A DNA stretch of 38,632 nucleotides from Myxococcota bacterium (GTDB lineage: Bacteria; Myxococcota_A; UBA796; UBA9615; JAKLKC01): contig JAKLKC010000057.1 of NCBI GenBank assembly GCA_023150875.1, positions 1,242-39,873 on the forward strand, read 5' to 3'. The notes under the pieces were generated by a model. That model worked only from the letters and a program-made list of their open reading frames with translations. It ran no database searches and was not told the DNA's origin. Each line of letters starts with the position of its first letter. The first letter of the stretch is position 1. Positions 1 through 38,632 of the stretch are shown one piece after another. A program made the position numbers and the translations under genes.

Positions 1-345
1 TCGATGGTCGGCTCCCGTTGCCGGCCGCCTTCCACGGCTGAACGGCCGTGGCTCCATTGAAGCAGGCGCGAGGGGACACCGGCGGGGTTGAGGATGACCT
101 CCCTTCCACGGCTGAACGGCCGTGGCTCCATTGAAGCTGGTTCTTCTCGGCGCTGCGGGTGGCGCTGGCCCCGGCCTTCCACGGCTGAACGGCCGTGGCT
201 CCATTGAAGCTTGCGTGGGCGGACCTGCTCAAGGAACGAAAGGAGCTCCTTCCACGGCTGAACGGCCGTGGCTCCATTGAAGCCTGGACGCCGCGCACCC
301 GACCCAGGAAGGTACGGGTCTGCCTTCCACGGCTGAACGGCCGTG
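1..345 (+). CRISPR. CRISPR array, leader-distal end (four full repeats plus one truncated repeat)
   Basis: Four identical 36-nt repeats lie at 28-63, 102-137, 175-210 and 248-283. A fifth copy at 323-345 keeps only the first 23 nt and then diverges. Spacers are 38, 37, 37 and 39 nt (64-101, 138-174, 211-247, 284-322), and bases 1-27 are the tail of another spacer, so the array continues off the left edge. Each repeat starts CCTTCCACGGC and ends CTCCATTGAAGC. It holds a perfect 7-bp stem (CCACGGC / GCCGTGG) with a 6-nt loop. The ATTGAAGC end resembles the ATTGAAAC 5' handle of type I/III crRNAs, which suggests transcription on the plus strand. The degenerate last copy agrees, since it marks the leader-distal end. 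The subtype (I-C, I-G or III-like) cannot be set because no cas gene is visible. Confidence 0.97.
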
Positions 346-911
346 CGGAACGTGTCAACAGATTGAGACACTCGGAAGGTGGAGTTTACTGACCCCCAGC
401 CGGTTCAAGGCAGTTCACCCGTGCGTTCGCGCCGTCGGGCCCTTCCACCGGTTCTGGCCCGCCGGCGGCGCCGGCTTGTGCAGCGGATCGGCCCCCTCGA
501 TCAACCTCGGACGGGCTCGATGTCGCATTCCGTCCCGACGCTCGGGCGAGGCGCTCGCGCGTGTCCGCACAGGAGTGGAGTCGGTGAACACGAACAACCC
601 GGGAGCCGCCGATCACCAATTCGAGGCCGTCGAGCTCGCCCAGGGTGCCGCGCCGTGCCGACGGTGGGATCCGGGGGCGTGGCTTCCCAGCGCCACCCGG
701 GAGGCGGTGCGGCCGCGTGACGGGGGGCGGCGGGGAAGCCTTGCCGCCATGGGCTCGCCCGGGCCTCGGTGTCGATCGGTCCAGCACCCGTCGAGGCGGG
801 CGCCCGCGGGCGGTGCCCGTGGGGGATGGGAGCGGGGCCCCGCGGCTGCTATCCTTCGTGGGCCTTCCGGCCAGTCCACACGCCCGCGCGTCGCGTGGGG
901 GGAGTTGAGCG
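346..911. other. Gene-free stretch between CRISPR array and kinase gene
   Basis: I see no convincing gene in these 566 bases. Just past the array is a short inverted repeat, GTGTC at 352-356 and GACAC at 367-371, with no T run after it. Open frames on both strands read as Arg/Pro/Gly-rich shadow translation. Near the right end TATCCT at 850-855 is a possible -10 box for the kinase gene, but the hexamer 17 bp upstream (TGGGAG) is a poor -35. The stretch may hold decayed mobile DNA, but I could not recognise a transposase. Confidence 0.5.
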
Positions 912-3671
912 ATGCCGACGGACGACCCCCAAGGGCAGGCGACCGCCCGCGGCGCCACGCGGCAAGGGATCCCCGTCGGTACCGAGCAGGGGAGGGCGGA
1001 GAACGAGGGGGTGGCGCAAGTGGCCGCGGGCACAGGCGCCCGGCCCGGAGGGTCGTCGGGGTCCCGGACTCCGGTGGCGCAGACGACGATGGTCTCCGCG
1101 GCCTCGCTCGAGGGAGGCGTGCCGGTGACCGGGGATCCCGGGGAGCCGGGGCTTGGGGGGGAGGATCGGGCCCCCCCGGCGGCCGTGGTCGCCGTGTCCG
1201 ACCCCACCACGGCCCGTTCCGCGCCGCTCCCGCCGTCCGGGGACGCCCTGGGGAACTACCTGGATCTGGGGCCTCTCGGCCAGGGGGGGATGGGGGAGGT
1301 CCGACGGGTCTGGGACGCCACCCTGGGCCGCACGCTGGCGCTGAAGGTCATCCACCCGGGGCTGATCGGCCGCGCCCGCGCCCGGGAGCGCTTCCGCGGC
1401 GAGGCGCGGGCCACGGCGCAGCTCCAGCACCCCGGCATTGTGCCGATCCACGAGATGGGGACGCTCCCCGACGGGCGCCCCTACTACACCATGAAGGAGG
1501 TGCAGGGGCGGACGCTCCAGGAGCTCATCCGCGAGGCCCATGGCGCCTCGGAGTCGGAGTTGGAGACGGGCGAGGGCGACCCCGCGAGGGTCCGGCGCCT
1601 GGTCGAGGTCTTCTGCCGGGTCTGCGAGGCGGTGGCTTACGCCCATGCCCGGGGTGTCATCCACCGGGACCTGAAGCCGGAGAACGTGATGGTGGGGGAC
1701 TTCGGCGAGGTGCTGGTGCTGGACTGGGGTCTCGCCAAGGTGCTCGCCGGGGGCGAGGACGCTGCGTGGGGAGGCGAGGACCCACCGCCGCGGGAGGCCG
1801 AACGGGACGACAGTCTGACGCGGCCGGGTTCGGTCCAGGGAACACCCGCCTACATGTCGCCGGAGCAGGCCCGCGGCGAGACCCACCGCGTAGGGACGGC
1901 GTCGGACGTGTACGCCCTCGGGTGCGTCCTGTACCAGGTGTTGTCCGGGCAGGCACCCTACTCGGGGGCCAGCGCGTGGGCCGTGCTGGTCCAGGTCAAC
2001 ATGGGTCCGCCGCCTCCTGTGGCCGAGGTCGCCTCCCGGACGGGTGCTCCCCCCGTCCCCGAGGAGCTGCAGCGGATCGTGGCCCGGGCCCTGGACCGGG
2101 ATCCCGACCGGCGCCATCCGGACGCGGGGGCCCTCGCCCGGGAGGTGGCCGCCTGGTTGGACGGCGCCCTGAAGCGCGAGGCGGCCCTGGCGTTGGTCGC
2201 CCGGGCGGACGCCCTGGCCCCCGAGGTCCGGCGCCTGAGGGAGCGGGTCGCCGGGCTGAGGGCCGAGGCGGGTCGGCTCCTCGATGGCGTCCATCCCGGC
2301 GCCCCCCTGGACCGGAAGCGGCCCGCGTGGCGGCTCCAGGACGAGGCGGCTCGGTTGAGCCGGGAGGCCAACGTCCGCGAGGTGGAGTACCTCCAGACGC
2401 TGCGGGCGGCCCTGGTGCAGGTGGAGGACCTGCCCCTGGCCCACGACCGGCTCGCCGACCTCTATCGGGCGCGGCTGGAGGCGGCGGAGTCCGCCCGGGA
2501 CGAGGTCGCGGCGGCGGAGAGCGAAGCACTGCTGCGCGCCCACGACCGGGGGCGCCACGCTCCCTGGCTGCGTGGCGACGGGGCGCTGACGCTGGTGACC
2601 GACCCCCCGGCCGAGGTGGTCCTGGAGCGCTACGTCGAGCAGGACCGCCGGCTGGTCCCGGTTGCGGAGCGCGTGTTGGGCCGGACGCCGTTCCACGCCG
2701 TCGCCGTGCCACGGGGGAGCTACCGCCTCAGGCTGCGCGCCGAGGGTCGGGCCGAGGTGCTGTACCCCGTCCTCATCGGTCGGGGCGAGCACTGGGACGG
2801 CGTACCCCCGGGTGGGACCGAGCCGTGGCCCGTGGCGCTCCCCTCCCCGGGAGATCTGGGTCCTGACGAGGTCTACGTCCCCGCCGGGTGGATGGTGTCG
2901 GGGGGAGATCACAGCGCCAAGGGCGCGCTCCCGCACCGGCGGCTGTGGGTCGACGCCCTCGTCGCCGAGCGCTTCCCCGTGACCGTGGGCCGCTACATCG
3001 AGTTCCTGAACGACCTGGTCGCTACGGGCCACGAGGAGGAGGCGCTCCGGGTCGCCCCCCGGGAGAGGGGCGCGGGGGGGGCGGAGGGAGTCCTGATCTT
3101 CGGGCGGGACGGGTGTGGCCGGTTCGTGATCCAGTCCGACGCGGATGGAGATCTCTGGCGGCCGGACTGGGCGATGACCATGGTCGGTCACGGGTCCGCG
3201 ACCGCCTACGCGCGCTGGTGGGCGGCGCGGAGGGGGATGCCGTGTCGACTGCCCGGGGAACTGGAGTGGGAGAAGGTCGCCCGCGGCGCGGACGGCCGCT
3301 TCTTCCCGTGGGGGGACTTCTTCGACGCGACCTGGTGCCTCACCCACGACACCGAGGCGGGCGGACGCATGCAACTGACCGTGGACGCCTTCCCGACCGA
3401 CGAGAGCCCCTACGGGGTCCGAGGCATGGGGGGCAACGTCCGCGACTGGTGCGCGGAAGCGTACTCCCGGTCCGGCCCTCCGGTGGCGGGCGAGCGGGTC
3501 GTGCCACCCCCGGCGGGTGGGGACGGGCTCCCCACCGGGACGATCCGGACGGTGCGTGGCGGTGCCTGGGGAGGGACGGAGCTCTCCAGCCGCGCCGCGA
3601 ACCGCAACGGTTTCGCGGGAGACCAGAACTACCCCGTGTTCGGCTTCCGGCTCGTCCGGTCGTTCCCCTGA
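912..3671 (+). CDS. Ser/Thr protein kinase - PEGA - FGE/sulfatase-modifying fusion protein
   Basis: This 919-residue protein is a Hanks-type Ser/Thr kinase fused to two further domains. A low-complexity N-terminal region (1-110) precedes the kinase domain: glycine loop GQGGMGEV about 123-130, Lys145 in LALKV, HRDLKPEN at 251-258, then DWG (271-273) in place of DFG, and SPE (316-318). The catalytic Lys, HRD Asp and metal-binding Asp are all present, so it should be active. A charged helical linker (about 380-550) leads to a PEGA-like domain (about 559-640). A C-terminal FGE-sulfatase/SUMF1-like domain (about 652-919) ends in the typical RTVRGGAW and GFRLVR motifs. The domain may bind ligand or modify a partner rather than make formylglycine. 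No clear membrane helix is seen. ATG 912 follows GGGGGAG. It meets the VWA gene tail to tail with a 10-bp gap. Confidence 0.93.
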   Translation: MPTDDPQGQATARGATRQGIPVGTEQGRAENEGVAQVAAGTGARPGGSSGSRTPVAQTTMVSAASLEGGVPVTGDPGEPGLGGEDRAPPAAVVAVSDPTTARSAPLPPSGDALGNYLDLGPLGQGGMGEVRRVWDATLGRTLALKVIHPGLIGRARARERFRGEARATAQLQHPGIVPIHEMGTLPDGRPYYTMKEVQGRTLQELIREAHGASESELETGEGDPARVRRLVEVFCRVCEAVAYAHARGVIHRDLKPENVMVGDFGEVLVLDWGLAKVLAGGEDAAWGGEDPPPREAERDDSLTRPGSVQGTPAYMSPEQARGETHRVGTASDVYALGCVLYQVLSGQAPYSGASAWAVLVQVNMGPPPPVAEVASRTGAPPVPEELQRIVARALDRDPDRRHPDAGALAREVAAWLDGALKREAALALVARADALAPEVRRLRERVAGLRAEAGRLLDGVHPGAPLDRKRPAWRLQDEAARLSREANVREVEYLQTLRAALVQVEDLPLAHDRLADLYRARLEAAESARDEVAAAESEALLRAHDRGRHAPWLRGDGALTLVTDPPAEVVLERYVEQDRRLVPVAERVLGRTPFHAVAVPRGSYRLRLRAEGRAEVLYPVLIGRGEHWDGVPPGGTEPWPVALPSPGDLGPDEVYVPAGWMVSGGDHSAKGALPHRRLWVDALVAERFPVTVGRYIEFLNDLVATGHEEEALRVAPRERGAGGAEGVLIFGRDGCGRFVIQSDADGDLWRPDWAMTMVGHGSATAYARWWAARRGMPCRLPGELEWEKVARGADGRFFPWGDFFDATWCLTHDTEAGGRMQLTVDAFPTDESPYGVRGMGGNVRDWCAEAYSRSGPPVAGERVVPPPAGGDGLPTGTIRTVRGGAWGGTELSSRAANRNGFAGDQNYPVFGFRLVRSFP

Positions 3672-3681
3672 ACCCTGCCCG

Positions 3682-5718
3682 TCAGTTCGCGTTGCCCGGG
3701 ACCACCACGATGATCTGGAGCTGGTCCAGGAGGGTCACGCCGTCGCCGATGACGTTCAGGTCCAGGTGGAAGAGCTGGTCCTCGGTGGTGGCGGCCATCA
3801 CGCCGGCGAAGGAGAGGTTGAAGGAGATGGAGGTGCCGGTGGGTACGTCGGGGTAGCCCTCCGCGGGGGAGATCCCGGTCACGAAGCCGTAGGAGTCGCC
3901 GGGGACCTCCAGGGTGACGTCGAAGACGCCGGTGGCGGCCAGGCTCGTGATGCCCTCCACCACCGAGCTGACCACGCCGACGTCGGTGCCGGTGAAGCCC
4001 AGGGGCTCCTCCGCCAGGCCGTCGCCGTCGAGGTCGGCGAAGGACTCGGTCTCGTAGAGGAGGTTCATGGCGCCGGGGAGGAAGTCGGCGTAGGCGTCCA
4101 CCTCGATGGCGATGAGCTTGGCGCCCGCGGCGTTGATGGCGTCGGCGGTGGCGGAGCCGCTCGCCGGGCTGGAGCAGACGGCCGGCGTGCCGTAGCCCTC
4201 CTCGGGGTCCCGCCACTCGTTGTCGCCCGCGATCACGATGATGGGCAGGCTGTAGGGGCGGAAGCCCGCGCCGCCGCCGTCGCCACCGTCGGGGGTGGTG
4301 GGGTCGTAGACCCCCGGCACCGCGCCGGCGAAGGCGTCGAAGGGGGAGGGGATGAAGGGCTTGACGTCGTCCTGGCTGTCGTAGGCGTCGTTGCAGTTCT
4401 GGTCGTAGCCCTCCCCGGTCACCGCCTGGTACACCGCCTCCATGGACGACTCGGGACCGTCGCTGCCCCCGGCCGCGCCGAGGCTCGACAGGGCCGCCTG
4501 GATCAGGCCCGTGTCCGTGGTCACCTGCTGCTCCAAGTAGAAGGGCAGGTCGGTCCCGGCGCCGAAGCCCTGGTCGTTGTAGTCCCGGAACTGGGTCACC
4601 GAGAAGGCGACGTTGGGGATCGAGGCGCTGACCTGCGAGACGATGTTGACGAAGTTCGACGACATCGCCGACACCGTCGAGCCCATGGAGCAGGTGGTGT
4701 CCAGCACGAACACCACGTCCGCCACGTTGATGTCGGTCGTGAACGTAAACTGCTCCTCCACGGTGGAGCGCTCCTCCACGATCACGTAGATCCCGTCCGG
4801 CCAGTCGTTGGGGTTGTTGGGGTTCGATCCGCCCACCATCTCGGCGCCGTCGGTGTAGCCGTCGCCGTCGGAGTCGGCGTTGTAGGGATCCGTCTCGTCG
4901 CCCCCGTTGCCCGGCACCCCATCCGAGCCCCGCAGCTCGTCGTAGTCGGGGAGCCCGTCCCCGTCGGCGTCGGGGTCGATGGCGTCGTGCAAGCCGTCGC
5001 CGTCCAGGTCCCGGGGGGGGCACCCGGCGCAGTCCAGGTGGGCCTCGTCCCGGTCCGAGATCCCGTCCCCGTCGGAGTCGTCGTCCAGGTAGTCCGGCGT
5101 GCCGTCGCCGTCGGTGTCCCGGGGCTCGGGGTCGAAGGCGCCGATCCCCGCCTCGTACACGTCGTCGATGCCGTCGCCGTCGGAGTCGGTGTCCATGTAG
5201 TCGGCCCGGCCGTCGTGGTCCGAGTCCCGGGCGGACGTCGGGTTGCCCCCGATCTCCACCACGTCCGTCAGGCCGTCGCCGTCGTTGTCCAGGTCCGCGG
5301 GGTCGTAGACGCCGTCGCCGTCGGTGTCGGTGGGGTGGTCCGGGTCCATGCCCGCCTCGACCCGGTCCGTCACCCCGTTGTTGTCGCTGTCGGTGTCCAG
5401 GAAGTCCGGCGTGCCGTCCTCGTCGCTGTCGAAGGGCAGCGTCAGCACGTCCTCGTCGCCGGCCTCGATCTGGTCGGGGATGTCGTCCCCGTCCGAGTCG
5501 GGGTCCTCGTAGTTCGGGGCGCCGTCGCCGTCGTTGTCGATGAGCCCCTCGTGGGCGTCGATGATCAGGTCGCCGTCGGTGTCCTCGTAGATCACCCCGT
5601 CCTGGTTGCCGATGCCGTCGTCGACGGGGTCCTGGGACTGGGTGCATCCCGCGGCGGCCAGGGCCAGGATCGCGGCGAGGGCGGGGCTGAGGCGGGGAGA
5701 CAGCGGGTTCGGGGACAT
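3682..5718 (-). CDS. Lipoprotein with thrombospondin type-3 repeats and a VWA domain
   Basis: The 678-residue product starts at ATG 5718 behind GGGAGGAACCC. Its signal peptide ends in a lipobox (LAAAGC, Cys25), so it should be lipid-anchored in the envelope. Residues about 43-290 are Asp-rich DxDGDG repeats of the thrombospondin type-3 kind, which bind calcium and often form rigid stalks. A von Willebrand factor A domain follows. Its metal-site motif is DTTCSMGS (from Asp340), where the usual third position Gly or Ser is Cys. An EF-hand-like DLDGDGL lies within the VWA part and a beta-rich tail closes the protein. The likely role is calcium-dependent adhesion or surface protein scaffolding. 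An open frame extends upstream to 6549 but overlaps the sensor kinase gene, and the ribosome site and signal peptide fix the start here. Confidence 0.9.
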   Translation of the reverse strand: MSPNPLSPRLSPALAAILALAAAGCTQSQDPVDDGIGNQDGVIYEDTDGDLIIDAHEGLIDNDGDGAPNYEDPDSDGDDIPDQIEAGDEDVLTLPFDSDEDGTPDFLDTDSDNNGVTDRVEAGMDPDHPTDTDGDGVYDPADLDNDGDGLTDVVEIGGNPTSARDSDHDGRADYMDTDSDGDGIDDVYEAGIGAFDPEPRDTDGDGTPDYLDDDSDGDGISDRDEAHLDCAGCPPRDLDGDGLHDAIDPDADGDGLPDYDELRGSDGVPGNGGDETDPYNADSDGDGYTDGAEMVGGSNPNNPNDWPDGIYVIVEERSTVEEQFTFTTDINVADVVFVLDTTCSMGSTVSAMSSNFVNIVSQVSASIPNVAFSVTQFRDYNDQGFGAGTDLPFYLEQQVTTDTGLIQAALSSLGAAGGSDGPESSMEAVYQAVTGEGYDQNCNDAYDSQDDVKPFIPSPFDAFAGAVPGVYDPTTPDGGDGGGAGFRPYSLPIIVIAGDNEWRDPEEGYGTPAVCSSPASGSATADAINAAGAKLIAIEVDAYADFLPGAMNLLYETESFADLDGDGLAEEPLGFTGTDVGVVSSVVEGITSLAATGVFDVTLEVPGDSYGFVTGISPAEGYPDVPTGTSISFNLSFAGVMAATTEDQLFHLDLNVIGDGVTLLDQLQIIVVVPGNAN

Positions 5719-5867
5719 GGGTTCCTCCCACGCGGGGGTGGACCGGCGTGGCTCCGCGGGCACGGTGGCGACAGATTGACGCGTTCCCTCGCCGTTGCCA
5801 AGCCCCAGGATGGCCGCGGCGCCAGCCGGGGGACCGCCCTCCGCGCCCCGGACGGGCTCCGGTCCCT

Positions 5868-8150
5868 TCAACTCCCCCGGGGAAGCGCCAAAGAACGCTC
5901 CAGGTCGGCGGGGTCCACCGGCTTGGTCAGGTGCTCGTCGAAGCCCACCTCGCGGGATCGCCGGCGGTCCTCCTCCTGGCCGTATCCCGAGACCGCCACC
6001 AGCTTCATCCCGGCGCAGGCGGGGTCCCGCCGCAGGGCGCGGGCGACGGCGTAGCCGTCCATCCCCGGCAGGCCGATGTCGCACAGCACCACGTCCGGGC
6101 GGAAGCGCCGGGCCGCCTCGACCCCCTCCGGACCCGTGTGGGCCACCTCCACCCGGTGGCCGTCCAGCTCCAGGAGGGTCCGGAGGGTGTAGGCCGCGTC
6201 CGCCTGGTCCTCCACCACCAGCACCCGCCGGGGGGGTGACGGCCCGGGGAGGGGCTCCTCCTCCGCCGCGGCCCGGGCCCGGGGCGCCTCGGCCAGCGGC
6301 AGTCCGAAGGTGAACTCCGCGCCCTTCCCCAGCCCCTCGCTGGACGCCCCCACCCAGCCCCCGTGCAGCTCCACCATCCCCTTCACCAGCGCCAGCCCGA
6401 GGCCCAGTCCCCCTCGGCTCCGGTCCAGGCTGCGGTCCGCCTGGGTGAAGGTGGTGAACACCTCGGGCAGCAGCGTCGACTCGATGCCGATCCCGGTGTC
6501 CCGGACCCCCACCCGCACCCGCCGCTCCCCCTCGTCCCTCCGGAGCCAAACGAGGATCCTCCCCCCCGGGTCCGTGAACTTGACGGCGTTGTGGACGAGG
6601 TTGTCCAGGACCTGGGCCAGGCGCGTGGGATCCCCCTCCACGAACGCCGGTTCCTCGGGGACCTCCACGTCCAGCTCGAGCCCCGCGTCCTCGATGGAGC
6701 GACGATGGTCCCCCACCGAGTCCCGAACCAGGGCCGCCAGGTCGAGGCGCCGCGTCTGGAGGCCGATCCGGCCCCGGGCCAGGCGGGTCACGTTGAGCAG
6801 GTCGGCGATCAGGCGGGCCTGGCGCTCCACCTGCCTCTCGATGGTCGCCGCGGTGGCCCGAAGCGCCGGATCGGCGCCGGCGCGACGGCGCAGCAGCTCG
6901 GCCGCGGTGCGGATCGGCGCCAGGGGGTTCCGGAGCTCGTGGGCGAGCATCGCCAGCAGCTCGTCCTTGCGCTGGTCGGCCAGGCGGACCTGGCGGTAGA
7001 GGCGGGCGTTGTCGATGGCCGTCGCCGCCCGGCGAGCCAGGTCCAGGGCCACTTCCAGGTCGGAGTCCTCGTACCTCCGGCCCGAGGAGGTGGTCCCGAA
7101 GAACGCCAGGCCGAGCCGCCGATCATGGGCCACCAGCGGCGCCACCATCGCCGAGCGAAGCCGCAGGCTCCGGAGCTGGGCGAGGTGGGACGCGTCCATC
7201 GCCATCCCGCGGAGATCGGCGTCGGTGACCTCGGCGAGCACCAGAGGGTCTTCCACGAGCCGGGCGGGGGGGAGCCCGGCCTCCCTGCGCCGGGTCAGGG
7301 GGATCCGCCGGATCATCTCCCTCAGTTGCGCCGCGACGGCGGGATCCGCGGCGGCCACCACGGTGTGGGTGGGGAAACCGCCGTCCTCGTACACCGCCAC
7401 CACGCAGGCGTCCGCCAGCCGCGGCACCGCCAGTCTCGTCACCCGCTCCACGCAGTCCTGGTAGTCCAGGGTCGAGGCCAGCTCCGCTCCGGCGTCCCCC
7501 AGGAAGCGCAGCGTGGCCTGGGCGCGCTTGAGGGCTGTGATGTCGATGTGGGACACCACCAGCCCCCCTCCGGCCCCCAGCGGCGTGGCGCGCAGCAGGT
7601 ACCACCCGTCCACCTCCGGCGATGGGCAGGCGTACTCCCGCTCCAGCTCCCCGCTCCGCCCGGCGAGCATCGACTCCAGCCCGGCGAGCACGGCCCTCGC
7701 GTCGTCCTCGCCGGGGCCCCGCGCCCGCCGGCAGACGTCCAGGTAGTCCACGCCGACGCCGCAGCGGGCCAGATCTCCGCCGTTCCGTAGCGCGAACTCG
7801 TTCCACGCGGTGTTCACCTCGACGATCCGCCCCCGGTGGTCCAAGACCGCGATGTGGGCGTCCAGGGAATGGAGCACGCTCCGCCCGAAGTCCTCATCGC
7901 CAACATGGACCTCGACGCGGCTCCCGCACCCGGGCGCCCCCGCGCGGGGGATCCTCCGCTCTCCCGAGCGCCTCCCGTCCCGGCGGATCCCCCCGGGGGC
8001 GAGGCCCGCGGCGCCCCGCTCCCCCCGCAGCGCCGTCCACGCCGTGCCGCCGGCCAGGAACACCGTAATCGAGAGCGCCGCAAGCAGCGCCCGGCCCAGG
8101 GCCCCATGCTCCCCTGCCCGAGGGTCCACGCGGGCCCCGTCCCCGCCCAT
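5868..8150 (-). CDS. Hybrid sensor histidine kinase (TM - PAS - GAF - HisKA - HATPase - REC)
   Basis: The 760-residue protein has one N-terminal membrane segment (about 18-40), a PAS domain (about 88-212, opening SLDAHIAVLDHRGRIVEVN), a GAF domain (about 225-382) and a HisKA dimerisation helix with the phospho-accepting His404 in AHELRNPL. The ATPase domain (about 505-630) has its N box (DNLVHNAVKF), DTGIGI and GLGLGLALVKG. A C-terminal receiver domain (about 650-760) has Asp691 in CDIGLPGMDG and the conserved Lys in TKPVD. It should autophosphorylate and pass phosphate internally; no DNA-binding partner is adjacent. The start at ATG 8150 has GCGGAGG just upstream. The open frame continues to 9008, but that part reads as Pro/Gly/Arg-rich shadow and overlaps plus-strand genes. 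A 149-bp gap separates it from the VWA gene. Confidence 0.92.
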   Translation of the reverse strand: MGGDGARVDPRAGEHGALGRALLAALSITVFLAGGTAWTALRGERGAAGLAPGGIRRDGRRSGERRIPRAGAPGCGSRVEVHVGDEDFGRSVLHSLDAHIAVLDHRGRIVEVNTAWNEFALRNGGDLARCGVGVDYLDVCRRARGPGEDDARAVLAGLESMLAGRSGELEREYACPSPEVDGWYLLRATPLGAGGGLVVSHIDITALKRAQATLRFLGDAGAELASTLDYQDCVERVTRLAVPRLADACVVAVYEDGGFPTHTVVAAADPAVAAQLREMIRRIPLTRRREAGLPPARLVEDPLVLAEVTDADLRGMAMDASHLAQLRSLRLRSAMVAPLVAHDRRLGLAFFGTTSSGRRYEDSDLEVALDLARRAATAIDNARLYRQVRLADQRKDELLAMLAHELRNPLAPIRTAAELLRRRAGADPALRATAATIERQVERQARLIADLLNVTRLARGRIGLQTRRLDLAALVRDSVGDHRRSIEDAGLELDVEVPEEPAFVEGDPTRLAQVLDNLVHNAVKFTDPGGRILVWLRRDEGERRVRVGVRDTGIGIESTLLPEVFTTFTQADRSLDRSRGGLGLGLALVKGMVELHGGWVGASSEGLGKGAEFTFGLPLAEAPRARAAAEEEPLPGPSPPRRVLVVEDQADAAYTLRTLLELDGHRVEVAHTGPEGVEAARRFRPDVVLCDIGLPGMDGYAVARALRRDPACAGMKLVAVSGYGQEEDRRRSREVGFDEHLTKPVDPADLERSLALPRGS

Positions 8151-8471
8151 GGACCTCCGCGCCGCGGGGTGCCGGCCGGGGCGGGCCCCGTGTCCATGTG
8201 CCGACGCGAGGGATCGATCCGCCTCCACGGGACCTCCACACGCCGAGCTCCCCCCGGGGGCCGGCGCCAGTGGATGAATGTCCCAGCGAGGGGAGGCGGC
8301 CAGGGAGGGGTCGCCCCAGGCCGATGGAGGGGCCGGCGCGCCCCGCGGTTCGTTCAGGATCTCCTTCCGGGTCGCCCGATGGCTGGCAGTCTGGCGGTCG
8401 GCTCCCCACGGACGTATCATGGTCCCGGAGGCGCGCCCGCTCGACGCACCGGGCGAGTCCCGCGCCGGAGC
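8151..8471. other. Divergent gap upstream of hybrid kinase gene
   Basis: There is no recognisable gene here. TATCAT at 8415-8420 is a good -10-like hexamer on the plus strand, about 50 nt before the small ORF at 8472. The -35 position at 17 bp reads TGGCGG and is weak. Confidence 0.35.
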
Positions 8472-8636
8472 ATGCCTCCCAGGTTGGAGGCGCAGGACGT
8501 CCATATCGACGGGGTCCTGGTCCGGGTCGCCACACCCCGCACGCTCTATCGGATGAAGAGGGATACGGTCCGCCCGCTGGACCGGATCGACGCCGAGGCG
8601 ATCCGGGCTCGCTTCGCGCTCCGGGACGAGGACTGA
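8472..8636 (+). pseudogene. Probable 5'-truncated nucleotidyltransferase-like protein (C-terminal end only)
   Basis: This 54-codon frame contains VRVATPRTLYRMKRDTVRP followed by DRIDAEAIRARF. That resembles the C-terminal end of DUF6036/AbiEii-like nucleotidyltransferase proteins, where a 'tpr.Ly.mKr.t.R..D..Da..L' segment closes the fold. The catalytic N-terminal part (GS..D.D motif) is not found upstream in any frame. The gene therefore looks cut off at its 5' end, unless ATG 8472 is a genuine short start with the TATCAT box at 8415. Its stop overlaps the next start (TGATG), so the two are translationally coupled. The family assignment rests on motif memory and is tentative. Confidence 0.5.
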
Positions 8637-8863
8637 TGGGCATGCGGAAGTACCGTGACGTATCGGAGATCCCCGGGCCTCCTCCGCTGTCCCCGGGAGC
8701 GCCGGACAACCTCCGCGTGGCGTGCGGCCTGATGGAACTCGCGCGCCGCCTCCACCCGGCCAGGCTCCACCCGGGGGTGCGGAAGTACCGCACCTACGCG
8801 GCGCTCCTCCAGGAGAAGGAGAGGCGCGAGCGAGACCCTGGGGGTACGGGCGGCCGTCCGTAG
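8636..8863 (+). CDS. Small hypothetical protein, partner of the nucleotidyltransferase-like remnant
   Basis: This 75-residue product begins MGMRKYRDVSEIP and repeats the same sense later (GVRKYRTYAALL), with a Leu-rich helix between. It has no signal peptide or membrane segment. I recall short proteins of this style (RKYRS.E..P...L....L) encoded directly after nucleotidyltransferase-like genes in Deltaproteobacteria, which fits the TGATG coupling to the frame ending at 8636. Its function is unknown; an antitoxin-like or specificity role is only a guess. The gene seems intact although its partner is truncated. Confidence 0.6.
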   Translation: MGMRKYRDVSEIPGPPPLSPGAPDNLRVACGLMELARRLHPARLHPGVRKYRTYAALLQEKERRERDPGGTGGRP

Positions 8864-8904
8864 ACCGCGGCCACGACGCAACCCGGGAACCGCTCGCCCC
8901 GCGC

Positions 8905-8933
8905 GAGACTCCGGGCGGTGCAGGGCTTACACT
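8905..8933 (+). promoter_or_regulatory. Candidate promoter of hflX
   Basis: GAGACT (8905-8910), a 17-bp spacer and TACACT (8928-8933) match sigma-70 consensus at 3 and 4 of 6 positions. A transcript from here would have a leader of about 40 nt before the GTG at 8980. The same TACACT box occurs before the desaturase gene. Confidence 0.4.
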
Positions 8934-8979
8934 TCCGCGCGCCGGGCCCGCCCGCGCCCCACTCCCCGAGGATCCCACC

Positions 8980-10398
8980 GTGTCCCTCCCCGCGCCCCCG
9001 CGCCCCAAGGCCGTCCTGGCGGGGCTCCAGCTCCCCGGGACCTCCGACGAGGAGCATCGGGGCTCCCTCGCGGAGCTCGGCCGCCTCGTTCAGACTCTGG
9101 GCTACGAGGTGATCGGCACGGTGTCCCAGCGGCGGCACTCCCCCTCCGCCCACTCCATCCTCGGCGAGGGCAAGCTCAAGGAGCTGGCCCGCTTCACCGG
9201 CGGGACGGGGATCGTGGCGTCAAAGGTCCCGGGGACGAAGAAGAAGGGGGAGGACGGCGGCGGCGAGGAGGGCACCGACGGCGGGGCCGGAGGAGGGGAC
9301 GAGGACGGGGCGGACGCGGGCGGCGAAGGGGCGGTGCCCCCGGACGAGAGGGCCCAGGTGGTGGTCTTCGACATGGAGCTCACCCCCAACCAGCTCCGGA
9401 ACCTCGAGACCGCCACCGACGCCGAGGTGCTGGACCGCACCGGGGTGATCGTCGAGATCTTCCACCGCCACGCCCACACCCGCGAGGCCCGGGCCCAGGT
9501 GGAGATCGCCCGGCTGCGCTACGTCGCTCCGCGGCTCCGCATGACCCGGCGGCGCGCGGACCGCCAGGGGGGTGGGATCGGCGCCAAGGGGGTGGGCGAG
9601 ACGTCCCACGAGCTGGACCGCCGCCGGATCCGCGACCGGATCGCCGAGCTCACCCGGGAGCTGGAGGAGATCCACGGCGGCCAGCAGGGGCGGCGGGAGA
9701 GGAGGCGGGAGCAGGCGAAGGTGGCGCTGGTGGGCTACACCAACGCCGGGAAGTCGTCGCTGATGCGGGCCCTCACCGGCAGCGAGGTCCTGGTGGAGGA
9801 CAAGCTCTTCGCCACCCTGGACACCACCATCCGCGCCCTCCACCCCGAGACGGTGCCCCGGATCCTCGCCTCGGACACGGTCGGCTTCATCCGCAAGCTC
9901 CCCCACGACCTGGTGGCGTCGTTCCGCTCCACCCTGGACGAGGCCGCTGACGCCTCCCTCCTGCTGTTCGTGGTGGACGCCAGCGATCCCGACTTCCGGG
10001 CCCAGCTCCGGGTGACCCGGGAGGTCCTGGGCGAGATCGGGGCCCTCGACGCGCCCTCCCGGGTGGTGCTGAACAAGATGGACCGCGTGGACCCCGGGAC
10101 CGCGGCCGCGCTGGGGGAGGAGTTCCCGGACGCCTTCCCCATGTCCGCCAAGGACCCCGGGGACGTGGCGCGACTGCGGGGGTTCATCGTGGAGTTCTTC
10201 GAGAAGGACATGGCCGAGGTCGACCTCTTCGTGCCCTACACCGCCGGCCCCGTGGTGGGCGAGGTCCGCCGCACCATGAGGGTGCTGGCCGAGGACTACG
10301 GCGACCTGGGCACCACCTTCCGGGTGCGGGCCTCGCCCGAGGCGCTGGCGCGGATCGAGAGGCGGATCGGGGGCGCCGGGGAGGGGGGAGCGGCCTGA
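8980..10398 (+). CDS. hflX: GTPase HflX
   Basis: HflX is a ribosome-associated GTPase that rescues or splits stalled ribosomes. The 472-residue product has the HflX N-terminal domain, the charged linker (TRRRADRQ..GIGAKG.GE) and a G domain. The G-domain motifs are G1 GYTNAGKSS (about 251-259), G3 DTVGF, G4 NKMD and G5 SAK. The N-terminal domain is interrupted at about 72-124 by a Gly/Glu/Asp-rich low-complexity insert (with GEDGGGEEG and GGGDEDG) that makes it longer than the E. coli protein. GTG 8980 is chosen because GAGGA lies 7 nt upstream and the family N-terminus starts there; no ATG fits. Nothing suggests an operon with its neighbours. Confidence 0.95.
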   Translation: MSLPAPPRPKAVLAGLQLPGTSDEEHRGSLAELGRLVQTLGYEVIGTVSQRRHSPSAHSILGEGKLKELARFTGGTGIVASKVPGTKKKGEDGGGEEGTDGGAGGGDEDGADAGGEGAVPPDERAQVVVFDMELTPNQLRNLETATDAEVLDRTGVIVEIFHRHAHTREARAQVEIARLRYVAPRLRMTRRRADRQGGGIGAKGVGETSHELDRRRIRDRIAELTRELEEIHGGQQGRRERRREQAKVALVGYTNAGKSSLMRALTGSEVLVEDKLFATLDTTIRALHPETVPRILASDTVGFIRKLPHDLVASFRSTLDEAADASLLLFVVDASDPDFRAQLRVTREVLGEIGALDAPSRVVLNKMDRVDPGTAAALGEEFPDAFPMSAKDPGDVARLRGFIVEFFEKDMAEVDLFVPYTAGPVVGEVRRTMRVLAEDYGDLGTTFRVRASPEALARIERRIGGAGEGGAA

Positions 10399-10489
10399 TC
10401 GGCGGGCCCGCCGCCGCCCGAGGGACCGGACCGACTCTCCACTCCGTTCCGGCTTGGGATGATGGGGGCGCCGCGCCTGGGATCGGGGC

Positions 10490-11257
10490 TCAGGCCAGCC
10501 AGCGGAACGCGCGCTCCAGCTCGGCGACGCCGTCCGACTCGTACCATCGGCCATGGGCGAGGATCACCCGCTCCGGCTTCCAGTCGAGGATCCGCGCCAG
10601 GCTGGCTCGCGCCTCCGCCCGGCCCCTGCGGAAGGTCAGCCGCACGTCCAGGGGTGCCTTGCCGTCGGGGTCCACGTTGCCCGCGAGGCGAAGCAGCCAC
10701 CTCCACCGGGGGGCCACGGCGTCGGCCTCGAAGTTCTCGATCAGGTCGGCGAGGATCAGGGTGCGGGTCCGCCGGTGCAGGAACACGACCTCGCGCATCA
10801 CCCGGCTCCCCGCGAACAGGAGCTGGTCCAGGTCCCGGTCCCAGGCCGCCTCCGGCCCGTCGCCGAGGTCGGCGTCGAAGCGCACCGCGATCCCCTGGGA
10901 GGCCGCGCGCTCGCGGACTCCCGGCGACGCCCACGTCCGCGCCTCGGGGAAGGCCGCCGACCACTCCGGGATCGAGGCGTAGTGGATGAAGTTGGGGGAC
11001 ACCAGGTGTGCCACCCGCCCGAGGGCCTCCACCTCGGCCTTCAGTCCCGGCGTGAGCCGCGTGGGCGAGTGGATCCACAGGTCCCCGCCGGAGAGCCTCA
11101 CCACGGTCATCCGCGTGGGGAACGGCATGGCGATCCCCGGCGCGAACGCCATCCGGACCGCGGGGCCGTCGACGCACCAGAGGTCCTCCGCCACCGGCTT
11201 GAGGGTGTCCAGGGGTTCGTAGAGGCGAAGCATCCCGGAGTCGGTGGTGTCGTTCAT
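10490..11257 (-). CDS. DUF4336 protein (metallo-beta-lactamase-like fold)
   Basis: The 255-residue product matches the DUF4336 style. It opens with [11 protein letters not shown] and has a strand-rich core with [28 protein letters not shown] and [10 protein letters not shown] near the C-terminus. The family is related to metallo-beta-lactamase hydrolases but lacks the full HxHxDH motif, so metal-dependent activity is uncertain. There is no signal peptide, so it should be cytoplasmic. ATG 11257 has ACGAGGA upstream. It lies 85 bp after the phospholipase C-like gene in the same direction and may be co-transcribed with it. It converges with hflX across a 91-bp gap that shows no clear terminator. 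Confidence 0.82.
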
Positions 11258-11342
11258 CGGCTCGGTCCTCGTGCGGGCGAGGTCGGGGCAGGGGCCCGGT
11301 GGCGCGCTCCGGCGTCGCCCCTGGAATCCGCGCGATCCGCCC

Positions 11343-12614
11343 TCATGAGCCAGCCCGCCGCCGTCCGAGGGCCCGGGCCGCCACCGCCGCGACCAGCAGG
11401 AGCCCCGGCGATCCCCGGCCGCCCCCCGTCCCGCAACCGCCGCAGCCCTCCCCGGACGGATCCCCCTGCTCCGCCGGGGGATCGGCGGTGTCCGGGGCGC
11501 GGGTGCTGAAGGCGAAGGACCAGGGCTCCTCCACCGCCAGCCCGTCCACGGTGGCGATCCCCGGCTGGACGGTGACGGTGTAGTCCTCGTCATCCGCCCA
11601 GTCCTGGGCGGGCTTGACGTGGACGACGTGGGAGCCCTGGCCATAGTAGAGGTCCAGGGTGACGGGGTGGGGGGTTCCGGTGGAGTCGGTGGCCACCACC
11701 GCGCCGTCCACGACGGTGTCCCTCTCCAGGCCCCGGGCCAGGACCACCGTGACCCAGGACTCGATGGAGGCGGCGGAGGTGGGGTGGCCGGCGGCGCCGT
11801 CCGCGGGCAGGGTGGCGATCACGGCGGGGTCCAGGCGCTCCTCGCCGTGGAGGCGATCCCACAGCTCCTGCCAGTACAGGGCGACGATCTCCGCCTCCAC
11901 CGGGGGGCTGCCGGGGACGTCGGCGTCCAGGAGGTGGGCGCTGCCCCAGGGGAACTGCTCGGCGTAGGCCGCCACCGCCTCGGGGTTCGCCCCCGCCTTC
12001 CCCACGCCCCAGATCGCCAGCTCCAGCAGGAGCTGGCCGCTCTCCAGGGTCGAGACGTCCACCTCGTAGCCGGCCACCTGGGCGTAGAGGTCCACCAGCG
12101 TCTCGTAGGGGACCCACTGCTCCGGGACCTGCTGGGCCCCCGTCAGGGAGGCCATGAGCACGTCCGAGGCGGTGTCCCACGCCTCCTGGTGGGGCTGCCG
12201 GTAGGCGTCGTAGACCTCGCAGCGCTCCACGTACATGGAGTCGAAGGTCTGGTCCGCCATGCCGTGGGAGGCGAGCCCCATCAGGAAGGCGACGTGGAGG
12301 GCGCCCTCCCCCTCGAAGTGCGGGCCGTATTCCGCGCGGATCCACTCCAGGTACGGCCCCTGGAAGGGCTCCCAGTGGGCGATCTCGGCGTAGTCGTCCC
12401 CCAGGGGGTAGCCTCCGTCGGGGAACATGGTGCCGTGGACCAGCGCCGGAAGGAGGTCCTCCCGCGTGAGCAGGTCCCGCAGGTCCCCGTCGGGGAGCGC
12501 TTCCACGGCGGCGTGGGTGATCCACACGTGGGTGGTCTGCCCGTTGGCGAGGGCGACCCCGGGGAGGGCGGCGGTGAGGGCGCCGGCGAGGATCGGACCC
12601 AAGGTGCGGGGCAA
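11343..12614 (-). CDS. Secreted zinc-dependent phospholipase C-like protein with MYXO-CTERM-like tail
   Basis: The 423-residue protein has a signal peptide (1-23, cleavage after ALA). It then has a mostly helical domain with the His/Asp pattern of zinc-dependent phospholipase C / S1-P1 nuclease folds: His29, His34, His60, Asp66, His80, His107, His117 and Asp121. This suggests hydrolysis of phospholipid head groups or another phosphodiester outside the cell. An Ig-like C-terminal domain leads to a GCGGCGTGG motif, a hydrophobic helix and GRRR, like the MYXO-CTERM sorting signal that anchors proteins at the myxobacterial surface. No ATG or GTG fits: TTG 12614 is chosen because CCGGGAG lies 5 nt upstream and the signal peptide begins at once. 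A TACAAT box at 12675-12680 supports an independent promoter. Confidence 0.85.
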
Positions 12615-12674
12615 GTCGGCTCCCGGGCGGCGGCCCCCACGGGCGGAAGGGGCGCGGGGGGCGGGCCGGGCGAC

Positions 12675-12680
12675 ATTGTA
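12675..12680 (-). promoter_or_regulatory. -10 box candidate for the phospholipase C-like gene
   Basis: On the minus strand TACAAT (12680 to 12675) matches the -10 consensus at five of six bases. It would start a transcript near 12668, with a leader of about 54 nt to the TTG at 12614. No good -35 is seen 16-18 bp upstream. Confidence 0.4.
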
Positions 12681-12715
12681 TCCCCCCGCGGCGCTCCCGG
12701 CGGCGGGATCCGGGA

Positions 12716-14254
12716 TCAGAGGCCGTAGCGCCGGGGCTCCGACCTCACCATGTCCGCGACGTGGCTCGCCAGTCCGTACACCGTCATCTGGGGGTTCACG
12801 CCGCTGGCGCTGGGGAAGATCGAGGCGTCGCAGACCACCACGTTGCGGTAGGCCCGCAGGCGCCCCTCGGGGTCCACCGGGTAGGCCGCCTCGTCGGCCC
12901 CCATGCGGCAGGTGCTCATCTGGTGGGCCGAGAAGACGATCACCCGGTTGGGGGCGAAGCTCCTCTCGTGGATGGCCGCGGCGTCGCCGGGGTGGCGGGC
13001 CTGGACCTCGTCCACCGTGGGTCCGAAGACCCGCCGGGCCCCCGCGGCGAGGAAGGCCCGGATCAGGTTCTCGATGCCCCGCTTCGCCCGGGGCACGTCC
13101 CTCTCCTCGTCCAGGCGGTAGCGGATCGTCGGGCGGCCGTCGTCCCGCACCGTCACCCGCCCCGAGCCCGCGTCCCGGAGCAGCACGATGGCGCTGGCGA
13201 TCCGGTCGCGGCGCGCGAGCCAGTCCATGTGGGCGTCGCCGGTACCGGGGAAGAGGGGGGCCGACAGGCCGGGCGGGGCGCCGATCCCCTCGATCAGCAG
13301 GTCGTCGGGGTGCCCGTGGAGGACCCCGCTGAACTCGCCGATGTAGTAGCCCTGCTTGATGCCCTCGTGGGCCCGGACCTCCTCGTCGTACTCGCCGATC
13401 ACCGGGAAGGCCGGGTGGACGTGCAGGTTCCGGCCGATCTGCCCGGACGGGTCCCGGGCGCCGCTGGCCAGGAGCAGCACCGGCGTGTTGATCGAGCCGC
13501 ACGCGACCACCACCAGCTTCGCCCGGACCCGCAGGCGGTGGCGGGGGAGATCGGTGTCCGGGTCCAGCACGTCCCCCTCCAGGCCCACCGCCCGGTCCCC
13601 CTCGAACAGGATCCGCCGGACCCTGGCGTTGGCGTGGATCAGGGCGCCGCCGTTGCTGGCGAGGGGGATGTAGGTCAGCGCCATCGACTGCTTGGCGTCG
13701 TAGGCGCAGCCCAGGCCGCAGTAGCCCGAGCCGATGCAGCCCAGGGCGTTGCGGTGGAAGGTGTCCCCCTTCCAGCCCAGGCGCTGGGCGGCGATCCAGA
13801 GCTTGGCGTTGTTGGCGTTGAGCTGCTCGACGCCGATCTGGCGGACGCTCAGCACCTCCTCCACCGCCTCGAAGAAGCCGGCCATGCGCTCCTCGGTGAG
13901 GGCGCCGAGACCCGCCACCTCGCGCCACTCCGCCAGCAGGCGCGGGGGGGAGCGGAAGCAGTCCAGGTAGTTGACGACGGTGCTGCCGCCGACGCAGCGC
14001 CCCTGGAGGATGCCGATGGCCTGATCGGCCGTCGCCTGGGTCCCCCGGTCCTTGTAGAGGCGGGGGTACATGTCCCTCTCGTCCTGGGTGAAGTCGGCGC
14101 TGGTGTAGTAGCCCCCCTCCTCCAGGACCACGACGCGGTGGCCCGCGTCGGTGAGGAGCTTGGCGAACACCGCCCCGCCTGCGCCCGAGCCGACGACGGC
14201 GATGTCCGCCTGGACGTCCAGGTCGGCGTGGACCGCGGATCCGGCGACGATCAC
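12716..14254 (-). CDS. GMC-family FAD-dependent oxidoreductase
   Basis: The 512-residue enzyme belongs to the glucose-methanol-choline oxidoreductases. The dinucleotide motif VVGSGAGG sits near the N-terminus, the family signature GRCVGGSTVVN follows, and the catalytic region is SAHQMSTCRMG with a closing SGVNPQMTVYGLA. A Cys-rich stretch, CIGSGYCGLGCAYDAKQS, recalls the long-chain alcohol oxidase and sterol branch, so the substrate may be a lipid alcohol rather than a sugar. It has no signal peptide of its own. Its GTG start at 14254 overlaps the stop of the preceding Tat-signal gene (GTGA), which implies a two-subunit enzyme whose flavoprotein could hitch-hike through Tat. The frame is open to 14926, but that part overlaps the upstream gene. 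Confidence 0.9.
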   Translation of the reverse strand: MIVAGSAVHADLDVQADIAVVGSGAGGAVFAKLLTDAGHRVVVLEEGGYYTSADFTQDERDMYPRLYKDRGTQATADQAIGILQGRCVGGSTVVNYLDCFRSPPRLLAEWREVAGLGALTEERMAGFFEAVEEVLSVRQIGVEQLNANNAKLWIAAQRLGWKGDTFHRNALGCIGSGYCGLGCAYDAKQSMALTYIPLASNGGALIHANARVRRILFEGDRAVGLEGDVLDPDTDLPRHRLRVRAKLVVVACGSINTPVLLLASGARDPSGQIGRNLHVHPAFPVIGEYDEEVRAHEGIKQGYYIGEFSGVLHGHPDDLLIEGIGAPPGLSAPLFPGTGDAHMDWLARRDRIASAIVLLRDAGSGRVTVRDDGRPTIRYRLDEERDVPRAKRGIENLIRAFLAAGARRVFGPTVDEVQARHPGDAAAIHERSFAPNRVIVFSAHQMSTCRMGADEAAYPVDPEGRLRAYRNVVVCDASIFPSASGVNPQMTVYGLASHVADMVRSEPRRYGL

Positions 14255-14862
14255 CTTCGCACCGGGTCCCGGAGCGGGAAGCGAAGGGGGACGGTGGGAA
14301 CGGGGAACCGCGCCACCCAGGGCCCCTCGTAACCCAGCACCGGCCAGGCCCGCGGGTCCATGTACCAGGAGGCGATCACGGTCTTTCGGATGGCCATGTG
14401 CATCGCCCTCCGGGTGGCGCTGGCGCTGCGCCCCCAGGAGTCCAGGTAGGCGACCCCCTCCTCGTAGGCGAGCTCCGACATCGGCCGCAGGTGCAGCGCC
14501 ATGGCGAAGGTGCCGGCCTCCAGGATCTCCAGCGTGGCCAGCCACAGCTTCCGGTCGCTCTCGTGCAGGGCGCCCAGGGTGGCGTCCACCACCTCGTCCA
14601 CGGGCACCCGGACGTGGTCGTGGCCGATGACGAAGAGGCCGAGGGCCCGGACGATGCCCGCACGGCGGGGATCCAGGTGGACCAGGGGGCGGCGGGGCGG
14701 CGGGAAGGGGCCGGAGCGGATCAGGGGCACGGCCGTGGTGGCCAGCAGGCCGCCCGCGGCCAGGACTCCCAGGCGCAGCAGGCGGCGCCGGCTCGGCCAC
14801 GGGGGGCGGTCGGCGTGGGGAGTACCGGCGGGCACGGGATCCGGGCTGCGGTTCCCCGACAT
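14251..14862 (-). CDS. Tat-exported small subunit of the GMC oxidoreductase (gluconate 2-dehydrogenase subunit 3-like)
   Basis: The 203-residue protein carries a twin-arginine signal, SRRRLLRLG (24-32), followed by a hydrophobic helix (about 31-50). The rest is helical and ends with ASWYMDPRAWPVLGYEGPW, which resembles the close of gluconate 2-dehydrogenase subunit 3 family proteins. These serve as small subunits and export escorts for GMC flavoproteins. ATG 14862 follows AGAGGATC. The 4-bp overlap with the GMC gene fits equal expression of two subunits. The subunit call is an inference from size, Tat signal and context. Confidence 0.78.
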   Translation of the reverse strand: MSGNRSPDPVPAGTPHADRPPWPSRRRLLRLGVLAAGGLLATTAVPLIRSGPFPPPRRPLVHLDPRRAGIVRALGLFVIGHDHVRVPVDEVVDATLGALHESDRKLWLATLEILEAGTFAMALHLRPMSELAYEEGVAYLDSWGRSASATRRAMHMAIRKTVIASWYMDPRAWPVLGYEGPWVARFPVPTVPLRFPLRDPVRR

Positions 14863-14983
14863 GATCCTCTTCGTTCTCGGTGGGTTGGGGAGGGCGGCGG
14901 AGGGGAGCCCCCGCGCCCAGGGTCACCCTCCAATGCTAGGCCGGGTCCCCCGGGGCGGCAACGGTGACCCCTGCACGACGTCG

Positions 14984-15011
14984 TTGCCTTGGACCCGGGT
15001 TCGCGTACACT
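14984..15011 (+). promoter_or_regulatory. Candidate promoter of the desaturase gene
   Basis: TTGCCT (14984-14989), a 16-bp spacer and TACACT (15006-15011) each match sigma-70 consensus at four of six bases. A transcript would begin near 15018 and carry a 5' leader of about 70 nt. Confidence 0.45.
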
Positions 15012-15085
15012 CCGACGCGGACCGGCGGCGGCCGCGCGGGCCCTTTCCGGGCGGGTCGGGCGCGCGTCGGGGGAGGCACCGACCC

Positions 15086-16135
15086 ATGTCCCGCGGCGCG
15101 GCACCCACCGACTTCCTGAGGACGCCTTACGGCGAGCCCCATCGGCCGAGGTCCCGGGCCATCGCCGCGGCCCACCCCGAGGTGCGCGCCCTGTTCGGCC
15201 CCGAGAGGCGGAGCTTCGCCATCGTCGTCGGGCTGGTGGCCCTCCAGGTAGGGCTGGCCTGGGCCCTCCGTGGGGCGCCGTGGTGGGGGGTGGTGGTGGC
15301 GGCCTTCGGAGTGGGCGCCTTCGCCAACCACGCCCTGTTCGTGATGATCCACGAGTGCAGTCACAACCTCGTGTGGAAGCGCAAGTCGGCGAACTGGTGG
15401 ACCGCGATCCTGGCGAACCTGCCCATCGCCATCCCGTCGTCGATCTCCTTCATCAAGTACCACCTGAACCACCACATGTTCCAGGGGGACTACGACCGGG
15501 ACGCCGACATCCCGGCCCGTTGGGAGGCGCGCCTGTTGGGCGGGTCCGCCCCGGGCAAGGCGATCTGGCTGCTCCTCTTCCCGGTGTTCCAGTCGGTCCG
15601 GACGATGCGCTTCGGCAGGGGAGGCGAGCCGGGGATCGCCTTCTGGGACCGGTGGGTGGTCGCCAACCTCGTCGTCCAGGTCGCCTTCGACGCCCTCGTG
15701 GTCGCCCTGCTGGGGTGGCAGGCGATGGCGTACCTCCTGGCGAGCGCCTTCTTCTCGGTCGGGTTGCACCCCGTCGGCGGCCGCTGGATCCAGGAGCACT
15801 ACCTCGTCCACCCGCCCCAGGAGACCTACAGCTACTACGGCCCCCTGAACGCCCTGGCCTTCAACGTCGGATTCCACAACGAGCACCACGACTTCCCCCA
15901 CGTCGCCTGGCCCCGTCTCCCCCGGGTGAAGGCGATGGCGCCCGAGTTCTACGACTCGCTGGTGTCCCACCGCTCCTGGGGGGCGCTGGTGCTGAAGTTC
16001 GTGTTCGACCCCCGACTCGGCCTCTTCAGCCGGGCGGTGAGGGTGACCCGGGAGGTCAAGGGGGTCCCCGTCCCCGGGGAGGTGACCGGGATCCCCGGGG
16101 ATCGGGGTCAGTCGCAGGCCACCGTCAGCCGGTAG
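15086..16135 (+). CDS. Sphingolipid delta(4)-desaturase (DEGS/DES1 family)
   Basis: This 349-residue integral membrane protein should introduce the trans-4 double bond into dihydroceramide-type lipids. It has the DES1 N-terminal pattern (DF..PY.EPH...R..I...HPE...LFGPE) and membrane segments near 45-90. The three histidine boxes of a di-iron desaturase are present: HECSH (89-93), HLNHH (126-130) and HNEHH (264-268). The tract around QETYSYYGPLNALAFNVGFH and the following HNEHHDFPH is nearly that of animal DES1, as is the later EFYDSLVSHRSW, so it fits DEGS better than generic acyl-CoA desaturases. ATG 15086 follows GGGGGAGG at good spacing. Its 3' end overlaps the convergent lipoprotein gene by 28 bp. 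No serine palmitoyltransferase is in the window. Confidence 0.9.
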   Translation: MSRGAAPTDFLRTPYGEPHRPRSRAIAAAHPEVRALFGPERRSFAIVVGLVALQVGLAWALRGAPWWGVVVAAFGVGAFANHALFVMIHECSHNLVWKRKSANWWTAILANLPIAIPSSISFIKYHLNHHMFQGDYDRDADIPARWEARLLGGSAPGKAIWLLLFPVFQSVRTMRFGRGGEPGIAFWDRWVVANLVVQVAFDALVVALLGWQAMAYLLASAFFSVGLHPVGGRWIQEHYLVHPPQETYSYYGPLNALAFNVGFHNEHHDFPHVAWPRLPRVKAMAPEFYDSLVSHRSWGALVLKFVFDPRLGLFSRAVRVTREVKGVPVPGEVTGIPGDRGQSQATVSR

Positions 16136-17178
16136 TCGCTCACCGCCCCCTGGTAGCCGTCCACCACCAGGTAGTACACGTCGCCCGCCGAGACCGGGAA
16201 GGTCGCGCCGATGTCCCCGATGCCGAGGCAGGCAGCGGGATCGCAGGCGGCGCCGGTGCCGTCCAGCACCGCCAGGTCCAGGTCGGCGGAGAGGCCCGAG
16301 AGGGTGACCACCGCCGTGGCCGAGCGGTCGGGCAGGAAGCGGTAGGCGTACTCCGGGCCCGACTCGTCCCACGAGGAGCAGGGCCAGGAGTCGATGACGT
16401 CCGTGGACCCGGGGCCGTCGTTGGACCAGTCGTCGTACTGGTCGCAGGCGATCTCGATGTCCGGGGTGCACGCCGGGGCCGCGCAGGCGGGCTGCCCCTC
16501 GCAATCGGGATCGTCGCAGTCGGCCTGGCCGTCCCCGTCGTCGTCCAGGCCGTTCCCGCAGTCCTCGGGGGCGGTCTCGGCGCAGTCCGCCGCGAGGGTG
16601 AAGGCGCCCGAGGCGCCGCCCTCGCCCTCCACGATCACCCGGTAGGAGGCGCCCGCCTCCGCGTCGATCTCCAGCTCGGTGGAGCCCCCCGCGAGGCAGG
16701 TCTCGCCGGTGCAGGGGGAGGCGGCGGACAGCACGAAGAGGGAGAGGTCGGCGGCGGACGCCAGCCGGAAGGTGACCCGGGCCGCGGACGCGGCGTCGAA
16801 GGTGAAGCCCAGCTCCGGGCCGGAGGTGTCCGCGGCGGCGCAGCTCCAGGCGTCGACGGCGTCGGTGGCGAGGAACCCGTCCGTGGCGGCCTCGATGGCG
16901 TCCCCGCACCCCAGCGTGCCCGCCGACAGGCACTCCCCGGCGCATCCGGGGTGGAGGGCGCAGTCGTCGTCCAGGCAGTCCACGAGCCCGTCGCCGTCGT
17001 CGTCCACCCCGTCGTCGCAGGTCTCCGGCGGCGGGACGGTGTCGTCGTCCCCCGGGGCGGTGTCGTCGTCGGGAGAGGGGCCCCCGGGGCCCGGGCGATC
17101 CAGCGGTTCGAGGCCCGCGGCGCACCCGGAGAACGACGCCAGGGTCAGCGCCGCCGCCAGGACCGCGCCCCGCCTCAC
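16108..17178 (-). CDS. Lipoprotein with Asp/Cys repeats and PPC-like beta domains
   Basis: The 356-residue product has a lipoprotein signal (lipobox SFSGC, Cys19) and an acidic Pro/Asp linker. It then has two units of the same plan: a Cys-bounded acidic repeat (CDDGVDDDGDGLVDCLDDDC, later CGNGLDDDGDGQADCDDPDC) followed by a beta-sandwich of about 100 residues. The beta part reads like a bacterial pre-peptidase C-terminal domain (SADLDLAVLDGTG, then a YYLVVDGY strand). Such proteins are abundant on myxobacterial surfaces, with unknown partners. GTG 17178 overlaps the stop of the YqeY gene (GTGA); the signal peptide begins directly after it, which supports this start. The 3' end overlaps the desaturase tail by 28 bp. 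Confidence 0.85.
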   Translation of the reverse strand: MRRGAVLAAALTLASFSGCAAGLEPLDRPGPGGPSPDDDTAPGDDDTVPPPETCDDGVDDDGDGLVDCLDDDCALHPGCAGECLSAGTLGCGDAIEAATDGFLATDAVDAWSCAAADTSGPELGFTFDAASAARVTFRLASAADLSLFVLSAASPCTGETCLAGGSTELEIDAEAGASYRVIVEGEGGASGAFTLAADCAETAPEDCGNGLDDDGDGQADCDDPDCEGQPACAAPACTPDIEIACDQYDDWSNDGPGSTDVIDSWPCSSWDESGPEYAYRFLPDRSATAVVTLSGLSADLDLAVLDGTGAACDPAACLGIGDIGATFPVSAGDVYYLVVDGYQGAVSDYRLTVACD

Positions 17179-17597
17179 TTCAAGCCCAGCTCCGTCCCGA
17201 TGCGCCGGACCACCTCGGGGTCCACCTGGCCCTTGTACTGCTTCATCACCAGGCCCATGAACTGGCCGATGCCCCGGGCCTGGGCCGCCAGGGGCTCGAT
17301 GAGGGAGCGGGTCTGCTCCTCGCCCAGCCGGGACGGCAGGTAGGGGCGGAGCAGGTCCACCTCCACCTGGTATCGCTCGGCGATGGGGCCCGCGCCGATC
17401 TGGGCGATGGCCTTCTCGAGGGACTTCACGTAGCGCTCCACCACGTCCCTCTCCAGGTCCTCGGTCCAACCGGAGAAGCCCTCGGACTTCTCCTCCTCGG
17501 TGAACCGGGAGAGGATCCCGGTCAGCATCGCGCGCCGATCGGAGTCGCGGTTCCGCAGGGCCTCGATCGACAGGCGCTTGATCTCGTCGCGGATCAT
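17175..17597 (-). CDS. GatB/YqeY domain protein
   Basis: The 140-residue cytoplasmic protein matches the YqeY family, a free-standing version of the GatB C-terminal tail domain. It opens MIRDEIKRLSIEALRNRD, has the LRPYLPSRL segment, and closes with GQFMGLVMKQYKGQVDPEVV, close to the GatB motif. The family is thought to bind tRNA or act with amidotransferases, but its role is unproven. ATG 17597 follows AGGAGGTG at 5 nt. It is the first gene of a two-gene unit with the lipoprotein. TATCCT at 17643-17638 is a possible -10 box with a weak -35. Confidence 0.88.
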   Translation of the reverse strand: MIRDEIKRLSIEALRNRDSDRRAMLTGILSRFTEEEKSEGFSGWTEDLERDVVERYVKSLEKAIAQIGAGPIAERYQVEVDLLRPYLPSRLGEEQTRSLIEPLAAQARGIGQFMGLVMKQYKGQVDPEVVRRIGTELGLK

Positions 17598-17728
17598 CGC
17601 CCACCTCCTGGAAGATCGCCCGCCACGCGGGCAGGTGAGGATAGCCGGGGCGGGCTCCCTCCGCCAGGGTGGGGTTGCGGCCCGCGCGGCCTCGCCCCGC
17701 GGGGCCGGCTGTGGAAGAATGGCGCCGC

Positions 17729-18109
17729 ATGTCCTCGCTTCCTCCCCCTTCCGCCGTCCCGACGCCCCGCGAGGGCCGGCGTCCCGATCTCGCCGACGCC
17801 GTGGAGCGCCTGGGGGACCGGCTCGCGTTGCTGGGAGAGCAGTCGGTGGCGCTGATGCGCGCGGAGGCGCGGCAGGCGGCGCGGGAGGGGGCGAAGCGGG
17901 GGGCGAGCCTGGTGGTGGCTTCCCTCTTCTGCCTGGGCGCTTATGCCTTCGTGTGCCTCGCCGCCCTGAGGGTCCTCGAACGGGTCCTGCCCGGCGACGC
18001 CGCGGCCCTCGCGGTGGGCCTGGGAAACGCCGCGGTCGTGGGCATCCTCCTGCGGGGGGCGAGGCCCGGGGGCCGGCATGGAGCGGGATCGAAAGGGGAC
18101 GGAGGGTGA
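17729..18109 (+). CDS. Holin-superfamily-III-like membrane protein (Phage_holin_3_6 / YqjE type)
   Basis: The 126-residue protein has an amphipathic helix (about 20-60: LADAVERLGDRLALL, then MRAEARQAAREGAKRG) and two membrane helices (about 59-82 and 90-108). This is the plan of Phage_holin_3_6 / YqjE proteins, which in bacterial chromosomes are stress-related inner-membrane proteins rather than phage lysis genes. It opens a cassette of small membrane proteins and overlaps the next gene by GTGA. The ribosome site is weak (GGAAG). Confidence 0.78.
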   Translation: MSSLPPPSAVPTPREGRRPDLADAVERLGDRLALLGEQSVALMRAEARQAAREGAKRGASLVVASLFCLGAYAFVCLAALRVLERVLPGDAAALAVGLGNAAVVGILLRGARPGGRHGAGSKGDGG

Positions 18110-18375
18110 GCGACCAGGGCGGGAAGGGGAGGGCCCTCGACACCGCGGGGGCGGTCCACGAAGAGGAGTGGCGCGCGGATGGGGATCCCCAGGCGATCCG
18201 GGCGGCGATGGCGCGCACGCGGGAGGACCTCCGGGACGCCTGGGGGGAAGTCCAGGAGGCGGTGACGGGTCGTCTCGACCTGGCCCACCGCTTCGAGCGC
18301 GAGCCGATGGTCTTCGTGGGGGCGGTGTTCGTGGCGGGTGTGGTGATCGGCCTGCTGGGCGGGTCGGAACGTTGA
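18106..18375 (+). CDS. DUF3618-type one-helix membrane protein
   Basis: The 89-residue product contains IRAAMARTREDLRDAWGEVQ, the 'I...M..TR..L' signature of DUF3618. A single C-terminal membrane helix follows (PMVFVGAVFVAGVVIGLLGG). The start is set at GTG 18106, which overlaps the holin-like stop (GTGA); GGAGG sits almost on top of the start, so an internal start such as Met36 (ATG 18211) is possible. The function of the family is unknown. It is co-transcribed with its neighbours. Confidence 0.72.
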   Translation: MSDQGGKGRALDTAGAVHEEEWRADGDPQAIRAAMARTREDLRDAWGEVQEAVTGRLDLAHRFEREPMVFVGAVFVAGVVIGLLGGSER

Positions 18376-18437
18376 TGCGCGCGGCCGCGGAAGCAGGCGC
18401 CGAGCGGCGCGAGCGGGATCCCGGGAGGAACCTATGA
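18375..18437 (+). CDS. 20-residue linking ORF between two small membrane protein genes
   Basis: ATG 18375 overlaps the stop of the DUF3618 gene (TGATG), and its own stop overlaps the start of the next gene (ATGA, 18434-18437). The product would be a 20-residue Arg/Glu/Ala-rich peptide. The GGGAGGAA site for the following gene lies inside it. Its perfect fit between two genes suggests a coupling device rather than a functional peptide. It may be chance. Confidence 0.3.
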   Translation: MRAAAEAGAERRERDPGRNL

Positions 18438-18637
18438 GCCAGTTCGTACCGCCTCCGGCGGCGGGGACCAGGGACGCCGACGGGGCACCCTGGCCCGCGG
18501 CTTCGGAGGACATCGCCGAGGCGAGGGAGCGCGTCGAGGACTTCGTGCGCCGCAACCCCGCCCTCTCCCTCGCCCTCGCCCTCGCCGCCGGCTACGTCGT
18601 CGGGCGGGCGTTCGCGGGGATCACGCGTCGACTCTGA
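18434..18637 (+). CDS. ElaB/YqjD (DUF883)-like tail-anchored membrane protein
   Basis: The 67-residue product has an acidic helical segment (SEDIAEARERVEDFVRRNP) and a C-terminal membrane helix (ALSLALALAAGYVVGRAF). This matches the layout of ElaB/YqjD proteins, which tail-anchor at the inner membrane and can bind ribosomes in stationary-phase E. coli. GGGAGGAA precedes ATG 18434. Confidence 0.72.
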   Translation: MSQFVPPPAAGTRDADGAPWPAASEDIAEARERVEDFVRRNPALSLALALAAGYVVGRAFAGITRRL

Positions 18638-18651
18638 ACCCGGGGGGCCCC

Positions 18652-18954
18652 ATGGAGCACTACGAGAGCCAGGAGAGGCGGGAACCGCCGGGGTTCCAGG
18701 ACGTCCTCGACGAGGTGCGCCAGACCGCCACCGACCTCGGACATGCGGCGGTCCGCACCGCGAGGGAGCAGCCCCTCGTGGCGGTGGCGGGGGCGGCGGC
18801 CATCGGCTTCGCCCTCGGTGGGGGGTTCATCAACCGGCTCGGCGGCAAGCTCGTGCTCGCCGGGCTCCAGGCGGCACTCGCCCAGACGGCCCGGGACAGG
18901 ATCCTCGGCCGCTGGGGCGGGGACGACGCCGAGCGAGGACCCGCGACCTCCTGA
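18652..18954 (+). CDS. Small membrane protein, DUF883-like
   Basis: This 100-residue protein has an N-terminal amphipathic helix (FQDVLDEVRQTATDLGHAA), then EQPLVAVAGAAAIGFALGGG, a glycine-rich membrane helix like that of DUF883/ElaB proteins, and a helical tail. It lies 14 bp after the preceding gene. The similarity in plan to that gene suggests an old duplication. No catalytic motif is visible. Confidence 0.7.
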   Translation: MEHYESQERREPPGFQDVLDEVRQTATDLGHAAVRTAREQPLVAVAGAAAIGFALGGGFINRLGGKLVLAGLQAALAQTARDRILGRWGGDDAERGPATS

Positions 18955-18988
18955 GGGGGAGGCCGGCGGGCCAGGGAGCGAGGACCAG

Positions 18989-19354
18989 ATGAAGAACCTG
19001 AACGCGGACGAACTGCTGGGCGCCATCGGACTGCAACGGCGGCAGGAGCCCCCCGACTACCTCGTCACCGCCCTGGGCCTCTTCGGCGCCGGCCTGGTGG
19101 TCGGCGCCGGACTCGGGATGCTCTTCGCCCCCAAGCCCGGGGCCGAGCTTCGGCGGGACATCGGCGGCAAGGTGGGCGACAACTTCCAGGCCCTCCAGGA
19201 CCAGGTCCAGAAGCTGGCCGAGAAGGTCCAGGGGCTGAGCTCGGGGGAGGGCCGGGTGCCGGTGACCCGTGGGGAGGGCGGCGCGCCTGCGGGGGCGCCT
19301 CCCCTGACCGGTCCCAACCCCGGCACGACGGGGGGGAACGTCCCCAAGGCGTGA
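18989..19354 (+). CDS. YtxH-like membrane protein
   Basis: The 121-residue product has a membrane helix (LFGAGLVVGAGLGMLFAPKP) followed at once by GAELRRDIGGKVGD, the YtxH family signature. An amphipathic helix (about 70-86) and a Gly/Pro-rich tail follow. YtxH proteins belong to general stress regulons in Bacillus; the mechanism is unknown. GCGAGGA lies before ATG 18989. It ends the cassette and meets the DUF2325 gene tail to tail with 21 bp between. Confidence 0.78.
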   Translation: MKNLNADELLGAIGLQRRQEPPDYLVTALGLFGAGLVVGAGLGMLFAPKPGAELRRDIGGKVGDNFQALQDQVQKLAEKVQGLSSGEGRVPVTRGEGGAPAGAPPLTGPNPGTTGGNVPKA

Positions 19355-19375
19355 GCGGCCGGGATCGTCGAGGGA

Positions 19376-20875
19376 TCAGATCGTCGAGTCCTCTTCGCGC
19401 CCCGAGCGGGCCTCCACGGCGCGGGTGGCGCGGCGGAGCATGCCGCCGATCCCGCGGTGGGCGACGAGGACCACCCGGGGATCGCCGAGGGAGGAGTACA
19501 GGGTCGACACCGCGTGGTCCAGGAGGGTCGCGCCCCAGACCAGGGTGAGGTCCGAGCCCTCGACCTGCTGCTTCGCCCGCTGGCGATCCGTCCGCACCGT
19601 GCCGTCGACGAAGCGCGCGTCGAGCTGGCCGCCGATGACCTGCTGCAGCTCCGCGAAGTAGGCGGGGGAGCCGCCCACGACCACCAGCCGCTGGAGCCGG
19701 CCCCGCCGGCATGCGTCCACGAAGTCCCGCGCCGCCTTGCGGGTCGCCGAGCCGCCGCAGATCTCGCAGCGGGACGGGTCCGACACCTCGATGGCGGTGC
19801 GCCCGGATGGGGCCGGACACACCCCGCAGGTCAGCGCCGTCTTCTGCCGGAGCGCCCGGGCGAACCCCTGGGGGTCCGTCACCGCCAGGGCGTCCATCGT
19901 CGTCTCGATGCGGGCGTCGATGAGCAGGGCGTCCATGGCCGCCCGCACCTCGTCGTGGTCCCGCAGCCCCCTCTCGCCCAGCACCTCCGCCAGGCCCTTC
20001 GGGCGGGCGGGTACCCGGGCCTCGGCGCTCGTTCCCCCCTCCGCCCGGGCGAGCGCCGCCTTCTCCCGGGCGCGGGCCGCCGCGGCCCGGGCCTCGGCCT
20101 CGTAGAAGCGGGCCTCCGCGTCCTTGATCTGCTCCTCGGCGCGGGCCCGGACCCGGCCCTCCTGTTCCCGCGCCTCCTGGAGCGACTCCAGCCGGGCACG
20201 GAGGTCGTCCCCCTCGCGCTCCGCCTCCTCCGCCCGGGCGTGGGCGTCCGCGACGGCCGCCTGCACCCGCTCCGCCAGGCCCGCCTCCAGTGCGCCCAGG
20301 CGGGCGCGGGCCTCGGCGAGGGCGCTCCGGTGGCGGGCCAGCTCCGCCTCGACGGCCTCCAGGGCCTCCTCGGCGCGGCGCCTCGCCACCAGGGCCGCCC
20401 CCAGGGAGTCCCGCAGCGCCGCCTCGGTGGCCTGGGGAGGCGGGACGGACGGTGGCGGTGGCCCGCCGGAAGCGGGGGGCGCGGGGGCGGCGGGTCCGCC
20501 CGCGGGGGTCGGCCGGGCGGCGAGGTAGCCCTCCAGGACCTTGGCGAACGGGGCGTCCGAGAACCGGGACGCCCACTGCTCCGGCCGCACCTGGAACTCC
20601 GGGGCGAGACCCTCGGCGGCACCCGGGGGGCGGGATCCCTTCCCCCGGTGGGCCGGCCCTTCCCCCGCCTCCGGCGCCGGGGGTACCGGCCGCCCCGCCC
20701 TGCCGCCGCCCTCCGCCCGCACCGCCGCGCAGACCTGCTCCACCACCTCCGGGGGGAGCATGTCTTCGGGCGAGCGGTAGCGGCCATGCCCCATGCGGGC
20801 GAGCCTCGCCAGGATCGCCTCGGGCGAGCGGTCGAGCCGGGTGGCGAGCTTGCGGACGCGTTCCTTCTGCGACAT
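19376..20875 (-). CDS. Uncharacterised protein: IF2-N-like domain, coiled coil, zinc ribbon, DUF2325
   Basis: The 499-residue cytoplasmic protein has four parts. Residues 3-52 (KERVRKLATRLDRSPEAIL and on) look like an IF-2 N-terminal or related helical nucleic-acid-binding module. A Pro/Ala/Gly linker (55-150) precedes a long heptad-rich coiled coil (about 152-280). A candidate zinc site follows, with CGVC at 350-353 and CEIC at 370-373. The C-terminal 395-480 reads as DUF2325, a Rossmann-like domain: RLVVVGGSP, then RFVDGTVRTDRQ, SDLTLVWGATLLDHAVS and VVLVAHRGIGGMLRR. In other bacteria DUF2325 occurs in small proteins of unknown role. ATG 20875 follows GGAG. The palindrome at 21023-21208 lies just upstream and may be in its leader. 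Confidence 0.75.
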   Translation of the reverse strand: MSQKERVRKLATRLDRSPEAILARLARMGHGRYRSPEDMLPPEVVEQVCAAVRAEGGGRAGRPVPPAPEAGEGPAHRGKGSRPPGAAEGLAPEFQVRPEQWASRFSDAPFAKVLEGYLAARPTPAGGPAAPAPPASGGPPPPSVPPPQATEAALRDSLGAALVARRRAEEALEAVEAELARHRSALAEARARLGALEAGLAERVQAAVADAHARAEEAEREGDDLRARLESLQEAREQEGRVRARAEEQIKDAEARFYEAEARAAAARAREKAALARAEGGTSAEARVPARPKGLAEVLGERGLRDHDEVRAAMDALLIDARIETTMDALAVTDPQGFARALRQKTALTCGVCPAPSGRTAIEVSDPSRCEICGGSATRKAARDFVDACRRGRLQRLVVVGGSPAYFAELQQVIGGQLDARFVDGTVRTDRQRAKQQVEGSDLTLVWGATLLDHAVSTLYSSLGDPRVVLVAHRGIGGMLRRATRAVEARSGREEDSTI

Positions 20876-21022
20876 GGCCCGGCTCCGCCCGCGGGTGCGG
20901 GATCGGTGCGGAGTGTAATGAGGGACGCGGAGGGAGGGAACCCGGAGCGTCCCGGCCTGGAGGGGCCTGCCCGTCGGGCCGGGGACCGTCGCCTGCCCCC
21001 GTCCGCCCTTCGCCCCGCCGCT

Positions 21023-21208
21023 CGGACTCGTGTTTCGCACTTTCGGGCCGTCGCGAGGTCCAGGACTGGGCGAGCCCCGGCAAGGAGCAGGGCCGGATTT
21101 CGCGGGAGGTGTGGTGGACCCACATCGACCAGGAAATCCGGCACCGCGACGCCGCCGCGGCCGGCCAGGACGGACCGCAGCAGGCCAGGAATGCGAAGCA
21201 CGAGTCAG
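21023..21208. repeat. Large concentric imperfect palindrome (~180 bp)
   Basis: Three nested inverted pairs share one centre near 21116-21117. The outer pair is ACTCGTGTTTCGCA (21026-21039) with TGCGAAGCACGAGT (21192-21205), one mismatch. The middle pair is GCCGGATTTC (21092-21101) with GAAATCCGGC (21133-21142), perfect. The inner pair is TGTGG (21110-21114) with CCACA (21120-21124). Between the outer and middle pairs the arms stay roughly complementary (GGTCCAGGACTGG against GGCCAGGACGGACC). Read as RNA it would fold into one long hairpin. It lies in the 439-bp gap between the RRM gene and the DUF2325 gene, both on the minus strand; I saw no gene in the rest of that gap. It may be a decayed MITE/REP-like element or a structured leader. 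Confidence 0.75.
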
Positions 21209-21314
21209 AACGCGAGACCCCCGCCCCCGTGCCCGGACGGACATGGAGGCGGGGGTCGGTCAGGCGCTTCCGCCCGCGGGTGGACCGGAGCCCCCGCGGG
21301 GGCGGATCACCGGG

Positions 21315-21734
21315 CTACCAGCGGTCGCCGCCGCCGCCACGGCCGCCGTAGCCGCCGCCACCGCGGCCGCCGCCACCGCCGCCGTAGCCGCCGCCACCGC
21401 CGCCGTAGCCGCCGCCACCGCCGCCGTAGCCGCCACCGCCGCCGCCGTAGCCGCCACGGCCGCCGCCGCCGCCGCCGGTCCGGGGACCCTTGTCCTCGGC
21501 CTCGTTCACCTTGATCACCCTCCCGTGCAGGTTCGCGCCGTCCATCTCGGACATCGCGGCGCTCGCGGACTCGGCGTCGGCGAACGTGACGAAGCCGAAC
21601 CCGCGCGAGCGGCCCGTCTCCCGGTCGGTGATGACCTTCGCGTCGGCCACGGCGCCGAAGCGCTCGAAGGCCTCCCGGAGGGTCTCGTCAGTGGTGCTCC
21701 AGCTCAGACCGCCCACGAACAGCTTCTTGGACAT
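21315..21734 (-). CDS. Glycine-rich RNA-binding protein (RRM)
   Basis: The 139-residue protein has one RRM domain (about 4-79) with RNP2 LFVGGL (5-10) and RNP1 RGFGFVTF (44-51), followed by a Gly/Tyr/Arg-rich tail (87-139). Bacterial RRM proteins of this type bind single-stranded RNA and are often cold-induced; the RGG/YGG tail may promote RNA binding or condensation. ATG 21734 has only AAAGG directly upstream. The long upstream gap (21735-22304) could hold a leader, as in cold-shock genes. The gene shape closely resembles cyanobacterial and myxobacterial Rbp proteins. Confidence 0.93.
   Translation of the reverse strand: MSKKLFVGGLSWSTTDETLREAFERFGAVADAKVITDRETGRSRGFGFVTFADAESASAAMSEMDGANLHGRVIKVNEAEDKGPRTGGGGGGRGGYGGGGGGYGGGGGGYGGGGGGYGGGGGGRGGGGYGGRGGGGDRW
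21368..21460 (-). repeat. Tandem 21-bp units encoding YGGGGGG in the RRM tail
   Basis: About four near-identical 21-bp units each encode Tyr plus six Gly. Copy number in such a tract is likely to vary by slippage. Confidence 0.8.
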
Positions 21735-22202
21735 ACCTTTCGACTCTCTTCCCTGGCGCGGCCGTCCTTCGCGGTCCGCGCGTGACACTGATGCGGGCCG
21801 AAGGCGCCCGACGCGTGCGAGGGACCGCCCGAATGGCGGCCTCGCCTCCGGTACCTGTCTTACCTTAGCCGTACTGTCCTGCTGGAGAAGCCGGGGGCGT
21901 GCGGTGAGGAGGGGACGGGCCGGAAAACATGAGCTCTGGCGCGGGCTTTCCCCGGCAGAGCCAGCCTGGATGGGGGGATGGGGACTCTCGGTTCGGGGCC
22001 GCTCCCCGGATGGGAAACCTCGGCGGGGCCGCGAGGTGGAGCCGGACGCCCGCACGCTGGACACCATAACGCCGCGGGCGTGGGATCCGCAAGTCCTTGA
22101 CCGCCATCTCCCTGGGGGCCCCGCGGCTCCGGGCGCCCACGGCCCTCCCCGGGGCGGGCCCGGGGTGCCGGTCCGGTCGGTGCCCGGGGCGGGTCCGGGG
22201 CG
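21735..22202. other. Divergent gap between RRM gene and zinc-ribbon/gatCAB operon
   Basis: No gene is convincing here. On the minus strand TTCTCC, 17 bp and TAAGGT (near 21877-21850) is a weak promoter for the RRM gene and would leave a leader of about 100 nt. At 22153-22202 a C/G-rich motif CGGGGCGGG followed by (C or T)CCGGGG occurs twice as a direct repeat. Confidence 0.35.
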
Positions 22203-22231
22203 TTGACCTCCCCCCCGACCTCTGGTATCCG
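22203..22231 (+). promoter_or_regulatory. Candidate promoter of the zinc-ribbon - gatCAB operon
   Basis: TTGACC (22203-22208; five of six consensus bases), 17 bp, then TATCCG (22226-22231). It would leave a leader of about 67 nt. An alternative is TGGACG-17-GAGAAT at 22244-22272. Confidence 0.45.
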
Positions 22232-22304
22232 GGGGCGCGGGCCTGGACGCGGCCCTCCGTCGGACCGAGAATGCAGTTCCCGCACGCCGGGAGCGGAGAT
22301 CGCC

Positions 22305-22661
22305 ATGAGTGGGACCAAGCCGCCCAGCAACGAAGAAGAAGAGTACTTCGCCCGCATCGAGCGCGAGCAGCGGGAGAAGCTGCGGGAGAGGATCGAGGCC
22401 GACGCCGCCGCTGAGGAGGCGCGCCGCCTGAAGGAGCTCCATTGGATGCGCTGCGCCAAGTGCGGCGGCGTCATGGAGACCCACCAGTTCCGCGGCGTCG
22501 CCATCGAGCAGTGCCCCTCCTGCGGCGGGGTGTACCTGGACGCCGGCGAGCTCCAGACCCTGGCGGGGGAGGAGCGGGGCGGCATGGTGGGGGCCTTCGC
22601 CGAGTTCTTCGGCGTCAAGAGGTTCCGCCGCGTGGGCGAGAAGGAAGGGGAGGGGAAGTGA
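22305..22661 (+). CDS. Zinc-ribbon protein (zf-TFIIB type)
   Basis: The 118-residue product has a charged helical N-terminus (about 8-45) and a four-Cys zinc ribbon: Cys50-x2-Cys53 and Cys70-x2-Cys73, with the family tail GGVYLDAGEL. The function of such proteins is unknown; nucleic-acid or protein binding is likely. ATG 22305 follows GCGGAG. Its stop overlaps the gatC start by GTGA, which places it first in the gat operon and hints at a link to translation. Confidence 0.88.
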   Translation: MSGTKPPSNEEEEYFARIEREQREKLRERIEADAAAEEARRLKELHWMRCAKCGGVMETHQFRGVAIEQCPSCGGVYLDAGELQTLAGEERGGMVGAFAEFFGVKRFRRVGEKEGEGK

Positions 22662-22963
22662 CCTCGCCGCGCCTCGGCGCCGACGACGTCCGGGAGATCG
22701 CGCGCCTCGCGCGCCTGGACCTCTCCGACCAGGAGATCGCCGGCTTCACCGAGCGCCTCGCCTCCGTCCTGGACTACGTGTCCCAGATCGAGCGGGCCGA
22801 GGTCGGCGCCGCCGCGGGTCCCCCGGAGGGGCAGCCCCGGCCGTGGCGGCCGGACGCCGCCGTCAACCCCCAGGGCTTCGACGTGGCGGACCGCCTGCTG
22901 GCGGCCGCGCCGGCCCGGGACGGCGACCTGGTGGTGGTGCCCCGGGTCCTCGACGCCGAGTAG
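22658..22963 (+). CDS. gatC: Aspartyl/glutamyl-tRNA amidotransferase subunit C
   Basis: GatC (101 residues) is the small subunit that holds GatA and GatB together in the GatCAB enzyme, which converts Glu-tRNA(Gln) or Asp-tRNA(Asn) to the amidated form. The family pattern is clear: DVREIARLARLDLSDQE, then VLDYVSQI, and a late DVADRLL and GDLVVVPRVL. The GTG start at 22658 overlaps the preceding stop. gatA begins 55 bp downstream. Confidence 0.95.
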   Translation: MTSPRLGADDVREIARLARLDLSDQEIAGFTERLASVLDYVSQIERAEVGAAAGPPEGQPRPWRPDAAVNPQGFDVADRLLAAAPARDGDLVVVPRVLDAE

Positions 22964-23018
22964 CCCCCAGCCCCCATCGGGCCCGCCGCCCCGCTCCCCC
23001 TCCCGGAGTCGCCAGACC

Positions 23019-24494
23019 ATGATGGACCCTTTCCTCGACACCGGGGCCCTCGCCCGCCTCCTGGCCGCGGGGGAGGCCACGTCCCGGGACCTGACCCGCG
23101 CCGCCCTCCATCGGGCCGAGGCCCTGTCCCACCTCGCCGCCTTCCTGCACCTCGACCCCGAGGGCGCGATGGACAGCGCCGCGGAGTCGGACCGGCGGCG
23201 CAGCCGGGGCGAGGCCCGCGGCCCCCTGGACGGCGTGCCCGTCGCCCTCAAGGACAACCTGGTCACCCGGGGCCTGCCCACCACCTGCGCCTCCCGGATC
23301 CTCGCGGGCTGGATCCCCCCTTACGACGGCACCGCGGTCTCCCGGCTGAAGGCGGCGGGGGCGGTGGTCCTGGGCAAGACCAACCTCGACGAGTTCGCCA
23401 TGGGCTCGTCCACCGAGAACTCCGCCTTCGGCCCCACCCGCAACCCCTGGGACACCGGACGGGTGCCCGGGGGGAGCAGCGGCGGATCGGTGGCGGCGGT
23501 GGCCGCGGGGATCGTGCCCCTGGCCCTGGGCAGCGAGACGGGGGGCTCGGTGCGCCAGCCCGCGGCCCTGTGCGGCGTGCTGGGGCTGAAGCCGACCTAC
23601 GGGCGGATCAGCCGATCGGGCCTGGTCGCCTTCGCCTCGTCCCTGGACCAGATCGGCCCCATCTCCCGGGACGTGGAGGGGATGGCGTGGGTCCTCGGGG
23701 CCATCGCCGGTCCCGATCCCCTGGACTCCACCAGCGCCCCCGCGGCGGTGCCGGACTACGCGGCCGGACTGGACGCCGGGGTGGCCGGCCTGCGGGTGGG
23801 CCTGCCCCGGGAGTACTTCGCCGAGGGCCTGGACCCCGCCACCCGCGCCCGGGTCGAGACCGTGGCGGAGGCCCTGCGGGACGCGGGCGCGACCTTGGTG
23901 GACGTCTCGCTGCCCAGCTCCCCCCTCGGGATCGCCGCCTACTACGTCATCGCCCCCGCCGAGGCCAGCAGCAACCTCGCCCGCTTCGACGGCGTCCGCT
24001 ACGGCCCCCGCGCCCGGGACCCGGTGGACCTCGAGGACCTCTACGTCCGCACCCGCTCCGAGGGCTTTGGCGACGAGGTCAAGCGGCGGATCGTGCTGGG
24101 CACCTTCGTCCTCTCCGCCGGCTACCAGGAGGCCTACTACCTGAAGGCCATGGCGGTCCGCCGGGCGATCTCCGCGGACTTCGAGGCCGCCTTCTCCCGG
24201 GTGGACGTGCTGCTCACCCCCACCACCCCCGGCCCGGCCTTCCCCATCGGCGAGCGGGCCGGCGATCCCCTGGCGATGTACCTCTCGGACGTCTACACGG
24301 TCTCGGTGAACCTCGCCGGCCTGCCGGGGATCAGCGTGCCCGCGGGCCTGGTGGACGGCCTGCCCGTCGGGGCCCAGCTCATCGGACGCGCCTTCGAGGA
24401 GGCGACGCTGCTGCGGGTGGCGGCGGCGCTGGAGCGGGCGATGCCCTGGAGGGACCTCCGGCCCGACGTGGCCGGCGGGGGAGGTGCCGCGTGA
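23019..24494 (+). CDS. gatA: Aspartyl/glutamyl-tRNA amidotransferase subunit A
   Basis: GatA (491 residues) is the amidase that frees ammonia from glutamine. Its amidase-signature triad is intact: Lys78 in GVPVALKDN, Ser153 in PGGSSGGS and Ser177 in GSETGGSVRQP. Length is normal. There are two adjacent ATG codons (23019, 23022) behind CGGAG. Its stop overlaps the gatB start (GTGA). Confidence 0.97.
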   Translation: MMDPFLDTGALARLLAAGEATSRDLTRAALHRAEALSHLAAFLHLDPEGAMDSAAESDRRRSRGEARGPLDGVPVALKDNLVTRGLPTTCASRILAGWIPPYDGTAVSRLKAAGAVVLGKTNLDEFAMGSSTENSAFGPTRNPWDTGRVPGGSSGGSVAAVAAGIVPLALGSETGGSVRQPAALCGVLGLKPTYGRISRSGLVAFASSLDQIGPISRDVEGMAWVLGAIAGPDPLDSTSAPAAVPDYAAGLDAGVAGLRVGLPREYFAEGLDPATRARVETVAEALRDAGATLVDVSLPSSPLGIAAYYVIAPAEASSNLARFDGVRYGPRARDPVDLEDLYVRTRSEGFGDEVKRRIVLGTFVLSAGYQEAYYLKAMAVRRAISADFEAAFSRVDVLLTPTTPGPAFPIGERAGDPLAMYLSDVYTVSVNLAGLPGISVPAGLVDGLPVGAQLIGRAFEEATLLRVAAALERAMPWRDLRPDVAGGGGAA

Positions 24495-25936
24495 GCGCGG
24501 TCGAGTACGAGGTGGTGATCGGGCTCGAGGTCCACGCCCAGCTCCTGACCGAGAGCAAGGCGTTCTGCGCCTGCGCCAACCGCTACGGGGATCCGCCCAA
24601 CACCCACGTCTGCCCGGTGTGCCTGGGCCTGCCGGGCTCCCTGCCGGTTCTCAATGCCGGGGCGGTGGAGCGGGCGGTGCGGGCGGCCCTGGCCTTCGGC
24701 TGCGAGGTCCACCGGGAGAGCGTCTTCGCCCGCAAGAACTACTTCTACCCCGACCTGCCCAAGGGCTACCAGATCTCCCAGTACGAGCGGCCCCTCGCCA
24801 CCGGCGGGGCGGTGCCCATCGAGGTCCAGGGCGAGGTGCGGGCCGTACGCCTGACCCGGATCCACATGGAGGAGGACGCGGGCAAGAACCTGCACGGGGC
24901 CGACGGCCTCTCCCGGGTGGACTTCAACCGGGCCGGCACTCCCCTGGTGGAGATCGTCTCGGAGCCGGACATGCGCTCCGCCGAAGAGGCCATGGCGTAC
25001 CTTCGGTCGCTGCGCCAGGTGCTGCGGTGGCTCGACGTGTGCGACGGCAACATGGAGGAGGGCTCGCTCCGCTGCGACATCAACGTGTCGATCCGGCCCC
25101 GGGGCGAGTCCCGCCTGGGGACCCGGGCCGAGGTCAAGAACGTCAACTCCATCCGCTTCGTGGGGAAGACCATCCAGTTCGAGGTGGAGCGGCAGGCGGC
25201 GCTGCTGGCCCGGGGCGAGGGGGTGCGCCAGGAGACCCGGACCTTCGACTCGGCGAAGGGGGAGACGGTGTTCATGCGGGCCAAGGAGAAGGCCGACGAC
25301 TACCGGTACTTCCCCGAGCCCGACCTCCCCCCCCTGCGCCTGGAGGAGGCGTTCGTGGGCCGGGTGGCGGAGACGGTGCGGGAGCTTCCCCTGGCCATGG
25401 CCCGCCGCCTCCAGGAGGAGCTGGGCCTGTCCCCCTACGACGCGGGGGTGCTCACCGCGGAGCGGGACGTCGCCGCCTTCTTCTCGGCCGCGGTGCAGGC
25501 CGCCGGCCCCGCCCGCGCCAAGAAGGTGGCGAACTGGATGATGGGGGAGGTCCTGCGCCGCCTGAACGAGGAGGGGCGGCCCCTGTCCGAGGCGAAGATG
25601 ACCCCGCCGCTGCTGGCGGAGCTGGTGGTGCTCGCCGACGGCGGGCAGGTGACCGGCCCCGCGGCGAAGCGGGTCTTCGACGAGGTCTGGAAGGGCGGGG
25701 AGCGACCGGAGGCGGTGCTGGACCGCCTGGGCCTGCGGCCGGTGAGCGACGACGCCGCCATCGACGCCGCGATCCGCGCCGCCTTCGCCCGCCACCCCGA
25801 GGAGCTGGCCCGACTGCGGGGGGGCGAGGAGAAGCTCCTGGGCTTCTTCATGGGCCAGGCGATGCGCGAGACCCGGGGCAAGGGGGATCCCAAGACCCTG
25901 AACGCCCGGATCCGGGCCCTGCTGGCCGGGGACTGA
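24491..25936 (+). CDS. gatB: Aspartyl/glutamyl-tRNA amidotransferase subunit B
   Basis: GatB (481 residues) binds the tRNA and activates its acyl group with ATP before amidation. Typical motifs are seen from the start: YEVVIGLEVHAQL, CPVCLGLPGSLP, KNYFYPDLPKGYQISQY and HMEEDAGKNLH. The YqeY-like tail ends the protein (EEKLLGFFMGQAMRET). GTG 24491 is preceded by GGGGAGGTG. It is last in the operon and converges with the Fic gene after 33 bp. Its presence implies the organism makes Gln- and/or Asn-tRNA by the indirect route. Confidence 0.97.
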   Translation: MSAVEYEVVIGLEVHAQLLTESKAFCACANRYGDPPNTHVCPVCLGLPGSLPVLNAGAVERAVRAALAFGCEVHRESVFARKNYFYPDLPKGYQISQYERPLATGGAVPIEVQGEVRAVRLTRIHMEEDAGKNLHGADGLSRVDFNRAGTPLVEIVSEPDMRSAEEAMAYLRSLRQVLRWLDVCDGNMEEGSLRCDINVSIRPRGESRLGTRAEVKNVNSIRFVGKTIQFEVERQAALLARGEGVRQETRTFDSAKGETVFMRAKEKADDYRYFPEPDLPPLRLEEAFVGRVAETVRELPLAMARRLQEELGLSPYDAGVLTAERDVAAFFSAAVQAAGPARAKKVANWMMGEVLRRLNEEGRPLSEAKMTPPLLAELVVLADGGQVTGPAAKRVFDEVWKGGERPEAVLDRLGLRPVSDDAAIDAAIRAAFARHPEELARLRGGEEKLLGFFMGQAMRETRGKGDPKTLNARIRALLAGD

Positions 25937-25969
25937 GCCTCGGGCGCCGGGGCCTGACCGGATGGTCCT

Positions 25970-27256
25970 CTATTCCCGTCGCCTCCGGCCCGGCCTCGCG
26001 GGCGCGGCCCGGACCGGTGGATCCCGGCGAGTGTCGCCCGTGGGCGACGCGAGGGCGCGCTCCGCCTCCGTCACCAGGTCGAAGACGCCATCGGCCTCGT
26101 ACAGGCGGTAGCGGATCCTCCCCCCGACCTGCCTGAGCACTCCGGCGCGGACGAGCTGGGCGATGGCGCCATCCACCGCGCGCGGCGACCTGTGGATCAG
26201 GTCGGCGGCGGTCCGGGCGGTCAGGAGGGGGGCGGCGGGCAGGACCGCGAGCAGCGCCCAGGCCGCGGCGTCGGCGCGAAGCGGGCCGACGGCGTCCCGC
26301 ACCCGGGTCCGCCACACCTCGACGAGATCGAGGACCCGCCGATCATAGGTGCGCGCCTGGGAACAGGCCACGCGGGCCGCGTGCGTCGCCAGCTCGATCC
26401 AACGCAGCCAGCCCTCCGACTCCGCCTCCGGATCCGGGACACGCGTCCCCATCAGCGCGTCCACGTACCGATTCGCCCAGGTGGCGAGTACGAGGCTGAT
26501 CGGCGGGACGAAGCGGGGGGTCAGGCCGCGCCGCCGAAGGACGAGCTGCACGAGCGCTCGCCCGGTGCGGCCGTTCCCGTCGGCGAAGGGATGGATGGTC
26601 TCGAACTGCGCGTGGGCGACCGCCGCCTGGACGAGGGGAGGGTGCTCGGCCCCGGACAGGTACGCGCAGAGGTCCTGGAGCAGCGCCGGAACCTCCTCCG
26701 GCGGAGGGGGCACGTACTCGGCGTCCAGGGGGGTGTAGCCGCCGATCCAGTTCTGCTCGGTCCGGACGACGCCGCCCAAGTGGGCGTCCCGGGTCCCCGC
26801 GAGCAGGCGCGCGTGGACGGCGCGCACCGTGTCCACCGTCACGGGACCGGGTTCGCCGGCGAGCGCAGTGGCCTCCTCCAGGGCGCGGATGTTGCCCACC
26901 ACCTCCAGCGCGCGGCCCGAGGGATCGAGGGAAGGGTCGAGGTCCGCCATCGCGATCCGTCGCGGGCTCACCACCAGGCCCTCGACCCGCGACGACCCGA
27001 CGGCCTCGGCCCGGAGCAGGAGGCGGGCCAGTACCTCCAGGCGGTGGGAATCCCCGTCGTGGCCCACGGTGGCGTCCAGGTCCATCATCGCCCGCTCGGC
27101 GTCGGACACGTCCGCCGCGATCCGGGCGTCGATGGCGAACGTCCGGCCGACCAGGTACTCCGGCACCCAGGCGCGGAAGACGCCCCCGACCCGAGCCCGG
27201 CGGGGGCCGTCCGCGTTGAGATCCGGCGTCCACTCGCGGGTCACGAACCTGCCCAT
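25970..27256 (-). CDS. Fic family protein (AMPylator) with N-terminal inhibitory motif
   Basis: The 428-residue enzyme should transfer AMP from ATP to target proteins. The catalytic loop HPFADGNGRTGR (222-233) is complete. Upstream, Ser88-x3-Glu92-Gly93 (SSRVEG) fits the (S/T)xxxE(G/N) inhibitory helix, so this is a class II Fic protein that is self-restrained. A Fic N-terminal domain precedes it. The C-terminal part (about 330-400) looks like a winged helix (LTARTAADLIHRSPRAVDGAI, then VLRQVGGRIRYRLYE). Its targets are unknown. ATG 27256 has GAGGTG 4 nt upstream. A longer start at 27352 reads as a non-coding-like extension. A TATCCT box lies at 27279-27274. Confidence 0.93.
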   Translation of the reverse strand: MGRFVTREWTPDLNADGPRRARVGGVFRAWVPEYLVGRTFAIDARIAADVSDAERAMMDLDATVGHDGDSHRLEVLARLLLRAEAVGSSRVEGLVVSPRRIAMADLDPSLDPSGRALEVVGNIRALEEATALAGEPGPVTVDTVRAVHARLLAGTRDAHLGGVVRTEQNWIGGYTPLDAEYVPPPPEEVPALLQDLCAYLSGAEHPPLVQAAVAHAQFETIHPFADGNGRTGRALVQLVLRRRGLTPRFVPPISLVLATWANRYVDALMGTRVPDPEAESEGWLRWIELATHAARVACSQARTYDRRVLDLVEVWRTRVRDAVGPLRADAAAWALLAVLPAAPLLTARTAADLIHRSPRAVDGAIAQLVRAGVLRQVGGRIRYRLYEADGVFDLVTEAERALASPTGDTRRDPPVRAAPARPGRRRRE

Positions 27257-27540
27257 CGCCACCTCGTAAGCGCAGGATAGCGGAGAACCTGCGGTTAGCG
27301 CGTCTCCGGGGTCGGCCCTCCGTCGGGAGGGCGGCGAGGCGGAGGCGTCCACGAGGGTTGGGGTCGCAGGACGGGTGGGGGCATGGCCCCGGCCCTGGAG
27401 ATGCGGTTCCGCGTGGCATCGCCGCCCGGGACCGCTCCTTTCGGGCCAGAAGCGTGCCTTCTGCCGGCCAGCGGCGCATTCGCCCTCGTCCCCGCGCCGC
27501 AGGCGTGCGGAGTGGGGGATCCCCGGGGCGGCGGCACGGG
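27257..27540. other. Gap between Fic gene and tRNA
   Basis: No gene is seen. On the minus strand TATCCT (27279-27274) may be a -10 box for the Fic gene. A short perfect hairpin, CAGAAG (27447-27452) with CTTCTG (27458-27463), is not followed by a T run on either strand. Confidence 0.35.
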
Positions 27541-27566
27541 TCGGAGAGGGGGGGAGAGGGGGAGGG
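27541..27566 (-). terminator. C-rich, G-poor tract downstream of tRNA-Met (possible Rho-use site)
   Basis: On the minus strand the bases directly after the encoded CCA are almost only C and T for about 26 nt. C-rich, G-poor RNA is what Rho loads on, and no intrinsic hairpin with T run is present. This is an inference from composition. Confidence 0.3.
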
Positions 27567-27643
27567 TGGTGGCTTGGGTTGGACTCGAACCAACGACCTA
27601 GCGATTATGAGTCGCTCGCTCTAACCAGCTGAGCTACCAAGCC
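27567..27643 (-). tRNA. tRNA-Met (elongator), anticodon CAU
   Basis: Read on the minus strand the 77 bases fold as a tRNA. The acceptor stem is GGCTTGG with CCAAGCC, and the D loop is AGCTCAGCTGGTTAGAGC. The anticodon stem AGCGA/TCGCT carries the loop CTCATAA (anticodon CAT) and the T arm contains GGTTCGAGTCC. A discriminator A is followed by an encoded CCA (27567-27569). The first pair is G-C and the body resembles elongator tRNA-Met rather than initiator. A CAU anticodon could also belong to tRNA-Ile2 if the C is modified to lysidine, but the acceptor and anticodon stems favour Met. Confidence 0.95.
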
Positions 27644-27665
27644 AGGGGCCCGCGGAGGCGCGCGG

Positions 27666-27694
27666 ATACTAGGGCGGCGCCTGGAGGGTGTCAA
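27666..27694 (-). promoter_or_regulatory. Promoter of tRNA-Met, inside the end of the PBP gene
   Basis: On the minus strand TTGACA (27694-27689), exactly 17 bp, then TAGTAT (27671-27666). The -35 is a perfect consensus. The first three bases of the -10 are the stop codon of the penicillin-binding protein gene. Transcription would begin near 27659, about 16 nt before the mature tRNA 5' end. Confidence 0.8.
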
Positions 27695-30600
27695 GTCCGG
27701 ACCGCCCTCCCCAGCGACTCTCGAAGGGCCGGAAGCGGGCCTCGCCCCGGGCGGGGGCCCGGAGGATGACCACGCCCCCCTCGGGCACGGGCAGGCCGGT
27801 GTGGCGGTCGACCATCACCGGGACCAGGCCCGGGGGGTAGAGCACCGCCAGGCCCTTCTCGGAGATCGCCACCAGCGCCGGGCCCGCCACCTCCTCGGGG
27901 GGGGCGAAAGCGGTGGGGTCGATCCCGGTCGGCGCGCCGGGATCTTCCCCGCCGCCGTCGTCCAGGTCGGTCACCGTCAGGTCCCCGGCGGTGCCGCCGT
28001 AGGCCGCCGGAGCCGGGGCCTCCCCGTCGGGGCCGGTCCCGTCCCCTCCCTCCGGTTCGCCCCCGTCCGGGGGGGTGCCGGTCGCCGCGGCGTCGCCGTC
28101 GCCGGTGGGGCCTCCGGCGGGGTCCGCGGGCCCCGGCTCGCTCCCGGACGCGCCCCCTTCCGGCTCCGGGGGGGGCAGGTCCGGGCCGAAGGGCACGTCG
28201 CCGGGAGCGGACGCGGCGAACGCCCCGGTCCCCGGGAGGGGCGAGGGCTCGGGGTCCGCCTCGCCCCCGGCGGGCGGGGCGGCGCCCTGGGCCGAGACCA
28301 CCGCCTGGGCCGCAAGGATCCACGCGGGGAGGCTGCCGGTGGCGCCGGCGATCCGCACCCCCTTCCGGGCCATCTTCCGGTTGTCGTCGTACCCGACGTA
28401 GGCCGCCACCGTGAACCCCGAGGCGAGATCGGCGGTCTGGCCGTCGGAGATCCGCGGCACCCAGCCCACGAACGCGGCGTTGGTGTAGCTGTTCGTGGTG
28501 CCCGTCTTGCCGAAGAGGGGCACGGAGGGACCGTCCGGGGCCGCGCGTACCGCCCCCTCCGCCCGCCGTCCGGTGCCCTGGGCCACCACGTTCCGCAGGA
28601 CCTGGCCCAGCTCGGCGCCCACCACGGGCGAGAACACCTGGTCCTCGCTCCAGCTCGCCCGGTAGATCATCCGCTGGTCGGTGTGCCCCGGAGTCCGGCA
28701 GAGCTCCACCCCCAGGGCGCGCTCCTTCTCGGGGGTAGTGTCGCCGGGCAGGGGAGCGCAGACCTCGGAGATCAGGCCGTAGCGCCCCGAGCCTCCGTCG
28801 AAGCGGGAGGCACGGCCGTCCAGCAGGGCGTCGTACACCAGGCCGACGTCCAGGAGGGTCACGTCGCTGCTGCCCAGGGGCAGGCTGAGCACCGGCTGGA
28901 TGGGGGACTCCACCCCCGCCACCCGGGCCATCTCGGCGACGTATCGGATCCCCACCAGGGTCCGGAAGTCCCGCACCCGCCGGAGGCGGTCCCACTCGAA
29001 GAGGTCGCCGTCCCCGAGGGCCGCGTCGGCCTCGTCCACCGCCCGCGCCAGCTCCTCCACCAGCGCCGGGGAGAGCTGCCCGTCCAGCACCATCCGCGCC
29101 GGGTAGAGCAGGGCGAGGGGATCGGGGACCGCCACCGGCGCCAGCACGGCGGGCCGGTCGTCCTCCGCCTCCCCGTCCTCGGTCCCGCCCGCCCCCTCGG
29201 CGGTCCCCCCCGCCGGGGCCGCCCCCGGGGCGGAGAACGCGCCGGAGTACGTCACCGGGGCGACGGCGAGGATCGCCTCCGCCGTCGCCGGGGCGCATCC
29301 CTCGGGGCGGAGATCGCCGAAGGAGAGGCGCGCCGGGCTCCCGTCCCGCTCCGGGAGCAGGCAGAGCCGCGCCGCCGCCGACGGCGCCGGGCCCCCGCCG
29401 GCGAGCCACCGCTCCACCTCGGGCCTCGCCTCCCTCCAGGCCCCCAGGACCTCCTGCTGCTTCAGGAAGGAGCGGGCCAGGACCTCGCGCCGGATCGCCC
29501 TCTCGGCCCCGGTGGCGTCCCGCCCGATCCGCCCCCTCTCGGCGTCGTAGCCCAGGCCGTAGGCCATCGTCCTCAGGGCGCGGGCCAGGTCCTCCTCCCC
29601 CGCCTCCGCACGCTCCGCCGCCACCCGCGCCGCCGCCTCCTCGAACAGGCCCTCCCGGACCTTCTCGCGGGTGGGCACGATGCCCATGCGGTCGCGGATC
29701 CGAGCGACATAGGCGTCGCGGTCCTCGCCGGGGCGCCGGGTCATGCCGGCCCGCTCCGCCACCCGCTCCAGCCGGACGGGGTCCAGGGGATCGGTGAGGT
29801 GGTAGAGCAGGGACACGCTGGCGAGGTTCTCGCTGGTGACCCCCGCCCAGGCCAGGCTCACCCGGCCCGGGGCACCCTCGTGGTCGGGGCGGGGCCAGTA
29901 GAAGGTGCCCTGGTAGGGGAAGACCGCGCGGCGGTTGTCCAGCTCGTCCGTCAGCTCCCAGCCGAGCTGGAGGGCCGCGGCCATGACGATGGGCTTGAAG
30001 GTGGACCCGAACTGCCGGCGGGCCTGGGTGGCGCGGTTGAAGTTCCGGTTGTCGGAGCCGCCCACCATCGCCCGGACCCGTCCCCGGTCCAGCACCAGGA
30101 CCGCGCCCTGGAGCTCGGTGGGGTACTCCAGGTCCAGGCGGGGGGTGCCGTCCGGGGAGAGGTCCCGCACGCTCACCAGCACCCCCGCCCTGCCGGGCTC
30201 CGCCGCCGCCAGCACCGACAGCAGCTCCGCCACGTCCTTCTGGGCGGGATCGCCCCAGGTCACTCCCTTGCGGCCCCGCAGCAGCAGGCGCGCCATGCGC
30301 GTCAGGCCCTCGCGGTCCACGACGCCTCGGATCCCCCCGAGGTCGACCCACGCCTCGCCGGCCTCCAGGTCCACCGACTCGATCCTCCCCTCGAAGAAGG
30401 TCCCCGGGCGCACGTCCTCGGGGCGCAGCGCGTCGGGGGGCGCCGCCTCCGAGAGCAGGCCCACCGCCTGGGGCCCCTCCAGCAGGACCCCGACCTCGGT
30501 GAGGTGGTGCCGCAGGGCGTGGACCGCTCCCTCCTGCATGACGCGGTCGATGGTGGTGACGACGTTCAGGCCCGCCTGGGCCGGGTTGTCGATGCCGTGG

Positions 30601-31523
30601 GCCTGGAGGGCCCGCCGGACCTCGGGCTGGTCCAGCTCTCGGCCGACCTGGTCCAGCACCACGCTCTCGCGGTAGCGGAAGCGCCCGCGGCGGAAGGGGA
30701 TCTCCTGGGTGGCCAGGGCGGCGTGCTCCGCGCTCGACAGCTTGCCGTCCTCGTGCATCCGGCCCAGCACGTAACGGGTGCGGGCGTGGGCCCGGGCGAG
30801 GGCCCGCTGCCGCTGCGCGTCGGAGTCGCCGCCGAACGGGTTGTAGTGGTTGGGCGAGCGCACCGATCCCGCCAGGAAGGCGCACTCCAGGGGGGTGAGG
30901 TCCGGGACGTCCTTGTCGAAGAAGTACCGGGCCGCGATCCCCAGCCCCCGCCCGTTGCCGTTGACGTAGAACTGGTTGAGGTAGAACTCCAGGATCTTCT
31001 CCTTGGAGTAATGGGCCTCCAGGCGGAGGGCGTTCACCAGCTCCCGCCACTTCTCCTTCGGGCTGCGGTCCCGGCGGTCGAAGATGTTCTTGGCGGTCTG
31101 CTGGGTCAGGCTGGACCCGCCGGCGACGACCTCCCCCGCCCGGACGTTCTGCCACATGGCGCGGGCGATCCCAGCGGGATCAAGACCAAGATGGGTGAAG
31201 AAGCGCTTGTCCTCGGAGGAGACGATGGCGTCGACGCAGGCCCCCGGGACCTCGTCGTACCGCACGTACCGCCGGTGCTCCCCCTGGAAGAAGACCCCGA
31301 TGCGGTGGGTGCCGTCCCGGGAGAAGACCGGGCTCTCCCGGGAGATCCGGGCCAGGATCGCCGACTCGGCGAGGTGTTCGCCGGGCTCCTGGACGACGTA
31401 GCGCCACCAGGCCCAACCGGCCCCGCCCGCCGCCGCCAGGCCCACCGCCAGCGCCGCGGCGGCCGCCCGTGCGAGCCACCGCCTCCAGCGCCGTCCGGGC
31501 CTCTTCCCCACCGCTTCCCTCAC
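27669..31523 (-). CDS. Class A penicillin-binding protein (PBP1A-like), extra-long
   Basis: This bifunctional peptidoglycan synthase is 1284 residues long; E. coli PBP1a is about 850. A cytoplasmic Arg-rich start and a membrane anchor (about 17-42) precede the GT51 transglycosylase domain, with Glu104 in SSEDKRFFTHLG and GGSSLTQQTAKN (135-146). An OB-like insert follows (GTFFEGRIESVDLEAGEAWVD). The transpeptidase domain has Ser507 and Lys510 in GSTFKP, an SEN motif near 563 and KTGTTNSY from Lys1006. A large extra segment between SEN and KTG and a Pro/Gly/Asp-rich C-terminal tail explain the length. GTG 31523 has GGGAGGGGAG upstream and overlaps the glycosyltransferase stop (GTGA). It is last in its operon. 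Confidence 0.93.
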   Translation of the reverse strand: MREAVGKRPGRRWRRWLARAAAAALAVGLAAAGGAGWAWWRYVVQEPGEHLAESAILARISRESPVFSRDGTHRIGVFFQGEHRRYVRYDEVPGACVDAIVSSEDKRFFTHLGLDPAGIARAMWQNVRAGEVVAGGSSLTQQTAKNIFDRRDRSPKEKWRELVNALRLEAHYSKEKILEFYLNQFYVNGNGRGLGIAARYFFDKDVPDLTPLECAFLAGSVRSPNHYNPFGGDSDAQRQRALARAHARTRYVLGRMHEDGKLSSAEHAALATQEIPFRRGRFRYRESVVLDQVGRELDQPEVRRALQAHGIDNPAQAGLNVVTTIDRVMQEGAVHALRHHLTEVGVLLEGPQAVGLLSEAAPPDALRPEDVRPGTFFEGRIESVDLEAGEAWVDLGGIRGVVDREGLTRMARLLLRGRKGVTWGDPAQKDVAELLSVLAAAEPGRAGVLVSVRDLSPDGTPRLDLEYPTELQGAVLVLDRGRVRAMVGGSDNRNFNRATQARRQFGSTFKPIVMAAALQLGWELTDELDNRRAVFPYQGTFYWPRPDHEGAPGRVSLAWAGVTSENLASVSLLYHLTDPLDPVRLERVAERAGMTRRPGEDRDAYVARIRDRMGIVPTREKVREGLFEEAAARVAAERAEAGEEDLARALRTMAYGLGYDAERGRIGRDATGAERAIRREVLARSFLKQQEVLGAWREARPEVERWLAGGGPAPSAAARLCLLPERDGSPARLSFGDLRPEGCAPATAEAILAVAPVTYSGAFSAPGAAPAGGTAEGAGGTEDGEAEDDRPAVLAPVAVPDPLALLYPARMVLDGQLSPALVEELARAVDEADAALGDGDLFEWDRLRRVRDFRTLVGIRYVAEMARVAGVESPIQPVLSLPLGSSDVTLLDVGLVYDALLDGRASRFDGGSGRYGLISEVCAPLPGDTTPEKERALGVELCRTPGHTDQRMIYRASWSEDQVFSPVVGAELGQVLRNVVAQGTGRRAEGAVRAAPDGPSVPLFGKTGTTNSYTNAAFVGWVPRISDGQTADLASGFTVAAYVGYDDNRKMARKGVRIAGATGSLPAWILAAQAVVSAQGAAPPAGGEADPEPSPLPGTGAFAASAPGDVPFGPDLPPPEPEGGASGSEPGPADPAGGPTGDGDAAATGTPPDGGEPEGGDGTGPDGEAPAPAAYGGTAGDLTVTDLDDGGGEDPGAPTGIDPTAFAPPEEVAGPALVAISEKGLAVLYPPGLVPVMVDRHTGLPVPEGGVVILRAPARGEARFRPFESRWGGRSGLDTLQAPP

Positions 31524-32665
31524 GCTCCCCTCCCTTCCGCCTCTTCCAGGATCCGGGCCATCGCCCGCACCGCGCCCGCCTCGCCGTGGCCCTCGGCGAC
31601 CGCCCGGGCCCGCCGCGCCAGGTCCTGCCGGTCGGGCACGGCCCGCAGCTCCGCCACCGCCCGGGCGAAGCCCGCGGCGTCCTCGGGGTCCCGGACCACC
31701 CGGGTGGGTCCTTGGTCGTCCATCAGTTCGGCGGCTCCGTTTCGCAGCGAGGTGACGATCGGCACGCCGCTGGCCAGCGCCTCCAGGCAGGCGTTGGCGA
31801 AGGGGTCGTAGCGCGTCGGGAGGAGCAGGACGTCGGCGGCGGCATAGAACCGCTCCACCCGCTTCGCCGGCCCCGCGAACACGACATGGGATCGGATGCC
31901 CAGTTCCCGGGCGAGTTGCATGTAACCCTGGGGCCGCGGCTCGCTTCCCACCACCACCAGCTTCACGTCGGGGTCCGCCAGCAGGGCCAGGGCCCGCATC
32001 GCCGTGTCGAGGCCCTTGCGCTCCCAGCCGTTGCCGACGAAGAGCACCATGTCCTCGTGGGGCTCGATGCCACACTCCCGCCGGGTCTCGGCGAAGAAGG
32101 TCTCGCGGTGGCGCGGGTGGAAGCGGTCCAGGTCCACCCCGTTCCAGACCACCCGCAGGCGGGGAGCGACCTCGGGGTGGGCGGCGGCCAGCTCCGCCGC
32201 GGCCAGGCGGCTCACCGCCACCACGCGGGACGCGCCGGCGGGCCCGAGCTGGCGGCGCTCCACCCAGCGGTAGAAGGCGTGCAGCGGGCTCAGGCGGATC
32301 GACCACCGCCGGAGGCCGGCGCTGCCGGCGACGAGCTGCTCCCAGTAGGCGCGGTGGCAGCCCCCGCCGGCCCGGTACACGTCGCAGGGCAGGGTGCGCC
32401 CGAGGGAGACCACCCGGTCGAACTCCTCCCGCCGGACCCGCCCGGCGGCCCAGAAGAGGGACAGGGCCTTCAACAGGGTCCCGCCCCGGAGCACCCGCAG
32501 GCGGTGGAAGGTGACCCCCCGAGTCCCCGACAGGGTGGGGTCCAGGGAGGCGCAGAAGACGTGCACGTCGTGGCCCAGGGAGGCGAGGCCCCGGGCGAGC
32601 CCGACCAGGTGCCGCTCCGTGCCCCCCATCAGGTCGAACCGCTTGTGGACGAGGGCGATCCTCAC
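31520..32665 (-). CDS. Glycosyltransferase family 4 (WaaG-like LPS core transferase)
   Basis: The 381-residue enzyme has a GT-B fold pattern. The N-terminal GGTERHLVGLARGLASLGHDVHV is close to that of WaaG, the LPS core glucosyltransferase. The nucleotide-sugar half has LFVGNGWERKGLDTAM, ADVLLLPTRYDPFANACLEA and a late E/G motif. It should add a sugar from a nucleotide donor to lipid A core or a similar acceptor at the inner membrane. GTG 32665 overlaps the previous stop (GTGA); no other start is better. It sits between a GT2 enzyme and the PBP in one transcription unit. Confidence 0.88.
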   Translation of the reverse strand: MRIALVHKRFDLMGGTERHLVGLARGLASLGHDVHVFCASLDPTLSGTRGVTFHRLRVLRGGTLLKALSLFWAAGRVRREEFDRVVSLGRTLPCDVYRAGGGCHRAYWEQLVAGSAGLRRWSIRLSPLHAFYRWVERRQLGPAGASRVVAVSRLAAAELAAAHPEVAPRLRVVWNGVDLDRFHPRHRETFFAETRRECGIEPHEDMVLFVGNGWERKGLDTAMRALALLADPDVKLVVVGSEPRPQGYMQLARELGIRSHVVFAGPAKRVERFYAAADVLLLPTRYDPFANACLEALASGVPIVTSLRNGAAELMDDQGPTRVVRDPEDAAGFARAVAELRAVPDRQDLARRARAVAEGHGEAGAVRAMARILEEAEGRGA

Positions 32666-33489
32666 CCGACCCCTTCCCCCCGCGGACCGCGGCCCCCGGC
32701 CGTCGCCTTCCGGGGCGCCGCCTCCACCCCCTCGGAGAGGGCCCGGAGACGGGCGAAGCGCAGCAGGACGTAGGTTGCCCCCAGGCCGCAGGCCACCACT
32801 CCCCTCCAGCCGTCCAGGAAGCCCCGCCCCGCCAGAAGGCGCCAGGCGAAGAAGGCCGGGGGGCGGAGCAGCAGGTCCCCGAGCCCCGCCCGCCTGCCCC
32901 GGGCGTGGGCGCTCCGGGCCCAGTCCCGGGAGTGGCGGTCGATCCGCGCCAGGTGGTCCGACAGGTCGCGGTAGGAGAAGTGGAGCAGCTCGCCCCGCAG
33001 GTGCCCCACCGGTCCCGCCGCCACCAGTCGGTCGTGGGGGTCGTCCCCCTCCCACCGGGCCGCCCCCACCAGGAAGACGCGGGCGCGGCGATCGGGCCAG
33101 AAGCCGCAGCCCCGCATGGGGCGGCCGAGGTAGACCATGCGCCTGGGAACCGTGTAGGCGACGGGGGACGCCTCCCCCCCGCCCGACCGGGCCAGCACGG
33201 CCTTCAGCTCCGCCGCCAACTCCGGGCTCACCCTCTCGTCGGCATCCAGGCCCAGCACCCAGCGGTGCCGAGCCAGGGCGGCGGCCCGGTTCTTCTGCGC
33301 CGCGTAGCCCTCCCAGGGGTGGTCCACCACCCTCGCCCCCCGGGCGGCGGCGACCTCCCGCGTGCGGTCCCGGGAGCCCCCGTCCACCACCAGCACCTCG
33401 TCGGCCCACCGCGCCGAGTCGATGGCCTCGCCGATGCGGTCCTCCTCGTCCTGGGCGACGATGGCGACGGTGATGCCGTTGGGGAGCAA
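32662..33489 (-). CDS. Glycosyltransferase family 2 (WaaE/KdtX-like)
   Basis: The 275-residue enzyme has a GT-A fold: ITVAIVAQDEEDRIGEAI at the start, then VVDGGSRDRT and GLDADERVSPELA (DxD region). This matches WaaE/KdtX-type LPS core glycosyltransferases. A C-terminal membrane-near helix follows. The start is TTG 33489, because an in-frame TAG lies 12 codons upstream and no ATG or GTG fits before the conserved strand. The ribosome site is weak. It heads the operon with the WaaG-like and PBP genes. A degraded copy of its first ~40 codons lies at 35590-35705. Confidence 0.87.
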   Translation of the reverse strand: MLPNGITVAIVAQDEEDRIGEAIDSARWADEVLVVDGGSRDRTREVAAARGARVVDHPWEGYAAQKNRAAALARHRWVLGLDADERVSPELAAELKAVLARSGGGEASPVAYTVPRRMVYLGRPMRGCGFWPDRRARVFLVGAARWEGDDPHDRLVAAGPVGHLRGELLHFSYRDLSDHLARIDRHSRDWARSAHARGRRAGLGDLLLRPPAFFAWRLLAGRGFLDGWRGVVACGLGATYVLLRFARLRALSEGVEAAPRKATAGGRGPRGEGVG

Positions 33490-33640
33490 TCGGGGGTCCG
33501 GGGCTCGCGGGGGGCGCCGATTCTACCGGCGCGGGCGGTGGCGCGCACCCGCGGGCGCACCGGGCGGCGCGGCCCCCACCGCCGGGGATGCCGGAAGGCG
33601 TGCTCCGCGACCGCGGTGGCCGTCCTCCGCCCCCCGCGCG
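33367..33640. repeat. Degenerate direct repeat, copy A (GT2 start, divergent promoter, decayed DUF1015 start)
   Basis: This segment aligns by eye with 35590-35911 in the same orientation. Shared landmarks include CTCGTCGGCCCACCGCGCCG, GTCCGGGGCTC, ACCGGCGCGGGCGGTGGCGC and CTCCGCGACCGCG, followed by TGGCCGTC(C/T)TCCG. Copy A keeps the functional GT2 reading frame and its TAGAAT box. It has lost about 60-70 bp holding the DUF1015 promoter, and the DUF1015 ATG has become GTG. The gap 33490-33826 otherwise holds only the promoter at 33701. Confidence 0.85.
33520..33548 (-). promoter_or_regulatory. Candidate promoter of the glycosyltransferase - PBP operon
   Basis: On the minus strand GTGCGC (33548-33543; three of six), 17 bp, then TAGAAT (33525-33520; five of six). 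The transcript would start about 24 nt before the TTG. In the second copy of this region (35590-35911) the matching -10 is destroyed (reads TCGCAC). Confidence 0.5.
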
Positions 33641-33700
33641 CCGGAGGAGTCCATCACCGCTCTCCCGGGCCAGGTGTCGCCGCCCCCTCGGGGGGGCGCG

Positions 33701-33729
33701 TTGAGGCCCGGGTTCCGGGGCGATATCAT
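33701..33729 (+). promoter_or_regulatory. Promoter of the MORN-repeat protein gene
   Basis: TTGAGG (33701-33706), exactly 17 bp, TATCAT (33724-33729). Four of six bases match at the -35 and four or more at the -10, and position fits a leader of about 90 nt. It lies outside the duplicated segment. Confidence 0.6.
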
Positions 33730-33826
33730 CGACGGGCCGGCGGGGGCCCCCACGTCCCCTCCGGCCCCCGGGCGGGGGTCCCGTCCCCGGAACGCGCGAT
33801 CCCCAGCGCCACCCCCTGCGGACCCG

Positions 33827-35482
33827 ATGCACTCCCCACTCCGGGCGATGCTCCCGCTCTCCCTGCTCCTCCTGGGTTCCCCGCCCGCGACCGCGGAGGA
33901 TCCGCAGGACCCTCCCCCCGCCATCACCGAGGTCTACCGCGTGCCAGACGCCGAGGCGCCGAGCGGGGAGGTCCGCCTCGTCCAGGTCGGGTCCGAGGAG
34001 GACCCCCGGTCCACGCTCCTCGTCGAGACCGGCGCGGGCCTGCAGGTCGTCGAGGTCGGCCTGGACGGAGCGCACGCGACGCCGCTCGGCCTCACCACGT
34101 CGCCCCGCCCGGGGAAGGGGCTGCGGCGGGTCGACGACCTGTACTGGTTCGGGGGCTCCCTGGCTGCCGTCGTCCGCGGGAGTGGCCAGGTCTACAGCCG
34201 CTCCGCGGGCGAGCCGGCGTCCCCCCCGCTCGCCCTGGGGCTGCGGGGACTGGAGCAGGTGTTCTTCCTGGACCAGTACGTGATCGGGGTCCGGGGCACC
34301 CGCATCGCCAGCCTGGACCTGGCGGACGGGAGCACCGCGCGCCGGGACGAGCCCGCGTTGAAGGAGGCCAACAGGCTCTGCGTGGACCCCACCCACGGCT
34401 TCGCCATCTACGGGGTCGGCACGCTCTACCTGGACCCGGGCTCCCTCGCCCCGGCCGAGGACAACGGCCTAGGGCGCTTCTGGCAGGAGGACTGTTGGCC
34501 GAGGCCCTCGCAGTTCCGCCGGGAGCTCCCCTCCACCCTCACCTCCGGCGGCCTCGTCACAGGGGAGGTCCAGGAGGACCACCTGGAGGTGGCGCTGAGG
34601 TCCGGGGACGAGACGACGCCGCTGTGGCGCCTTCCCGGCGTCGTCGCCGCCCAGCGGATCGGGCCGCACCTCCTCGTGGTACTGGAGGGGGGGAGGGCCG
34701 TCGGCTGGTGGCGCGACTTCGCCCGGGCGGCGGCGCGTCGCGCCCGGCCCTTGGGGACGTGCGCCGCCGGGGACTGCGTGGACGGCGTCGGCGCCCTGAC
34801 CCTGAAGTCGGGCGGCGCCCTCGTCGGCGCGTTCCAGGGCGGTCTCCTTCACGGCCTGGCGGCGCGGTTGGAGGCCGGGGGCAGGATGAGCGACATGGGG
34901 GTGTGGGAGGAGGGGCGCTACCTCACCTCTCTCCCGGACGGGCTCCTCGTCGACGTGGTGATGCCGGGGCCGGACGGCATCGAGGTGCGGGGCGGCATCG
35001 ACCGCTACGGCAACCGATCGGGCGCCTGGCTGACCTCCCGCAGCGGGTCCGTCGAGGAGGCGGAGGTCTACCGCGAGGGCGGCCGCCTCGGCACCTGCGC
35101 CAGCCCCGACCACTGCCAGGGCCCGCGCGGCGAGATCCGCGGCGCCGAGTGGCGCTACGAGGGCGCGCTCCGGCACGGCCTCCCCCACGGCCAGGGAAGG
35201 TGGACGTGGACCGCGTCGGACCGCCGCTTCGAGGGGACCTTCGAGGAGGGCTTTCCAGTGAGCGGCGAGGACTGGGGGCTGGGGCGCCTCCTCTTCAAGG
35301 GTTCCGTCCGGAAGGACTTCACCCACGACTCCGGCCGCACGCCCCTGCCCGACGGCAGCGGGACCTGGATAGGCCCCCACGACGAGCGGGGCCTCCCGCA
35401 CGGTCGAGGGAGCTTCGAGAACCGCCAGGGCAGGGTCCTGACCGCCGTGGCCGAGCACGGCGCGATCTCGCGCCCGGACTGA
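33827..35482 (+). CDS. Exported protein with C-terminal MORN-type repeats
   Basis: The 551-residue protein has a signal peptide (1-23, LLLLGSPPATA then EDPQD), so it is exported. Residues about 30-250 are beta-rich with propeller-like strands (FFLDQYVIGVRGTRIASLDL). Two CxxxxC clusters follow (CAAGDC, later CASPDHC). The C-terminal part has MORN-type units, such as YEGALRHGLPHGQGRW, FEGTFEEG and GTWIGPHDERGLPHGRG. MORN repeats mediate membrane or protein contact. I do not recognise the N-terminal domain or a function. No strong ribosome site is seen before ATG 33827. It has its own promoter and sits between two degraded copies of one intergenic region, so it looks like an insertion. Confidence 0.8.
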   Translation: MHSPLRAMLPLSLLLLGSPPATAEDPQDPPPAITEVYRVPDAEAPSGEVRLVQVGSEEDPRSTLLVETGAGLQVVEVGLDGAHATPLGLTTSPRPGKGLRRVDDLYWFGGSLAAVVRGSGQVYSRSAGEPASPPLALGLRGLEQVFFLDQYVIGVRGTRIASLDLADGSTARRDEPALKEANRLCVDPTHGFAIYGVGTLYLDPGSLAPAEDNGLGRFWQEDCWPRPSQFRRELPSTLTSGGLVTGEVQEDHLEVALRSGDETTPLWRLPGVVAAQRIGPHLLVVLEGGRAVGWWRDFARAAARRARPLGTCAAGDCVDGVGALTLKSGGALVGAFQGGLLHGLAARLEAGGRMSDMGVWEEGRYLTSLPDGLLVDVVMPGPDGIEVRGGIDRYGNRSGAWLTSRSGSVEEAEVYREGGRLGTCASPDHCQGPRGEIRGAEWRYEGALRHGLPHGQGRWTWTASDRRFEGTFEEGFPVSGEDWGLGRLLFKGSVRKDFTHDSGRTPLPDGSGTWIGPHDERGLPHGRGSFENRQGRVLTAVAEHGAISRPD

Positions 35483-35589
35483 GCCCACCGCGGTCCCTCC
35501 CGGGGAAGCCCCGACCGTCTCCGCCACCGACCCGCCCCCCGAAGCCCGCCTGACCGCCCTCCCCGAGGGCCGCCTGGCCGTGCGCCTCG

Positions 35590-35911
35590 AGACCCGGGTG
35601 CCACCCGCGCCTCGTCGGCCCACCGCGCCGAGTCGATGCCGCCCCCGCGGTCCTCCACGGCCTGAGCGACGACGGCCACGGTGGTGCCGCTCGGGAGCCA
35701 TCGGGTGTCCGGGGCTCCCGGGGGGCGCGGGTGCGACCGGCGCGGGCGGTGGCGCGCCCGCGCCCGTGCGCCCGGAGGGGCGCTCCCTCGCTTCCGGCGG
35801 GACGCCCGGGGGCGGTTTGGCCCCGCCCCGCGGGAGGTCTACAATACGGTCCCCCCCGCCGGGGGGACCGAAGGAGCGCTCCGCGACCGCGATGGCCGTC
35901 TTCCGTCCCTT
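35590..35911. repeat. Degenerate direct repeat, copy B (decayed GT2 start, divergent promoter, DUF1015 start)
   Basis: Read leftwards from 35703, this copy encodes a decayed GT2 N-terminus (TVAVVAQAVEDRGGGIDSARW against TVAIVAQDEEDRIGEAIDSARW in the real gene), then diverges after about 40 codons. Its GT2 start is TGG instead of TTG and its GT2 -10 box is gone. Rightwards it keeps the TACAAT promoter and ATG of the DUF1015 gene. The gap 35483-35891 holds no other gene. Confidence 0.85.
35817..35845 (+). promoter_or_regulatory. Promoter of the DUF1015 - HAD operon
   Basis: TTGGCC (35817-35822), exactly 17 bp, then TACAAT (35840-35845; five of six consensus bases). A transcript would start near 35852, giving a leader of about 40 nt. 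The element is missing from copy A of the duplication. Confidence 0.65.
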
Positions 35912-37196
35912 GCGCGCCCTGAGATATTGCAGCGACCTCAAGGGGGAACTGCCCTTCCTCATCTCTCCTCCCGGGGAGGGACCCCATCCCCCCGACGAGG
36001 GACTGGAGGGGGTCCATCCCCTCGCCGCGCTCCAGCTCACCCGCGGCCGGTACGGCCCCGAGGCCCGGGAGGACGAGCCCCCCTTCACCCACGCCGCCCG
36101 ACTCCTCCATGCGTGGAAGCAGGAGGGGATCCTGGGGAGGGATCCGCGGCCGGGCTTCTACCTGTACGAGCAGGTCTGGGATCCGGGCACGGGGCCCGTC
36201 ACCCGCAGGGGGCTCGTGGGCCTCCTGCGCCTCGAGGACTTCGCTCCCGGCGGATCCGTCCATCCCCACGAGCGCACCCTGGCCCACGCCCGGGAGGACC
36301 TGGTCCAGCACCTCTCCGCCACCCAGGCCCACCTGAGCCTGGTGATGGGCCTGGTGGCCGACGCCCGGGGCGAGGTGGCGGCGCTCCTGGGGCGCGGGGC
36401 CGAGGCGTCCCCCCTCGTCGAGGTCCGGGACGGCGACGGGATCCTGAACCGCCTCTCCGTCGCCTGCTCCAACGCCTACGTGGAGTCCGTCGTCCGGGCG
36501 ATGGCCGAGGAGCACGTGGTGCTCGCCGACGGCCACCACCGCTACGAGGTGGCCCTGGCGTACCGGGACCAGGTCCGGGCCCGGCCCGAGGTGCGGCGGC
36601 ACCAGGAGCTGCCCTCGGACTACGTGATGGCGCTGATCGTGCCCGACGGGGATCCCGGCCTGGTGATCCTGCCCACCCACCGGGTCTTCCGCCGCCTGCC
36701 CGAGGAGAAGGTCTCGGCGCTCCACCGCGGCCTCGACGAGTCGTTCGAGCGCGTCCCCCTGACCGACGTGGCCGAGGCGACCCGCTTCCTCCACCCCGGC
36801 GAGCCCGGCGAGCGGTTCGTGCTGGTGTTGCCGGACCGGCTGGAGGGGGCGGTGCTGCGGGAAGGGTCTCCCGCGGCCCGGGCAGTCAAGGGTTTGCCGG
36901 CCCCCCTGCGGGACGTCGAGGTCGCCGTGCTCCGGGACGTGGTCTTCCGGGGGATCATGGGGATCGGCCCCGAGGACTTCCCGCCGGAACAGCACGTGAG
37001 CTACGTCAACGACGCCCGGACGGCGGTGGCGCTGGTCCAGGACGCGGGGCAGCAGATCGGCTTCCTGGTGCGGGCCGCACGGCCCGAGCAGGTCACCGCG
37101 GTCGCCCTGGCGGGGGAGGTCATGCCGCCCAAGTCCACCAACTTCTTCCCGAAGCCGGTCAAGGGCCTTCTCATCAACTCCCTGCGGTCGTTCTGA
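35892..37196 (+). CDS. DUF1015 family protein
   Basis: The 434-residue cytoplasmic protein has the DUF1015 hallmarks. It starts MAVFRPLRALRYC, has FYLYEQ, then VHPHERTL, the signature VLADGHHRYEVALAYRDQ (about 209-226) and a final MPPKSTNFFPKPVKGLL. The family is widespread and uncharacterised; in many bacteria it is encoded near serine biosynthesis genes, which are not seen here. GAAGGAG lies rather far (about 15 nt) before ATG 35892. The HAD gene follows after 16 bp, so the two are probably one operon. Confidence 0.93.
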   Translation: MAVFRPLRALRYCSDLKGELPFLISPPGEGPHPPDEGLEGVHPLAALQLTRGRYGPEAREDEPPFTHAARLLHAWKQEGILGRDPRPGFYLYEQVWDPGTGPVTRRGLVGLLRLEDFAPGGSVHPHERTLAHAREDLVQHLSATQAHLSLVMGLVADARGEVAALLGRGAEASPLVEVRDGDGILNRLSVACSNAYVESVVRAMAEEHVVLADGHHRYEVALAYRDQVRARPEVRRHQELPSDYVMALIVPDGDPGLVILPTHRVFRRLPEEKVSALHRGLDESFERVPLTDVAEATRFLHPGEPGERFVLVLPDRLEGAVLREGSPAARAVKGLPAPLRDVEVAVLRDVVFRGIMGIGPEDFPPEQHVSYVNDARTAVALVQDAGQQIGFLVRAARPEQVTAVALAGEVMPPKSTNFFPKPVKGLLINSLRSF

Positions 37197-37212
37197 CCTC
37201 GCCGCGCCCCCC

Positions 37213-38040
37213 ATGGCCCTGAGGTCCCGCCCCATCCGCTCCTTCGATGCCGTCGCCGCGTCGCGCCTCGGAGGCGTGTTCACCGACATCGACGGCACCC
37301 TGACGGATCCCGACGGGCGGATCCCCGCCGCGTCCTTCGCGGCCCTGGAGCGCCTGCGGGGGGCGGGCCTCAGGACGGTGGTGGTCACCGGCAGGCCCGC
37401 GGGATGGTGCGACATGATCGCCCGCACCTGGCCGGTGGACGCGGTGGTGGGCGAGAACGGGGGGCTGTGGTTCATGCGGGACGGCGAGCGCTTGGTGCGC
37501 CGCTACCGCATGGGCGAAGAGGAGCGGCGGGCGAGCCGGGCCCGGCTGGAGGCCGTCGCCTGGGACGTCCTCGCCGAGGTGCCGGGGGCGGCGCTGGCCA
37601 GCGACCAGCCCTACCGGGAGTTCGACCTCGCGGTGGACTTCCGCGAGGACGTGGCCCCCCTGGAGGCGGAAGCGGTAGATCGGATCGTGGCGATCTTCCA
37701 CCGCCACGGCGCCACCGCCAAGGTCAGCAACATCCACGTCAACGGCTGGTTCGGGAGCTGGGACAAGCTCACCGCCTGTCGCGACCTGGTCCGGGACGCC
37801 TTCGGGGGGGACCTGGACGCCGAGAGGGACCTCTGGACCTTCTTCGGGGACTCCCCCAACGACGAGCCGATGTTCGCGTTCTTCCCCCTCGCCATCGGCG
37901 TCGCCAACATCGCGCGGTTCGCCGGCGACCTCGTCCATCACCCCGGCTTCGTCACCGAGGGAGACGGCGCCCGGGGTTTCGTCGAGGGGGTGGACGTGCT
38001 GCTCGGCGCGCCGGCGATCAGAAGGTCCCGCCGAGGCTGA
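37213..38040 (+). CDS. HAD-superfamily hydrolase (class IIB, sugar-phosphatase-like)
   Basis: The 275-residue enzyme shows all HAD motifs: the nucleophile Asp25 in FTDIDGTLT, the VVVTGRP motif II region, a GENGG loop, Lys in SWDKLTACRDL and the acidic motif GDSPNDEPMF (about 213-222). The cap between is of the IIB type, as in Cof, sucrose-phosphate and mannosyl-3-phosphoglycerate phosphatases, so a sugar phosphate or phosphoglycolate-like substrate is likely. Its 3' end overlaps the convergent membrane protein gene by 23 bp. Confidence 0.88.
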   Translation: MALRSRPIRSFDAVAASRLGGVFTDIDGTLTDPDGRIPAASFAALERLRGAGLRTVVVTGRPAGWCDMIARTWPVDAVVGENGGLWFMRDGERLVRRYRMGEEERRASRARLEAVAWDVLAEVPGAALASDQPYREFDLAVDFREDVAPLEAEAVDRIVAIFHRHGATAKVSNIHVNGWFGSWDKLTACRDLVRDAFGGDLDAERDLWTFFGDSPNDEPMFAFFPLAIGVANIARFAGDLVHHPGFVTEGDGARGFVEGVDVLLGAPAIRRSRRG

Positions 38041-38632
38041 GTCGGACGCCGTCGAGGCGCCCGTCCTCGATCCCCGGGGCGACCACGACCCCTGGGGCGG
38101 CCCCCTTGCGGTGGCGGGCCCATCCCACGGCCCCCGTCACCTGGTTCACCAGGACGGCGATGCCGTAGGGGATCAGGATGGACCGGCTCACCATCTGGCG
38201 CGCGCTCTCGGCGTGGAGCCCCACGGTGTAGACCACCGCCCAGCCCTGGGCGATGTTGACCAGGAGGTTGGCGACGAAGCCCGGCTTGTCCGCCAGGTAG
38301 ACGTTGCCCATGCCGGGCAAAGGCAGGAATCCCAGGGCGATCAAGGTCCCGACGGTCTTGGGGCGACCCGGGGGCACCACGGTCGCGGCCTGTGTCGTCG
38401 CTCCGACGCCCCCGATCTCGCCGCCGGACGACCCCGGGGCCGCCGGCTCGTTGCCGCCTTCGGGCTCCTCTCCGCCCGGAGGGGGCGGCGGTTCCTCGGG
38501 GGGGACCGCCTCGCCGGCCCGCGGCTCGTCCGCGGAAGGGGCCACGGCGTTCGCCTCCCCGGGCGCGGTCGGGGCGGGCTCGGCGGCGGCGGGAGCGGGC
38601 TCGGCGGCGGTGGGAGCGGGCTCGGGGGCGGT
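38018..38632 (-). CDS. Membrane protein with Pro/Ala/Glu-rich N-terminal region (5' end outside window)
   Basis: The visible 204 codons stay open to the window edge, so the gene starts beyond it. The N-terminal visible part is low-complexity, with EPAP/AAEPAP-like repeats and then PPPPPGGEEPEGG. About 130 residues follow with two or three membrane segments (TVGTLIALGFLPLPGMGNVY, FVANLLVNIAQGWAVVYTVG and SILIPYGIAVLVNQV). The phrase GFLPLPGMGNVYL recalls TM2-like or PAP-repeat proteins, but I do not recognise a family. It may interact with peptidoglycan through the repeat region; that is only a guess. Confidence 0.7.
   Translation of the reverse strand, partial: TAPEPAPTAAEPAPAAAEPAPTAPGEANAVAPSADEPRAGEAVPPEEPPPPPGGEEPEGGNEPAAPGSSGGEIGGVGATTQAATVVPPGRPKTVGTLIALGFLPLPGMGNVYLADKPGFVANLLVNIAQGWAVVYTVGLHAESARQMVSRSILIPYGIAVLVNQVTGAVGWARHRKGAAPGVVVAPGIEDGRLDGVRLSLGGTF

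What the first reader, a model, noticed from the sequence alone, without database searches (positions are those of the whole stretch)
33367..35911. Duplicated divergent promoter with reciprocal loss, flanking a MORN-repeat gene
Segments 33367-33640 and 35590-35911 are degenerate direct repeats. Each contains the start of the GT2 gene, the shared intergenic region and the start of the DUF1015 gene. Copy A keeps the GT2 frame and TAGAAT box but lost the DUF1015 promoter and ATG. Copy B keeps the DUF1015 TACAAT promoter and ATG but lost the GT2 -10 box and all but ~40 codons. The simplest history is an ancestral GT2 / DUF1015 head-to-head pair, split by insertion of the MORN gene with duplication of the target, then complementary decay.
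Basis: seen in the sequence. Interest (0 to 1): 0.62.

Follow-up and report, generated by a model that had tools for sequence, protein, structure and literature searches.

The report
Gene insertion with long target duplication
A gene for a secreted MORN-repeat protein sits between two worn copies of the start region shared by its two neighbour genes, as if it had landed there and duplicated about 250-320 bases of the landing site, and about a third of one family of toxin genes in the same bacterium sit between repeats of the same kind.

Summary
33387-33642 and 35601-35918 are gapped direct repeats (local score 267; best of 500 dinucleotide shuffles 67). Copy A carries the live GT2 start and a dead DUF1015 start (ATG to GTG; ~66-bp promoter stretch absent). 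Copy B carries the live DUF1015 promoter and ATG and a dead GT2 start (TTG to TGG, -10 lost, frame broken). Substitutions are polarised: on the GT2 side B moved AT to GC (14:2), on the DUF1015 side A did (7:2; p=0.002), so reciprocal decay is supported. No relative shows the ancestral pair: GT2 and DUF1015 lie on different contigs in the same-order relatives, and the MORN protein was found in none of 70 other genomes of its class. The new evidence is internal. In 1.6 Mb of this genome and at its PIN-domain toxin loci, small cassettes without recombinase genes are flanked by direct repeats of 42-1670 bp, one copy often a true gene end and the other a relic: 8 of 27 testable PIN loci against 3 of 232 control genes. 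One Uma2 cassette between divergent genes mirrors the MORN locus. Best reading: insertion with long target duplication, known from Helicobacter restriction-modification genes. The joining mechanism is unproven.

The parts
32662..33489 (-). GT2 glycosyltransferase gene (TTG start at 33489), left neighbour; 5' end lies in copy A
   Evidence: Pfam Glycos_transf_2 E 3.4e-16; ORF
33387..33642 (.). Repeat copy A: first ~34 codons of GT2, its -10 box TAGAAT (33525-33520, minus), the shared intergenic region without ~66 bp, and a dead DUF1015 start (ATG changed to GTG)
33616..33642 (+). Relic of the first 9 codons of DUF1015 in copy A (VAVLRPPRA)
   Evidence: relatives read MPLLRPLRALRYG or close to it; all 5 differences from B are GC in A, AT in B
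33643..35600 (.). Inserted segment, 1958 bp, no recombinase gene recognised; GC 75.8% against 74.5% for the window
   Evidence: defined by the repeat ends
33701..33729 (+). Promoter-like site for the MORN gene (TTGAGG-17-TATCAT) inside the insert
   Evidence: consensus match only
33827..35482 (+). MORN-repeat protein gene, 551 aa, N-terminal signal-peptide-like segment
   Evidence: Pfam MORN 24.7 bits, cut-off 22.5; coding model
35483..35600 (+). Tail of the insert with a coding-like stretch (TDPPPEARLTALPEGRLAVRLETRV), origin unknown; weak, non-significant likeness to Y2/IS91 transposases
35601..35918 (.). Repeat copy B: dead GT2 start (TTG to TGG, -10 lost, 3-bp deletion), full intergenic region, live DUF1015 promoter and start
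35817..35845 (+). DUF1015 promoter-like site TTGGCC-17-TACAAT, within the ~66 bp missing from copy A
35892..37196 (+). DUF1015 gene (ATG 35892), right neighbour
   Evidence: Pfam DUF1015 E 1.3e-56

Best explanation
A ~2-kb segment carrying the MORN gene with a promoter-like site of its own inserted into the shared start region of a divergent GT2/DUF1015 pair, and ~250-320 bp of that target was duplicated in the process (insertion with long target duplication). Each gene kept one working copy of its promoter and start. In the other copy the unused half was free to drift, lost its -10 box, start codon and frame, and moved towards the high-GC mutational equilibrium. Shown: the repeats, the asymmetric decay and the lack of any recognised recombinase in the insert. 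Shown in the same genome: the same layout around toxin-antitoxin and Uma2 cassettes. Inferred: that insertion and duplication were one event, and that the joining was illegitimate (staggered-break repair, template switching or integration of a circle with little homology), since no shared insert-end sequence was seen.
For: Repeat score 267 against shuffle maximum 67. Polarised decay 14:2 against 2:7, p=0.002; no codon-position-3 excess in the relic; relatives match A in GT2 and B in DUF1015. Parallels in the same genome: PIN toxin at rlmB/larB with 181-bp repeats at 89.5%; FitA/PIN pair 87 bp, 77%; PIN 72 bp, 90%; Uma2 between a divergent kinase pair 171 bp, 86%; MazE/PIN pair with 95-bp repeats at 97% and a 756-bp insert that starts 3 bp from the toxin gene's end; PIN with 1670-bp repeats at 99.5%. 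PIN loci 8/27 against 3/232 controls at 55 bits or more, p=7e-7. Literature: some restriction-modification systems insert with long, variable target duplications of order 100 bp (PMC3874152; PMC3031569).
Against: No empty site: the window's genome is alone in its family here, and same-order relatives do not keep GT2 beside DUF1015. The MORN gene is neither a toxin-antitoxin nor a restriction gene, so its insertion may have had another cause. One search counted 11 of 30 PIN loci, but three of those hits are overlap artefacts at contig ends and were removed. At one PIN locus (L233) the left copy lies inside a gene that reads on, so it does not fit a simple insertion.
Confidence: 0.68

Rival explanations
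1. Tandem duplication and random loss: a longer tandem duplication ran from within GT2 through DUF1015 to the MORN gene, then first-copy DUF1015 and second-copy MORN were deleted, which moved MORN without any insertion.
For: It gives the same final layout. The genome has other gene-fragment relics near intact genes (L054, L233). A coding-like fragment of unknown origin abuts copy B.
Against: It needs a duplication plus two large deletions that leave exactly the promoter region. No further MORN or DUF1015 remnants were seen in the area. The toxin-antitoxin parallels are tight, with inserts of 0.7-1 kb around one operon, which insertion explains more simply.
Confidence: 0.2
2. Campbell-type integration: a circular molecule that already carried the MORN gene and a diverged copy of the GT2/DUF1015 start region integrated by one homologous crossover, so the 20% divergence predates the event.
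For: It explains a long direct repeat in one known step and gives divergence without age (established knowledge of homologous integration).
Against: Differences in the GT2 relic are not mainly synonymous (2/9/4 by codon position), so B decayed without selection and is not a working donor copy. The same layout recurs at unrelated target genes, so each circle would need a different chromosomal segment.
Confidence: 0.1
3. Chance similarity of GC-rich sequence or shared promoter motifs rather than common descent.
For: The window is about 75% GC and short spurious repeats are common.
Against: Score 267 against a maximum of 67 in shuffles and 63 in real window pairs; the homology spans two gene starts in the same order.
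Confidence: 0.01

Closest known systems
Insertion with long target duplication of restriction-modification genes (Nobusato et al. 2000; Furuta et al. 2010, both known here through the citing papers PMC3874152 and PMC3031569)
   Same: Segment without a recognised recombinase, flanked by long direct repeats of variable length made of host sequence.
   Different: Cargo here is a MORN gene, and elsewhere in the genome PIN toxins and Uma2; the host is an uncultured high-GC lineage; no empty-site genome is available.
Tandem duplication-random loss (gene-order change, well known in mitochondrial genomes)
   Same: Complementary loss in two direct copies.
   Different: A new gene lies between the copies, and no second MORN gene or lost DUF1015 body remains.
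Transposed Arabidopsis genes with flanking direct repeats (PMC2869330)
   Same: Non-transposon genes flanked by direct repeats of genic sequence.
   Different: A eukaryote; the survey counted repeats from 15-30 bp upwards and could compare with an empty orthologous site.

Membership tests
Insertion with long target duplication | Insert flanked by direct repeats much longer than transposon duplications | tested here: met
   256/318-bp repeats, score 267 against shuffle max 67
Insertion with long target duplication | Repeats are host target sequence, not insert sequence | tested here: met
   Repeats are the start regions of GT2 and DUF1015
Insertion with long target duplication | Empty site with one target copy in a close relative | tested here: inconclusive
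   No genome of the same family held; GT2 and DUF1015 on different contigs in the same-order relatives
Insertion with long target duplication | Variable target length at several loci of one genome | tested here: met
   42-1670 bp at other loci
Insertion with long target duplication | Insert is a restriction-modification unit in the described cases | tested here: not met
   Here a MORN gene; other loci in the genome carry toxin-antitoxin, Uma2 or methylase genes. This describes the known cases rather than defining the process.
Classical transposon or insertion sequence | Transposase and terminal inverted repeats with short target duplication | tested here: not met
   No transposase found in the insert; no shared insert ends seen at eight other loci; duplication is 256-318 bp
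Tandem duplication-random loss | Remnants of the deleted copies, or an ancestral order with MORN outside the pair | tested here: inconclusive
   No remnants in 32800-36500; MORN absent from class relatives

The most novel reading that the evidence does not exclude
In this lineage small gene cassettes (PIN toxin-antitoxin pairs, Uma2, a methylase/toxin group and the MORN gene) move without a recombinase of their own by a host-driven process that duplicates tens to more than a thousand bases of target, so that each insertion leaves both neighbours with an intact end; this would be a general route by which toxin-antitoxin modules settle in chromosomes.
Probability: 0.4. Interest if true: 0.7.

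Novelty: new variant of a known kind. Interest (0 to 1): 0.5.

Why it matters
How toxin-antitoxin modules enter chromosomes without a recombinase is an open question. Here about 30% of testable PIN loci in one genome carry the footprint, with repeat identities from 99.5% down to 77%. A long target duplication also explains why such insertions are tolerated: both neighbours can keep a complete end. The MORN locus shows a late stage, in which each duplicate has decayed on the unused side, so the footprint can be ordered in time and searched for in other genomes.

Tried and rejected
Empty site in relatives: 57 relatives searched for GT2, DUF1015 and MORN, then 71 genomes of the class including the window's own for MORN; the pair is not conserved. 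The GTDB 220 contig scan gave one DUF1015 relative only. Y2/IS91 transposase origin of 35530-35600: best of 2000 shuffles, but 7 of 61,200 genome pieces score as well, Pfam finds nothing at E 10, and the family was chosen after seeing the hit; two earlier profiles failed because the proteins were badly extracted. MORN on plasmids: no match. rlmB-larB empty site: larB found in relatives but rlmB not beside it within the loci held. The L082 repeats proved to be a diversity-generating retroelement, not an insertion. The first codon-position count was off by one base and was redone.

Full report
OBSERVATION. The window has GT2 (minus, 32662-33489), a MORN-repeat gene (33827-35482) and DUF1015 (35892-37196). 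A local alignment of 33340-33700 with 35545-35980 scores 267; 500 dinucleotide-preserving shuffles reach at most 67 and 970 random window pairs 63. The homologous part is 33387-33642 and 35601-35918, with a weak extension to the left. Both copies contain, in the same order, the 5' end of GT2, the intergenic region and the 5' end of DUF1015.

DECAY. In copy B the GT2 start TTG reads TGG, a 3-bp deletion and a 10-bp gap follow, and TAGAAT is gone. In copy A the DUF1015 ATG reads GTG and homology ends after nine codons; a ~66-bp stretch with the TTGGCC-17-TACAAT promoter is absent. Homologues agree with A in GT2 (for example the N/D-E and V-x-D motifs) and mostly with B over the DUF1015 start (MPLLRPLRALRYG in same-order relatives). 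In a 75% GC genome unselected sequence can be expected to drift to GC (inference). On the GT2 side 14 differences have AT in A and GC in B, 2 the reverse; on the DUF1015 side 2 and 7 (Fisher p=0.002). Differences in the GT2 relic fall 2/9/4 on codon positions 1/2/3, unlike the pattern expected if both copies were under selection.

OUTGROUPS. The genome is the only one of its family in the set. DUF1015 (39-44% identity in the same order) and GT2 lie on different contigs in the six same-order relatives. The MORN protein matched only the window's own genome among 71 of the class, where it also hits a weaker paralogue. The ancestral arrangement therefore remains inferred.

THE SAME FOOTPRINT ELSEWHERE IN THE GENOME. 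I scanned 1.6 Mb of the same genome for isolated repeats 300-6000 bp apart: 35 direct against 4 inverted pairs. Many of the direct pairs are duplicated coding sequence, but in a set of them one copy is at a true gene end and the other is a relic, and a small cassette lies between. Examples: a PIN toxin between 181-bp repeats of the rlmB-like 3' end (L078 8893-9071 and 9930-10106); a FitA/PIN pair (L057); a PIN gene with 72-bp repeats of the preceding gene's 3' end (L074); a Uma2 gene between two copies of a kinase gene's start region, with a gene on the other strand beyond, the closest analogue of the MORN locus (L145 16256-16425 and 17155-17318). The names rlmB and larB are my reading of the sequences, not a database call.

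TEST. PIN family members were located across the genome (30 hits) and flanks of 1500 bp compared. Direct repeats of 45 bits or more occur at 11 of 30, but three of these are artefacts of overlapping flanks at contig ends, leaving 8 of 27; inverted repeats occur at none. Of 233 control genes of similar size 6 have direct repeats; one is itself a PIN gene and two belong to one retroelement. Fisher p is 9e-6 against 6/233. At a common threshold of 55 bits, with the PIN gene taken out of the controls, it is 8/27 against 3/232, p=7e-7. With 2500-bp flanks a further PIN locus has 1670-bp repeats at 99.5%. At L232 a MazE/PIN operon is a 756-bp insert between 95-bp repeats at 97% whose edge is 3 bp from the toxin gene's end. 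By eye the insert ends at eight loci share no motif. One PIN locus (L233) does not fit a simple insertion.

MECHANISM. The footprint matches insertion with long target duplication, described for restriction-modification genes (PMC3874152 section 7; PMC3031569; the primary papers were not held). How the joints form is not known from these data. Staggered-break repair, template switching and circle integration all predict the layout; the lack of common insert ends argues against a transposase. The MORN gene is unusual cargo and its move might be unrelated to the toxin modules. Tandem duplication and loss remains a rival (0.2).

LIMITS. No close relative, one genome, a home-made gene caller. The PIN pattern was recognised before it was tested on all PIN loci: of the eight positive loci, four (L204, L207, L208, L220) lie in the region where the pattern was first seen and four (L198, L202, L203, L205) are new; of the latter L205 is the PIN locus also held as L233, which is ambiguous.

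Noticed in passing
L082 (G000:C93:1-20000) 6610-6751, 6859-7845, 7955-8098, 9149-9291: Diversity-generating retroelement: reverse transcriptase, template repeat and two variable repeats at the 3' ends of two genes, one a TIR-NACHT-FGE protein; 11 of 12 and 19 of 20 differences fall at template T (adenine on the other strand).
   Followed up: yes
L243 (G000:C94:48500-57000) 882-2551 and 5028-6697: 1670-bp direct repeat at 99.5% around a PIN gene, duplicating a whole gene that looks like a CoA-transferase and the 3' end of a dehydrogenase-like gene; looks like a recent insertion.
   Followed up: partly
window 35530-35600: Coding-like fragment TDPPPEARLTALPEGRLAVRLETRV next to copy B, of unknown origin.
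   Followed up: partly
L044/L043 (G000:C125:73908-74642): Second, longer MORN protein with a PDZ-like upstream region and a C-terminal extension, sharing cysteine-containing motifs (C-x-x-GDC-x-DG-x-G) with the window protein.
   Followed up: no
L054 (G000:C125:38001-58000) 16929-17674 and 19231-19639: Partly deleted duplicate of the upstream region and 5' part of an AlbA_2 gene just downstream of the same gene.
   Followed up: no
G000:C27:580-1242 (L098, L104): The only Y2 (IS91-type) transposase match in this genome, in two stretches of an open frame.
   Followed up: no
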